Origin: Armatimonadota bacterium | GTDB lineage: Bacteria > Armatimonadota > HRBIN16 | Direction of reading: 5' to 3' | Assembly: GCA_026003195.1 (NCBI GenBank) | Contig: BPGU01000001.1 | Span: forward strand, 372,001 to 436,000 | DNA length: 64,000 nucleotides | Part shown: positions 1-64,000 of the stretch, one piece after another | Layout of the letters: each line of letters opens with the position of its first letter | Numbering within the stretch: position 1 is the stretch's first letter | Made by a program: the position numbers and the translations under genes | Notes under the pieces: model-generated | The model's input: the letters and a program-made list of their open reading frames with translations, nothing else | What the model was told of the DNA's origin: nothing | Databases searched by the model: none

Positions 1-623
1 AACTGTTCATACGAGATCGTGAGCTCATCCTGGCTTCCTCTTCGCCGCGCAGGCGGGAGCTGATGTCTCTACTGGGTATCCCTTTTCAGGTAGTGCCAGC
101 ACACATCGACGAGACACCTCCTGATGGGCAGTCCCCCCGGGAGATTGCTGTCCATCTGGCGCGTGAAAAGGCGCAAGTGGTTGCGCGGAGCGCACAAAAT
201 GCTGTGGTGCTGGGTGCGGATACCCTTGTGGTCTGCGATGGGGAAGTGATGGGTAAGCCTCGCGATGCTGAAGAGGCTCTACAGATGCTGCGTCGCCTGA
301 ATGGGCGCGAACATCAGGTGTTTACCGGCGTGGCTCTGCTGGATGTGGTAGATGGTGTCGTGATGCGTGAGCAGTGCGATGCGGTCTGCACACGAGTGTG
401 GTTTCGGCGGGTGAGCGAGGAACATCTGCGGCGATATATCCGCACGGGCGAGCCGATGGACAAAGCGGGGGCATACGGGGCGCAGGGATATGGTTCCACC
501 CTGATTGAGCGCATGGAGGGATGCTACTTTAACGTGGTAGGGTTGCCCGTTTCCCGGGTTTGCGTCATGCTGGAAGCGTGGAACTTCACCCCACTGCAGA
601 CGGCGTCCGCTCTGGATGTGTGA
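1..623 (+). CDS. maf: Maf-type nucleoside triphosphate pyrophosphatase (5' end at window edge)
   Basis: Maf proteins hydrolyse dTTP/UTP or modified nucleotides to the monophosphate plus pyrophosphate in the cytoplasm, as housecleaning enzymes. The first ATG is at 63, but the same frame is open back to the window edge. There it encodes the N-terminal substrate motif LILASSSPRRRELM (codons 24-65), so translation must start at or before base 1, and the ATG at 63 is internal. Further family signatures are GADTLVV, a KPRDAEEA segment and DKAGAYGAQGYG near the C-terminus. The gene ends 40 nt before an insertion sequence that now separates it from rpoB. Family assignment is firm; the choice among dTTP/UTP and m7GTP subfamilies is not. 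Confidence 0.93.
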   Translation, partial: LFIRDRELILASSSPRRRELMSLLGIPFQVVPAHIDETPPDGQSPREIAVHLAREKAQVVARSAQNAVVLGADTLVVCDGEVMGKPRDAEEALQMLRRLNGREHQVFTGVALLDVVDGVVMREQCDAVCTRVWFRRVSEEHLRRYIRTGEPMDKAGAYGAQGYGSTLIERMEGCYFNVVGLPVSRVCVMLEAWNFTPLQTASALDV

Positions 624-654
624 GGTTTACACAAAAATCTCTGCGAATTGCCCT

Positions 655-663
655 CAAAAGGGT
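655..663. repeat. Left 9-bp target-site duplication of the IS
   Basis: CAAAAGGGT lies directly outside the left inverted repeat of the element. It is identical to 1688-1696 on the other side. Confidence 0.9.
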
Positions 664-1687
664 GAGGCTGTTCGAAAAATCGGTGAGTATCGGGTATAAA
701 ACATACTATGAAACACACACACTTCAGACAAACTACCCTCGCCACCATACGGGTACGCACCATTTACAGCCTTGTCCTGCGCTTTTGCCAACTCCACCCT
801 CTCCCCAAACGACGCGGACGACCCTGCAAATACTCCGAAGCCCTCATCCTCACCCTCTGGCTGCTTGCCGTGCGCGAAAACGCCTCCTACCGACGCCTGC
901 TTTTTGCGCTTGCCCCCGAAATCCTGCCCGACCACCCCCTGCCTGCCTTAGGCACGCTCGCCTACCGCTTGCAGCATCTTGCAGACAAACGCCTGCAACA
1001 ACTGCTCCATTGGCTTGCCCAGCAGGGCATGGCGTCAGAGACACTGACCTGTGAAACGCCGTGTGTGTTTGTGGATGGCACGGGCGTGGGATATGCCTCG
1101 CCGTTTTTCGCGCAGTATTTGCGAGGGGCACAGATACGTCAGCAGCGTTCGCATGTGAAGGTGGTGGCGTTGGTGTATTGGCAGGGGGGTCGGGCGTGGG
1201 TGATAGGGTTATCGTGTGGGGCGGCGTATGCGGATGAGGGGCGGCTGTTGGGGGAGTGGGTGGAGCGGTATGGTCGTGGTGGGTTGGGGTCTGGCACTTT
1301 GTTGGTGGGAGACAGGTTGTATGGGTATCGGGCGCGATTGTTGAAGCAGTTGGAGGAGGCGGGTTGGTTGCCTGTGGCGCGTGTGGAGGCAGGGTTGCAT
1401 CAGCAGGTGCGTGCGGATGCGCGGTTGCGTGCGCGTTTGCGTGCGGAGGTGTATGGTTGGGCGTTGGGGGAGCGTTATCGGATAGAGCAGGTGTTTGGGA
1501 GCGTGAAGAGTGCGTATGGGAGCGTGTGGCGAGCGCGTTCGTGGGAGGGTGCGCGGGTATGGGTGTGGGGGATGTTTGTGCTATGGAACATGGTGGGTTT
1601 GGTGCGTGTGCTTGGAGATGGTTCTGATGGTTTTATTGTATGTTGTGTGTGGGTGAGGGGGGGCTGGGTGATTTTTCGAACACCCTC
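664..1687 (+). mobile_element. Insertion sequence, 1024 bp, DDE transposase
   Basis: The element is bounded by 18-bp terminal inverted repeats that match at 17 of 18 positions. The left end (664-681) reads GAGGCTGTTCGAAAAATC; the right end (1670-1687) is its complement with one mismatch. Perfect 9-bp direct repeats flank it. It contains a single transposase gene. The perfect duplications suggest a recent insertion. Reconstructing the empty site joins CAAAAGGG directly to TTGACA, so the insertion abuts the rpoB -35 box. The family is not assigned; the DDE spacing and size are compatible with an IS4/IS5-like group. Confidence 0.92.
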
Positions 1688-1696
1688 CAAAAGGGT
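1688..1696. repeat. Right 9-bp target-site duplication
   Basis: CAAAAGGGT is identical to 655-663. Its last T is the first base of the TTGACA -35 element of the rpoB promoter. Confidence 0.9.
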
Positions 1697-1724
1697 TGAC
1701 AAAAGTGCGAGATTGTGCCATACT
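1696..1724 (+). promoter_or_regulatory. rpoBC promoter abutting the IS
   Basis: A consensus -35 TTGACA (1696-1701) is followed after 17 bp by CATACT (1719-1724), 35 bp before the rpoB start. Everything upstream of the -35, including any UP element, has been replaced by the end of the IS. Read-through transcription from the transposase could add to rpoB expression. Confidence 0.75.
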
Positions 1725-1758
1725 AATAATTCGTGTGCAAGCGTAGGAGGGTACCCGA

Positions 1759-10469
<8,711 letters not shown>

Positions 10470-10507
10470 CGGAATGTGAAAAAGACCGGCTGAGCACCGG
10501 AAAAAGG

Positions 10508-10536
10508 TTGACATTCTGGACACTTTTCAGTATAAT
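10508..10536 (+). promoter_or_regulatory. Consensus promoter of the rpsL-rpsG-fusA-tuf operon
   Basis: TTGACA (10508-10513), a 17-bp spacer and TATAAT (10531-10536) match the housekeeping sigma consensus at every position. It lies 39 bp after the rpoC stop. Confidence 0.9.
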
Positions 10537-10773
10537 ACTTCGGTTGGGTAAGCCAATCGAAGTGCAAGGTACTTCCGCGTATGCGGGAGATTACTATAAA
10601 CACTCACACGAAGCAAAAGGAGGCGAGAGGGCGCCGAGAACGCTCATTTTCGTTCCCCTCATGAGTGTGGAGGGGGTGACATAGCGAAATGCATCACGAG
10701 CAGCCCCTTCGCCTCGTGGGTGGCGAAGGGGTTGTGTTTCGCCCAGAGACGGTGAGGGAGGAAAACACACGAT
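10537..10773 (+). promoter_or_regulatory. Long structured leader upstream of rpsL
   Basis: The 237 nt between the promoter and the rpsL start hold several clear stem-loops. Pairings are 10537-10547 with 10553-10563 (10 of 11 pairs plus one wobble), a small stem around 10575-10586, the complementary heptamers 10600-10606 and 10662-10668, and a strong terminal hairpin pairing 10702-10713 with 10722-10733. The last hairpin has no U-run, so it is not a classical terminator. The position suggests autogenous control by a ribosomal protein (S7 in E. coli acts in this operon) or attenuation, but the fold does not match a leader I can name. Confidence 0.55.
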
Positions 10774-11145
10774 ATGCCGACATTTAACCAGCTCGTACGT
10801 AAAGGGCGTCAGCCCATACGCAAGAAAAGCAAGAGCCCTGCTCTGAAAGGGTGCCCGCAAAAGCGGGGAGTGTGCCTGGTGGTGCGTACGGTATCGCCAA
10901 AGAAGCCCAACTCCGCACTGCGTAAGGTGGCGCGTGTGCGCCTGAGCAACGGTGTGGAGGTAACGGCTTACATTCCGGGCATCGGACACAACCTGCAGGA
11001 GCACTCGGTGGTTCTCGTACGTGGCGGACGTGTGAAGGACCTGCCAGGCGTGCGTTACCACGTGGTGCGTGGCACGCTGGATGCGGCGGGCACGCAGAAC
11101 CGGAAGAGCAGTCGCTCCAAATATGGTACGAAGCGACCGAAGTAG
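10774..11145 (+). CDS. rpsL: Ribosomal protein S12
   Basis: S12 sits at the decoding centre of the 30S subunit and affects translational accuracy. The 123-residue product has the signature [16 protein letters not shown] and the conserved [10 protein letters not shown] loop, whose Asp is the target of methylthiolation in many bacteria. The lysines at which streptomycin-resistance substitutions usually occur are wild type (K43 and the VKD lysine). GGGAGGAAAA precedes the ATG. First gene of the str operon. Confidence 0.98.
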
Positions 11146-11162
11146 CAGGAGGGAAGAGAGCA

Positions 11163-11633
11163 ATGCCCAGAAAAGGACCGGCTCCGCGCCGTGTGATACC
11201 GCCAGACCCGGTGTATCATGATGTATTGGTTCAGCGGTTTATTAACCGCTTGATGGTCTGCGGGAAAAAGAGTGTTGCAGAGAAGATTTTCTACCGGGCG
11301 ATGGAGATTGTGGGTGAGCGTACCAAGCGCAACCCGCTGGAAGTGTTTCATCAGGCACTGAAAAATGTCATGCCCATTCTGGAAGTGCGCCCTCGCCGCG
11401 TAGGAGGCGCAACCTACCAGGTGCCGATGGAGGTGCGTCCCGAACGAAGGACTTCGCTGGGAATTCGCTGGCTGGTGACCTCTGCACGGAGGCGTGGTGG
11501 GCGCACCATGATCGAGAAACTGGCAGCGGAAATCATCGATGCCGCCAACAACCAGGGCGCTGCGGTGAAGAAGCGGGAAGACACTCACCGCATGGCGGAG
11601 GCGAACAAGGCGTTCGCACACTATCGCTGGTAA
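11163..11633 (+). CDS. rpsG: Ribosomal protein S7
   Basis: S7 nucleates assembly of the 30S head. The 156-residue product has the standard length. Conserved segments [20 protein letters not shown] and [16 protein letters not shown] are visible, and it ends in AFAHYRW. It lies 17 nt after rpsL with AGGAGGGAAGAG upstream. Confidence 0.98.
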
Positions 11634-11700
11634 TGTCGTCGAGCATATGTTGGGGGAAAGGGATCTGCAGGTGCAGGTCTAGGAGGAAAAGAGTTCACTG

Positions 11701-13797
11701 ATGGCACGTGAGTACACGCTAGAACAAACTCGAAATATCGGTATCGCCGCACACATCGATGCAGGCAAAACGACCACCACCGAGCGTATCCTGTACTACA
11801 CAGGACGCATCCATCGCATCGGTGAGGTGGATGATGGCGCTGCGACGATGGACTGGATGGAACAGGAGCAGGAACGCGGCATTACCATCACTTCCGCAGC
11901 AACCACCTGCTTCTGGAGGGGGCATCGGATTAACATTATCGATACCCCCGGTCACGTGGACTTTACTGTGGAAGTCGAGCGGTCGCTGCGCGTTCTGGAT
12001 GGTGTGGTGGCTATCTTCTGCGCGGTGGGTGGTGTTCAGCCACAGTCGGAGACGGTGTGGCGACAGGCAAACCGGTATCACGTGCCGCGCATCGCTTACG
12101 TCAACAAGATGGATCGTCTGGGGGCGGACTTTTATCGCGTCGTCCAGCGCATGAAAGAGCGGCTTGGAGCCAACGCAGTACCTATCCAGCTGCCTATCGG
12201 AGCGGAAAGCGACTTTCGCGGCATCATTGACCTCGTGCGTATGAGGGCGATTATCTACAAAGATGACCTCGGCAAGGAGTATGAACAGACAGAGATCCCT
12301 GCCGAGATGCACGAGATGGCGTCGCACTGGCGTGAGGTACTGCTGGAAGCTGTTGCCGATGTGGACGATACCATTATGGAGAAGTACCTGGAAGGTGAAC
12401 CGATCACCGTGGAGGAGATTCAGCGCGCTCTTCGTCAGGGCACGTTGCGGAGTAAAATAGTGCCTGTGACGTGCGGCTCCTCGTTTAAGAATAAAGGAGT
12501 CCAGCCTCTGCTGGACGCCATTATCGATTATTTGCCATCGCCCATAGACATCGGCGCAGTCAAGGGGACAAATCCCCGTACCGGCGCCCCTGAGGCGCGT
12601 TATCCCTCCGATAATGAACCCTTTACCGCCCTCGCCTTTAAGATTATGTCCGACCCGTTTGTGGGCAAGCTCACTTACTTCCGAGTCTACTCCGGCACTC
12701 TCTCCAAAGGTTCCTACGTCTACAACGCTTCCAAAGATAAGAAAGAACGCATTGGGCGCATTGTGCGCATGCACGCCAATCATCGCGAGGACGTGGAAGT
12801 GGTGTACGCCGGAGAGATTGCGGCAGCGGTGGGCTTGAACGAGACAACCACAGGCGATACGCTTTGCGAGGAGAAAGCGCCCATTATTCTGGAAGCGATG
12901 CAGTTCCCTGATCCCGTGATTTCGGTGGCTATCGAACCGAGGACCAAAGCCGACCAGGACAAGCTGGGCATTGCGCTCAGCCGGCTGGCTGTAGAAGACC
13001 CGACCTTCCGCATCAGCACCGACCCGGAGACCGGGCAAACCATTATCTCGGGCATGGGCGAGCTGCATCTGGAGATTATCGTGGACCGTCTGATGCGCGA
13101 GTTCAAGGTGGAAGCGAACGTGGGACGCCCGCAAGTGGCTTATCGCGAAGCGGTTCGCCAGCCAGCGCGTGGCGAGGGACGCTATGTGCGCCAGACCGGT
13201 GGACGCGGTCAGTACGGACATTGCATTCTGGAGATTGAACCACTGCCTCCGGGGCAGGGCTTCGAGTTTGTGAACAAGATTGTGGGGGGCGTAATCCCCA
13301 AAGAGTTCATCCCCGCCATCGAGGGTGGCGTTCGCGAGGCGATGGACAGCGGCGTGATCGCAGGATACCCCGTGGTAGACGTGCGCGTTGCAGTGGTGGA
13401 CGGCTCCTACCACGAGGTGGACTCCTCCGAAATGGCGTTCAAGATCGCCGGTTCCATGGCGTTTAAGGCGGCGATGCAAAAGGCAAGCCCTACCATCAAG
13501 GAACCCATCATGGCAGTGGAGATTGTCACGCCCGAACAGTTCCTGGGCGATGTCATCGGCGATCTGAACTCGCGGCGTGGACGAATCGAGGGCATCGAGC
13601 CGGGACCGGGCGGCACGCAGACGATCCGCGCTCATGTGCCGCTGGCGGAGATGTTCGGCTATGCTACCGCCCTGCGCTCGTTGACGCAAGGGCGTGCCAC
13701 ATACGTGATGCAACCATCGCACTACGAGGAAGTGCCTGCCAATATCGCGCAAGAGCTGATTGCGCGGGCACAAGGCAAACAACTGGTGAATCTGTAA
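11701..13797 (+). CDS. fusA: Elongation factor G
   Basis: EF-G drives GTP-dependent translocation on the ribosome. All G-motifs are canonical: [12 protein letters not shown] (P-loop), [11 protein letters not shown] (switch I), DTPGHVDF (G3) and NKMD (G4). Domains II-V follow over 698 residues, including the domain IV stretch [23 protein letters not shown] precedes the ATG. This is the canonical copy; a divergent paralogue lies at 21754. Confidence 0.98.
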
Positions 13798-13838
13798 CGC
13801 GAGACAACGACAAGGAGTATCAGGGAGGTTAGGACTCA

Positions 13839-15041
13839 ATGGGCAAGCAGCGATTTGAGCGCACGAAGCCGCATGTGAACATCGGCACGATTGGTCACGT
13901 GGATCACGGCAAGACCACGTTGACGGCTGCCATCACGCGCGTTTTGGCGAAAGAGGGTTTGGCGGAATACCAGCCGTATGAGCGCATCGACTCGGCTCCG
14001 GAGGAGCGGGAGCGTGGGGTAACGATTAACATTTACCATGCGGAGTATCAGACGCCCAATCGCCACTATGCGCACGTGGACTGTCCGGGTCACGCGGACT
14101 ACATCAAGAACATGATTACGGGCGCGGCGCAGATGGACGGAGCGGTTTTGGTGGTGTCGGCGGCGGATGGTCCGATGCCCCAGACGCGGGAGCACATTTT
14201 GCTGGCTCGTCAGGTCGGGGTGCCGTATATTGTGGTTTTTCTGAACAAGGAGGACATGGTAGATGACCCCGAACTGCTGGAGTTAGTGGAGTTAGAGGTT
14301 CGGGAGTTACTGAGCAAGTATGGTTTTCCTGGGGACGAGGTTCCGGTGATTAGTGGCAGTGCGTTGAAGGTGATAGAGGCACCGGACGTGGACAAGAGTG
14401 ATCCCTGGGTTCAGAAGATTTGGCAGTTGATTGAGGCGATCGACACGTATATTCCGACGCCTCAGCGTGACGTAGACAAGCCGTTCCTGATGCCGATAGA
14501 GGACGTGTTCACGATTACGGGTCGTGGCACGGTGGTGACGGGTCGTGTCGAGCGTGGGGTATTGCGTGTAGGGGAGCAGGTGGAGATAGTGGGCTTGCAC
14601 CCGGAGACGCGCACGACGGTAGCGACCTCGTTGGAGATGTTCCGCAAGACGTTGGATCAGATACAGGCAGGGGACAACGCAGGGGTGTTGCTGCGTGGGG
14701 TAGACCGCAAGGAAGTGGAGCGTGGGATGGTGTTGGCGAAGCCGGGCAGCATCACACCTCACACGAAGTTTGCGGCGGAGATATACGTGTTGACGAAGGA
14801 GGAGGGCGGTCGCCACACGCCGTTTTTCAGCGGTTATCGTCCCCAGTTTTACTTCCGCACGACGGACGTGACGGGCACGATGAAGTTGCCGGAGGGTGTG
14901 GAGATGGTGATGCCCGGGGACAACGTGCGGATAGAGGTGGAGTTGATCGCCCCGATAGCGATGGAGGAGGGCTTGCGCTTTGCGGTGCGTGAAGGTGGTC
15001 ACACGGTGGGCGCAGGCGTGGTCACCAAGATTATCGAGTAA
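13839..15041 (+). CDS. tuf: Elongation factor Tu
   Basis: EF-Tu delivers aminoacyl-tRNA to the ribosome. The 400-residue product shows [25 protein letters not shown] and the G4 motif NKEDMVDD, where Glu stands in the position that is usually Cys or Val. Synonymous codon use differs from the neighbours: leucine is mostly TTG and TTA here, whereas fusA and the ribosomal protein genes use mostly CTG. That may reflect gene conversion with another tuf copy or separate ancestry. It lies 41 nt after fusA. Confidence 0.97.
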
Positions 15042-15060
15042 GAGCAGGAGGCAGTAGGGT

Positions 15061-15378
15061 ATGGCGCGTCGTGACTTTCAAAATAAGGTGCGAATCCGCT
15101 TGCGCGCGTACGACCATCGAGTGCTGGACCAGTCGGTTCAGAAGATAGTGGATACGGCGCGTCGCACGGGAGCCCGTATCTCGGGTCCTGTGTTACTGCC
15201 GACAGAGCGCAACCGGTTTTGCGTTATCCGCGGGCCGCACATCGATAAAGAGTCGATGGAGCACTTCGAACTGTGCACGCACAAACGGCTCATTGATATT
15301 CTGGATGCCGGACCCAAAACCATCGACGCGCTCATGCGGCTGGACCTTCCCAGCGGTGTAGATATCGAAATCAAGTAG
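15061..15378 (+). CDS. rpsJ: Ribosomal protein S10
   Basis: S10 is a 30S head protein that also serves as NusE in antitermination complexes. The 105-residue product has [17 protein letters not shown] and the loop [19 protein letters not shown]. It opens the S10 operon, 19 nt after tuf, so the str and S10 operons are joined with no obvious promoter between them. Confidence 0.97.
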
Positions 15379-15391
15379 GAGCATACACAAG

Positions 15392-16024
15392 ATGGCGGTA
15401 CAGGCGATTTTAGGCAAAAAAATCGGCATGACCCAGATCTTCGATGAGACTGGCCAAGCCATCCCGGTCTCGGTGATAGAAGCGGGTCCCTGCGTAGTGA
15501 CGCAGGTCAAGACCCCAGAGAAGGATGGGTATGTCGCCGTACAGGTGGGCTTCGAGGAGATTTCCCCGAAGCGGGTCAACAAGCCCATGAAAGGGCACTT
15601 TAAGAAGGCGAATGTGCCACCCATGCGCTACCTGCGCGAAGTGCCGGTAGAGGATATCGGCGCTCTGTCGGTAGGCACAACGATTCACGTCGCCGATGTG
15701 TTCAAGCCTGGCGACAAGGTGAAGGTAACTGGTACGTCCAAGGGGCGAGGCTTTCAGGGCGTGGTGAAGCGACACCACTTCCACGGTGGACCGCAGTCGC
15801 ACGGCTCAATGATACACCGCAAGCCCCAATCCAGCGGTGCCACCGATGCTGCCCGCACCTTTAAGGGCGTCAAGAAGCCGGGTCACATGGGAGCAGAGCG
15901 CGTCACGCAGAAGGGACTGACTGTGGTGCGCGTGGACGCGGAGCGCAACCTGCTGCTGGTGCGTGGAGCTGTTCCCGGCGCCAACGGCGGACTGCTGATT
16001 ATCGCCAGGGACGAGAGGGGGTAA
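15392..16024 (+). CDS. rplC: Ribosomal protein L3
   Basis: L3 starts 50S assembly and reaches toward the peptidyl transferase centre. The 210-residue product has the N-terminal [13 protein letters not shown] and the conserved [16 protein letters not shown] with the SHGSMIHR extension. Start codon ATG lies 13 nt after rpsJ, with TAGGAG before it. Confidence 0.97.
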
Positions 16025-16028
16025 GGCG

Positions 16029-16661
16029 ATGCCAAAGGTGAGCGTGTATGATAGAACGGGGCAGCCCGTGCGAGAGATAGAACTGTCCGATCAGGTGTTT
16101 GCCGCCGAGGTGCGACCAGACCTGATGCACGCAGCGGTGGTTGCCGAGCAGGCAAACGCCCGACAGGGCACTGCGGATACCAAAACGCGAGGCGAGGTGC
16201 GGGGAGGCGGACGCAAGCCCTGGCGCCAGAAAGGTACCGGGCGTGCGAGGCAGGGGTCTATCCGTGCCCCGCACTGGCGACATGGTGGCGTGGTGTTCGG
16301 TCCGCATCCGCGCGACTATAGCCAGCGTCTGCCGAAGAAGATGCGTCGTGCCGCCATGCGCAGTGCGCTCACTGCCAAGCTGGCAGAGAACGCCATCCTC
16401 ACGGTGGAGAGTATTCACTTTGACGAGATCAAGACGCGCCATGCCGTGCAGTTCCTGAAAGGGCTGAACATCGTGGACCCGAACCGCGTGTTGATTTTGC
16501 TGCCCGAACACGACGAAGCGGTGTGGAAAAGCTTCCGTAACCTGCCTGGCGTGGAGGTGCGCATCTCGCCGGCGGTGTCGGTACGGGATATGCTGATAGC
16601 GCGCCAGGTGATTACCACCCCGGAGGCACTGCAGAAGCTGGAGGAGGTGTGCGCCCGATGA
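16029..16661 (+). CDS. rplD: Ribosomal protein L4
   Basis: L4 lines the polypeptide exit tunnel; in E. coli it also represses the S10 operon. The exit-tunnel loop [17 protein letters not shown] is intact, as is [17 protein letters not shown]. The length of 210 residues is normal. The stop overlaps the rplW start. Confidence 0.97.
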
Positions 16662-16948
16662 AATCGCCCTACGAGATTATCCTGCATCCGGTGATTACCG
16701 AGCGAAGCACCGACAACGCCCGCATGGGGCGCTACACCTTCGCGGTGGCACCGGATGCCAATAAGATCGAAATCAAGCAGGCGGTGGAAGCCATCTACCG
16801 TGTCAACGTGTTGAAAGTGAACGTGATGAACGTGCGGGGGAAGCGCCGTCGTCTGGGACGGATGCCGATGGGCGAGACCGCTAGCTGGAAGAAAGCCATC
16901 GTCACGGTGCAACCGGGGCAGCGCATCGAAGCGTTCGAGGTCACGTAG
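16658..16948 (+). CDS. rplW: Ribosomal protein L23
   Basis: L23 lies at the tunnel exit and docks trigger factor and SRP. I place the start at ATG 16658, nine bases after GAGGAGGT (16641-16648) and overlapping the rplD stop as ATGA. The GTG at 16649 in the same frame overlaps the ribosome binding site and is rejected. The 96-residue product begins [17 protein letters not shown] and contains KVNVMNVRGKRRRLGR. Confidence 0.95.
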   Translation: MKSPYEIILHPVITERSTDNARMGRYTFAVAPDANKIEIKQAVEAIYRVNVLKVNVMNVRGKRRRLGRMPMGETASWKKAIVTVQPGQRIEAFEVT

Positions 16949-16977
16949 TGGCAACAGGAGGCACAAAGGAGTAAGCC

Positions 16978-17805
16978 ATGCCGATACGACAGTTAAAACC
17001 GACCTCTCCGGGTCGCCGCTTTATGGCGGTGTCGACCTTCGAGGAGATTACGCGCGAGGAACCGGAGAAATCGCTGCTCGCGCCTCTGAAGAAGAGCGGG
17101 GGGCGCAACAATCAGGGAAGGACCACCGCACGCTTCAGGGGAGGCGGCAACAAGCGGCGCTACCGGATTATCGATTTCAAACGCGATAAAATCGGCGTGC
17201 CGGGCAAGGTGGTGAGCATCGAATACGACCCCAACCGGTCGGCGCGAATCGCTCTGATACAATATGTGGATGGTGAAAAGCGATACATCCTCTGCCCGGA
17301 TGGGCTGAAGATAGGCGACCAGGTGCTCAGCGGCGAGAACGCTGACATCAAGCCGGGCAACGCCCTACCGTTGCGGGCGATTCCGCTGGGCACGGTCATC
17401 CACAACATTGAGCTCGTGCCGGGCAAGGGAGGGCAGCTGGTGCGCAGTGCAGGCACGGCAGCGCAGCTGGTCGCCAAAGAGGGGAAGTATGCTCAGGTGC
17501 GCCTGCCTTCTGGAGAGGTGCGCATGGTGCATCTCGAGTGCAAGGCGACCATCGGTCAGGTGGGGCATGCCGAACACGAGAACGAGTCGCTGGGCAAGGC
17601 AGGCAAAAGCCGATACCTGGGCAGACGTCCGCATGTGCGAGGCTCGGCGATGACGCCGCGCGATCACCCGCATGGCGGTGGTGAGGGCAAAGCGCCGATT
17701 GGTCGGCGGGGCGGACCGGTCACGCCCTGGGGCAAACCGACCCTGGGCAAGAAGACCCGCCGTCGCAAGCCGTCGGACAAGTTCATCGTACGGCGGCGCA
17801 AGTAA
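16978..17805 (+). CDS. rplB: Ribosomal protein L2
   Basis: L2 is needed for subunit association and peptidyl transferase activity. The 275-residue product has the conserved C-terminal loop [17 protein letters not shown], including the histidine implicated in catalysis, and ends [17 protein letters not shown]. It is of standard length and 29 nt downstream of rplW. Confidence 0.98.
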
Positions 17806-17835
17806 TACGAAGATGGCGACTGGAGGGAGTGTGCA

Positions 17836-18123
17836 ATGTCGCGTTCGATCAAAAAGGGACCGTATGTCGACCCGAAGCTGATGAAGAAAATCCAGGCGCT
17901 CAACGCCACCGGCGAGAAGCGGATTATCAAAACCTGGTCGCGTCGGTCTACTATCCTGCCCGCAATGGTGGGGCACACGATTGCGGTACATGACGGCAGA
18001 AAACACGTGCCGGTGTTCATTACGGAGAACATGATTGGGCATAAGCTGGGAGAGTTCGCCCCGACACGCACCTTCCGGGGGCATCCGGGGCATCACACCG
18101 ACCGCACAACACGCAAGAAGTGA
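17836..18123 (+). CDS. rpsS: Ribosomal protein S19
   Basis: S19 pairs with S13 in the 30S head. The 95-residue product begins [18 protein letters not shown] and carries [29 protein letters not shown] precedes the ATG. Confidence 0.97.
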
Positions 18124-18132
18124 GGCACAGAG

Positions 18133-18552
18133 ATGGCACACGCAATAGCAAAATACGTGCGTGTATCGCCGCGTAAGGCGCGGTTGCTGATAGAGGCGAT
18201 ACGGGGGCAATATGTACCGGAAGCGGTAGCGTTTCTGCGCTTCTCGCCTCAGCGTGCTGCCCGCCCCATCCTGAAAGTGGTGCAATCGGCGGCAGCCAAC
18301 GCGGTGTTCCTGGCGGAGCGCGATGGCGGAACCGTCGACGAGGATGCTCTCAAAATCGTGCATGCCGTTGTCGACGAGGGGCCCCGTTTGAAGCGTTATC
18401 GCCCGCGCGCAATGGGGCGTGCTTACCCGATTCTGAAACCGACCTGTCACATCCGGGTGGAGGTGCAGGAGGTACCGCGCCCCCAGCCTGCAGGGCGACG
18501 AGCACGGCGTAGTGGCGGAACTGCGCCCACAGCACCGACGAGCGAAAGCTAG
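18133..18552 (+). CDS. rplV: Ribosomal protein L22
   Basis: L22 forms part of the exit tunnel, where macrolide resistance changes can occur in its beta hairpin. The 139-residue product contains KYVRVSPRKARLLIEAIRG and the hairpin segment LKRYRPRAMGRAYPI. A basic, Pro/Ala/Ser-rich tail of about 25 residues extends beyond the usual end. It lies 9 nt after rpsS. Confidence 0.96.
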   Translation: MAHAIAKYVRVSPRKARLLIEAIRGQYVPEAVAFLRFSPQRAARPILKVVQSAAANAVFLAERDGGTVDEDALKIVHAVVDEGPRLKRYRPRAMGRAYPILKPTCHIRVEVQEVPRPQPAGRRARRSGGTAPTAPTSES

Positions 18553-18578
18553 CGTGAAAGAACCGGAGGAGGTTCAGT

Positions 18579-19409
18579 TTGGGACAGAAGATTCATCCAA
18601 TCGGTTTTCGCGTGGGGATTATCCGCGACTGGGACAGTCGCTGGTACTCGGCGAAGGGCTACGCGAACTGGGTGTACGAGGACTACAAGATACGTCGCTT
18701 CTTAAAGAAGGACTTGCCCAAGCGTCGTCCGGACCTGGCGTCGGCAGCCATCTCGCGGGTAGAGATTGAGCGTGCGGCGAACCGGATAGAGGTCACTATC
18801 TTCTCGGCGCGTCCGGGTATTCTGATCGGGCGACAGGGAAGAGGACTGGAGGAGATACGCCAGGCACTGGTGCACCTGCTCGACCCGACGTATCGCTGGC
18901 GCGCTGCACGTCAGAAGGATGCTCGCCCGAACGTGGACGTACATGTGCACGTGCAGGAGGTGAACGAGCCGGATAAGGACGCGCAGCTGGTGGCGGAGAA
19001 CATCGCTCAGCAAATCTCGCGCCGTGTGTCCTACAAACGTGCCATGCGGCAGGCTATCCTGCGCACGATGCGCGCAGGCGCGCTGGGTATTAAGGTGCGT
19101 GTGGCGGGGCGACTGGCTGGCGCAGAGATGGCACGTTCTGAAGTGGACAAGATGGGCAAGATTCCGTTGCAAACGATACGTGCTGATGTAGACTATGGTT
19201 TTGCAGAAGCGCCCACGACCTACGGCAACATCGGCGTGAAGGTGTGGATTTACCGGGGCGACATCCTGCCCGGGCAGAAGGTCGAGGAGGAGAGCCGGGA
19301 GGTGACGCCGGTCGTGCCGCAAGAGGGCGAGCGTCCCGCCGGACGCCGTCGCCGAGGTCGCCGGGGAGGAAGGAGGCAACGCGGCAATGTTGATGCCGAA
19401 ACGAGTTAA
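18579..19409 (+). CDS. rpsC: Ribosomal protein S3 (TTG start)
   Basis: S3 shapes the mRNA entry channel. The start is TTG, set by GGAGGAGG at 18565-18572 and by the invariant N-terminus [17 protein letters not shown] domain with [17 protein letters not shown] follows. The 276-residue product exceeds the usual 210-240 because of a long Arg/Gly-rich C-terminal tail. The 3' end overlaps rplP. Confidence 0.97.
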
Positions 19410-19932
19410 GTATCGCCGGCAGCATCGCGGACGGCGCAAGGGCAAAGCGTCGGGGGCGACCAAGCTGGATTTTGGCGAGTATGGTCTGCAAGCACTGGAG
19501 TCCTGCTGGATGACCAGTAACCAGATTGAGGCAGCTCGTATCGCCATGACCCGCCACGTACGTCGTGGTGGAAAAATCTGGATTCGGGTCTTTCCCGATA
19601 AGCCCTATACCAAGAAACCCGCAGAGACCCGTATGGGTAGCGGTAAGGGTGCGCCGGCGGGATGGGTAGCAGTGGTCAAACCGGGACGCATTCTGTTCGA
19701 GATGGCTGGCGTGCCGGAAGAGCTGGCACGCGAAGCGATGCGACTGGCATCGCATAAACTACCAATTGCTACCAAATTCGTCACACGACGAGATTTCGAG
19801 GGAGAATATGAAACCGTTGAAACCGGAGGAACTCCGCAAGCTGAGCCTGCCGGAGCTGCAGCAGAGGTTACAGCAGGAGATGGAGAGGCTGTTTCAGCTC
19901 CGACAGAACAAGGCGATGCGGAAGTTGAGTGA
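19387..19932 (+). CDS. rplP: Ribosomal protein L16 with acidic C-terminal extension
   Basis: L16 binds near the A site of the 50S subunit. The core ([35 protein letters not shown]) is normal. The start is ATG 19387, ten bases after AGGAGG, with a second in-frame ATG at 19393. The family usually ends near residue 140. This protein has 181 residues, with a tail rich in Glu, Ala, Gly and Thr. The tail from about residue 141 is read over the first 125 nt of rpmC in a different frame. It could be an overprinted extension or the result of loss of the original stop. Confidence 0.95.
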
Positions 19933-20020
19933 TACAGCGAGCATCCGCATCACGCGGCATAACATCGCGCGCCTGCACACCATTATCACCGAGAAGCAGC
20001 GCGCGCAGAAGAGCGCGTAA
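19808..20020 (+). CDS. rpmC: Ribosomal protein L29
   Basis: L29 sits beside L23 at the tunnel exit. The start is ATG 19808 after GAGGGAGA, giving [17 protein letters not shown] and a 70-residue product of normal size with [16 protein letters not shown]. An upstream ATG at 19766 would add 14 unrelated residues and is rejected. The first 125 nt overlap rplP out of frame. Confidence 0.94.
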
Positions 20021-20038
20021 CGGATGGGGGGAACATCA

Positions 20039-20311
20039 ATGGCAGAAAATGAGGCTATCACGCGGGGGCGCCGCAAAGTGCGTGTTGGCACAGTGGTGAG
20101 CGACCGCATGGACAAGACGGTGGTGGTGGCGGTAGAGCGTATGATGCGCCATCCGCTGTACGGCAAAACGGTCAAACGCACCAAGAAGTTCCACGCGCAC
20201 GATGAAAACAACGAGTGCCGGGTGGGCGATGTGGTGGAAATTATGGAGACCCGCCCGCTGAGCAGGACCAAGCGCTGGCGCGTCGCACGCGTGATCCAGA
20301 AGGCACAGTAG
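20039..20311 (+). CDS. rpsQ: Ribosomal protein S17
   Basis: S17 is a primary 16S rRNA binder. The ATG at 20039 follows GGGGGGAA; an in-frame ATG at 20024 overlaps that ribosome binding site. The 90-residue product has [19 protein letters not shown] and [20 protein letters not shown]. Confidence 0.95.
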
Positions 20312-20326
20312 GGGAGGTATCTGGCA

Positions 20327-20695
20327 ATGATTCAGATATACACCCGGCTAAAGGCTGCCGATAACTCGGGCGCGCGTGAGCTGATGTGCATTCGCGTGCT
20401 GAAAGGCTCGAACACGCGCTACGCCCGGGTGGGGGACGTCATCGTCGCAGTGGTCAAGTCGGCAACGCCGGGAATGCCGGTGAAGAAGAGTGACATTGTG
20501 AAGGCGGTGGTCGTTCGCACCAAGCAGCCGATTCGCCGTCCCGACGGCTCCACGCTGCGCTTCGACGAGAACGCCGCCGTCGTGGTGACCAACAGCCTGG
20601 AGCCTCGCGGCACACGTATTTTTGGACCGGTCGCCCGCGAGCTGCGCGAGCGCAACTTCATGCGCATCATCTCGCTGGCGCCGGAAGTGCTGTAG
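20327..20695 (+). CDS. rplN: Ribosomal protein L14
   Basis: L14 bridges the subunits and binds the RsfS silencing factor. The 122-residue product starts [19 protein letters not shown] and ends [14 protein letters not shown], a textbook L14. It lies 15 nt after rpsQ with GGGGAGGT upstream. Confidence 0.98.
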
Positions 20696-20708
20696 GAGAG
20701 GAGCACCC

Positions 20709-21092
20709 ATGAGCACTGCAACTGCTAAGAAAAAACAGAGTGGGCGTGCTGTGAGCCCGCTGAAGATACGCAAGGATGACATCGTGGAGGTGATCGCGGG
20801 CAAGGACCGAGGTAAACGGGGTAAGGTGATACATACCCTCCCGCGTGAGAACCGGGTGCTGGTGGATGGTATCAACCTTGTCACCCGCCACCAGAAGCCT
20901 CGTCCTACCAACCGGGCTACTCCGCAAACGCAGACGGGGCGTGTGGTGAAGCCAGCTCCTTTACACGTGTCCAAAGTGATGCTGGTGTGCCCGCGCTGCA
21001 ACCAGCGAACGCGTATCGCCATCTCGTTCACCTCGGATGGCAAGCGGGTTCGCACCTGCAAGAAGTGCAAGGAGTATATCGACTCGGTGTAG
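20709..21092 (+). CDS. rplX: Ribosomal protein L24 with C-terminal zinc ribbon
   Basis: L24 initiates 50S assembly. The ATG at 20709 follows GGAGAGGAG and gives 127 residues; the frame is open further upstream inside rplN, but that is not coding. The KOW motif [14 protein letters not shown] is intact. The C-terminus holds [12 protein letters not shown] and CKKCKEYI, a zinc-ribbon-like pair of CxxC knuckles seen in some bacterial L24 proteins. Confidence 0.95.
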
Positions 21093-21135
21093 ACAGTATC
21101 CGCCGCATCGGGCGGTCATGGAGTGGTGTGAAACG

Positions 21136-21705
21136 ATGAGCGAAACGACGCAAACCCGATATGTATCGAGGCTCAAAGAAAAATACTATCAGGAAGTGGT
21201 GCCCCGGCTGATGCAGCAGTTCGGGTACAAGTCCATCATGCAGGTGCCCCGCCTGGTGAAGGTGGTCATCAACATGGGCGTGGGACAGGGCGAGCAAGAC
21301 CCGAAGCAGCTGGATGGGGCAGTGCGCGACCTGGCGGCAATCTCCGGTCAGAAGCCGGTGATTACCCGTGCGCGCAAATCTATCTCGAATTTCCGCATCC
21401 GACAGGGGCATCGCATTGGCGCGAAGGTGACCCTGCGCGGCGACCGGATGTACGATTTTCTGGACAAACTGATGAACATTGTGCTGCCGCGCGTGCGCGA
21501 CTTTCAGGGGGTATCGCCCAACTCTTTCGACGGGCGCGGTAATTTCTCGATGGGAATGCGCGAGCAGCTGGTGTTCCCAGAAATCGTGTACGATCAAGTA
21601 GACCGTATTCGGGGAATGGACATCTGTATCGTCACGACCGCACGTACCGACGAAGAGGCGCGTGCGCTGCTGGCAGCTCTGGGCATGCCTTTCCGACAGC
21701 GTTAA
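21136..21705 (+). CDS. rplE: Ribosomal protein L5
   Basis: L5 binds 5S rRNA. I choose ATG 21136 ([20 protein letters not shown]), giving 189 residues; the frame extends upstream but without homology to the family. Conserved segments are [26 protein letters not shown] and [16 protein letters not shown]. Confidence 0.96.
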
Positions 21706-21753
21706 CCCTGTCGTAGGGCATTGCCGGAGAATTTACGACAGGAGGGCGTTTCG

Positions 21754-23838
21754 GTGAAACAGGTTGGCATCAAGGCGATACGCAATGTGGCGTTCGTAGG
21801 ACATGGAGGATCAGGCAAAACCAGCCTGACGGAGGCGTTGCTGTTCCTCACCGGCGGTATCGACCGCATGGGCAAAGTGGAAGACGGCAATACCGTCTCG
21901 GATTTTGACGCCGATGAGATCAAGCGCAAGATTAGCATCAACGCCTCTGTGGTGCCGGTAGAGTGGAAGGAACACAAGGTGAACATTATCGACGCCCCCG
22001 GCTACCTGGACTTTATCGGTGATATGGTGGGTGCGCTGCACGTGGCAGATGCCGCTGTGTTGGTGACACCGGCGCAGAGCGCGCCGGAAGTGGGCTTTGA
22101 TATCGCCCTGGAGTATATCGAGAAACGAGGCATTGCGCGAGCGGTGTTCATCAGCAAGATGGACCGCGAGAATGCAGACTTCGAGGCGCGCTTGAAGGAG
22201 CTACGGGAGCGGTTCGGCTCGCGGGTGGTTCCGGTAATCGTGCCGATCGGTGCCGAGGCGGCATTTGAAGGTGTCGTGAACCTGATTTCCATGCGGGCAG
22301 TACGCGGCACAGGCGCGAAGGCGACCGAGAGCGAGGTGCCAGCATCCCTGCAAGAGCAGGTGGCTCGCTATCACGAGTGGCTGGAAGAATCTGCCGCTGA
22401 GGGCGATGACGAACTGACGCTCAAGTATCTGGAGGGCGAGCCGCTGACCACCGAGGAGATCCAGCGTGGACTGAAAGAAGGTATCGCCAGCGGAAAATTG
22501 ATCCCTGTGGTATGCGGTTCCGCAAGCAATCTGAACGGCTTAACCGCCTTCCTGGATTTCATCGTCGGTGAGTTCCCATCGCCGGCAGACATGCCGCCTG
22601 TCAAGGGTACCCATCCACAGACCGGACAGGAGGAGACGCGCAAGCCGGACGACAACGAGCCTCTGGCAGCGTTCGTGTTCAAGACAATGGCAGACCCGTA
22701 CGTGGGTAAGCTGACCTACTTCCGCGTGATGTCAGGAGTGCTGCGCTCCGATAGCCACGTCTGGAACGCCAACAAGGAACGGGAAGAGCGCGTCGGGCAG
22801 ATTTTCTTCCTGCGCGGCAAACAACAGGAACCGACGCCGGCAGTGCACGCAGGCGACATCGGCGCGATTGCCAAACTGCAGGAAACCAGCACCGGCGATA
22901 CGCTGACCGACAAGGCGAAACCTGTCCTGCTGCCGGGTATTGAGTTCCCCAGCCCGGTGTACAGCATTGCTATTCGCGCCAAGAGCAAGGCGGACGAAGA
23001 CCGTCTGGGACCTGCCCTCAGCCGGTTGGCGGAAGAGGACCCCACCTTCCGGTTCTACCGTGACCCCGAAACGGGGCAGACGGTGATCTCCGGCATGGGC
23101 GAATCACATCTGGACGTGGTCATCGAACGCATGAAGCGCAAGTTCGGCACGGAGGTGACCACTGAGGAACTGCGCATCCCTTACCGGGAGACCATCCGCA
23201 GCAAGGCGCAGGCGCAGGGCAAACACAAGAAGCAGACCGGTGGTCGCGGTCAGTACGGCGACTGCTGGATCGAGATAGAGCCGTATCCCGATGGCGAGTT
23301 CCTGTTTGAAGACCGCATCGTGGGTGGCGTCATCCCGAAGCAGTATATTCCGGCGGTGGAGAAGGGTGTGCGAGACGCCATGCGCCGGGGTGTGCTGGCG
23401 GGCTACCCCGTCGTCAACGTGAAGTGTGCGGTGTATGACGGTTCCTACCACACGGTGGACTCGTCGGACCAGGCGTTCCAGATAGCGGGCAGCCTGGCGT
23501 TCCAGAACGCCGCCGCGAAAGCAAACATGGTGCTGCTGGAGCCGGTGCTGAAGGTGGAAATCATCGTGCCCGAGGAGTTTCTGGGCGACGTGATTAGCGA
23601 CCTGAACGGCAAGCGGGGGCGCGTGATGGGTACGGAAAGCGCGGGAACCGGCAGGCAGAAGATTACCGCCCTCGTTCCGCAAGCGGAGATGGTGCGATAC
23701 GCCATTGACCTGCGCTCTATCACGCGGGGACGCGGGCGGTTTTCTACGGAGTTCTCGCACTATGATGAGGTGCCGGCGCATATCGCCCAGCAGATTATCG
23801 AGCGCGCGAAGAAGGAGCGTGCCGAGGCGGAGAAATAA
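21754..23838 (+). CDS. Divergent EF-G paralogue (EF-G2-like) inside the spc operon
   Basis: This 694-residue translational GTPase has the five-domain layout of EF-G. The GTG start lies seven bases after AGGAGGG; a TTG at 21721 is possible but lies before that site. The P-loop GHGGSGKT is intact. Switch I lacks the RGITI core found in the copy at 11701, G3 is DAPG rather than DTPG, and G4 is SKMD rather than NKMD. Domain IV retains [11 protein letters not shown]. Such paralogues resemble the FusA2/EF-G-like group, whose role (translocation variant, recycling or ribosome rescue) is not settled. The unusual point is its position between rplE and rpsN in an otherwise canonical ribosomal protein operon. 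Confidence 0.9.
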   Translation: MKQVGIKAIRNVAFVGHGGSGKTSLTEALLFLTGGIDRMGKVEDGNTVSDFDADEIKRKISINASVVPVEWKEHKVNIIDAPGYLDFIGDMVGALHVADAAVLVTPAQSAPEVGFDIALEYIEKRGIARAVFISKMDRENADFEARLKELRERFGSRVVPVIVPIGAEAAFEGVVNLISMRAVRGTGAKATESEVPASLQEQVARYHEWLEESAAEGDDELTLKYLEGEPLTTEEIQRGLKEGIASGKLIPVVCGSASNLNGLTAFLDFIVGEFPSPADMPPVKGTHPQTGQEETRKPDDNEPLAAFVFKTMADPYVGKLTYFRVMSGVLRSDSHVWNANKEREERVGQIFFLRGKQQEPTPAVHAGDIGAIAKLQETSTGDTLTDKAKPVLLPGIEFPSPVYSIAIRAKSKADEDRLGPALSRLAEEDPTFRFYRDPETGQTVISGMGESHLDVVIERMKRKFGTEVTTEELRIPYRETIRSKAQAQGKHKKQTGGRGQYGDCWIEIEPYPDGEFLFEDRIVGGVIPKQYIPAVEKGVRDAMRRGVLAGYPVVNVKCAVYDGSYHTVDSSDQAFQIAGSLAFQNAAAKANMVLLEPVLKVEIIVPEEFLGDVISDLNGKRGRVMGTESAGTGRQKITALVPQAEMVRYAIDLRSITRGRGRFSTEFSHYDEVPAHIAQQIIERAKKERAEAEK

Positions 23839-23848
23839 GCGACCTTCT

Positions 23849-23876
23849 GTCGTCGCAACCTTCAGGTTGTGACGAC
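23849..23876 (+). promoter_or_regulatory. Strong hairpin between the EF-G paralogue and rpsN
   Basis: A stem of 12-13 pairs (23849-23861 with 23864-23876, one wobble) closes a tiny loop. No U-run follows, so an RNA processing or stabilising element, or an intergenic palindromic repeat, is more likely than a terminator. Confidence 0.5.
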
Positions 23877-23911
23877 GAAAGGTGTAAGGAGTCATCAGGA
23901 GGGAGTAACCT

Positions 23912-24097
23912 GTGGCAAAAGAGTGCTTGAAAGTCAAAGCGCGGCGTCCGCAGAAGTTTAAGGTGCGCGAGTACCACCGGTGCAACATCTGTGGTCGCCC
24001 TCGCGGCTATATCCGCAAGTTCGGCTTGTGCCGAATCTGCTTCCGCGAGATGGCGCACCGCGGGCTGTTGCCCGGTGTCAAAAAATCATCGTGGTAA
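23912..24097 (+). CDS. rpsN: Ribosomal protein S14, zinc-binding type (GTG start)
   Basis: S14 belongs to the 30S head. The 61-residue length and the two knuckles CNICGRP and CRICFRE mark the short zinc-binding (type Z) form. The start is GTG after AGGAGGGAG. It lies 73 nt after the EF-G paralogue, the first spc-operon gene after that insertion. Confidence 0.96.
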
Positions 24098-24172
24098 GGT
24101 GGGTGGATACCTTCGCCGTGCCTGACAGGCGCGCAGCGAACCGTCCATCACAGAAACAGAGGAGGGAAAAAC

Positions 24173-24583
24173 ATGCCTGTCACCGATCCGATTGCGGATA
24201 TGTTAACCCGTATCCGCAACGCGAACATGGCACTCCACGAGACCGTGGAGCTGGACGCTTCTAAGCTGAAAGTAGAAATCTGCCGGATACTCAAGGAAGA
24301 GGGCTACATCAAGGATTACGAGGTCATTGAGGCAAAGCCTCAAAACCGGTTACGCATCACCTTGAAGTACGGTGCGAAGCAGGGCAGAACCCGCGAGCGC
24401 GCGATCACGAATCTGCGCCGGGTGAGCAAACCCGGATTGCGCGTGTACCGCAAGGCAAAAGACCTGAAGCCCGTCTATTTCGGCTTCGGAACCGCTATTA
24501 TCAGCACTTCGCGCGGTGTCATGACCGACAAGCAGGCTCGTCGGCTGGGTTTAGGCGGCGAAGTGCTGGCGGAAGTGTGGTAA
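24173..24583 (+). CDS. rpsH: Ribosomal protein S8
   Basis: S8 binds the central domain of 16S rRNA and in E. coli represses the spc operon. The 136-residue product begins [18 protein letters not shown] and contains [30 protein letters not shown] precedes the ATG. Confidence 0.97.
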
Positions 24584-24618
24584 AATAGAGTTCGCACCGG
24601 GAAAAGGAGTGTGGTAGC

Positions 24619-25194
24619 ATGTCACGCATAGGCAAAAAACCGATACCCATACCGCAGGGGGTGGACGTACAGTGGGAGCCGGGCACTATCACCGTTTCCG
24701 GTCCCCTCGGTACGCTGACCAAGAAGATACCTGCCGAGATGATAGTCAAGCGCGAAGATGGTTTCCTGCTGGTAGAGCGTCCCAGCGACGAGCGAACTCA
24801 CCGTGCCCTGCACGGCTTGACTCGCACACTCATTGCGAACATGGTGGAGGGCGTCTCCAAGGGCTACCAGCGGGTGCTGGAGGTGGTGGGTGTGGGGTAC
24901 CGCGCTCAAAAGGAGGGTGAGAAGCTCTCGCTGAGCGTGGGCTACGCTCAGCCCAAGGTGCTGGAGCCCCTGCCGGGTATCACCTTCGAGGTGGGGCAGG
25001 ATGTGAATACTCGTATGCCCCTGATCACGGTCAAGGGCATTGACAAGGAAGTGGTCGGTCAGCAGGCGGCGCTGATCCGTCGCGTACGTCCACCGGAGCC
25101 CTACAAAGGGATGGGGATCCGATATCGAGGCGAACAGATACGGCGTAAAGCCGGCAAGAGCGGTAAAGCTGGCGGGAAAGGCAAGGGGAAGTAA
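24619..25194 (+). CDS. rplF: Ribosomal protein L6
   Basis: L6 supports the GTPase-associated region of the 50S subunit. The 191-residue product begins MSRIGKKPIPIPQGV and ends with the family motif RPPEPYKGMGIRYRGE followed by a Lys/Gly-rich tail. AAAAGGAGTG lies upstream. Confidence 0.97.
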   Translation: MSRIGKKPIPIPQGVDVQWEPGTITVSGPLGTLTKKIPAEMIVKREDGFLLVERPSDERTHRALHGLTRTLIANMVEGVSKGYQRVLEVVGVGYRAQKEGEKLSLSVGYAQPKVLEPLPGITFEVGQDVNTRMPLITVKGIDKEVVGQQAALIRRVRPPEPYKGMGIRYRGEQIRRKAGKSGKAGGKGKGK

Positions 25195-25197
25195 GCC

Positions 25198-25575
25198 ATG
25201 ATAGAGCATAAACATGTTGCCCCCCGTCAAAGGGGACGATTGCTGCGCCATGCGCGCGTGCGCAAGAAGATTCGAGGTACTGCCGAGCGTCCGCGCCTGG
25301 TAGTGTTTCGTAGCCTGAAGTACATCTATGCGCAGGTGATAGACGACGAGAAGGGGCATACTCTCGCCACTGCCTCGTCGCTGGAGCCTGTTCTGCGCAA
25401 CTCTCTGCCCAAGACCGATAACACCGAAGCCGCCAAAGCCGTCGGTCGACTCATTGCGGAGCGTGCGATCGATGCGGGAGTGCGACACGTGGTGTTCGAC
25501 CGCGGTGGCTACAAGTATCATGGGCGCGTGAAGGCGCTGGCAGATGCGGCACGAGAAGGGGGACTGGAGTTCTAA
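25198..25575 (+). CDS. rplR: Ribosomal protein L18
   Basis: L18 binds 5S rRNA. The 125-residue product contains [18 protein letters not shown], and ends [19 protein letters not shown]. It begins 3 nt after rplF, so translation is probably coupled. Confidence 0.97.
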
Positions 25576-25577
25576 AG

Positions 25578-26129
25578 ATGGCACGAATAGATGCGGAGAC
25601 ACTCAATTTGCAGGAGCGCGTGATTCGGACGAACCGCGTGCAGAAGACACACAAGGGCGGTCGCACGATGAGCTGGAACGCGCTGGTCGTGGTCGGCGAC
25701 GGCGAGGGACACGTCGGCGCGGGGCTGGGAAAAGCTCGCGCTATTCCCGATGCCATCCGCAAGGGCGTGGAGGACGCCAAGAAGCGATTGATCGAGGTAC
25801 CCATTGTGGGAACCTCTATCCCGCATCAGGTGGTGACGTCGTTCGGAGCGTCGACGGTGATTTTGAAGCCGGCATCGCCCGGTACCGGTGTGGTGGCGGG
25901 CACCTCGATGCGCGCTATTCTGGAAGCCGCCGGCGTCAAAGACGTGCTGGGCAAGTGTCTGGGCTCCAGAAATCCCATCAATGTCGCGTGGGCAACGATG
26001 AAGGCGCTGCAGATGCTCAAGCGCGTCGATCATGTGGCAGAGATACGCGGCAAGCAACCAGAGCAGATAGTGCCGTGGATGCGCAAGTACCTGGAAGGCA
26101 AGGAGGAGGGAACGACAGATGGCTCTTAA
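25578..26129 (+). CDS. rpsE: Ribosomal protein S5
   Basis: S5 acts in decoding fidelity and mRNA unwinding at the entry channel. The double-stranded RNA-binding segment [20 protein letters not shown] and [18 protein letters not shown] are present in 183 residues. It starts 2 nt after rplR and overlaps rpmD by 11 nt. Confidence 0.97.
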
Positions 26130-26337
26130 GATTACCCTCGTCCGCAGCCCCATTGGCTATAGCCAAAGACAGAAGCGCACTGTGGAAGCACTGGGCTTGC
26201 GTCGCCTGCACCAGAGCGTGCTGAAGCCTGATAACCCGGCTATTCGGGGCATGGTGCGCAAGATCAGTCATCTGGTGACGGTGGAAGAAGTGGCTGACAA
26301 TGCGGTCACAAAGGAGGCTGCGAATGTTTCTGCATGA
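26119..26337 (+). CDS. rpmD: Ribosomal protein L30
   Basis: L30 is a small 50S protein. The core [20 protein letters not shown] and [14 protein letters not shown] match the family. The 72 residues exceed the usual 58-62 by a short C-terminal extension that overlaps the start of rplO by 14 nt. Confidence 0.95.
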
Positions 26338-26767
26338 ACTCAGACCTAACCCCGGCGCTACCCATCGCCGCAAGCGCATCGGACGAGGCATCGGTTCGGG
26401 GCATGGCAAGACCGCCGGACGCGGCACCAAAGGACAGAAAGCTCGCGACCAGGTGCCGTTGACCTTTGAAGGTGGTCAGACCCCCTTGCACCGCCGCCTG
26501 CCTCGCCTGAAGGGGTTCAAGAACCCCACCCACAAGGAGTACACGATTATCAACGTGGCTCTGCTGGAGGAGCGCTTTGAGGCGGGTGATGTGGTCACCC
26601 CCGAGCTGCTGCTGGAGCGCCGGATTATCAAGAAGCTGGAAAAAGACGGATTGAAAGTACTCGGTGAGGGCGAACTCACCAAAGCGCTCACCGTGCGTGC
26701 CCATAAGTTCAGCAAATCTGCCGAGCAGAAGATTACCGCTGCGGGAGGCAGTGTGGAGGCGATTTAA
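26324..26767 (+). CDS. rplO: Ribosomal protein L15
   Basis: L15 helps late 50S assembly. ATG 26324 follows AAGGAGG (26311-26317) and gives [20 protein letters not shown]; 147 residues. The glycine-rich segment [19 protein letters not shown] is typical. It ends 2 nt before secY. Confidence 0.96.
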
Positions 26768-26769
26768 TC

Positions 26770-28056
26770 ATGCTTGAGACGCTGGTAGCAGCATGGAAGT
26801 TACCCGACCTGCGCCGTCGCATCCTGTTTGTGTTCGGTGCGTTCGGGGTATATACGCTGGGATTGCACATCCCTGTGCCGGGCATTGACCATGCAGCCAT
26901 GGAACGCCTGTTCGCCCAGGGAGGCGTGTTCGGACTGGTGGACGTGTTTTCCGGCGGCGCCCTGCGCAAGTTCACCATCTTTGCGATGGGCATTGTGCCC
27001 TACATCAATGCCTCGATCATTATGCAGCTGCTGGTGGCGGCGATTCCCCAATGGAAGGAGCTGCAAAAAGAGGGTGAGACAGGGCGCAAAGAGATTGCCA
27101 AGCGCACCCGCTATCTGACCGTAGCGCTGGCGTTCCTGCAGTCGCTGGGTATCAGCATCACGCTGGTGCGCTCGCAGATCCTCACCGCCAACTGGTGGCA
27201 GCTGTTAGTGACCGCAACAGTGCTGACGGCAGGCACCATGTTCCTGCTGTGGTTAGGCGAGCAGATTACCGACAAGGGTGTGGGCAACGGCGTTTCGCTC
27301 ATTATCTTCGCCAGCATTACGGCGAGCCTGCCCTGGCAGCTGTCCAAAGTGTGGGAGTCCACCTCGTTGCAGCAGGCATGGATCAGCCTGATCCTGCTGA
27401 CGATCGTGTTCCTGGGCACCATTGTGGGGATTGTGTACGTCACCCAGGCGCAGCGCAAGATTCCTATCCAGCACGCACGGCGCATTGTGGGGATGCGGCA
27501 GGTGGGCGGACACAGCTCGTTCCTGCCTCTCAAGATCGCGATGGCGGGCGTGATTCCGATTATCTTCGCCATCTCGCTGATGTTGCTGCCGATGACTATC
27601 GCTACCGCCATTCCGGGCGATACCGGATGGGTGTATTACCTGAAGCTGGCGGCACAGTGGTTAGCTCCGGGAGATAACGGCCTTGCTTTGCTGCTGTACG
27701 CGGTTGTCATCGTGATTTTCACTTACTTCTACACTGCGGTGCAGTTTGACGTGAACGACATCGCGGACAACCTGAAGAAGTACGGCAGTTATATCCCCGG
27801 TATCCGCCCCGGCAAACCGACGGCGGACTATCTGGACAAAGTGGTATCGCGTATTACCTTTGCGGGAGCGTTGTTCCTGGCGGCGGTAGCGGTGATACAG
27901 TACATTACCCCGTGGATTACGGGAGTGTCGTTGGGGACTTTCTCGCTGGTGGGTGGTACCTCCCTGCTCATCGTGGTGGGAGTAGCGCTGGACACGATGC
28001 AGAGCATCGAGGCACAGATGCTGATGCGCAACTACGAAGGCTTCCTGCGCGAATAG
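26770..28056 (+). CDS. secY: Preprotein translocase subunit SecY
   Basis: SecY forms the protein-conducting channel of the inner membrane. The 428-residue product has about ten hydrophobic segments. Conserved signatures are HIPVPGIDHAAM near the N-terminus, FSGGALRKFTIFAMGIVPYI in the plug/TM2 area, and the cytoplasmic-loop segment IPGIRPGKPTADYLDKV. As is typical, it follows rplO and precedes adk. Confidence 0.97.
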   Translation: MLETLVAAWKLPDLRRRILFVFGAFGVYTLGLHIPVPGIDHAAMERLFAQGGVFGLVDVFSGGALRKFTIFAMGIVPYINASIIMQLLVAAIPQWKELQKEGETGRKEIAKRTRYLTVALAFLQSLGISITLVRSQILTANWWQLLVTATVLTAGTMFLLWLGEQITDKGVGNGVSLIIFASITASLPWQLSKVWESTSLQQAWISLILLTIVFLGTIVGIVYVTQAQRKIPIQHARRIVGMRQVGGHSSFLPLKIAMAGVIPIIFAISLMLLPMTIATAIPGDTGWVYYLKLAAQWLAPGDNGLALLLYAVVIVIFTYFYTAVQFDVNDIADNLKKYGSYIPGIRPGKPTADYLDKVVSRITFAGALFLAAVAVIQYITPWITGVSLGTFSLVGGTSLLIVVGVALDTMQSIEAQMLMRNYEGFLRE

Positions 28057-28073
28057 CTTTCTCACTGAGAAAG
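28057..28073 (+). promoter_or_regulatory. Small perfect hairpin after secY
   Basis: CTTTCTC and GAGAAAG form a 7-bp stem with a 3-nt loop directly after the secY stop. No U-run follows, so it probably does not terminate transcription. Confidence 0.35.
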
Positions 28074-28125
28074 GTGGAGGGGACAGCCGTACAACTGGGC
28101 AGCCGATAGGAGTGGGAGAAGATCG

Positions 28126-28797
28126 ATGATATGGATACTTTTGGGTGCCCCTGGTGCCGGAAAAGGTACTCAGGCGGAACAACTGCAGAAGGATTTCGGA
28201 TTTGTGCAGATCAGCACGGGTGAGCTGCTGCGAGAAGCGATGCGAGCAGGCACCGAACTGGGCAAAACCGTGCAGGGCTACGTGACGCGCGGCGATCTGG
28301 TGCCTGATGATGTGGTAGCGGCGGTGCTGCAGGAACGATTGGTGCGGGGGGATACGGGCAACGGCGTGATACTGGATGGTTTCCCACGCACGGTACGGCA
28401 GGCAGAAATCCTCGAAACATTACTGGCAAGACATTGCTGGCAGCTGTGTGGAGTGCTCTATTTGGAAGCTTCGGAAGAAGTGGTGCAGCAGCGTCTGGGC
28501 GGCAGGCGAAACTGTCCTCAGTGTGGAGCCAACTATCATATCGTCACCATGCCGCCGAAGGTGGAAGGGCGTTGCGACCGGTGTGGGGCGGATCTGGTGG
28601 TGCGTCCTGACGACACCCCGGAGGCTATTCGGAATCGCCTCGAGGTGTACCATAAGCAAACCGAACCCCTGGTCGCCTTTTATGAGCAGCGAGCCATGCT
28701 CGAACGCATCGATGCCAGCGGTGCGGTCGATGAGGTCTATCGTTTGGTCAAGGAGGCGGTCTCGCGTCGCTGGCGACAGTGCTTGGCAGGCGGATGA
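28126..28797 (+). CDS. adk: Adenylate kinase with zinc-binding LID
   Basis: Adk interconverts ATP plus AMP and two ADP. The P-loop GAPGAGKGTQAE and the NMP-site residues around STGELLREAM are present. The LID domain has two CxxC knuckles (CPQCGANYH and CDRCGADL), the structural zinc site found in many Gram-positive and thermophilic enzymes. Length 223. The stop overlaps the map start as ATGA. Confidence 0.97.
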   Translation: MIWILLGAPGAGKGTQAEQLQKDFGFVQISTGELLREAMRAGTELGKTVQGYVTRGDLVPDDVVAAVLQERLVRGDTGNGVILDGFPRTVRQAEILETLLARHCWQLCGVLYLEASEEVVQQRLGGRRNCPQCGANYHIVTMPPKVEGRCDRCGADLVVRPDDTPEAIRNRLEVYHKQTEPLVAFYEQRAMLERIDASGAVDEVYRLVKEAVSRRWRQCLAGG

Positions 28798-29543
28798 TTA
28801 TTCTCAAGAGTCCGGCAGAGATAGAGAAGATACGCGCCGCGGGCAAGGTGCTGGCGAGAATTCTGCGCACGCTCAGCGAATCGATAACGCCTGGCGTGAC
28901 CACGACAGCGGATTTGGATGCTCTGGCAGCTATTCTGGCGAAAGAAGCGGGGGCACGTGCGGCGTTTAAGGGTTATATGGGCTATCCTGCGCATATCTGC
29001 ACTTCGGTGAACCACCAGGTGGTGCATGGACTGCCGTCGAACCGGGTGCTGATGCCGGGAGACATCCTGAGCATCGATATGGGCGTGGAACTGGACGGCT
29101 ATTATGCCGATGCCGCTGTGACCGTGCCCGTTGGTGAAATCACACCGGAAGCTCAAAGGCTGCTGGATATCACGCGCCAGGCGCTGTACGTGGGGATAGA
29201 CCAGGCGCAGGTGGGAAAGCGCATCGGGGATATCGCTTCCGCCATCCAGAAGTTTGTGGAGCGGCATGGCTACTCGGTAGTGCGTGAACTGGTGGGGCAT
29301 GGCGTGGGCAAGAAGATACACGAAGACCCTCCGGTGCCAAACTACGGAAAGCCGGGTACCGGACCGGTGCTCCGTGAAGGGATGACGCTGGCGATTGAGC
29401 CGATGGTGAATCAGGGTAAATCGCAGGTGTTCTGCTTGTCGGATAAATGGACCATAGTGACAGAGGACGGCAAGCTCTCTGCTCACTTTGAGCATACAGT
29501 AGCCATTACTCGTAAGGGTCCGCTCATCCTTACGGTAGAGTGA
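28794..29543 (+). CDS. map: Methionine aminopeptidase, type I
   Basis: Removes the initiator methionine from nascent proteins. The ATG at 28794 overlaps the adk stop and gives 249 residues, [17 protein letters not shown]. Metal-ligand motifs are in order: [22 protein letters not shown] (two Asp), [12 protein letters not shown] (His), EPMVN and FEHTVAIT (Glu). Neighbour order adk-map-infA is classical. Confidence 0.96.
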
Positions 29544-29577
29544 GCACACACCCGTTGAGCGGGTGGGGATAGAGGCT

Positions 29578-29817
29578 ATGGCTAAGAAGAAGGAGCCTGT
29601 CGAGAAGGAGAAAGGGCTGCAGGTAGAAGGCACAGTGGTGGAGACCCTGCCGAACGCGATGTTTCGCGTGCAGATTCAGGAGGGACACATTGTGCTGGCA
29701 CATGTTTCCGGCAAGATGCGGATGCACTTTATCAAAATCTTGCCCGGGGACCGGGTGCTGGTGGAACTGTCGCCCTACGACCTGACTCGCGGGCGGATTA
29801 TCTATCGCTACAAATAG
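29578..29817 (+). CDS. infA: Translation initiation factor IF-1
   Basis: IF-1 occupies the A site during initiation. The 79-residue product is a single OB fold with [17 protein letters not shown] and [20 protein letters not shown] take ATG 29578; a GTG at 29563 is in frame but adds five unlikely residues. The N-terminus has a short Lys/Glu extension. Confidence 0.95.
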
Positions 29818-29850
29818 CGCGTGGTCGCCCGGTTGCAGGAAGCGGAGCAC

Positions 29851-29880
29851 TTGCCGAAAGGGGTAGACTTTCGGTATAAT
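29851..29880 (+). promoter_or_regulatory. Promoter upstream of rpmJ-rpsM-rpsK-rpsD-rpoA
   Basis: TTGCCG (29851-29856), an 18-bp spacer and a perfect TATAAT (29875-29880) lie about 100 bp before rpmJ. The 5' leader includes a palindrome CGGGTTGCAACCCG. Confidence 0.7.
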
Positions 29881-29978
29881 AGATGTTTGCGTGTCCTTTG
29901 GGTGTATGAACGGACGATATGCTGCAAAAGGTCGCGGGTTGCAACCCGTGGCAGGGTGGGTAGAAGGAGTTCTGGAGC

Positions 29979-30095
29979 ATGAAAGTCAGAGCGTCAGTGA
30001 AAAAAATCTGCAACGATTGCAAAATCATACGGCGCAGGGGTGTGGTTCGGGTCATCTGCAAGAAGAACCCGAAACACAAGCAGCGTCAGGGGTAA
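29979..30095 (+). CDS. rpmJ: Ribosomal protein L36 (38 residues)
   Basis: The smallest 50S protein: translation of 29979-30095 gives [19 protein letters not shown] and ends NPKHKQRQG. The C-x2-C, later Cys and His (the zinc-binding L36 form) are all present. AGAAGGAG lies before the ATG. It ends 12 nt before rpsM. Confidence 0.96.
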
Positions 30096-30107
30096 GGAGG
30101 CAGTACG

Positions 30108-30482
30108 TTGGCACGCATTGCTGGTGTAGATTTGCCGCGAGATAAGAAGATCGAGTATGCCCTGCCGTACATCTACGGCATTGGGCTGTCGAGCGCGCGC
30201 AAGATACTGGCACAGTGTGGGATAGACCCTTCGACGCGCGTGCGTCAGCTCACGGAGGGCGAGATCAGCCGTCTGCGCGAGGTCATCGACCGCGACTATC
30301 GCGTGGAGGGTGAACTGCGTCGTGAGGTGCAGCAGAACATCCGTCGCCTTATCGAGATAGGCTGCTATCGTGGTTTGAGGCACCGACGTGGATTGCCGGT
30401 GCGAGGTCAGCGCACGCGCACCAATGCGCGCACTCGCAAAGGTCCGCGCCGCACCGTGGGTACCAAGCGAAAGAAGAAGTAA
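30108..30482 (+). CDS. rpsM: Ribosomal protein S13 (TTG start)
   Basis: S13 contacts the P-site tRNA and bridges to L5. The start is TTG 30108, seven bases after AAGGAGG, giving the canonical [19 protein letters not shown]. The C-terminal tail [18 protein letters not shown] is typical. Length 124. Confidence 0.97.
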
Positions 30483-30500
30483 TCGGGGAGGCATCAGGAG

Positions 30501-30896
30501 ATGGCAAGAAAAGCCGTTACCACGCGACAAAAGGCAAAACCGAAGAAGAACATTGTTCACGGTGTTGCGCATATCCAGTCCACCTTTAATAACACGATAG
30601 TGGCGATTACGGATGTCAAGGGCAACGTGATTTCCTGGTCGAGCGCAGGAGTAGTGGGTTTCAAAGGTGCACGCAAGGGTACCCCCTTCGCGGCACAGAT
30701 GGCAGCGGAGGATTGTGCCCGGAAGGCGATGGAGCACGGAGTGCGCAAGGTAGATGTGGAGGTCAAGGGTCCCGGTCCCGGGCGTGAGACCGCTATCCGT
30801 GCCTTGCAGGCAGTCGGGCTGGACATTCTCTCTATCAAGGACGTGACACCGGTACCTCATAATGGCTGTCGTCCGCCCAAACGACGCCGGGTGTAA
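30501..30896 (+). CDS. rpsK: Ribosomal protein S11
   Basis: S11 lies on the 30S platform. The 131-residue product contains [19 protein letters not shown] and ends with the invariant [15 protein letters not shown]. It is 18 nt after rpsM. Confidence 0.98.
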
Positions 30897-30919
30897 AGGA
30901 GCAGGAGGAGTTTCATTCG

Positions 30920-31552
30920 ATGGGTATTGCATCACCGAAGTGTCGTTTGTGTCGCCGCGAGGGCGTCAAGCTGTTCCTCAAGGGCGAACGGTGCTATACG
31001 AAAAAGTGCGCTATCGAGCGTGAGAGCCGTCGCAAGCCGCCAGGGCAGCATGGCGCCATGGCGGTGAGCAAGAAACTGACTGACTATGGCAAGCAGTTGC
31101 GCGAGAAACAGAAGCTGCGGCGCATTTACCGCATGGAAGAACGTCCGTTCCGCACGTACGTGGACGAAGCCATCCGCCGCCCGGGCGTGGCGGGAGAAAA
31201 CCTGCTGCAGCTGCTGGAGATGCGACTGGACAACGTGGTGTATCGGCTGGGGTTGGCGGTTTCTCGCGATCAAGCGCGGCAGCTGGTTTCTCACGGTTTC
31301 TTTACCGTCAACGGGCGGCAGGTCAACATTCCCTCATACCAGCTGCGTCCGGGCGACGAGGTATCCGTCGCGCAGGGCAAGCGCGACTCCGAACCGATAC
31401 GCAGTAACCTGGCGAAGCGGGGAGCACATATCCCCGACTGGTTGACCTTCGACACGAGCACGCTGATGGGGCGAGTGGTTGCACGTCCGACCCGTGAGCA
31501 GATTGATACCGATGTCGAAGAGCAGATGATTATCGAATTCTACTCGCGATAA
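30920..31552 (+). CDS. rpsD: Ribosomal protein S4, zinc-binding form
   Basis: S4 nucleates assembly of the 30S body. The N-terminus has the C-x2-C (CRLC) and a later C-x4-C (CYTKKC) that mark the zinc-binding form. The S4 RNA-binding domain ([20 protein letters not shown] and [13 protein letters not shown]) follows. Length 210, normal. Confidence 0.97.
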
Positions 31553-31663
31553 AGGCATTCTGGTGTTCGCGGTGCGCTGAGAAGGAAAGGAAAGGCGCGC
31601 GGTGGACGCCGATAGCCGGGGCGAGATGGACAAAATGCCGTAAGGAGGCAGAGAGTCCGAACG

Positions 31664-32704
31664 ATGGCAGAACCATTTTCCTTGCCGCGCATCGAATCTA
31701 TCGAGCAGAGCGGCACCTATGGCAAATTTGTCGTGGAACCTCTGGAGAGGGGGTTCGCTACCACGCTGGGCAATGCCCTGCGGCGAGTGCTGCTGTCATC
31801 TATTCCGGGAGCAGCAGTCACTGCCATCAAGGTGGAGAAAGTGCTTCATGAGTTCTCCACCATTCCCGGCGTGAAGGAAGACACCACCGAGCTCATTTTG
31901 AACATCAAGGAGCTGGCAGTGCGTGCTCCGGGGGGTGGCAGACCCAACGAAGTGATCACCCTGACTGTGGACGCGCGTGGACCGGGCGTGGTGACCGGCG
32001 CAGATGTACGTTGCCCCAACGACGTGGAGATTGCTAATCCGGAGGTCTACCTGGCGACCATCAGCGAGGAGGGGGCAACTCTGCGGATGGACCTGTATGT
32101 GCAGCGGGGACGAGGCTATGTCGCACCGGAGAAGGTGACCTTGCCCGATTCTCTGGCGAAGACCATCGGAGTGATACCTATCGGTGCGATGTTCTCGCCG
32201 GTGCGCAAGGTGAACTATATTGTGGAGTCCACGCGCGTTGGTTTTAAGACCGACCTGGAGCGGCTGACACTGGAGATATGGACGAACGGCACGATCTATC
32301 CAGTGCACGCTTTGCAGGATTCCGCACGGATTCTGCGCGACTTCATGGACATGTTCGTGCGCATGGATGCCAGTGCTTCTCTGCCATTGCCGCCAGAGAA
32401 CGTGTTGCTACCTGCCAACGTGCCGGATGTACGGGTGGAAGAGCTTGATTTCTCGGTGCGTACCTATAACTGCCTGAAACGGGCGGGGATCAGCAGTGTG
32501 CGCGACCTGGTGCACCGTACCCAGAGCGAGCTAATGAGCATCCGCAATTTCGGAAAGAGGTCACTGTACGAGGTGCGGGAAAAACTGGCGCAGCTCGGTC
32601 TCACCCTGCGAGGTGAGGACCTGGAGCAGGTGACGAAGGAGCTGGCGGCAGCTGCTGCCGAAGCGCACAAAGAGGAGAAAGAGGAAGACGAAGGCAAGGA
32701 GTGA
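31664..32704 (+). CDS. rpoA: RNA polymerase alpha subunit
   Basis: RpoA dimerises to scaffold RNA polymerase and reads UP elements. The N-terminal domain contains GFATTLGNALRRVLLSSIPG. The C-terminal domain (from about residue 255) has ELDFSVRTYNCLKRAGI and IRNFGKRSLYEVREKL. Length 346 with a Glu/Lys-rich tail. A 111-bp gap before it shows no clear promoter or terminator. Confidence 0.98.
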   Translation: MAEPFSLPRIESIEQSGTYGKFVVEPLERGFATTLGNALRRVLLSSIPGAAVTAIKVEKVLHEFSTIPGVKEDTTELILNIKELAVRAPGGGRPNEVITLTVDARGPGVVTGADVRCPNDVEIANPEVYLATISEEGATLRMDLYVQRGRGYVAPEKVTLPDSLAKTIGVIPIGAMFSPVRKVNYIVESTRVGFKTDLERLTLEIWTNGTIYPVHALQDSARILRDFMDMFVRMDASASLPLPPENVLLPANVPDVRVEELDFSVRTYNCLKRAGISSVRDLVHRTQSELMSIRNFGKRSLYEVREKLAQLGLTLRGEDLEQVTKELAAAAAEAHKEEKEEDEGKE

Positions 32705-32707
32705 CTT

Positions 32708-33061
32708 ATGCGACACCTGGTTGGTCATCGTAAACTGGGACTGCCCAGCGACCAGCGTCGTGCTTTGCTGCACGGGCTGACGCAGCAGTTGTTTATCCAT
32801 GAAGCCATTCGCACTACCGATACGCGCGCCAAAGAGGTGCGTTCCATCGCCGAGAAAATTATCACGCTCGCGAAGCGGAACGACCTGCACTCGCGGCGGC
32901 TGGCTCGGCGCATCTTGAAGTCGGAGAGCCTGGTAAAGCGGGTGTTCGATGAAATCGCTCCGCGTTATGCCAGTCGCAACGGTGGATACACACGCATTGT
33001 CCGACTGGGGAACCGTCGAGGCGACGGCGCGATGCTGGTGCTGCTGGAGCTTATCCAGTGA
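32708..33061 (+). CDS. rplQ: Ribosomal protein L17
   Basis: L17 lies near the tunnel exit. The 117-residue product has the canonical start MRHLVGHRKLGLPSDQRRA and the internal EKIITLAKRNDLHSRR. It starts 3 nt after rpoA. Confidence 0.97.
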   Translation: MRHLVGHRKLGLPSDQRRALLHGLTQQLFIHEAIRTTDTRAKEVRSIAEKIITLAKRNDLHSRRLARRILKSESLVKRVFDEIAPRYASRNGGYTRIVRLGNRRGDGAMLVLLELIQ

Positions 33062-33070
33062 GCTCGGTCT

Positions 33071-33844
33071 ATGCGTACCATTGCCGTGGTCATCGAATAT
33101 GATGGCACGGACTTTGCAGGCTTTCAGATACAGCGTGGCAAACGCACCGTGCAGGCAGAGCTCTGCCGAGCGGTGCAGAGGATAACCAAAGAGTCGGTAC
33201 CTGTTATCGGTGCAAGCCGAACAGACGCCGGTGCACATGCTACCGGACAGGTGGTGCATTTTCGGACGACGTGCCGTATTCCGGTGGAGAGAGTGCCGGC
33301 AGCGTTAAACAGCGTGTTGCCCAGAGACATTGCGGCGCGCCGGGCATGGGAAGCGGATGAGAGCTTCCACGCGCGATACAGCGCCCGTTCACGGGTGTAT
33401 CGCTATACGATATGGAATCACCCGGTGCGTTCTGCCCTGCTGGAGCGGTATGCCTATCGCGTGAGCCAGCCTCTGGATATAGAGGCCATGCAGGAAGGGG
33501 CAAGATACCTGATAGGCAAGCATGATTTCGCTGCTTTTGCCTCGGAGGTGGGGCGATATCGCAATACTATGCGAGAGGTGTACCAAGCTCATCTGCAGGC
33601 ACGCTTGCCGCTGGTTTGGCTGTGCATTGAAGCCAACGGTTTCCTGCAGGGTATGGTGCGCGCCATCATGGGCACGCTGATAGAGGTCGGTCTGGGCAAG
33701 CGCGCCCCCGAGACGATAGAGCAGCTGCTGCAAAGCGGCACCAGAGACAAAGCGGGCTTTCATGTACCGGCACACGGATTGTGTCTGGTACGAGTGAATT
33801 ATGACAAGAGCACTCTTCGGAGAAACGAACGGAGTGGCGGGTAG
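33071..33844 (+). CDS. truA: tRNA pseudouridine(38-40) synthase
   Basis: TruA converts uridines 38-40 of the anticodon arm. The catalytic Asp lies in GASRTDAGAHATGQV. The NSVLPRDIAA and FLQGMVRAIMGTLIEVG segments also match. Length 257. The position between rplQ and rplM is the classical one. Confidence 0.96.
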   Translation: MRTIAVVIEYDGTDFAGFQIQRGKRTVQAELCRAVQRITKESVPVIGASRTDAGAHATGQVVHFRTTCRIPVERVPAALNSVLPRDIAARRAWEADESFHARYSARSRVYRYTIWNHPVRSALLERYAYRVSQPLDIEAMQEGARYLIGKHDFAAFASEVGRYRNTMREVYQAHLQARLPLVWLCIEANGFLQGMVRAIMGTLIEVGLGKRAPETIEQLLQSGTRDKAGFHVPAHGLCLVRVNYDKSTLRRNERSGG

Positions 33845-33850
33845 AGGACT

Positions 33851-34288
33851 ATGACCATGAAAACCTATTCGACGAAGCCATCAGACATCAAACGAGAGTG
33901 GTTCGTAGTGGATGCGACGGACAAGCCGCTGGGGCGTCTGGCGGCGGAGGTGGCGAAGATTCTGCGCGGTAAGCATAAGCCTCTCTTCGCCCCACATCTG
34001 GACACAGGCGACTTCGTGATAGTCGTCAATGCCAGCAAGGTGAAGTTGACCGGTCACAAGGATGAGGAGCTCATCTACTGGCATACGATGTGGCCCGGCG
34101 GACTGAGGTCTATATCGCGGGGCAAGCTGATCGCCACGAAGCCGGAACGGGCGATCCGCCGCGCAGTGAAAGGGATGCTGCCCCACAACAAACTCGGTGC
34201 GGCGATGATTCGCAAGCTGAAGGTGTACGCCGGTCCGGAGCATCCCCACGAGGCACAACAGCCGAAGCCACTGGAGATTCAGATTTAG
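33851..34288 (+). CDS. rplM: Ribosomal protein L13
   Basis: L13 starts 50S assembly. The product contains [17 protein letters not shown], the [19 protein letters not shown] segment and [13 protein letters not shown] 33851 and ATG 33857 are both possible; 33857 gives [15 protein letters not shown], which is closer to the family start. Confidence 0.96.
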
Positions 34289-34299
34289 CGAGGGGGACT

Positions 34300-34698
34300 A
34301 TGGCAGAAGAGCAGGTACGCTATTATGCAACCGGTCGCCGCAAAACGGCGGTCGCGCGGGTCTGGCTGATGCCGGGCACGGGCAACATCACCATCAACGG
34401 CAAGCCCGCGCGCGAGTATCTGGGCAGGTTCACTCTGGAGGCGATGGTCAATCAGCCCTTCGCCGTTACCAACACCGAAGGACAGTTCGATGTCATCGCC
34501 TACTGCAAGGGAGGCGGTATCAGTGGACACGCTGGCGCGGTGCGGATGGGCATTGCCCGTGCGCTGATACAGGCGAAGCCGGAACTGCGTCCTACCCTGC
34601 GCCAGCTGGGTATTGTGACACGTGACCCGCGCGTCAAGGAGCGCAAGAAGTACGGACGCAAACGTGCACGCCGTGCCTTCCAGTACGTCAAGCGTTAA
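34300..34698 (+). CDS. rpsI: Ribosomal protein S9
   Basis: S9 contacts the P-site tRNA with its C-terminal arginine, present here in FQYVKR. ATG 34300 follows GAGGGGGAC; the frame is open upstream over rplM but non-coding there. The 132-residue product has [16 protein letters not shown] and [19 protein letters not shown]. Last gene of the cluster. Confidence 0.96.
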
Positions 34699-34972
34699 GG
34701 ATGGCAATTGCCCTCTCCGGTATAAACGGCTAGAGCTGTCCCGCACAGACGAAGCGTTGCTTGCGCTGGGCTGATAGACGGCAAAGAAAGGGGCGGCTTT
34801 AGCCGTTGTGGTTTCACAGATACTCTGTCAAGGCTCGATGTGGTGAGAGACCACCCGGCGACTGGAAGTCGCGAACCAATCCCCTGCGCACACAAGGGAT
34901 TGCTTCGGTCGCCACGCTCCCTCACCAAGATACGACTCGGCGGGAGCCTCGCCCTCCAGAGGGATGCCAGAG
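34699..34972. repeat. Intergenic region with stacked hairpins (REP-like)
   Basis: No gene is visible in this 274-bp stretch. Three short perfect stems follow one another: 34840-34844 with 34850-34854, 34858-34863 with 34867-34872, and 34878-34883 with 34896-34901. The segment GGGATTGCTTCGG (34896-34908) recurs in reverse complement at 59955-59967. I read this as dispersed, palindromic intergenic repeat sequence, which may end transcription of the ribosomal protein cluster. Confidence 0.5.
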
Positions 34973-34990
34973 GATTTTTCGAACACCCTC
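34973..34990. repeat. Solitary copy of the IS right-end inverted repeat
   Basis: These 18 bases (GATTTTTCGAACACCCTC) are identical to the right terminus of the IS at 1670-1687. No matching left end or transposase is near. The copy ends 9 bp before a -35 box, against 8 bp at the rpoB locus. Confidence 0.75.
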
Positions 34991-34999
34991 CTACCACCA

Positions 35000-35029
35000 T
35001 TGACTTTCGCCTTATGGTGCGTTACAGTA
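35000..35029 (+). promoter_or_regulatory. Promoter of the alpha-oxoamine synthase gene
   Basis: TTGACT (35000-35005) is followed 18-19 bp later by TACAGT or ACAGTA near 35023-35029, about 35 bp before the start codon. The -10 match is moderate. Confidence 0.5.
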
Positions 35030-35064
35030 TGTTTGGAAGACGGTGAACAGGAGGGAAGGCGAAG

Positions 35065-36261
35065 ATGAACCAGACCCTGCAGAGCTGGCTACAGGAGCAG
35101 CTGGAGGAACTAAAACGCCAGCATCTCTACAAGGTTCCGCCCATCCTGCAGAGCGCGCCCGGAGGACGGGTGTTGCTCAACGGCAAAGAGGTCGTGAACA
35201 TGTCCTCCAACAACTATCTGGGCTTGTGCACCCATCCGCGCATGAAACAAGCGGCTATGGAGGCGATAGAGAAGTGGGGTGTGGGTGCAGGCGCGGTGCG
35301 CTGGATTGGCGGAACCATGAGCCTTCATGAGGAGCTGGAGCAGAAGCTGGCACAGTTCAAGAAGACGGAAGCGGTGCTGGTATTTCAATCGGGGTTTGCA
35401 GCGAACTCGGGCACCATCCCCGCGGTGATGCAGGAAGGGGACGTGATTATCTCCGACGAGCTGAACCATGCCAGCATCATTGATGGCGTTCGTCTGAGCG
35501 GTGCGGCATACAAGAAGAGTGAAGGCTATGTGTACCGCCACAAGGATATGAACCATCTGGAAGAGATTCTCAAGCGGTGCGGGCACTTCAAAAAGCGCAT
35601 GATTATCACCGACGGCGTGTTCAGCATGGATGGCGACATTGCGCCCCTGCCCGACATCGTGGCGCTGGCGGAGAAGTACGACGCACTGGTGATGGTGGAC
35701 GACGCCCACGCCAGCGGTGTGCTGGGCGAACACGGTTCGGGAACCACCTCACACTTTGGGCTGTACGGGCGCGTGGACATCCAGCTGGGTACGCTCTCCA
35801 AAGCGTTTGGCGTCATCGGGGGATACATTGCCGGATCGCGCCTGCTCAAGGAGTGGCTGATCAACCGCGGACGCCCCTATCTGTTCAGCACCGCCCACCC
35901 GCCGGCGGTAGTTGCTGCGCTGATTGCGGCGGTGGACATCCTGATGACCGACCCCGAACCGATGAAGCGGCTGTGGGACAACACCCGCTACTGGAAGGAG
36001 AACCTGCAGAAACTGGGGTTCGACACGATGGGTAGTGAGACGCCTATCACCCCCATCTACATCGGCGAAGAGGAGAAGGCACAGAAGATGCAGCAGCGGT
36101 TGTTTGAGGAGGGGGTGTTCGCACTCGGTATTGTGTACCCCACCGTGCCGAGAGGTAAGGCACGCATCCGCACGATGCCCTCTGCGGTGCATACCCGCAA
36201 GGACCTGGACGATGCACTGGAAGCTTTCGCCAAAGTGGGCAAGGAGATGGGGCTGATATAG
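35065..36261 (+). CDS. kbl: Glycine C-acetyltransferase / 8-amino-7-oxononanoate synthase family
   Basis: This 398-residue PLP enzyme belongs to the class II alpha-oxoamine synthases, which condense an amino acid with an acyl-CoA. Visible motifs are [10 protein letters not shown], the stacking region [22 protein letters not shown], the cofactor aspartate in [11 protein letters not shown] and the Schiff-base lysine in [11 protein letters not shown]. Kbl (2-amino-3-ketobutyrate, threonine to glycine) and BioF (biotin) cannot be separated securely by motif. The close resemblance of the N-terminus to Kbl-type proteins favours Kbl, but no threonine dehydrogenase or biotin gene is adjacent. AGGAGGGAAGGCG precedes the ATG. 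Confidence 0.85.
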
Positions 36262-36288
36262 GAGACAAGATTTTAGCCCTTGAGGTGA

Positions 36289-36593
36289 ATGGCAAAGCAA
36301 GAGACATTGAGGCGCGTTGAAGAGGACATCGCTGCGGGGAACCTGGGCAAGGCTCGCGACCGCCTTCATGGGTTGGTGCAGCAGTACCCCGATGACCTGT
36401 CCCTTCGGTCCAAACTGGCTGAGGTGTACTGGCAGCTTCGGTTCCCCGCGATGGCAGGTTGCTACTGGTATCTCGAAGGACCGATTGGGGTTGTTTTCTG
36501 GCATTGTTCGCCCTGTTCGTGCTTGCGGCGGTCGGCTTGGTTACGGTGCTGGATGGATTAATATCCCTGCTTCGGCAAATGATTCACAGGTAA
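36289..36593 (+). pseudogene. Decayed DUF6584-like membrane protein gene
   Basis: The first 60 or so codons read as a TPR-like segment (EDIAAGNLGKARDRLHGLV, YPDDLSLRSKLAEVYW, AMAGCYWYLE), as at the N-terminus of DUF6584 proteins. The reading frame then leaves the family. From 36489 another frame encodes a hydrophobic segment, LALFALFVLAAVGLVTVLDG, ending at a stop at 36591-36593, which fits the C-terminal membrane segment of the same family. The middle of the gene appears to be lost by a frame-shifting deletion near 36475-36490. The family assignment is from memory of its motifs. Confidence 0.6.
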
Positions 36594-36607
36594 TGCCTTT
36601 CCAAGCC

Positions 36608-36635
36608 TTGACAATCCGTTATTTTGTGGTATCAT
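36608..36635 (+). promoter_or_regulatory. Promoter of the padR-nifX-like pair
   Basis: TTGACA (36608-36613), a 16-bp spacer and TATCAT (36630-36635). It overlaps the palindromic operator immediately downstream. Confidence 0.7.
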
Positions 36636-36658
36636 ATAAGTGTTTCAAACACTTATAT
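36634..36658. promoter_or_regulatory. Perfect 25-bp palindromic operator, probably for PadR
   Basis: Two perfect 12-bp arms, ATATAAGTGTTT and its complement, flank a single central C. The site overlaps the -10 and the start of transcription, and ends 14 bp before the PadR start codon. PadR-family repressors commonly bind such ATA-rich dyads at their own promoters. Confidence 0.8.
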
Positions 36659-36672
36659 AAGAGGTGATAATA

Positions 36673-37074
36673 ATGCGGAGAGGTTTCTGCAGAGGACATC
36701 ATGGGGAAGGCGAACCCTGTCGTTGTCGCCCCGAGAGACTGTCACGCCTGATAGAGCCTGTGGTGCTGCTGGTACTGAAACGGTATCCGGGCACACACGG
36801 CTATGAAATCACCCGTCACGTGCGCGAGTATGCTCTGGCAGGTGGGTCTCTGGAGCCCGGCGCGGTGTATCGGGTGTTGCGTCATCTGGAATCCATAGGG
36901 GCATTGCGCTCCGAATGGGTACTGGCAGAGGCTGGAGCTGCCAGAAGAAGTTACGTTCTGACCGAAGAGGGCGAAGCTCTGCTAGAAGACTGGCTAGAGG
37001 TTATTCGCCAGTGGTGTAACGAGATGAACCAGTTCGTTCAAACCTATAACGCTATAAAGGAGGGAAAGCAATGA
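36673..37074 (+). CDS. PadR-family transcriptional regulator with Cys/His-rich N-terminus
   Basis: This 133-residue winged-helix repressor starts at ATG 36673, six bases after GAGGTG. The PadR core is clear: IEPVVLLVLKRYPGTHGYEI, GGSLEPGAVYRVLRHLESIG and RRSYVLTEEGEALLEDWL. The short N-terminal arm contains three cysteines and two histidines (FCRGHHGEGEPCRCRPERL), suggesting metal or redox sensing. Its stop overlaps the start of a His-rich, NifX-like gene (ATGA), so the two are translated together. A perfect palindrome sits on its promoter, predicting autoregulation. Ligand unknown. Confidence 0.88.
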   Translation: MRRGFCRGHHGEGEPCRCRPERLSRLIEPVVLLVLKRYPGTHGYEITRHVREYALAGGSLEPGAVYRVLRHLESIGALRSEWVLAEAGAARRSYVLTEEGEALLEDWLEVIRQWCNEMNQFVQTYNAIKEGKQ

Positions 37075-37526
37075 AAGTTACTGTCGCATCCAATAACGGG
37101 AAAACGGTCGCCTATCATCTGGGACGGGCGCAAGGTTTCGTCGTCGCGGAAGTCGTGGGCGAAGAGGTGAAAGAGAGTACTTATCGCCCTGTGACCGAAT
37201 CCGTGCCGGCAAGAGGCGCACGCCTGCAGATGCGCCATGGAGCAGAAACCGGCGGACACGGGCACCGTCATGGTCACGGTTGCTGTGGCGAAGAGGGAGA
37301 AGCGGAGCACCGGCACGGACACGGGCAAGGAGCCGGACACGGTATAGCGGTCGTGACAACGATTCAGGACTGCGACGCAGTGATTGCTCGTGGTGCAGGA
37401 CCGGGAATGATACGCAACCTGGCCGCAGCGGGCAAGAAGCTGTATCTGACAGAGCTCACCTCAGTGGATGAAGCCTTAAACGCCTTCCTGAAAGGTGATC
37501 TGAAACCAGCTGTGATGTCCGTGTAG
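37071..37526 (+). CDS. NifX/NifB-C family (Fe-Mo cofactor type) protein with His-rich loop
   Basis: The 151-residue product has the small RNase-H-like fold of the dinitrogenase iron-molybdenum cofactor family: N-terminal MKVTVASNNGKTVAYHLGRA and C-terminal CDAVIARGAGPGMIRNLAAAG. Between them, at about residues 62-90, lies an insertion packed with histidine, with two adjacent cysteines (HGHRHGHGCCGEE, HRHGHGQGAGHG). This is likely to bind metal such as Ni, Co, Zn or Fe-S species. It is not evidence for nitrogen fixation, since such stand-alone proteins are common in anaerobes. Coupled to the PadR gene upstream. Confidence 0.85.
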   Translation: MKVTVASNNGKTVAYHLGRAQGFVVAEVVGEEVKESTYRPVTESVPARGARLQMRHGAETGGHGHRHGHGCCGEEGEAEHRHGHGQGAGHGIAVVTTIQDCDAVIARGAGPGMIRNLAAAGKKLYLTELTSVDEALNAFLKGDLKPAVMSV

Positions 37527-37553
37527 CCCGGTTTCCGCAGGAGTCAGTGAGCG

Positions 37554-37581
37554 GGCAAGCGGGGCTATTGCCCCGTTTGCC
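37554..37581. terminator. Hairpin after the NifX-like gene
   Basis: GGCAAGCGGGGC pairs with GCCCCGTTTGCC at 11 of 12 positions around a 4-nt loop, 28 nt after the stop. There is no clean U-run, so termination strength is uncertain. Confidence 0.5.
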
Positions 37582-37630
37582 TGTGGCTGCTGTGGCGTGT
37601 TGGTAATATCTCATTCCTGAGGAAACGCGA

Positions 37631-37666
37631 AACCTCTCCTGCTGGCTGTGCCTTTCAGGAGAGGTT
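37631..37666. terminator. Hairpin between convergent genes
   Basis: An 11-bp perfect stem (37631-37641 with 37656-37666) encloses a 14-nt loop, placed between the NifX-like gene and the convergent small membrane protein. It may terminate from both sides. Confidence 0.5.
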
Positions 37667-37688
37667 CCTCTGCAAAGTTGTGGGTGAA

Positions 37689-37886
37689 CTACCTGGTCGG
37701 CGCGGGGGGTGCAGTTGGCGAACCAGCGCCCATCTGTATCCTTCTCTGCACGTCAGGCGGCGGACCGCCTTCCGCACTGGGGATACTGGACGGGGATTTG
37801 GTCTTCCAGTAGAACACTGCCCCGACAAGAACCAGTATCACCACGATGACGATCACCGCTACAGCAGGCGAGATCTCTTTGCGCAT
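37689..37886 (-). CDS. Small single-pass membrane protein
   Basis: This 65-residue product begins MRKEISPAVAVIVIVVILVL and has one transmembrane helix at about residues 8-26. A Pro/Gly/Ser-rich tail follows (GGPPPDVQRRIQMG). A strong ribosome binding site (GAGGAGGAGAG on the minus strand) precedes the ATG, which supports expression. Function unknown. The layout is a short charged start, one helix and a flexible exterior tail. Confidence 0.7.
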   Translation of the reverse strand: MRKEISPAVAVIVIVVILVLVGAVFYWKTKSPSSIPSAEGGPPPDVQRRIQMGAGSPTAPPAPTR

Positions 37887-37920
37887 CGTTGCTCTCCTCC
37901 TCAGGGGATAGCCGTGTAGA

Positions 37921-38130
37921 CTATCCCCCTTTTCTGCTCCTATCGGTATGCGGGCGGAATGGCGTTAGACAGTTTGACCAGGTCATACGCTCCGCGGGGC
38001 GAAACGCAGAACTCACTATCACCGAAGTGACAACTGTACCGCTGCGTCGCTTCCTTTCTACCAGCCCCATTCGCTGCAGCTCATGCATGGCACGGTGTGC
38101 TGTCATGCGGGAAACGCCCCCTCCAGACAG
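37921..38130 (-). pseudogene. Remnant of a GntR-family DNA-binding domain
   Basis: On the minus strand the frame reads GGGVSRMTAHRAMHELQRMG followed by LVERKRRSGTVVT, which is the recognition half of a GntR winged helix. The first part of the domain and any effector domain are missing, and the rest of the frame does not resemble the family. It lies just downstream of the dehydrogenase gene on the same strand. I read it as a decayed fragment. Confidence 0.55.
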
Positions 38131-38145
38131 GAGGGGGCTGAAAAT

Positions 38146-39693
38146 CTACCACCGTTCGCTGATGGATTTCGCCTGCAGGAAAAGCAGCAGGTAGTCGCTG
38201 CCGCCTGCCTTCGAGTCGGTGCCGGACATGTTGAAACCGCCGAAGGGTTGCACGCCCACCAGCGCACCGGTAATCTTGCGGTTGAAGTACAGATTGCCCA
38301 CGTGGAACTCATGGCGGGCACGTTCCAGGTGGCGGCGGTTGTTGGAGTAGACGCCACCCGTTAAGCCGTACTCTGTGCCGTTGGCGATTTGCAGCGCATG
38401 GTCGAAGTCTCGTGCCTTGATGACCGCCAGCACCGGTCCGAATATCTCCTCCTGTGCGATGCGGGCGTTGGGGTCTACGTCCGCGAAGATGGTGGGAGGC
38501 AAGAAGTAGCCCTCACCCGGTAGTCTCTCGCCGCCCAGAACCAGTTTGCCTTCCGTTTTGCCCGTCTCGATGTAGCCCGTAATCTTGCGCAAGGCGGCTT
38601 CGTCGATGACTGCGCCCATGAAGTTATTTCCGTCCACCGGGTCGCCGACGGTGTTCTGCTTTGCACGCTGTACGACCATCTCCAGGAAGCGGTCGTACAC
38701 CGCCTGATGGATCACCAGACGCGAGCAGGCGGAGCACTTCTGCCCCTGAAAACCGAAGGCGGACCAGTTCACCCCTTCTACTGCCGATTCGAGGTCGGCA
38801 TCCTCGTCGATGAGAATGCAGTCCTTACCCCCCATTTCCAGGATGGTACGCTTCAGCCAGATTTGCCCCGGCTGCGGTTTCGCCGCCAGCTCGTGAATGC
38901 GCAAGCCCACCTCTTTAGAGCCGGTGAAGGCGATGAAGCGGGTGAGGGGATGGGTAACGAGGGCATCGCCCACACTGCTTCCCGGTCCAGGCAGGAAGTT
39001 GATCACCCCTGCAGGCAGGCTAGCTTGCTGCATAATTTCCATGAACTTGGCGGCGATGGTGGGCGCGGCGGAAGCAGGTTTCAGTACCACCGTGTTGCCC
39101 GTCACCACAGCAGCAGTGGTCATGCCCGTCAGTATCGCCAGGGGGAAGTTCCAAGGTGGGATGACCGCTCCCACACCCAGTGGGATGTAGCGCAGTTCGT
39201 TCTCCTCGCCGGGATAATCTACCACTGGCTGAGGAGGTCCCAGCCGCATCATCTCACGGGCGTAGAACTCCATGAAGTCTATTGCTTCCGCCACATCGGC
39301 GTACGCCTCCACCCACGATTTGCTCACCTCGTACACCATCCACGCTGCCATCTCGTAGATGCGTCGGCGCATGATGGCAGCCGCCTTCAGCAAATAGCGA
39401 GCACGTTCCTCGTAGGGCACGCGGCTCCATGTGCGGAAAGTATCGTGTGCGACGCGAATCGCCCTGTCCGCCAGCTCCGGGGTCGCTTTGGCGAAACGTC
39501 CGATGACCTGTGAGGGACGAGCGGGGTTAACGGAGTTGAAAGTGTCGGAGGTGGTGATCCTATCGCAACCGATGATGAGGGGATACTCTCTGCCCAGTTC
39601 GCTTTCCACTTGATGCAATGCTTCCAGCATTCGCTGGCGGTGAACCTCCTCGCTGAAGTTCACCACAGGTTCGTTTCGGAATGGGGGTAACAT
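38146..39693 (-). CDS. pruA: 1-pyrroline-5-carboxylate dehydrogenase (PruA/RocA type)
   Basis: Oxidises glutamate gamma-semialdehyde to glutamate in proline degradation. The start ATG (39691-39693) follows AGGAGG by eight bases and gives 515 residues; an in-frame ATG at 39732 precedes that site. Motifs are PPWNFPLAILTGM (cofactor), the catalytic Glu in ILEMGGKDC, the catalytic Cys in GFQGQKCSACSR and the EEIFGPVLAVIKA segment. The C-terminal QPFGGFNMSGTDSKAGG is characteristic of the P5C dehydrogenase group. No proline dehydrogenase is adjacent. An upstream ATTATA (39731-39736) may be its -10. Confidence 0.92.
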   Translation of the reverse strand: MLPPFRNEPVVNFSEEVHRQRMLEALHQVESELGREYPLIIGCDRITTSDTFNSVNPARPSQVIGRFAKATPELADRAIRVAHDTFRTWSRVPYEERARYLLKAAAIMRRRIYEMAAWMVYEVSKSWVEAYADVAEAIDFMEFYAREMMRLGPPQPVVDYPGEENELRYIPLGVGAVIPPWNFPLAILTGMTTAAVVTGNTVVLKPASAAPTIAAKFMEIMQQASLPAGVINFLPGPGSSVGDALVTHPLTRFIAFTGSKEVGLRIHELAAKPQPGQIWLKRTILEMGGKDCILIDEDADLESAVEGVNWSAFGFQGQKCSACSRLVIHQAVYDRFLEMVVQRAKQNTVGDPVDGNNFMGAVIDEAALRKITGYIETGKTEGKLVLGGERLPGEGYFLPPTIFADVDPNARIAQEEIFGPVLAVIKARDFDHALQIANGTEYGLTGGVYSNNRRHLERARHEFHVGNLYFNRKITGALVGVQPFGGFNMSGTDSKAGGSDYLLLFLQAKSISERW

Positions 39694-39815
39694 GGTCGGT
39701 TCCTCCTTGCGAGCGTATACTACCACCTCCATTATATCGCATCAGGTCAGAGCGTGCAGGCAAAAAGGGGCGTCTATAGCGAATATCTTCCCTGCAGAAA
39801 GAGGGGGAGACTCTG

Positions 39816-40694
39816 ATGAAAAAGACCGGACGGATTTTCACACTTTTGCTGGCAGGAGGAATAGCCATGGCGCAAGTAGCACCGGAATTGACCAAACTGG
39901 CAGAGGGTTTCCAGTTCTGCGAGGGACCCGCGTACGAGCGCAGTACGGGTTATCTGTACGTCGTCAACTGCCAGAGCGACAACATCCATCGGGTGTACCC
40001 CGATGGCAGAGTGGAGGTCTTCGCGAAGGCGCCCGGCAGCGGCAACGGATCCACCTTTGCCAAAGACGGCACGCTGTGGGTGTGCGACTATAAACGTCAG
40101 GCGATCGTGCGCTTTGACCGCAACGGCAAAGCGGAGATCATGGCAGAAGAGTGTGACGGTAAACCCTTCCTGGGTCCGAACGACCTGTGCTTCGACTCGA
40201 GGGGCAATCTGTATTTCACCGACCCGGCAGGTTCCTGGGACAAGCCGATTGGCGCAGTGTATCGGCGCAACGCGGATGGCAAAGTACAGCGGCTGGCGGA
40301 AGGGTTGCAGTTCCCCAACGGCATCGCGCTGAGCCGGGATGAGAAGTGGCTGTATGTGGCGGAATCGCCACGCAACCGCATCCTGCGCTGGCAGATACGT
40401 CCTGACGGCACGCTGGGCGGGATGGAAGTGTTCATCCAGCTGCCACCGCCCGGCGGACCGGACGGTATGCGCTTCGACACGCGCGGTAACCTGTGGATTG
40501 CGCAGTTTGGGGCAGGAAAGATACTGGTGCTCAGCCCGGACGGCAAAGTATGGCGCAGCTACCCCGCCGGGGGCAAAAACCCCACCAACGTGGAGTTTGG
40601 CGGCAAGGACAACCGCACGCTGTTTATCACCGAGACGGAGACCAACGCGGTGTATACGCTCAGGGCGCCGTATCCGGGACTGAAGAGGTGGTAG
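39816..40694 (+). CDS. Exported SMP-30/gluconolactonase-like beta-propeller
   Basis: The 292-residue product has a signal peptide (MKKTGRIFTLLLAGGIAMAQ) followed by a six-bladed propeller of the SMP-30/LRE type. Blade signatures are EGPAYERSTGYLYVVNC, GPNDLCFDSRGNLYFTDPAG, FPNGIALSRDEKWLYVAES and PDGMRFDTRGNLWIAQFG. Members act as lactonases with one bound metal; the substrate is not predictable. It begins divergently from pruA and is followed 9 nt later by a helicase gene, so those two may share a transcript. Confidence 0.87.
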   Translation: MKKTGRIFTLLLAGGIAMAQVAPELTKLAEGFQFCEGPAYERSTGYLYVVNCQSDNIHRVYPDGRVEVFAKAPGSGNGSTFAKDGTLWVCDYKRQAIVRFDRNGKAEIMAEECDGKPFLGPNDLCFDSRGNLYFTDPAGSWDKPIGAVYRRNADGKVQRLAEGLQFPNGIALSRDEKWLYVAESPRNRILRWQIRPDGTLGGMEVFIQLPPPGGPDGMRFDTRGNLWIAQFGAGKILVLSPDGKVWRSYPAGGKNPTNVEFGGKDNRTLFITETETNAVYTLRAPYPGLKRW

Positions 40695-40703
40695 CGGGCA
40701 GGG

Positions 40704-43073
40704 ATGCGCCTCGCCGAGTACTTACAGATGTTCCTGCAGAACGAGGAGGTGCGCAAGCGGGTAGTGCACGTGCACCTGCTCGAAGCCACGGCTGGGCGCA
40801 CGGGTACGATTAGCCGTCCGCTGCCGGAGGCGCTGGAACGTGCGCTGCGGGCGCAGGGTGTCGGTGTGCTTTACAGCCATCAGGCGATGGCTTTGGAGGC
40901 GGCGCGTCGTGGCGAGAACGTGGTGGTGGTCAGCGGAACCGCCTCCGGCAAGACGCTATGCTACAACCTGCCCGTGCTGGAAGGTGTGTTGACCAATCCG
41001 TACACAACCGCCTTCTATCTTTTCCCCACCAAGGCACTGGCGCGTGACCAGCTGGAGAAGCTGAACGACCTGGGGCTGTTCCCGCAGGTGCGCTTCGGCG
41101 TGTACGACGGCGACACCCCCCAGTACGAGCGGGCATCTATCCGGCGGGGAGCACATATCGTCTTGACCAATCCCGACATGCTACATGTGGGCATCCTGCC
41201 CAACCATTCCTCGTGGGCGAGCTTCCTGCGCAAGCTACGCTACGTGGTAGTGGATGAAATGCACGCCTATCGCGGTGTGTTTGGCTCGCATGTGGCGCTG
41301 GTGTTGCGTCGGTTGCGCCGGCTGGCGGAGTTTTACGGAGCAAAACCTCAGTTCATCCTCACCTCCGCCACGGTGGGCAACCCGCAGGAAACGGCGGAAA
41401 CGCTGACCGGTTTGCCCTGCACGCTCATTCAGGAGGACGGTGCCCCTCGTCCGCAACGTTATTTCGTATTGTGGAATCCGCCCATCATCGGGGAGAACTT
41501 CGAGCGACTGAGCACCAACGTGGAGAGCGCCGCCATCATGACCGCGCTGGCGGAGACAGGCTGGAGCACGCTGGTTTTCGCGAAGGCGCGCGTGACCACC
41601 GAGCTGATACTGCGTTATGCCCACGAACTGGCGGAACGGCGCGCCCCCGACTTAAAGCAGCGACTGATGTCCTATCGGGCGGGGTATACCCCGGAGCAAC
41701 GGCGCGAGATTGAACGCAGGCTTTTCAGCGGCGAACTGCTGGGTGTGGTCAGCACCAATGCGCTGGAATTGGGCATCGATGTGGGCGGGCTGGACGTGGT
41801 GGTGATGGCAGGCTACCCCGGCAGTATTACCAGCACGTGGCAGCAAGCAGGCAGGGCGGGGCGGCGCGATAGAGAAGCGGTCATTATCCTGGTGGCGCAA
41901 AACGACCCGCTGGACCAGTATCTGATGCGCCACCCGGAATACCTCTTCGGACAGCCCGTAGAGAAAGTGCGACTGAATCCCACCAATCATCCTGTTCTCA
42001 AGGCGCACCTCTGCTGTGCTGCACATGAGAAGCCTCTGGAGCCTGAGGACTATACCCTCTTTGGTGACGCAGAGAGCTGCATGGATGCGATTGCCGAACT
42101 GATGGGCGAAGGCAAACTGGGCGCACGAGAGGGGCGATGGTACTATTTCGGCGGAGGATACCCCGCTGCCGACATATCCATTCGCACGGCGTCGGGCGAA
42201 TCGGTGATTATCCGCGAGAGTACCAGCGGCATGGAGCTGGGCAGGGTGGAGATGGAGCGTGCCTACCGTACGGTGCATCCCGGAGCCATCTATCTGCATC
42301 AGGGGGAGAGCTATTTTATCGAAAGTCTGGACGATGTTCAGCGAGTGGCGATAGCTACTCCTGTCTGGGCGGATTACTACACCGAGCCGCTGGTGCGTGT
42401 GGAACTGCAGGTGCTGCGCACTCGTGCTACCCGGCAGATGGGCGCGATAGAAGCCGGGTTCGGGGAGGTACGGGTGAGCGAGCAGGTGATTGGGTTCCGT
42501 CGCAAACATCTGCGCAGTGGCGAAGTAATCGATATGGAACCACTGTCAATGCCAGAGCTGTCTTACGATACCGAAGGTGCGTGGCTGGCGTTCGACATCC
42601 TGCAGTGGAGCCGGTTGCAAGCAGGGAGGTATCCGCGTCGCGGGGGAGACGTGCTGGACATCCTTGCCCTGCTGGCTCGTGATATGGATAGAACGACCCT
42701 GAGCCGTTCCGCCGACTGGGTGATGGCGATGCACGGCGCAGAGCACGCTTTGCAGGCGGTGGTGCCGCTTACCTGTGGCTGCGAGCGCATGGACGTGGGT
42801 AGCTCCTTTGCCTGGCTGTACCCTGCTTTCGGGCGTAGCGCGATCTTCCTGTATGACACCAGCCCGGGCGGCACAGGTATCAGCCGGGGTGCGTATGAGG
42901 AGATGGAGAGTCTCCTGCGGATGGCAACGGCATTAGTGAGCGAGTGTTCCTGTGTAGAAGGCTGTCCCAGCTGCCTGCACTCGCCACAGTGCCCTGTGCG
43001 CAACGACGGGCTGGACAAACGGTGGACGATGCATCTGCTGCAGTGGCTGCAGGGGCATCTGGATTCGCGATGA
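40704..43073 (+). CDS. MrfA-like DEAD/DEAH helicase with DUF1998 domain
   Basis: This 789-residue superfamily 2 helicase resembles MrfA/YprA of Bacillus, which repairs mitomycin-type DNA damage. Motif I is VSGTASGKT (residues 76-84), motif II is VVDEMHAYRG, motif III is LTSATVGNP, and the C-terminal motif VI is QQAGRAGRRDREAV. The C-terminal DUF1998-like part ends in four clustered cysteines (CSCVEGCPSCLHSPQC), the metal-binding tetrad of the MrfA group. It overlaps no neighbour and starts 9 nt after the SMP-30 gene. Confidence 0.9.
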   Translation: MRLAEYLQMFLQNEEVRKRVVHVHLLEATAGRTGTISRPLPEALERALRAQGVGVLYSHQAMALEAARRGENVVVVSGTASGKTLCYNLPVLEGVLTNPYTTAFYLFPTKALARDQLEKLNDLGLFPQVRFGVYDGDTPQYERASIRRGAHIVLTNPDMLHVGILPNHSSWASFLRKLRYVVVDEMHAYRGVFGSHVALVLRRLRRLAEFYGAKPQFILTSATVGNPQETAETLTGLPCTLIQEDGAPRPQRYFVLWNPPIIGENFERLSTNVESAAIMTALAETGWSTLVFAKARVTTELILRYAHELAERRAPDLKQRLMSYRAGYTPEQRREIERRLFSGELLGVVSTNALELGIDVGGLDVVVMAGYPGSITSTWQQAGRAGRRDREAVIILVAQNDPLDQYLMRHPEYLFGQPVEKVRLNPTNHPVLKAHLCCAAHEKPLEPEDYTLFGDAESCMDAIAELMGEGKLGAREGRWYYFGGGYPAADISIRTASGESVIIRESTSGMELGRVEMERAYRTVHPGAIYLHQGESYFIESLDDVQRVAIATPVWADYYTEPLVRVELQVLRTRATRQMGAIEAGFGEVRVSEQVIGFRRKHLRSGEVIDMEPLSMPELSYDTEGAWLAFDILQWSRLQAGRYPRRGGDVLDILALLARDMDRTTLSRSADWVMAMHGAEHALQAVVPLTCGCERMDVGSSFAWLYPAFGRSAIFLYDTSPGGTGISRGAYEEMESLLRMATALVSECSCVEGCPSCLHSPQCPVRNDGLDKRWTMHLLQWLQGHLDSR

Positions 43074-43135
43074 ATTGTAGGGTATTATACCCAATGCATC
43101 AAGAGATGCAGGTCTGACGGACTACTAGAAGAACC

Positions 43136-44179
43136 ATGTTTTTAACCGATAGTAAAAGAGGAGGATTTTCATTCTTTGAGTATCCGATGGATGGAACCAT
43201 GAACGCAGTAAGGCGCAACAACGGTCATCACCAGGAGCTGCTACATCGCTATCCGGGCAATCCGATACTCACTGCCGCCGACTGGCCCTATCCTATCAAT
43301 ACCGTCTTCAACGCGGGAGCGACCAGGCTACCCGACGGTACGACGCTGCTGTTATGTCGGGTGGAAGACAGGCGTGGCATTTCGCACTTTTGCGCGGCTC
43401 GCTCGCGCAACGGCGTGGATGGCTGGGAGATTGATAAGCAGCCGACATTGCTACCTGACCCCGATAATCACCCGGAGGAAATCTGGGGCATCGAGGATGC
43501 CCGCATCGTGTACGTGCCGGAGCTGGGCAAGTATGCGGTCACCTACACCTCGTACTCACGCGGAGGTCCGGGCGTATCGCTCGCGCTCACGGAAGACTTT
43601 CGTCACTTTGAACGCTTTGGCGTCATCATGCCCCCTGAAGACAAGGATGCTGCGCTGCTGCCTCGACGTATCGGCGGATACTGGGCGTTGATTCATCGTC
43701 CGATTACCCTGCAGGGGGCGCATATCTGGGTTTCCTATTCGCCCGACCTGCGCCACTGGGGCAGCCATAAGATGATACTTCAGGCGCGGCGCGGGGCGTG
43801 GTGGGATGCCAACAAGATAGGGCTTTCCCCGCCCGTCATCGAGACCCCCGAGGGCTGGTTGATGCTGTACCATGGCGTGCGTCAGACCGCCAGTGGTAGC
43901 CTGTACCGGCTGGGACTCGCGCTGTTCGACCTGAACACTCCGGAGAGATGCATCCTGCGCAGCGATGAGTGGATGTTCGGTCCCGAAGAGCCTTATGAGC
44001 GCGAAGGCGATGTCGCCAACGTGGTGTTCCCTTGCGGGTACACTATCGAAGAGGATGGAGACACGATCAACCTGTACTATGGCGGCGCGGATACCTGCAT
44101 CGCGCTGGCAACGGGCAGCATCCGTGAGATGCTGGAGTGGCTGAAAGAACATGGGCACCCCGGTGACTATGGCATATAA
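43136..44179 (+). CDS. Glycoside hydrolase family 130 phosphorylase
   Basis: GH130 enzymes phosphorolyse or hydrolyse beta-mannosides. The five-bladed propeller shows RYPGNPILTAADWPYP, VFNAGATRLPDGTTLLLCRV, the region with the catalytic Asp WGIEDARIVYV, and MLYHGVRQT. The ATG at 43136 gives 347 residues but has a weak ribosome binding site. ATG 43187 or 43199 would start closer to the conserved region, so the true N-terminus is uncertain. The downstream apgM gene is 18 nt away. Confidence 0.88.
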   Translation: MFLTDSKRGGFSFFEYPMDGTMNAVRRNNGHHQELLHRYPGNPILTAADWPYPINTVFNAGATRLPDGTTLLLCRVEDRRGISHFCAARSRNGVDGWEIDKQPTLLPDPDNHPEEIWGIEDARIVYVPELGKYAVTYTSYSRGGPGVSLALTEDFRHFERFGVIMPPEDKDAALLPRRIGGYWALIHRPITLQGAHIWVSYSPDLRHWGSHKMILQARRGAWWDANKIGLSPPVIETPEGWLMLYHGVRQTASGSLYRLGLALFDLNTPERCILRSDEWMFGPEEPYEREGDVANVVFPCGYTIEEDGDTINLYYGGADTCIALATGSIREMLEWLKEHGHPGDYGI

Positions 44180-44197
44180 GGAGGAGGGCGCCTGCGC

Positions 44198-45385
44198 ATG
44201 AAGTACATCCTGCTGGTGCCAGATGGGTTTGCGGATGACCCCCTGCCGGAGTGGAACGGCAAAACACCCAAGATGCGTGCCCACACTCCTCATCTGGACA
44301 CGCTGGCAAAGCGTGCATTGATTGGCGCGGTGTGGACGGTTCCCCCCGATATGTACCCGGGCAGCGATGTGGCGAATATGGCGATTTTAGGCTATGACCC
44401 GCGACGCTACTACACCGGCAGAGGACCGCTGGAAGCGCTGGCGATGGGCATCTCGCTGGAGGAAGAGGACGTTGCCTTCCGCTGCTCGCTGGTCAGCACC
44501 GACGGCGAACGCATTACCGACCACAGCGCGGGCAACATCGGCAACGAAGAGTCCCATCCGCTCATTCGCCTGGTGGATGAGAAGCTGGGCACCCGCTACT
44601 GGCGGTTCTTCCCCGGAGTGGGCTATCGGCATGTGATGGTGTGGCATGGGGGACCGGTAGATTTGCGGTGTACACCCCCTCATGACATCGTGGGAGAGGA
44701 GTGGGCAAAGCACCTGCCGGTGGGCGAGGGAGAGGAAAAGCTGCGCCGGCTGATGGAGGACTCGTTGAACCTGCTGGATGACCACCCGATCAACCGCCGC
44801 CGCCGGGATGAGGGAAAGGCTCCTGCGAACATGATTTGGCCGTGGGGACAGGGGCTGGCTCCGCGGTTGCCCTCTTTCGCGCTGCAGTACGGGGTGACCG
44901 GTGCAGTGGTCGCCGAGGTGGACCTGGTGAAAGGCATCGGACGCGCCGCCGGGCTGGAGGTGCCTGCCGTGCCCGGAGCAACCGGCTACCTGCACACCGA
45001 CTACCGTGCCATCGGCGAATGGGCGTTGCGGATGCTGGATAAACACGATTTCGTGTTCGTTCATGTAGAGGCTCCTGATGAAGCGGGACACCAGGGCGAC
45101 CCGGAGGCGAAAGCCTGGGCGCTGGAACAGATAGACGAGCATATCGTAGCGCAACTGGTAGACGGCTTACGCGAGCACGACTACCGGATGTTAGTATTGC
45201 CCGACCACGCGACGCCTGTCGCCCTCCGCACCCATCGGGCGGGGGCAGTGCCCTTCATGCTTTACGATTCGCGCGAAGACCTGTCGCGCGGCGCCTCTCT
45301 CACCTTCGACGAGAGCGCAGTGGAAGAGGCGAAGCTGCGCATCGAAGAAGGCTGGCGGCTGATAGAGTTGCTGTTCAAGGGGTAA
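44198..45385 (+). CDS. apgM: Cofactor-independent phosphoglycerate mutase, archaeal type
   Basis: Interconverts 3- and 2-phosphoglycerate in glycolysis. It belongs to the alkaline phosphatase superfamily with two-metal residues in LLVPDGFADDPL (Asp9), the phosphoserine in GSDVANMAILGYDP (Ser56), VHVEAPDEAGHQGD and VLPDHATPVALR. Length 395 fits the ApgM rather than the longer GpmI family. GAGGAGGGCG precedes the ATG. The end of the gene is followed by 217 bp without another gene apart from a promoter. Confidence 0.93.
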   Translation: MKYILLVPDGFADDPLPEWNGKTPKMRAHTPHLDTLAKRALIGAVWTVPPDMYPGSDVANMAILGYDPRRYYTGRGPLEALAMGISLEEEDVAFRCSLVSTDGERITDHSAGNIGNEESHPLIRLVDEKLGTRYWRFFPGVGYRHVMVWHGGPVDLRCTPPHDIVGEEWAKHLPVGEGEEKLRRLMEDSLNLLDDHPINRRRRDEGKAPANMIWPWGQGLAPRLPSFALQYGVTGAVVAEVDLVKGIGRAAGLEVPAVPGATGYLHTDYRAIGEWALRMLDKHDFVFVHVEAPDEAGHQGDPEAKAWALEQIDEHIVAQLVDGLREHDYRMLVLPDHATPVALRTHRAGAVPFMLYDSREDLSRGASLTFDESAVEEAKLRIEEGWRLIELLFKG

Positions 45386-45524
45386 CTTCACTGCCCTGAG
45401 TGTGGCGGCCGCGGTGAAGCACGTTTCTCCACGATAGCTGGTATATCTCAGGGCTCAATCAGTGGGGTAGCCATATACCGCTTTACACCTGGCAACGATC
45501 TCCTGGCGCGTTTACTAAAAACGC

Positions 45525-45554
45525 TTGACAAACATTGTATATCAGGTGTATAAT
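45525..45554 (+). promoter_or_regulatory. Consensus promoter of the dockerin-like/zincin gene
   Basis: TTGACA (45525-45530), an 18-bp spacer and TATAAT (45549-45554) lie about 50 bp before the gene. An 8-bp inverted repeat (45393-45400 with 45447-45454) further upstream may terminate apgM. Confidence 0.85.
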
Positions 45555-45602
45555 GTAAGTAAGCCTATGGAGCAGGCGATGGACGAAGGGAGGTTATTCA
45601 AG

Positions 45603-47643
45603 ATGTCTTGCAAATCACGCTTTTCTACCCCCCCCCCTTATCGCCTGGGCAGTTTTAAGTCTGTGCTTGCTGTTGTCTCCCCTGCAAGCGCAAGACCTGC
45701 ACATCACCCTGCTCAACGGCGACTGCGACGGCGATAACGAAGTGACCCTCTTTGACTTCGGCATCGTGGTGAACGCCTTCGGTAGCACACCGGATGACCC
45801 CAACTGGGACCCTCGCGCTGACTTGGATGGTGATTTAGAAGTGACGCTGTTTGACTACGGCATCGTGGTGCGCAATTTCGGTGCAGTGGGTGCGGAGCCG
45901 TTTGACCCCGCGTTGCCTAGGCAGCCTGCACCGGAGGAAGGATATGCCATTAGCGGCGTAGTGGATCTTGAGGCATGGTTAGGGCAACCGCAGATGGTCC
46001 GGATCGAGGCGTTACGCGAAGACGCCCCTAACCAGATAGTCTACTGGATGGAAGCAATTGCCGGAGAACCGTTTGTGATGCGGTTACCACAATCGGGGTC
46101 GTGGACAATCCATGTCGCAGGCGTTCTGCATTTCCTGAGTTCTCAGGGATACTCCCAAATGGCTTACGAGCCGGGAACACCGATACGGCTTGTGCTGGTC
46201 GAACCCGCAAATGGTGACCAGTTCACGGATGGCAGGGCTAGCGGCTCTATAGAGATAGCGGTATACGTGGAGGACTATGATAATGTCATCTACCGTTCCG
46301 CAGACCGCACTATGGAGCTCAGGAATCGAGAGCGGGAACTCCCATCCAGTTTCAGAGCGGAATGGAGTATCCATCCCCAAAACGCTGGTAATCTTCAAGG
46401 GATGTCTTTCGTTACTTCGGACGGCAAATTGATGGCTTATTACTCACCGCGTACTCTGGCTCCGGGTGAGCAGGAACCCTGTCCTGTCACCATCCGATGC
46501 ACTGTGCATGACGAAAACCCCGATGTGTCCCGCCGCGACCCGCCTCAGGAACTCGATTTTACTATCTATCTCGTAAGCCATTCAACTATCGGCTCGATAA
46601 GTATTCGCTCCATAACCAGCGGTGGCGAAGCAGTTTCCTCCGCAATTACTTCGGGTTGGAGAGAAGCCGACAGGATTCAGCTTCAGGTCAGCATGAATCT
46701 GCGGGTAGCTGCGAATTGGCACCTAAAAGAAACCACATGCACAACGCCTTGGGGCAGTGGTACCTCGCTTCCCTACACCACGGTTACCATCTCAACCGAT
46801 GAGGAGCACAGACGATTCACTTACAGTGTGGAAGCTGTGTTCGGGTGGACCGGTCCTCCTACCAACCCCCCTGTGCCTGAGCGGCGGGACCGGAAAGCAC
46901 GCACTCGCATTCTGGCTTTTGACAAGCTCCGCCGTGACGAGTGGGCGTCCACAGAGCGTGGTATCTCGGGGGGAGTGTATGATCCCTCCAACTGGTTTGA
47001 TGACCGTCCGGGGCATTGGGGAAACGTCATTCCTCGCTTTAACGAAAGGGGTACCGGAGGGGTAGGCTGGTATTATGTTGTCAACTTTGCCCCTCGCCCG
47101 TTTGGCTCCGTTCCCAATGCCTTGGCTGTGTTCGATTGGGCAGGGGTATTTGCCCCACCCGGACATCAGTACGAGCAAGAGTACCGAGGAAAAGTGTACA
47201 TTTTCGAGCATCCAACGGTTACCCTCTATACGGACGCCAATCCGGTAAGAAGCCAATACGGGGTGTTGGCGGGAGGCATCGACAGAGTTGCTAACGCAGT
47301 TACACATGAACTAGCTCATCGGGACCTGTGGCTACAGGCGTACAACTGGGCAGGCTTCAGCGAAATAGAGATCGGCGGCCCGGGGTACTGGTTCCCAGCA
47401 AATGCTCCGTGGGATGCAGATGGGGATTCTGTAGCGGACTTCTACGAGCAGCTACATAGTGGGGATTTTCACTTCAGCCCGAATAGCCCCTATGCGGTGG
47501 AGCGCTGGTGGACAGGCAATCCCAACGCATCTGAGCAAACAGACATTGAAATGCACGCACGTCTGTGGGGAGAGTGGCCAGGATATACAGTGGGCAGCCT
47601 GGACACTCAAGATTGGTCTGCCGGAGGCAGGCAGGACTACTGA
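45603..47643 (+). CDS. Secreted dockerin-like repeat and HExxH protein, split by a ten-C tract
   Basis: The natural start is ATG 45603, nine bases after GGGAGG. From there the frame is closed at 45737. Downstream of a run of ten Cs (45628-45637) the next frame holds the rest of a signal peptide (LIAWAVLSLCLLLSPLQAQ) and the whole mature protein. Nine Cs would restore one frame. The mature N-terminus has two dockerin/EF-hand-like repeats (GDCDGDNEVTLFDFGIVV and DLDGDLEVTLFDYGIVV). A central region of beta-rich sequence follows. Near the C-terminus is a zincin motif HELAH at 47305-47319, then DADGDSVADFYE. No peptidase family is assigned. The only in-frame start after the tract is TTG 45667, without a ribosome binding site. 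Confidence 0.75.
45628..45637 (+). repeat. Ten-C homopolymer inside a signal-peptide coding region
   Basis: Ten consecutive Cs separate the start codon frame from the frame of the mature protein. Loss of one base restores the gene. This is the layout of a slippage-prone contingency tract, but it is also a place where assembly errors occur. Confidence 0.85.
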
Positions 47644-47678
47644 TTGCTCACTCTTCACCTAACGGGAGGTGACGGGAC

Positions 47679-49079
47679 ATGATGCACAAACTATCTACGT
47701 TCGCTGTGGTGTTCGCCCTGATGGCGACGGCGAGCGCGCAGGTTACCCCAAACCCGCGTGCGAAGGCAGGTCCCGTGTTGCTTCAAAACCCTCCGCCTCC
47801 GGAGCTTGTCGAGATGTGGAGGGTGTCGCAGAAGAGCCCACTCGCACTCACCGTATATCTGGACGACGATGCCTGTCGTGCCAAGCTGAAGGGCAAGGCG
47901 CATACACTTATCCTGCAAGGCAGCGGGCAGGTGTCTGAAGAGGAGTACCTGCACGAGCTCTGCCAGTGGTATGCTGTGGAACGACTGGGCGACGTGGGAG
48001 GAGAAGATGCTATCCCGCATCTGGAGCGGTATGCTGCGCTGCGCCAGTCCCAAGGAGATGAGGACAAAGCGTTCGCGGCGAGGCTGGCTATCGAGCGCAT
48101 CCGTTTGCGGCTGAACGGACAGGAAGCGTACAAACGGGCGATGCTGGAGTGGATACAAATCCCGGACCCACCACACGACGCTCCGTATGAGGAGCGGAAG
48201 AAGGTATACTGGCGCATCATTAGTGGGGCACGTGCGCTGGGCATCATCGGGGCGAAGGAGGCGGTACCCCTTCTGGTAGACCGTTACCAGCGCAGTATCG
48301 GCGGACGCTTCCCCGAAGACTTCTTCCTGATACGCCCTCTGGCGCGCCTGGGCGACAGTCGCTCGCTTCCTGTGCTGAGCTGGGCAATCAGGAACTTTGT
48401 AGGCTATACGCAGGCGCAGAGGCTGCCCTTAGAGCCGGATGAGCCAGATGTGGTCTGGGCGTATTGGCAGATACGCACACAGGGGATGAGCGCACGAGAG
48501 GCGGCGCGTGAGGTGCTGAAAGCCGCTGAGGCAGGAGAGGGCAATCTACGCGGTCAAAACTTCCTGCCATATCTGGGCAAGGAAGCGGTGCCGGAGCTGG
48601 TTGCTGCGCTAGAGCGGGCTCTGGAGAGCGGCGGCTCCACCTACACTCCATTTGTTGCTATCCTTGCGCTCAGGCAGATGGGAGCAGTGGAAGCAGCTCC
48701 TGTTTTGCGTGCCCTGCTGGAGCGCAGTGCATATCCTGACATCCGCGCGGCGGCTGCATACACGCTGGGTGTTGTTCGGGATAAGGAGGCAATCCCTCTG
48801 TTGCTTCAGGCAGCTCAGCGCGAGGAACTGGGCGTACGTCAGAGTGCTATCCGGGCACTAAGCGACTTGCGTACCCCCGACGCCGAGCTGGTAATGCTGA
48901 AACTGCTGCAGGAAGACCCCGATCCCAACATTCGCGTTGTGGCTGCCGAAGCGATGGCAAGGGTCGGTACTGCCAGCTCCATCCCCGTGCTGGAAAGCCT
49001 GCTGAATACCGAAAAGGTACCCGGGGTGATTGGTGCCATCAGAACCTCACTGGCAAAGCTGAAAACGGTGAGCAGGTAA
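47679..49079 (+). CDS. Exported HEAT-repeat protein
   Basis: The 466-residue product has a signal peptide (MMHKLSTFAVVFALMATASA). Its second half consists of HEAT/PBS-lyase-like repeats, for example AVPLLVDRYQ, SAYPDIRAAAAYTLGVVRD, GVRQSAIRALSDLRTPDAEL and DPNIRVVAAEAMARVGTA. Such repeats are protein-protein scaffolds. Function is unknown. It follows the dockerin-like protein gene by 35 nt with GGGAGGTGACGGG upstream, so the two may be transcribed together and act in the same exported complex. Confidence 0.8.
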   Translation: MMHKLSTFAVVFALMATASAQVTPNPRAKAGPVLLQNPPPPELVEMWRVSQKSPLALTVYLDDDACRAKLKGKAHTLILQGSGQVSEEEYLHELCQWYAVERLGDVGGEDAIPHLERYAALRQSQGDEDKAFAARLAIERIRLRLNGQEAYKRAMLEWIQIPDPPHDAPYEERKKVYWRIISGARALGIIGAKEAVPLLVDRYQRSIGGRFPEDFFLIRPLARLGDSRSLPVLSWAIRNFVGYTQAQRLPLEPDEPDVVWAYWQIRTQGMSAREAAREVLKAAEAGEGNLRGQNFLPYLGKEAVPELVAALERALESGGSTYTPFVAILALRQMGAVEAAPVLRALLERSAYPDIRAAAAYTLGVVRDKEAIPLLLQAAQREELGVRQSAIRALSDLRTPDAELVMLKLLQEDPDPNIRVVAAEAMARVGTASSIPVLESLLNTEKVPGVIGAIRTSLAKLKTVSR

Positions 49080-49143
49080 GTGACAAACTCTTTTCCAGTG
49101 CATAGTGGGAACAATTCTGTTGGCAAATCATGGTGAAAATAGC

Positions 49144-49202
49144 AAACCCCACCCCCTTCTCCTCCCCCTTCTGAAAGGAGAGGGGGTAGGGGGTGAGGTT
49201 TC
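49144..49202. terminator. Long inverted repeat between convergent genes
   Basis: A C-rich arm (from 49144) and a G-rich arm (to 49202) are imperfect complements around TTCTGAAAGG and are flanked by AAACCCC and GAGGTTT. The repeat lies between the convergent HEAT protein and cytochrome genes. It is probably a bidirectional terminator and looks like a dispersed intergenic repeat. Confidence 0.65.
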
Positions 49203-49219
49203 TTCCACGTTGGCAACCG

Positions 49220-50695
49220 CTACTCAGCGCCCCGGTGGTGCGCTTCCTTCATCCTTTGCAGGTCCGCCTCCAGAATAGCACGCCGTGTGGCAGGCGACAG
49301 GTTCGCTGAGCGTGAGCCCGCTCCTACTCCCAGCCTGTCCAGGTTGGCGTTGGCGACCTCCAGCAGGTAACGGGTGTAAGCCGGGTTGTGTATGCCCATG
49401 CTCTTGTCGTTCAGGATGAAGCGGTAGTTATGTCGCGCTCGCTTGACCTCGATAGGCACTGACGCCTGGTTCGGCGGAGTCTTGCCAAGAGCCTGGATGT
49501 AGGAGGTATAGTCCCACAGGTCAGGGTCTCCAAACTGTTCCTGCGCCCATGCCTGCAGGCGCGAGCGTAGCGCCAGCAGCCCCTGCTCGACCTGGCTCTT
49601 GGTGGCTTGAGCGCGTGCTGCCGCATCCGCCGCCGTATGGCACGGCGAACAACCTGTGTCATAGCTCACGGTAAAGGTGTGACGGGCGTTCGCCACGTGG
49701 CAGTGCGAGCACTGTCCGGGTGCGGTCGCATGAGCGGTGTTACGTACCAGGGGACCGGACTGTTCTTCCACACCAGTGATGCCCATGAGCATGTTGTACT
49801 GGTTGCTGTAGTGGAAGTTCACGCGAGCGGTACCTGCGTTCAGTGACGCATCGGACGGGTTGCCGCCACGCCCATTATGGCACGAGGCGCATATCTGGTT
49901 GAAGGTGGTATGCTGTTTGGCTGGAGCGCCCGGCGCCACGTCAGTGGTATCGGTGTTCAGCACGGCGCGTCGCAGCTGCACCTCCTTGCCCTGCCAGGTC
50001 AGGTTGCCCGTCTGGCGGTGCGGATCGTGGCAGGACACGCAGGATGCGCTTTCGTGGGTGGCGTGCGCAATTTCCACGATGGAGTCTGCACTCATCGCCT
50101 GGATGCCGGCATCGATGGCGTCTCGCGATTGCCCATAGGTGAGCTTGCTGTCCACCATCTGCGTGCGGAAGGGTGCACTGTGACAGCGGAAGCAGTTCTT
50201 ACCGTATACGTTCGGATTGGTCTCCGCCTCCTCGATAACAGTCTCTACCGCTCCTGCATGTCCCGACTGTTCGTACTGCGCGGCGATAGTGCCGTGGCAT
50301 TGCGCACAGACCACCGAGCTCGCGACATTTGGATAGGTGAGGATGTTCTCCTTAAGCGGAGCCTCTACATGCTTGCTGCCCGGACCGTGGCACTGCTCGC
50401 AACCCACGTTCACTTGCGCGTGTTTGGTTTTTGCCCAGGCAACGGCCACCGGTTCTGCACCTGTTTGCCGACTACCTGCGCCGTGACACCCCAGGCACTG
50501 TTCAGAGCCTACGTAGCTGGCGTCCTTCTGCGCCGCAGGCAGCAGCTCAGTGAAGCGGGAGGAAGGAGACGGCGTTCCGGTGCCGGGCGGCTGTATTAAC
50601 GGACCACCCCCGCCTCCGCATCCCCCCAGCGCCACTACCGCAACCGCCAGCGCCAGCGAGACGCTCGCCAGCCCAAGAATGCGTTTTCTGTGCAT
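49220..50695 (-). CDS. Octahaem c-type cytochrome lipoprotein
   Basis: This 491-residue electron carrier has a signal peptide with lipobox LGGC at about residue 25, followed by a Gly/Pro linker, so it is probably anchored in the outer membrane. Eight CxxCH haem motifs occur in order: CLGCH, CEQCH, CAQCH, CFRCH, CVSCH, CASCH, CSHCH and CSPCH. Histidines between them could serve as distal ligands. The last 130 residues contain no haem motif and look helical. It is the last gene of the minus-strand porin-cytochrome operon, 30 nt after its neighbour. It could be the surface-exposed terminal reductase. Confidence 0.9.
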   Translation of the reverse strand: MHRKRILGLASVSLALAVAVVALGGCGGGGGPLIQPPGTGTPSPSSRFTELLPAAQKDASYVGSEQCLGCHGAGSRQTGAEPVAVAWAKTKHAQVNVGCEQCHGPGSKHVEAPLKENILTYPNVASSVVCAQCHGTIAAQYEQSGHAGAVETVIEEAETNPNVYGKNCFRCHSAPFRTQMVDSKLTYGQSRDAIDAGIQAMSADSIVEIAHATHESASCVSCHDPHRQTGNLTWQGKEVQLRRAVLNTDTTDVAPGAPAKQHTTFNQICASCHNGRGGNPSDASLNAGTARVNFHYSNQYNMLMGITGVEEQSGPLVRNTAHATAPGQCSHCHVANARHTFTVSYDTGCSPCHTAADAAARAQATKSQVEQGLLALRSRLQAWAQEQFGDPDLWDYTSYIQALGKTPPNQASVPIEVKRARHNYRFILNDKSMGIHNPAYTRYLLEVANANLDRLGVGAGSRSANLSPATRRAILEADLQRMKEAHHRGAE

Positions 50696-50725
50696 ATACC
50701 TGACCTCCTTTACGATGCACAGTTT

Positions 50726-51835
50726 TTACGGTGAGGGGTACGGTTGAGACAGTTTCCGTAACTGCTCGTTTGTTAAAGGTTCGGCGTACAGCATCTGTTT
50801 CAAATCTGCTCCAGACTCCAGGAACACCCACTTGGTGGGGTCGGTGGTGGGTGATGTGGGGTCACCCGTGTAATCCACAAAGTCCACCTGAAACGCCGTC
50901 TGCCAGTCTGGAGGCACAGGGACTATACCCTTGGTGTTGACAATCTTGGAACCGTCCCACCGGGTAAGGGTGATTTTGCCGGTCTGGTTGTACTCGCGAA
51001 TGACCGCGTTGTCGTGGCAGTCTTCGCATTTGCGGGCGTTCTTGGCGATGGTGTGCGCACGGTAAGGCGCCACCACCAGGATGGTTTTGTCGTTGTAGTT
51101 CAGGGTCATGATGGTGCCAGAATACACCTTGCCGGTGCTCTTCCGACGCAGCAGCAGCATGTAATCCTTGAGCAGGGTGTGCGGTCGTTTCACCTTGCCC
51201 TGAATCTCACTCTGCAGATGGCAGTTATAGCAGGACACAATGGACTGGGTGTGGCATGCCAGGCAGTCTACATCGTTTTTATGGATGTTGTGCGCTTGAT
51301 TGTCAGCCAGCGACCGATGGCAGTGCTCACACCTTATCTTGACCGCACCTTCATCCAGCCAGGAGGCATACTGCTTGCCATCGCCGTGTACATCTTCCAG
51401 GGTGTGGCAGCTCATGCAGCGAAAGCCCTTTGCCCGGTGAGCGTCGCTGTAGAGCGCCATCTCACGCGCCTGCCGGCTGTGGCACTTCAGGCAGATCTGG
51501 TCGCTGACGGGCGAACCGGGGCTGGTATGACAGTCGTCACAGCCGGGCTGGTATGTGGCGGTGTCGATAGGCGTTCCATCTGCCTTGGTGCCGGGATGGC
51601 ACTTCATACATCCTTCAGGAACAGGGATGTTGGTGAGCGTTTCGAAACCGCCGTTGGCTTTGCTGTACCATGTGACTTTGCCCGCTCGGGTGGCGTGCAG
51701 GCTGGTGCGGAAAGCTTCTTCAATGGATACGGTGCTGACTTTTGTCGATTCGCCGCCACATCCGTACAGCAGCAAGACGGCAGCAACAACGGCGCCGCTG
51801 AAACTTGCGAACGTGAGACGTTTCATGTTTCTCAT
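50726..51835 (-). CDS. Second octahaem c-type cytochrome lipoprotein
   Basis: This 369-residue protein has a lipobox-type signal (VAAVLLLYGCGG). Eight haem motifs are CMKCH, CDDCH, CLKCH, CMSCH, CEHCH, CLACH, CYNCH and CEDCH. The C-terminal 100 residues lack haems. AGGAGG lies eight bases before the ATG on the minus strand. The gene follows the porin gene by 31 nt. Order and features fit an outer-membrane or periplasmic partner of the conduit. Confidence 0.9.
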   Translation of the reverse strand: MRNMKRLTFASFSGAVVAAVLLLYGCGGESTKVSTVSIEEAFRTSLHATRAGKVTWYSKANGGFETLTNIPVPEGCMKCHPGTKADGTPIDTATYQPGCDDCHTSPGSPVSDQICLKCHSRQAREMALYSDAHRAKGFRCMSCHTLEDVHGDGKQYASWLDEGAVKIRCEHCHRSLADNQAHNIHKNDVDCLACHTQSIVSCYNCHLQSEIQGKVKRPHTLLKDYMLLLRRKSTGKVYSGTIMTLNYNDKTILVVAPYRAHTIAKNARKCEDCHDNAVIREYNQTGKITLTRWDGSKIVNTKGIVPVPPDWQTAFQVDFVDYTGDPTSPTTDPTKWVFLESGADLKQMLYAEPLTNEQLRKLSQPYPSP

Positions 51836-51866
51836 GGTCTGTACCTCCTTCGGCTTTCCACAGGGA

Positions 51867-53573
51867 CTAGAATCGTCCGCTGAGTGACAGCATCACTAGA
51901 TGCGTATCGTAATCCATCAGGCTGACCACCTCATCACGATAGCTCCACGGCGCGATGGTCAGCGTCAGTTCGTAGTCCGAAGGCAAGCGGTAGCTGATGT
52001 TTGCCGTAAAGAACCGCCCTTCGGTATTGCCGTCCCGCAGTAACAGCGGGTTGTCGTTATCGGTGACGAAGTTGGTGTAGCTCGCGCTGATGGTGGCGCG
52101 GCTATTGATGTTCCAGTTGAACCCGATGGTACTGACCCGGCTATTGGGCACGAAATGGTCCAGCGTGGGCGATTGCGTCACTTCGCTACGCGCTGTCCAC
52201 ACTTCGGAGGAATACTCCGCAAACAGGCTGAGGTCGTCTCTGGGCGTCCACGTGCCCCCCAGGGTCACGCCGTTCAGGTTGAGCGCAACCGCCCGCACCC
52301 CGTTGGACCATCGTCGGTAGGTATAGGTGACGTAGCCGTTCCAGACGGTAGTGCCTCCGTCCAGCTTCACCTGCGCGAACCTTCTGTTGTCCCAGTAAAG
52401 GGAGCGGGGGTCGGTAGTGAGCATGGTGGGCGGGTCGTTGAGATGCTCGTCCCAACCGCGCACCGTCAGACGCAGTTGCTTGCTGAGCCTGCCCCACAGT
52501 CTGCCCTCCACCGTCCACCAGCGCGGCACATCCACGAAAGTGTGGTCAGCGCGTACTCGCTCTGCCTCACGCTCGCGTACACCCACCTGCAGGTTCCACC
52601 GATTCCAGCGATGGATAAGCAGCGCACTGGTGCTACGGCGTTCCCGAACATAAGCGTTCTGCACCACCGGCAACGCTATCTGATCCCGTCGGAACGACAG
52701 AGCCAGCTCGGTGGATGTGTTCAGCGCAATGTCGTTCGCCAGCTGGAAGGTGTCCATGCGGCTGTTCGGGCGATCCTGCTGGCGCAGTTCCATGCGGGCA
52801 ACCGTGCCTTCCACAGCCAGCGCGGGATTGACCTCCCACAGATAGCGAGCATGCCATCGCTCCATGCCGGTGTCGGGGAAGGTGTTGGTGCGGTCAAAGT
52901 ATCGCCAGTCGGTGTAGCCGATGCTGACCTGCCCATTGCCCAGTTGCCCTTCTGCTACTGCGTCCCAGTAGCGGGTGTTCTGCAGCAAGGGTGTTCGTGG
53001 GGATTCCAGATAGTGGTTCTGCCCATCTTGGCGGTAGCGTACGAACACGGCGAAATCAGGGGTGATCGACTGCTTGACGAAAGATTCGGTCACGCTGCGT
53101 TCGCTGGTGGGCAGAACGTCGGGTACCGGTGTGATAAACCGGTTGCGGGTGGTCCACGCTTCGATGCGTGTGGTGCCGAACCCGAACGACAGGTTGCCTT
53201 CCAGCCGGTAGTCATCCTCTGTGGGGCTCCACAGTTGCAGGCGCAGGTTGTCGCCCGTACGCCAGAAGGGCGAGATGTAGCGCAGCTCGCGGATGAAACG
53301 GCTGTTCGGTGGAGTGGCGTACTGTCGAAACTTGGCGAGGCTGCCGCTCTCATTCCACCACGACCAGCCTAGGTCAATCGTCACGGGCTTGGGCGGGGGC
53401 GGTAGAGGTGCTTCCGGTGTTTCCGGTGGAGCCTCGGTTTCCTGTTCCGACGGTGGAGTGACCTGTGCGTGGGCGGGTGCAATCGTCCAGAAACAAGCAC
53501 ATCCTGCAACCAGCCCACCGACAAGTAGGGCATGCAGCAACCGGCGAGTGATGGCACACCATTTGTCATCCAT
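51867..53573 (-). CDS. Outer-membrane beta-barrel porin of a porin-cytochrome conduit
   Basis: The 568-residue product has a signal peptide ending near APAHAQ and a Pro/Glu-rich linker. After this comes about 480 residues of alternating hydrophobic and polar strands, ending in phenylalanine (MLSLSGRF), as outer-membrane barrels do. It lies between a decahaem and two octahaem cytochromes, the layout of MtrAB/PCC complexes, in which the barrel sheathes the decahaem protein across the membrane. No sequence motif of MtrB (such as its N-terminal CxxC) is seen, so homology to MtrB is only positional. I choose ATG 53573 after GGGGGAGG; an in-frame GTG lies three codons upstream. Confidence 0.82.
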   Translation of the reverse strand: MDDKWCAITRRLLHALLVGGLVAGCACFWTIAPAHAQVTPPSEQETEAPPETPEAPLPPPPKPVTIDLGWSWWNESGSLAKFRQYATPPNSRFIRELRYISPFWRTGDNLRLQLWSPTEDDYRLEGNLSFGFGTTRIEAWTTRNRFITPVPDVLPTSERSVTESFVKQSITPDFAVFVRYRQDGQNHYLESPRTPLLQNTRYWDAVAEGQLGNGQVSIGYTDWRYFDRTNTFPDTGMERWHARYLWEVNPALAVEGTVARMELRQQDRPNSRMDTFQLANDIALNTSTELALSFRRDQIALPVVQNAYVRERRSTSALLIHRWNRWNLQVGVREREAERVRADHTFVDVPRWWTVEGRLWGRLSKQLRLTVRGWDEHLNDPPTMLTTDPRSLYWDNRRFAQVKLDGGTTVWNGYVTYTYRRWSNGVRAVALNLNGVTLGGTWTPRDDLSLFAEYSSEVWTARSEVTQSPTLDHFVPNSRVSTIGFNWNINSRATISASYTNFVTDNDNPLLLRDGNTEGRFFTANISYRLPSDYELTLTIAPWSYRDEVVSLMDYDTHLVMLSLSGRF

Positions 53574-53588
53574 AGCTTTCACCTCCCC

Positions 53589-54578
53589 CTACGGGCGACG
53601 CAGCAGCGCGTCAGAGTGAGAACCATGTACAGCCACGTGGCAGCCTGCCATCCAGCAGGTACGCCCCGGATAGTGCGCAGCGGATTTGTCGGTATGGCAC
53701 TGAGTACACAACCCTCTGGAGAATGCATTGAGCAGCTTGGGGTTTTGCGAACCGTGTGCTCGATGGCATTCGGTGCATCCCTCTCCGCTCCATCCGGCAA
53801 CCGGGTCGTGCTCGTAGGTGAACGGTCCCGCTTTGTCGGGGTGACAGCTGACGCACATCTCTTTGATGGGACGGAAGCGTTTTTGCGCCGCCTTGCTGGG
53901 GTGCGCCTCATGACATTCGCTGCACTCCAGCCTGCGTTCGGGAACCGGATGGTGGAAGTTGAGTCGGAACTCATTCGCCTGACGCTGATGGCACTGACTG
54001 CACAGGATGGGATCGTCAAACTTCAACAGGCGACGAGGTTGCGGCTCCTTCTCTGTCTGCGGTGAACGCAGGCTTCCCAGGTTCATCAGCCCGCGTGCAG
54101 GAGGCTCTTTGTGCGGCTGCCAGTGAATCTGGTGGCACGCGGTGCAGGCGACGTCCGCCTTCCCGTGTTGGGTGCGATGCCATTGTGACAAGCGCATGGT
54201 GTCGGCATGGCAGCGCAGGCACATCGCCGCGATGTCCGCAGGCTTGGACTGGCTGTAGCTGAAGATTTTCGAGGGGTCCTCGAGGTGGGGGTTCGCCGGT
54301 CCATGACAGGCTTCGCATCCTTGCTTATCTATGGACAGTTTTGGGTTTCGCACAAAGGGAGCGTGTGGGGAACGATTGAAGTTATCGGCGTGCGGATAGT
54401 GACATCCTGCTTCAGCGCAGTCCTTCTCGCCCATATAATCATCGGGCGTCGCCTTAGCGAAGAGACTCAGCGGATAGGGAGGGTCCTTCTGCTGCCCCTT
54501 CTCCGCCACAACGGTCACCGCTGCTAACAATGCCAGCGCTACTGCGCTCAGAAAGATCCAGCGTTTCTGCACGTTCAC
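53589..54578 (-). CDS. Periplasmic decahaem cytochrome (MtrA/DmsE-like)
   Basis: The 329-residue product has a signal peptide and no lipobox. Ten haem-attachment motifs are present. Eight are CxxCH; the first (CAEAGCH) and the last (CWMAGCH) have four residues between the cysteines. Size and haem count match MtrA and DmsE, which carry electrons through the porin. The start is GTG 54578, six bases after GGGAGGAG. It is the first gene of the operon, 15 nt before the porin. Confidence 0.9.
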   Translation of the reverse strand: MNVQKRWIFLSAVALALLAAVTVVAEKGQQKDPPYPLSLFAKATPDDYMGEKDCAEAGCHYPHADNFNRSPHAPFVRNPKLSIDKQGCEACHGPANPHLEDPSKIFSYSQSKPADIAAMCLRCHADTMRLSQWHRTQHGKADVACTACHQIHWQPHKEPPARGLMNLGSLRSPQTEKEPQPRRLLKFDDPILCSQCHQRQANEFRLNFHHPVPERRLECSECHEAHPSKAAQKRFRPIKEMCVSCHPDKAGPFTYEHDPVAGWSGEGCTECHRAHGSQNPKLLNAFSRGLCTQCHTDKSAAHYPGRTCWMAGCHVAVHGSHSDALLRRP

Positions 54579-54683
54579 AGGAAGCTCCTCCCGAGAACAA
54601 AGGGTTTGTTGTACAGAGCGTGCACAATTGCTAGTGTTTCAAAACAAACTGAATATACTATAGTTTCTCAGTTCACTACTCTA

Positions 54684-54712
54684 AATATACAAAATAACAA
54701 TGTCTTTGTCAA
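54684..54712 (-). promoter_or_regulatory. Promoter of the porin-cytochrome operon
   Basis: On the minus strand TTGACA (54707-54712), a 17-bp spacer and TATATT (54684-54689). The leader of about 100 nt is AT-rich and contains the inverted repeat AACTGA/TCAGTT (54648-54673), a possible operator. Confidence 0.75.
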
Positions 54713-54803
54713 TGGGAATTATCTGTTTTTTTGAGTAAAACCTTTCGTGCTCTCCTTTCTTTTTCCTGCATCGGCAGGAAAAATCCTTTTGTTCCTGTTC
54801 GGA

Positions 54804-56591
54804 CTACTCTTTCGGGGAGGATACGCTGCGGATCGAAAGGTTGTATCGCACGGAACGTTGGGCATCGAGACCAAAATAGAAGACCATCTGCTGTGCCTCC
54901 ATCTGCCGCTGCTGGGCAGGGGCATCGGGTATCAGGCGGCGTTGCTGCTCCATCTCCTCAGCGCTTTCGGCAGCAATGGATACTCGCTCCCCCTCGAGCG
55001 CATATCCTCCTTCGCGCCAGCGATCTATCACGAATGCCATTTCGGCTTGCGCTTCGGGGGTATTCAGCGCATCCAGGAGTATCAGCTTCGGCTGCTCGCG
55101 CAGCTTTGCCAGTATCGCTTCGCGAAATAGTTTGCGCTGAGCAGGTGTCAGCTCCGTGTAAGGGACAGTCTTTCTCTGCAGAGCGAGCTGCTTCTGAGCG
55201 TCCGTCAGGCTTGCCCAGAAGCGGAGGGCGGGCGCGGCGTATTGCAGGGGAGCGGGGTCAAACCGAAAAGAGTACCCCATGCTCGTCTCGGCACGCAGAA
55301 CGCCTGCAGGTGTCAGTCGGGAGGCAAGAGCGGCGTAGTCGTCTAGAGTAAGTCCCTCTGTCGCGGACTTCTGCTCCATCTGGCGCACCAGCGTTTCAGG
55401 AAGTTCGCTCTGCCGCAGACGCCAGTAGCGCGCATGTCGAAAAAGCAGCCACCCTCCCTCGATACGCACATAGCCCGGTTCCTCTGTAGTAAAACGGCTG
55501 AGCCATTCTGCGAGCGTATTGCCTTCGTATACCGGTCGCACTGGCACCCGGAAGGCGTCGGCGATAATGTTCATCCCCGTTTGTTGCGCTATCCAGAGGA
55601 GAGAATCCGCAGCGGTAGCCTGTTCTGCTGGCGGCGCGAGGAGCAACTGTGAGGACTGGATCTTCTGTTGGAACCGACCGAATTCTTCGGGAGATGTGCT
55701 CCACTTTTCCCAGCGCATCTGCAGGGAAGGCTTGTCTTCTGCATCAGGGGAAACCGGATGAGTGTATACTTCCATCTCTGGCTCGGCAGCATTGTCGTCG
55801 GACCAGGTCGCTGCAAGGAATACCAGCTCCTGTCTGGTTTCGTCCAGGCAGATTCCGAAGCGCATGGAGCGTGGTACGGTACCTGCGGGGTAGGCTTTCC
55901 AGCGCAGTGCGTCCACAGGCAGAGGAAGCGTACCTTGGGTCGGCAGTGTGGAGAACCAGATGGTCTCGCCGTTCCACAGCCGACGCCACACACTGGAGGG
56001 AAACTGACGGTATAACCACCCTGCCAGATAACGATGCCACAGGGCAATCTGTAGCACCTGCTGGAATTGCTCTGCAAGAGATGCACGTCGGTCCTGCCAG
56101 CCGGCTGGCTTCTCCTTTTCCAGTTTGGTCATCTCGTTCTCGATATCCAGTGCCCGTGTGGCGTAGACGGGAAAGTCTGCCCGGACCAGTTGTGCCCAGG
56201 TGCGCAGGTTTTTTTCCGCTTCGCGCCGGGTGGCGCGATACTCCCATTCTGCCGCCGCTTGCTCCTGTTGGCGCAGGATGGGATCAGGTAACAGCACATA
56301 GCCTTCACCCTGGGGTTGACATTTCAGCCCCAACAGGCTGACCATTTTGTCGAGCACCTGCCAGGCCGGCTTTTGGGTGATGAAAAGAGTGACTTTCTCC
56401 CCTTTCAGGGAGGGGTCTATCGTGAAGGTGACCTCCGTCTGGTTGCTCAGATGCTGTGCCACTTCATCCAGCAGGGCATTCGGGAGCCGCAGGGTGACCG
56501 GCTTCTGCAGACGAACGTCCCTTTGCCAGTCGTGAGCCCGCGCGTGCACGCACAGCGTAAAACACAGAGCAAGGAGCAGTAACCGGCGCAT
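54804..56591 (-). CDS. Exported protein with secretin-N/STN-like segment, function unknown
   Basis: The 595-residue product has a signal peptide (MRRLLLLALCFTLCVHARAH). Residues 28-100 resemble the STN-type domain of secretins and TonB receptors: LRLPNALLDEVAQHLSNQ, TFTIDPSLKGEKVTLF and AWQVLDKMVSLLGLKC. A second similar segment appears at about 330-400 (LLWIAQQTGMNIIADAF). A charged, coiled region lies at 105-180. There is no barrel, so it is not a secretin itself. The gene follows the amidase by 10 nt on the same strand with AGGAGG before the ATG, suggesting a cell-wall or envelope role. Confidence 0.65.
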   Translation of the reverse strand: MRRLLLLALCFTLCVHARAHDWQRDVRLQKPVTLRLPNALLDEVAQHLSNQTEVTFTIDPSLKGEKVTLFITQKPAWQVLDKMVSLLGLKCQPQGEGYVLLPDPILRQQEQAAAEWEYRATRREAEKNLRTWAQLVRADFPVYATRALDIENEMTKLEKEKPAGWQDRRASLAEQFQQVLQIALWHRYLAGWLYRQFPSSVWRRLWNGETIWFSTLPTQGTLPLPVDALRWKAYPAGTVPRSMRFGICLDETRQELVFLAATWSDDNAAEPEMEVYTHPVSPDAEDKPSLQMRWEKWSTSPEEFGRFQQKIQSSQLLLAPPAEQATAADSLLWIAQQTGMNIIADAFRVPVRPVYEGNTLAEWLSRFTTEEPGYVRIEGGWLLFRHARYWRLRQSELPETLVRQMEQKSATEGLTLDDYAALASRLTPAGVLRAETSMGYSFRFDPAPLQYAAPALRFWASLTDAQKQLALQRKTVPYTELTPAQRKLFREAILAKLREQPKLILLDALNTPEAQAEMAFVIDRWREGGYALEGERVSIAAESAEEMEQQRRLIPDAPAQQRQMEAQQMVFYFGLDAQRSVRYNLSIRSVSSPKE

Positions 56592-56601
56592 GGCTTTCCT
56601 C

Positions 56602-57936
56602 CTATCGCCTCGCCGGGTTCATGGGACCAACAATACGCACCGCATCTGCAATCACCACATATCCTGACGGCGCTTTAGGGCGCAGGTACACAAAGCCGGT
56701 GCCGCGCACGAACTGGTATCGCCCCAGCCAGTTCCACTTCCCGCCGTTTTTCTGCTGGTTGACCACCTTCACGGTCTTACCTGCACGATGCACGATTTCA
56801 TATTGGGCGGCGGTACTGCGGTTGGAACCCTGGCTCCACCAGGCGTATACATCATAATAACCGTCCTTCGGCACGTTGAGATACCATCGCGCCCAGGCGG
56901 TGCTGTTAGGATTTGTGCTAGTCCAGCGGTAATCCGCACCGTATTTGCCGGGGGCGGTCGTACCGGTGTTCCAGGTACCCCACACGCTGAAGTTCTCGCT
57001 GACGTTATCGAGGACGATGTCCCAGGGCACCACGTCAATGCGGAAGGTGACTATCGGACCAAACCATGTGACTCCTTCCCGCACCAGCTGATAGCTCTCC
57101 TCGTAGGCGCCGTAGCGTTCGGGAGCGGTGAGAGAAAAGTCAAAATGACCGTAAGCTTCAGGGGGAGTGACCGCCGACACCGACGCGGGACGGTTGGGCG
57201 AGATCCATGTGCGCGCTGTGTAGAAGGGGCTGAAGCGGTCTCGTGGGTTCTGAGTGCCCAGACGTACCGGGTTCGCCCCTGTCGGTTGCCAGGTGATGTC
57301 GCCTGTGTTGCGGAAGCTCAGACGTGCCGCGGCAACCTCTCCCGGGCGCAGGGTCAATGGCACGGACGCCTCTTCCAGTATCGCAGAAGACTGAATCATC
57401 TGCATATAGAAATCCCAATCCCAGTTCGGACCGGGATCGGTATGCGTCGCATTGGGCACTTCCACGTGTCCGAGGATATAGCTACGGGTGCGCGGGATGC
57501 CATAGGTGCGGCAGATATGGCGTACCAGTGCGGCGGAGGAGTAGTACATGGCATACGTGAACCACTTCGGGTCATCCACCCAGCCTTCGTGTTCAATGCC
57601 GATGGAGCGGCAGTTATACCACCAGTTGCCTGCGTGCCAGGCGATGTCTTTGTGGCGCACCATCTGTGTGACCTCGCCATCGGAAGAACGAATCACGTAG
57701 TGCGCACTGACCCGCGAGCTGGGGTTTTGGAACCACGAGATGCAGCCGTTATACGATCCCTGCACCACGTGTACGATGACGTACCATATCGGGTAGGTGC
57801 TGGGGCGATTGGAAGTAGTGTAGTTGCCCGAGTAGGCAGGAACCCATCGGGCGGGTGGATAATCCTCGGAGGCGTACGTATAGCACGTACTGCCCATCAT
57901 GCAAAGCGCTATCAGTAATATGCATACCGTGCGCAT
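56602..57936 (-). CDS. Exported N-acetylmuramoyl-L-alanine amidase with golvesin-type domain
   Basis: This 444-residue enzyme cleaves the amide between muramic acid and the peptide of peptidoglycan. The start ATG at 57936 fits GAGGTGG; the frame is open to 58086 but non-coding there. After a signal peptide, the Amidase_2 fold shows WYVIVHVVQGSYNGCISWF, SIGIEHEGWVDD and HVEVPNATHTDPGP with the zinc ligands. An NBR1-like Ig domain follows (LTLRPGEVAAARLSFRNTGD). The C-terminus is golvesin/Xly-like (WARWYLNVPKDGYYDVYAWW, YVVIADAVRIVG), likely for surface or wall binding. Confidence 0.88.
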   Translation of the reverse strand: MRTVCILLIALCMMGSTCYTYASEDYPPARWVPAYSGNYTTSNRPSTYPIWYVIVHVVQGSYNGCISWFQNPSSRVSAHYVIRSSDGEVTQMVRHKDIAWHAGNWWYNCRSIGIEHEGWVDDPKWFTYAMYYSSAALVRHICRTYGIPRTRSYILGHVEVPNATHTDPGPNWDWDFYMQMIQSSAILEEASVPLTLRPGEVAAARLSFRNTGDITWQPTGANPVRLGTQNPRDRFSPFYTARTWISPNRPASVSAVTPPEAYGHFDFSLTAPERYGAYEESYQLVREGVTWFGPIVTFRIDVVPWDIVLDNVSENFSVWGTWNTGTTAPGKYGADYRWTSTNPNSTAWARWYLNVPKDGYYDVYAWWSQGSNRSTAAQYEIVHRAGKTVKVVNQQKNGGKWNWLGRYQFVRGTGFVYLRPKAPSGYVVIADAVRIVGPMNPARR

Positions 57937-57965
57937 CATCCCCACCTCGGACAGCTGGTACAAGC

Positions 57966-57995
57966 ATCGTAGCACATCCTTTGTACACCTGTCAA
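57966..57995 (-). promoter_or_regulatory. Promoter of the amidase operon
   Basis: On the minus strand TTGACA (57990-57995), an 18-bp spacer and TACGAT (57966-57971), about 30 nt before the start codon. Confidence 0.7.
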
Positions 57996-58053
57996 TGCGG
58001 TTAAAGGGTGGCTTTCTATGGGGGATACCCACCGGCTGCCGAAAGAAAAATTT

Positions 58054-59478
58054 GTTAGTGCGCAGAAGTGCTGGGCGAAGAGGCACAGGATTTGCCTGCG
58101 CCTGCCAACTGGTGATATGCTTTCACTAAAACACTGCACAAAGGAGAAACAGCCATGAGCCATCTGTGCATTCTTAATCTGTCGCGTGCCCGACAAACAG
58201 CCATCGGATAGCCTTACCCTGCTACACCGCATTGATCTGCCTGCAGCCACTGCCGAGGTTGCCAACTGTCTGGATGAACTGGAGCAGCGTTCCCTCACAG
58301 CCGGTCAAGAGTTGATGCGTCACCTGCTCACGGAACAATGGAAAGAGGTAGACTGGCAGTTGGTAGAAGAATACCGACGGCTTTTTCCCCCTCGGTAGTA
58401 TTCGTGCCGATGGCAACGACCCTGTGAAGGTTCTCACCCGCTTGGGTGTGGTGCATGTACCCCGTCAGGTATGCTACAACCGTGTAGAGGGTCGTCATGT
58501 GATGCCTGGCAATGCCGTACCGGCACACGAAGGGGTGCTGCTCACGCGGGGGCTACAAGAATGGTGTTGCCTTTTGAGCGTGCAACTGCCTTTCCGTGCG
58601 GTGGAGCGTCTGTGAGGTTGGCACAGCGGGGAGGGTCAACTGCTTGGCGCCAGCCAGTTGCGGGTGTTAGTGCAGCAGCATGGGCAACGTGTTCGGCAGT
58701 GAGAGTTGGAGGAGGCTCCAGCCGTTGCAGCGGGGGGGCATCCCCGTTTGCGCGCAGATGGCAGTCTGCTCGCAGGGAGTGGAGACTGTACAGTCCTGGC
58801 TGGTGGGTTCTGACGATGGCTTGGTGATGCAAACAGAGCGCGCGCCTGTTCGGGAGCGGATACCTGAGGGTGAGGTGGTGGTGAGCGTGGGCGAGGTATT
58901 AGTGCGCTATCAGGGGGAAGAGGCGCAGTGGCACGGGATGCGCACGGCATGTGTGGCAACGGCTGGAGGGTATCGGTATGTGAGCGGTGTGGGGGAGGCG
59001 TTCCTGCAGCAGTGATACACCTTGTTGGGTTTATGCGCTGGGGAGTGGAGCGTGCTGCGCATTGTTTCGGACGGAGCGCAGTGGATTAGGGATTGGGCAC
59101 AGCAGTTGAGGCAGTCAGGTTTCCGGGTGGAGCATGTGCTGGACTGGTATCACTTGAAGAAGAAGTGCTATGAGTTGAGCAGTTTGTTTTATGGTGGTGT
59201 TGCGGTCAAGAGGCAGTTGCTGAGGCGTTTACTTCGGGCGTTATGGGGTGGGGAAGTCGATACCGCGTTGGGTATCTTATCTTCCTATCGCACGGAGGCA
59301 CGCCACGTACTGGTGGCGCGCCGTCAGAAGGGGCGTGGGATGCGCTGGGGCGAGGCTGTCAGTGACGGGCTGGCAGCGTTGCAGACGCTGCTATGGAATG
59401 GGGGTTGGGATATGTATTGGCAGGAGGGCAGGACGTTGCCGTTGGCAGCAGCGTAACCCAGCACTTCTGCGCAGTAAC
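58054..59478 (+). mobile_element. Inactivated insertion sequence with 8-bp target duplication
   Basis: Terminal inverted repeats of at least 22 bp match with one mismatch, sharing TGCGCAGAAGTGCTGGG next to GTTAG or GTTAC. AAAAATTT is duplicated at 58046-58053 and 59479-59486. The element of 1425 bp carries one transposase gene broken by several frameshifts. Despite the decay of the gene, the ends and duplications are intact, suggesting a recent insertion mobilised in trans or very fast decay. Family probably ISKra4- or ISLre2-like; not certain. Confidence 0.85.
58155..59456 (+). pseudogene. Frameshifted transposase of the second IS
   Basis: The gene begins at ATG 58155 after AAGGAG. Fragments in successive frames are 58186-58398 (QLVEEYRRLFPP), 58424-58615 (VLTRLGVVHVPRQVCYN), 58680-59015 and 59022-59456. 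The last holds SDGAQWIRDW and VLDWYHLKKKCYEL, typical of the DDE core of ISKra4/ISLre2-type enzymes. At least three frame changes or stops interrupt it, so no functional product is expected. Confidence 0.85.
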
Positions 59479-59586
59479 AAAAATTTTAAAATTTTTGATA
59501 AAAGATCCGCAAAAACAGGCTTTTGGGTACGATTCTTGCACTATATATAGATTAGTAGATTAGAAAACGAAAGGAGGTGCCCCAAG

Positions 59587-59826
59587 ATGGCACGCAAGGC
59601 GTTCGGCTTTCTCGGTATCGCACTGGCAATCACGATGTTGCTGGTGGCAGGAACGCGAGGTGACCCTGTGGATGGTACGCGCATCAAGAACTATAAATAT
59701 GGCGCCCGTGCCTACATCAGCTTCGCAGTATCGCAGTCAGTCGTTCCCGAGCCCGGTACGATGGCGCTGTTCGGCATCGGTGTCATGGCGCCGATGATAG
59801 CGGCATGGCGACGACGCAAAAAGTAG
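59587..59826 (+). CDS. Small PEP-CTERM sorted protein
   Basis: The 79-residue product has a signal peptide (MARKAFGFLGIALAITMLLV), a mature part of only about 25 residues (TRIKNYKYGARAYISFAVSQ), and a PEP-CTERM anchor: VVPEPGTMALFGIGVMAP followed by a basic tail RRRKK. The anchor is recognised by an exosortase and cleaved at the envelope, so an exosortase must be encoded elsewhere. AAAGGAGGTG precedes the ATG. It lies 100 bp after the dead IS. The minimal mature part is odd for the family. Confidence 0.85.
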   Translation: MARKAFGFLGIALAITMLLVAGTRGDPVDGTRIKNYKYGARAYISFAVSQSVVPEPGTMALFGIGVMAPMIAAWRRRKK

Positions 59827-59904
59827 GAACTTGTTTCTGCGGAAACGTGCTCCATTGTGACCGGGAAGCTCGCAGCTCAATAGGAGCGCCGCTCTAAAGA
59901 GGGG

Positions 59905-59972
59905 GGAGGGGGAATTGCTCCGGGTAGCGTGCTCTCTTGCAACGGCACGAAGTGCCGAAGCAATCCCCCTCC
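59905..59972. repeat. Nested inverted repeat, REP-like
   Basis: An outer stem pairs 59905-59919 with 59959-59972 (14 pairs, one bulged A), and an inner stem GGCAC/GTGCC lies just before the right arm. The right arm includes CCGAAGCAATCCC, shared with 34896-34908 in reverse. It is probably a dispersed structured repeat; it may also end transcription of the PEP-CTERM gene. The rest of 59827-60014 has nothing recognisable. Confidence 0.55.
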
Positions 59973-60014
59973 GACAAAGCGAACCCGGGATACCATAAAA
60001 GATGACGCCATCTA

Positions 60015-60044
60015 TTGCCCTGCGGTGTGCCCTTTGAGTATACT
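60015..60044 (+). promoter_or_regulatory. Promoter of the CARF-RelE-like gene
   Basis: TTGCCC (60015-60020), an 18-bp spacer and TATACT (60039-60044), 32 bp before the start codon. Confidence 0.6.
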
Positions 60045-60076
60045 ACAGGCAACACGTTACCTGCTGGAGGACATCT

Positions 60077-61111
60077 ATGCGCACGATTGTCGCTACCGTG
60101 GGCACATCGTTGTTAAGCAATGCCGAACGCGCGGGCAAGAAGGACGACCTGCAGACCTACCTGCGCTTCACGGAGCCGGAAAAGGCGAGCGCAGAGACCA
60201 ACTCGCTCAGCCGCTTGCTGCAGGAGGGTGACCGCATCGTGTTCTTGCATTCACAAACGGAGGAGGGCAAACGCGCCGCAGAGGCTCTGGCAATCTTTTA
60301 CAAAAACAACGGCTACCTCACTGACCTGCGCGAGGTCACCGACCTGCAGTATCGCGAAAGCCGTTTCAAAATGCGCGGTCTGCGTTCACTGGTGAGCACA
60401 CTGGTGCAGATTATCCTTAAGGAGCGCGAAGCAGGCAGAGAGGTGCTGGTGAACGCCACCGGTGGTTTCAAGGCGGAAATCGCCTATGCGACACTGGTCG
60501 GCTTGCTGTTCGATGTGCCGGTGTACTACATCCATGAGGCGTTCAAGGAGATTATCGAACTCCCGCCCACTCCCATCAGCTGGGACTTCAGCCTGATAGA
60601 TACCTATGCGGACTTTTTTGACTGGATCAGCGCGGACCTGCGTCCGACGGCGGAGGTAGACCGTCGCCTGCGCCCACTGCCCGATGAGATTCGCCTGCTG
60701 CTGGTGGAAGAGGAAGACTACACCATGCTCTCTCCCACGGGTGAGGCGTTTTATGAGGCATACAGGGCGCGTGTGGAGGCGGAGCGACCGACCCCCATCT
60801 ATCTGCACCAGCGGGCTGTCCGTGCATTGAACTCGGCGGAGCCGTCGGTACGGCAGGTGCTATACGAGAGGCTGAAACGCCTGCGCGTTCCCGAAATGCG
60901 CAAACAGAACTCGCACAGTGTGCACGGCAGCGACTGTCTGGCGTACCCCTCCGGACATGTAGCGGAGCGCATCCTGTACTATCTGGACGAGCGCGGCAAC
61001 GTGCGTGTGTGCGAGGTGTTCTGGGCGCACAGCGACTATGAGAAAGCGCTGGAGGATGGAGTGTACAGGGCATCCTACGAGCGCGACCCCTTTGAAGAGT
61101 GGCATCCTTAG
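60077..61111 (+). CDS. CARF-domain protein with RelE-like C-terminus (candidate Cami1-type effector)
   Basis: The N-terminal 180 residues are a CARF domain, the sensor of cyclic oligoadenylates made by type III CRISPR-Cas complexes. MRTIVATVGTSLLSN is the first nucleotide-binding strand and loop, and VNATGGFKAEIAYATLVGLL (N126 onward) is the second, as in the APE2256-type CRISPR-associated family. Residues about 185-245 look like a linker or winged helix. The last 80 (HVAERILYYLDERGNVRVCEV, then HSDYEKALEDG) resemble the ends of RelE-type mRNA interferases. CARF-RelE fusions (Cami1) cleave mRNA on the ribosome on signalling. GGAGG lies six bases before the ATG. The RelE reading is tentative. 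The stop overlaps the convergent polymerase stop by 4 nt. Confidence 0.75.
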   Translation: MRTIVATVGTSLLSNAERAGKKDDLQTYLRFTEPEKASAETNSLSRLLQEGDRIVFLHSQTEEGKRAAEALAIFYKNNGYLTDLREVTDLQYRESRFKMRGLRSLVSTLVQIILKEREAGREVLVNATGGFKAEIAYATLVGLLFDVPVYYIHEAFKEIIELPPTPISWDFSLIDTYADFFDWISADLRPTAEVDRRLRPLPDEIRLLLVEEEDYTMLSPTGEAFYEAYRARVEAERPTPIYLHQRAVRALNSAEPSVRQVLYERLKRLRVPEMRKQNSHSVHGSDCLAYPSGHVAERILYYLDERGNVRVCEVFWAHSDYEKALEDGVYRASYERDPFEEWHP

Positions 61112-63279
61112 AACAAACTGGGCTGTTGTTGCTCGCGGATGACCTGTTCGGGACGAGGGAAGAGCAGGTCAAAGTCCTCCCCGATGGCTTCGCGCAGGCG
61201 CAGGGCAAAGCGGTAGAGTTTGTTGGCGTAGTGCTCGCGGTCTTCGTCGCCTGCGTAATCTTCGATCATGCCCAGTGAACCATCCGCTCGTTGATACAGG
61301 TTCACGTAGTCGCCTACGCTAACGCCTCGCACCGCTTCCGCCGCTTTGCGCTTGTTCTCGCTGGTGAAAGTCTTTTCGGTGACACGCTCGCGCCGCGCCA
61401 GATCCTGAATGGGTATCTCTCCGTTGAGGATGCTCAGGATGGTTTGCCGGTATAGCCGGGCGATCCCATCGCGGTCGCCCTCCACCAGTTTCTGCAACAC
61501 CTCCGCGATAAACTGCCTGCCGTACGGCTCGTCGGCGCGGGAGCGCAGGGAGGCGCCTTTATAGGTCCAGTTGCCGTCGTAGTCCAGCAGGGCGTAGTTT
61601 TTGGTCTTGACGGAAATCATCGCCCGGTAACGTCCGTCGAAGCTGAGGCGGATGCCGGGGGGCAAGGTCTCCGCTATCTGCTGCACGTATGCCTCTTCCG
61701 CTTCCTGTCCCTCCACGCCCTCCGGTGGTTGGAAGTAGACGCCATCGGTGTCCACTTCAATCACCTGACTTCCGGTGCGCTCCAGCTCTTCTACCAGCTG
61801 CATGGCGATTTTGCGTCCTTCCTCGGTGACCCGTTGTGCCGCGTCGAAGTCGTTGAAGGGGAAGTTCGCGCCCAGATAGCCGTAGAAGGAGTTAATCAAC
61901 ACTTTGAAGGAACCCTGAATGCCGTCCCAGTAGGCGCGCTGGCGCGGGTCGGTAGCACGGCGCAGCTGCGCTTTTGCCTCCAGACGCCGACGGGTGAGCT
62001 CCTCTAACGCAGGCAGGAACACGCCCAGCCGGTCGGAGGTAGGGGCAATGCGATGTACGAGCATGATGCTGGGGTAGAGGCTCTCCACATCCGCCTTCAC
62101 CACGCGCGGAATCACGCCGGTACGACGCACCTCCGTGTACCCACCGGGGAAATCGCGTGCGGCTTGGGGACGAGGTATCGCGTAGCCCGCGTGCAGATAG
62201 GCGCGTACGAAAATGGCGTTAATCTTCTCGCCACTGCCGGCGGTTGCCACATGCTGGTAAGTGTCAGGAACCATCTGTGTCTGGTAGAACTCAGTCGGCA
62301 GCACAATCTCCGCCAGTCGGGCGGTCTCCTGGGCGTCCTGCAGGGCGTACTGGCGCACCCTTTCGGGCGCAGAATGCCACTGCTCGCGCAGTTCGGCGCG
62401 GTCTACCAGCACGCGCTCCTCGTCGGCGATACCATAGGCGCGGGCAACCTCTTTCAGCCCATAGCTCTGCAGGTCGCCCTTTGCCCAGTCGTAGCGCTGC
62501 ACGGCGAAGTAGGTATCTACCACATGTCTCCCGGCAATATACACGGGGCGATAAGGGCGGTTAATCGCGCCAATGGGCAGGTTGCGCTCGCTGCCGATGG
62601 TCATCGGTTGCCCACTGCGTCCTACCGTCAAGGAGATGCCGTGTTGTCGGGCGCGTTCTATGAGATAGGGAAGGTCGAAGCCGTACAGGTTGTGTCCTTC
62701 CACTACGTCGGGGTCACGTTCGCGCAGGAGCTGCACAAACCGCTGCAGCATCTGCGATTCATCCGCATCGTCGAGCACCTCGCTCCAGCCGCGGTTGTCC
62801 CGTAGCACGACGAGCAGTATCCGATTCGCAGGCTCTTGAGGGTTCAGGCCCGCTGTCTCAATATCCACCTGCATCCGATGCGCGTCGTCGAAGCTCATCG
62901 TTTTGAACAGCGTGTAGCCGGAGAGCATCAGGAACTGCCGTTCGGCGCTACCGTAGGCCAGCACGTCCACGTGCATATCACGCAGGCGCAGGCGCGCGCT
63001 CTGGTAATCCGCCCACGAACGGAACTGCGCCATCCAGCAGAAGCCATCGCCGTCCAGCTGCTTCCACTGCGCGTTGATGTCAGGGTATTGCTGGGTGGTG
63101 AGCAACCAGGGAGTAAACGGTTCACGCCAGCTGATTCGCGAGCCGTCGGGCGTGCGCTGGTGCAGAATGGCTTCGGTGTCGGTCAGTTCCACTGCCACCA
63201 GGCGAGGAGTATCCTTCCAGCCGAAGAGAATCTCTTCGGCGGAGAGAGCAGGGGCGGCAATATCGAAAAGATTCATCAT
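61108..63279 (-). CDS. polB: Family B DNA polymerase with beta-clamp motif
   Basis: The 723-residue enzyme has a 3'-5' exonuclease domain (DIE at residues 139-141, HNLYGFDLPYL, and YALQDAQET) and polymerase motifs DVESLYPSI (398), KVLINSFYGYLG (459) and EVDTDGVYF (508). All catalytic acidic residues are present. The protein ends QQPSLF, a sliding-clamp-binding motif comparable to that of E. coli Pol II. I choose ATG 63279, eight bases after GGAG; an in-frame ATG at 63309 is possible. Role is likely DNA repair or restart. Convergent with the CARF gene. Confidence 0.93.
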   Translation of the reverse strand: MMNLFDIAAPALSAEEILFGWKDTPRLVAVELTDTEAILHQRTPDGSRISWREPFTPWLLTTQQYPDINAQWKQLDGDGFCWMAQFRSWADYQSARLRLRDMHVDVLAYGSAERQFLMLSGYTLFKTMSFDDAHRMQVDIETAGLNPQEPANRILLVVLRDNRGWSEVLDDADESQMLQRFVQLLRERDPDVVEGHNLYGFDLPYLIERARQHGISLTVGRSGQPMTIGSERNLPIGAINRPYRPVYIAGRHVVDTYFAVQRYDWAKGDLQSYGLKEVARAYGIADEERVLVDRAELREQWHSAPERVRQYALQDAQETARLAEIVLPTEFYQTQMVPDTYQHVATAGSGEKINAIFVRAYLHAGYAIPRPQAARDFPGGYTEVRRTGVIPRVVKADVESLYPSIMLVHRIAPTSDRLGVFLPALEELTRRRLEAKAQLRRATDPRQRAYWDGIQGSFKVLINSFYGYLGANFPFNDFDAAQRVTEEGRKIAMQLVEELERTGSQVIEVDTDGVYFQPPEGVEGQEAEEAYVQQIAETLPPGIRLSFDGRYRAMISVKTKNYALLDYDGNWTYKGASLRSRADEPYGRQFIAEVLQKLVEGDRDGIARLYRQTILSILNGEIPIQDLARRERVTEKTFTSENKRKAAEAVRGVSVGDYVNLYQRADGSLGMIEDYAGDEDREHYANKLYRFALRLREAIGEDFDLLFPRPEQVIREQQQPSLF

Positions 63280-63420
63280 CCCACTGGCTCCGACAAAGAG
63301 TAAGCCCATCGTGATACTGGTGTCACCGGTACTGGTATTATACCTGAAGTATGTGTTGGCGGTATCGGCTCGGCAGGAACCTCCCCCCCCACTGCGAATC
63401 CGCTACTGGAGGTGAATGCG

Positions 63421-63783
63421 ATGGCGATTTACAAGAACCCCCAACCGCACTACTGGCAACCCGGCGGAGAGGTAGAAAAGCACTTTCACGACCACGATGA
63501 GACATGGGTCATTATGGACGGCAGAGCGAAGGCGTACATGATAGACCACGACGGGCAGTACCACGAGTTTATCCTTGAAAAGGGCGACATCTGGATGGTG
63601 GAAGCGGGAGTAGAGCATGGCTGTGTCGCTCTGGACGAGGGTGTGGCTATCTTTCCCTTCCCCGGCACCATTCCTGAAGGTGCTCAGCCGTATGGGCACT
63701 ACTATATGGAAAAAGAGGGCTACATCCCGAAGTTGAGGGTGGAACGAGTTCCTACAGACCGCTATCGCAGGGGGCAGGAGTGA
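63421..63783 (+). CDS. Small cupin-domain protein
   Basis: The 120-residue product is a single cupin barrel. Metal-site histidines occur in EKHFHDHDETWVIMDG (first motif) and GDIWMVEAGVEHGC (second motif). ATG 63421 lies eight bases after GGAGG; a GTG at 63412 overlaps that site. A run of eight Cs lies 30 nt upstream in the untranslated region. The stop overlaps the next start by one base (TGATG). Substrate unknown; coupling to a dehydrogenase suggests sugar metabolism. Confidence 0.85.
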   Translation: MAIYKNPQPHYWQPGGEVEKHFHDHDETWVIMDGRAKAYMIDHDGQYHEFILEKGDIWMVEAGVEHGCVALDEGVAIFPFPGTIPEGAQPYGHYYMEKEGYIPKLRVERVPTDRYRRGQE

Positions 63784-64000
63784 TGCGCCGAATCGGAATA
63801 GAGTATCCCCAACGGGGGCAGATGCGCCTGATAGACATTGGCGAGCCGCCGCCCTTGCAACCCACGCAGATTCTGATACGTACCTGCTACACAGGCGTCA
63901 CCAATGGCACGGAGAGGCACGCTTTGCTGGCAGAACACGGGTTCACCCTGTACCCTTCCCGACACGGCTATCAGCATGTCGGACAGATAGAGGCGGTAGG
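63783..64000 (+). CDS. Zinc-type (MDR) dehydrogenase, N-terminal part, cut by window end
   Basis: Translation from ATG 63783 gives MRRIGIEYPQRGQMRLIDIG, then the GroES-like opening of a medium-chain dehydrogenase: TCYTGVTNGTERHALLAEHG and GYQHVGQIEAVG. The usual catalytic-zinc cysteine of the CGICGTD motif is replaced here by TGVTNGTER, as in a subgroup of sugar-alcohol-like members. It starts inside the cupin stop codon. No stop is reached before the window ends. Confidence 0.75.
   Translation, partial: MRRIGIEYPQRGQMRLIDIGEPPPLQPTQILIRTCYTGVTNGTERHALLAEHGFTLYPSRHGYQHVGQIEAV

Follow-up and report, generated by a model that had tools for sequence, protein, structure and literature searches.

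A predicted porin-cytochrome conduit with an MtrB-like barrel fold and octaheme outer cytochromes in Armatimonadota

A four-gene locus of a hot-spring bacterium of the Armatimonadota (HRBIN16; assembly GCA_026003195.1) very likely encodes a porin-cytochrome conduit that crosses the outer membrane and serves extracellular electron transfer, judging from its genes and their predicted folds. All four genes lie on the minus strand, from position 54578 to 49220 of the window, by which we mean the whole 64-kb stretch of DNA that was analyzed (contig BPGU01000001.1, positions 372,001 to 436,000). We call them dec, barrel, oct2, and oct1 (Table 1). It would join a wire of the MtrA type and a barrel of MtrB fold to a type of outer cytochrome so far characterized in Gram-positive bacteria. 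Of the 291 Armatimonadota genomes sampled, 63 (about one-fifth) contain the barrel, which points to conservation of an electron conduit of the outer membrane within a little-studied phylum. Since screens based on MtrB or MtrC homology would overlook this cassette, electroactivity in the habitats of Armatimonadota may be undercounted. Near-complete genomes of relatives make the question testable.

Table 1. Features of the predicted conduit locus, in window coordinates
Feature	Position	Strand	Description
dec	53589..54578	-	Periplasmic decaheme c-type cytochrome, assigned by sequence to the MtrA/DmsE/OmcK type; 329 aa; start GTG; 8 CXXCH + 2 CX4CH
barrel	51867..53582	-	Predicted beta-barrel of the outer membrane, with a Sec-type signal and Phe as its last residue; 571 aa; MtrB-like fold (predicted, 26 strands); MtrB sequence similarity absent
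oct2	50726..51835	-	Octaheme lipoprotein; 369 aa; lipobox Cys26; 8 CXXCH; cassette member solely in the window's genus
oct1	49220..50695	-	Octaheme lipoprotein; 491 aa; lipobox Cys26; 8 CXXCH; OmhA/OcwA-like by profile and predicted fold (NrfA superfamily); part of the cassette core
Sigma-70-like promoter candidate	54684..54712	-	TTGACA-17-TATATT; 11/12; 5' of dec; sequence match only

The original prediction described one operon for a decaheme cytochrome, a barrel, and two octaheme lipoproteins, with 26 heme sites and a layout like that of MtrA-MtrB-MtrC/PCC systems. Open reading frames and motif counts bear out its coordinates and heme numbers, the total of 26 being valid only when both CX4CH sites of dec (residues 54 and 308) are counted with the CXXCH motifs. 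The layout holds as well, dec being of the MtrA type and the barrel MtrB-like in its predicted fold; genes for a barrel, a periplasmic multiheme cytochrome, and an outer multiheme cytochrome are adjacent, as in a porin-cytochrome conduit in the broad sense. From dec to oct1, the intergenic gaps measure 6, 31, and 30 bases. The barrel contains no heme motif. Only dec, oct2, and oct1 carry at least two CXXCH motifs among the open reading frames in all six frames of the window; 2,000 residue shuffles of each protein gave a mean of 0.02 to 0.09 motifs by chance, with a maximum of 1 to 3, versus the 8 observed. The promoter candidate coincides with the upper limit previously given for the locus (54712). 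Promoter-like sites are not more common than chance in the region scanned, where about two are expected.

On sequence grounds, dec is an MtrA/DmsE/OmcK-type cytochrome and a homolog of MtrA. It is matched by MtrA of the Mtr complex (6r2q_A) with an E value of 4.9e-26 as a single sequence and 9.5e-48 as a profile, and its alignment to a canonical MtrA from Armatimonadota reaches an hhalign probability of 100%. Its score against the MtrA-type model TIGR03508 falls slightly under the cutoff (173 versus 192 bits), and that against NF041028 (GSU2203/OmcK) is 182.6 bits for a cutoff of 325, a model matched by all 27 dec relatives. Ten histidines outside the heme motifs are fully invariant, the number needed for bis-His ligation of all ten hemes.

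The barrel is predicted to have an MtrB-like fold with no detectable similarity to MtrB in sequence. Neither PF11854 nor TIGR03509 matches it, and hhalign comparison with true MtrB was negative, in line with the earlier remark that the protein shows no obvious MtrB signature. Searches of Pfam, NCBIfam, and PDB sequences with the barrel alone returned nothing informative, and its profile retrieved from the PDB only an outer-membrane porin fragment (6e-7) in addition to chance matches. PF11854 (MtrB/PioB) has no match anywhere in this genome, so canonical MtrB is absent; in other genomes of the same genus, weak matches occur apart from the cassette. Among 59 relatives of the barrel, 2 match PF11854 weakly and 10 weakly match NF041027 (GSU2204; best, 7.6e-7), which does not match the window barrel, while 54 end in Phe. 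The AlphaFold (AF2) model gives a different picture from these sequence searches: its barrel region is mostly above a pLDDT of 90 and has 26 strands, and MtrB (6r2q_B) ranks first of 350,542 PDB chains in a fold search (E value, 2.9e-12; TM score by target, 0.60), ahead of TonB receptors. As an indirect check, the size and predicted fold of the barrel gave no sign that it would be unable to house dec.

The outer cytochromes were described earlier as unlike MtrC in heme number, and this is the case, both being octaheme. By profile and predicted fold, oct1 is OmhA/OcwA-like rather than MtrC/OmcA-like: its profile retrieves OmhA (1e-17) and then OcwA (3.7e-15) from the PDB, and in a Foldseek search OmhA and OcwA (6QVM/6I5B) take ranks 1 to 3, followed by NrfA. 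The lipobox Cys of oct1 is invariant in 50 of 50 sequences. When Armatimonadota loci are compared, oct2 is found in the cassette only within the window's genus, and a model of MtrC domains II/IV matches it only under the cutoff. It is a genus-restricted addition to a conserved three-gene core, whose order, dec-barrel-oct1, is constant in nearly all barrel-bearing loci of the phylum. A contig scan returned loci from the same genus only, with all four genes and identical heme counts in five close relatives. In the literature we found, multiheme cytochromes of Armatimonadota appear only as scattered reports, and a survey of MtrCAB covering three phyla does not name this one (PMC8805035).

The predicted conduit resembles several known systems without coinciding with any of them. 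It shares with MtrCAB of Shewanella (6R2Q) neighboring genes, an MtrA-type decaheme cytochrome, an outer lipid-anchored multiheme cytochrome, and a barrel for which MtrB is the closest solved fold. Yet the barrel here has no sequence similarity to MtrB, the outer cytochromes (two in this genus) are octaheme, with oct1 OmhA/OcwA-like instead of a decaheme MtrC/OmcA protein, and heme 10 of dec has a CX4CH site; CymA is also missing here. The nearest named sequence families are GSU2203 (OmcK) and GSU2204 of Geobacter sulfurreducens (NF041028/NF041027), although dec falls below the cutoff of the first and the window barrel is unmatched by the second. NF041027 represents an outer-membrane barrel of the MtrB/PioB family (PMC13188914), and both Geobacter genes are upregulated with hematite and magnetite (PMC4070692); besides such expression data, we found no functional study of the pair. 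ExtABCD of G. sulfurreducens, likened here by description, has the same layout of a periplasmic cytochrome, an integral outer-membrane protein, and two outer lipid-anchored cytochromes (PMC8357294), but it carries 12, 5, and 6 hemes instead of 10, 8, and 8, and its barrel has 18 transmembrane domains compared with 26 predicted strands. OmhA of Carboxydothermus ferrireducens (6QVM) and OcwA of Thermincola (6I5B) have C-terminal helices and a GVHN-like motif in common with oct1; these proteins contain 11 and 9 hemes, respectively, and sit on a Gram-positive cell surface with no barrel, whereas oct1 combines 8 hemes with a lipobox. Finally, an MtoAB/PioAB-type pair within Armatimonadota (G217, L140) likewise places an MtrA homolog beside a barrel. 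The G217 barrel is a true MtrB_PioB protein (PF11854, 345 bits) to which the window barrel shows no similarity by hhalign (probability, 0.9%), and heme 10 of the cytochrome in this pair has a CXXCH motif in place of CX4CH.

The earlier prediction also required an electron donor in the inner membrane, for which the genome has candidates. It encodes a CbcL-like inner-membrane protein of the multiheme c plus cytochrome b561 type (L053:8568-10628, not adjoining the conduit), with 11 CXXCH motifs and a C-terminal b-type region that resembles formate dehydrogenase gamma (3.1e-12); the corresponding protein of a relative matches PF01292. A Rieske/cytochrome b-multiheme pair and ACIII are encoded too, as are Omp85 and CcmF. 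A CymA/NapC donor is rejected, as the best PF03264 score in this genome, 17.6 bits, is below the cutoff of 24.1. Among 35 genomes with both genes, 14, representing 11 genera, have the CbcL-like gene 2.2 to 8.1 kb away from the barrel (about 0.2 expected under random placement). In one relative, genes for CcmF, NapC, and a b561-multiheme protein flank the cassette.

Electrons would most likely leave the quinol pool through the CbcL-like protein, the adjoining Rieske-cytochrome b-multiheme proteins, or both, and reach dec by way of a periplasmic carrier. As a heme wire inside the lumen of the 26-strand barrel, dec would cross the outer membrane and hand electrons to the lipid-anchored oct1, a putative surface terminal oxidoreductase of the OmhA/OcwA (NrfA-superfamily) type; oct2, also lipid anchored, may broaden the surface relay in this genus. 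The likely acceptors are insoluble or bulky; in the sediment of hot springs these could be humics or oxides of Fe(III) or Mn. The flow is probably outward, and we infer the assembly into a single complex, its surface exposure, and its substrate.

The superfamily of oct1 also contains nitrite, hydroxylamine, and sulfite enzymes, and oct1 could therefore be an enzyme instead of a metal reductase. Seven of its histidines outside the heme motifs are fully invariant for eight hemes (two more are conserved at 90-92%), so an open-site heme is possible. The conduit might then serve a specific surface enzyme, with oct1 reducing a soluble extracellular compound (e.g., nitrite, hydroxylamine, or a different oxyanion), much as DmsE/DmsF feed a surface dimethyl sulfoxide (DMSO) reductase. 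The structural proximity to OmhA/OcwA and then NrfA fits this idea, as does the slow reduction of nitrite and hydroxylamine by OcwA, a terminal reductase at the cell surface (PMC6703420). We nevertheless consider it unlikely, because oct1 lacks the CXXCK catalytic motif, its closest relatives are surface cytochromes of extracellular electron transfer rather than NrfA, and the genome already encodes separate ONR-like and OTR-like proteins. Equally doubtful is a broader version, according to which the MtrA-type wire and MtrB-fold barrel supply a catalytic NrfA-superfamily octaheme surface enzyme throughout the phylum (e.g., one that reduces metalloids or oxyanions of N or S) and do not serve metal respiration in general, the barrel having diverged from MtrB past recognition or having a separate origin.

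MtrA-type conduits can work in both directions, and electrons could instead enter the cell, supplied by Fe(II) outside it, by a mineral, or by a partner cell, as in PioAB/MtoAB. The encoded ACIII is consistent with such uptake, and Cyc2 and MtoA-like genes have been described in hot-spring metagenome-assembled genomes (MAGs) of Armatimonadota, with Cyc2 in an HRBIN16 MAG (PMC9671151). However, the outer lipid-anchored cytochromes and the linked CbcL-like protein on the quinol side look like reductive systems, and the HRBIN16 clade has been characterized as organic-carbon degrading and facultatively anaerobic (PMC9671151), which leaves inward flow rather improbable. A last scenario, in which the cytochromes store charge or detoxify in the periplasm or outer membrane next to an ordinary porin that forms no conduit, seems very unlikely to us. 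It would agree with the weak matches of some barrel relatives to general porin models and with a model of an artificial dec-barrel read-through chain, in which the dec stop was read as Gln and the barrel signal peptide served as linker: the barrel was excellent, while dec was not confidently placed, most of its C-terminal half having a pLDDT under 50. Against this scenario stand the strict adjacency of dec, barrel, and oct1 across the phylum, the strand number of 26, and the first rank of MtrB in the fold search.

Four adjacent genes, dec (a decahaem cytochrome), barrel (an outer-membrane beta-barrel) and the octahaem lipoproteins oct2 and oct1, are separated, in that order, by 6, 31 and 30 bases. 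The 26 haem sites of the original prediction were all recovered, ten in dec and eight each in oct1 and oct2, a total far above that of residue shuffles; no other ORF in the window carries two CXXCH motifs. Judged by eye, dec and barrel have Sec-type signals. The upstream secretin N0-like gene lies on the same strand as the cassette in most close relatives and diverges fast (44-65% identity).

Features of the cassette and of other loci (L, fetched loci with local coordinates; G, sampled genomes; G000, the window's genome, with contigs C1, C2 and C4; all other positions are in the window)
Feature	Position	Strand	Remarks
dec	54578-53589	minus	8 CXXCH + 2 CX4CH
barrel	53582-51867	minus	second gene, after dec
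oct2	51835-50726	minus	8 CXXCH; lipoprotein signal peptide, Cys26
oct1	50695-49220	minus	8 CXXCH; lipoprotein signal peptide, Cys26
Near-consensus sigma-70-like site	54712-54684	minus	precedes dec; about 2 promoter-like sites expected by chance in region
Gene with weak secretin N0-like domain	54804-56591		upstream of cassette
Short ORF	59022-59456		resembles transposase fragment (by eye); possible decayed insertion sequence
Candidate quinol-side module	L053:5666-10631 (G000 C4, about 28.7-33.6 kb)		contig other than window's
Octahaem tetrathionate-reductase-family protein	L139:8855-10474 (G000 C4, about 346.9-348.5 kb)		TIGR04315, 589 bits
Cytochrome c552-family protein	L055:7163-8830 (G000 C2, about 327.2-328.8 kb)		seven CXXCH + CXXCK
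Octahaem protein	L054:9231-10394 (G000 C1, about 1.0877-1.0889 Mb)		resembles hydrazine dehydrogenase/HAO family
Two tandem dec-barrel pairs	L061:1581-9777		one genome
Canonical MtrA beside PF11854 MtrB	L140:5748-9237 (G217)		another Armatimonadota family

By sequence, dec is an MtrA/DmsE-type cytochrome. It matches MtrA of the Mtr complex in the PDB at 4.9e-26 as a single sequence and 9.5e-48 as a profile, and the NCBIfam GSU2203 (OmcK) and DmsE families at 183 and 173 bits, scores that fall short of the curated cut-offs. The 27 phylum relatives share every one of the ten haem motifs and exactly ten invariant non-motif histidines (one more at 96%), matching what all-bis-His ligation of ten haems requires. 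The haem 10 motif of all these relatives is CX4CH (CW..GCH or close), in contrast to the CXXCH of MtrA and of a canonical Armatimonadota MtrA; haem 1 is CX4CH in the window's genus only.

The window's barrel protein has no match in Pfam and no sequence match in the PDB. Its family (n=59) shows no similarity to a true MtrB from this phylum (hhalign 0.9%), and the family profile none in sequence to MtrB in the PDB; weak matches linked ten of the 59 members to the GSU2204 family and two to the MtrB/PioB models. Yet the AlphaFold2 model (26 strands, mostly pLDDT >90) retrieved MtrB (6r2q_B) first among 350,542 PDB chains in Foldseek (2.9e-12, TM 0.60 by target), followed by TonB-dependent receptors from 9.5e-10. 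The supposed absence of an MtrB signature is therefore true of the sequence but not of the fold. Since a read-through dec-barrel model left the placement of dec uncertain, we infer its housing from barrel size, fold and the relationship to MtrA.

The outer cytochromes are, as predicted, unlike MtrC: both are octahaem, and oct1 is nearest two Gram-positive surface cytochromes by profile and model. Its profile hit OmhA of Carboxydothermus ferrireducens (6qvm, 1e-17), then OcwA of Thermincola (6i5b, 3.7e-15), MccA and NrfA; OmhA and OcwA were the sole structural matches below 0.001 to its model (pLDDT 86.8). C-terminal helices and a 'GVHN' region are common to oct1 and OcwA. The latter is a terminal reductase of the cell surface; two of its haems are open, and it slowly reduces nitrite as well (PMC6703420). 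In 50 phylum sequences of oct1 the lipobox Cys is invariant, and because only seven non-motif histidines are invariant (two more at 90-92%) for eight haems, one haem may be open. oct2 looks like a recruited addition, since it is nearly genus-limited: it occurs in nine same-genus genomes, and near-full-length homologues elsewhere only in G063 (61%) and G249 (44%), with no conduit genes beside it on their contigs.

Two placements may be considered, within MtrCAB of Shewanella or among porin-cytochrome conduits in the broad sense. Two features that define MtrCAB, the MtrB sequence family and an MtrC/OmcA outer cytochrome, were looked for and not found, so we file the cassette under the latter rather than the former. 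ExtABCD of Geobacter is an earlier example of four genes arranged this way, two of them for outer lipoproteins (PMC8357294), and no prior description of dec-barrel-oct2-oct1 was found in the literature searched. A survey of MtrCAB detected it in three phyla, with Armatimonadota unnamed in the main text (PMC8805035). Multihaem cytochromes, possibly for iron reduction, were noted in HRBIN16 MAGs, one of which carries Cyc2 (PMC9671151). For an Armatimonadota mat population, multihaem cytochromes of the membrane were reported together with a candidate octahaem nitrite reductase (PMC11788075).

Of the inner-membrane donors envisaged at the outset, CymA-like or cbc, NapC/CymA gave nothing over cut-off in the window's genome, but a protein with CbcL-like layout is encoded. 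It has 11 CXXCH and a b-type C-terminal region resembling formate dehydrogenase gamma (3.1e-12), and lies in a putative, unusual inner-membrane quinol-oxidising module with a Rieske protein and a cytochrome b whose reading frame also includes a CXXCH-rich region (15 in all). The genome also encodes an ACIII cluster, Omp85 and CcmF. CbcL-like homologues are enriched with barrel (38/63 barrel genomes vs 54/228 others; Fisher 1e-7 with no correction for relatedness), and in 14 of the 35 genomes with both (11 genera, three families) they lie 2.2-8.1 kb apart, against about 0.2 genomes expected by random placement. In G142, CcmF follows the cassette, and divergent b561-multihaem and NapC-type genes precede it.

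The analysis shows the parts, their homologies, predicted folds, conservation and linkage; how the conduit assembles, what it exposes at the surface, and its direction and substrate are inferred. Most likely, electrons would enter from the quinol pool through the CbcL-like protein, cross the periplasm to dec inside barrel, pass to oct1 (and oct2) at the surface, and leave to an external acceptor.

The barrel occurs in 63 of 291 Armatimonadota genomes (32/156 genera). Across the loci examined, dec-barrel-oct1 recurs in the same order and strand; exceptions are mostly contig ends, a few loci without detectable oct1 and two distant loci of G007. At the tandem locus, oct1 is detectable after only one pair. 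No outer multihaem cytochrome was found within the 14 kb examined around the G217 MtrA-MtrB genes. Elsewhere in the window's genome, the TIGR04315 gene neighbours one that resembles, by eye, a YeeE/YedE-type sulfur transporter, the HAO-like protein scores 93 bits against NF052343, below cut-off, and the c552-family protein is a candidate octahaem nitrite reductase.
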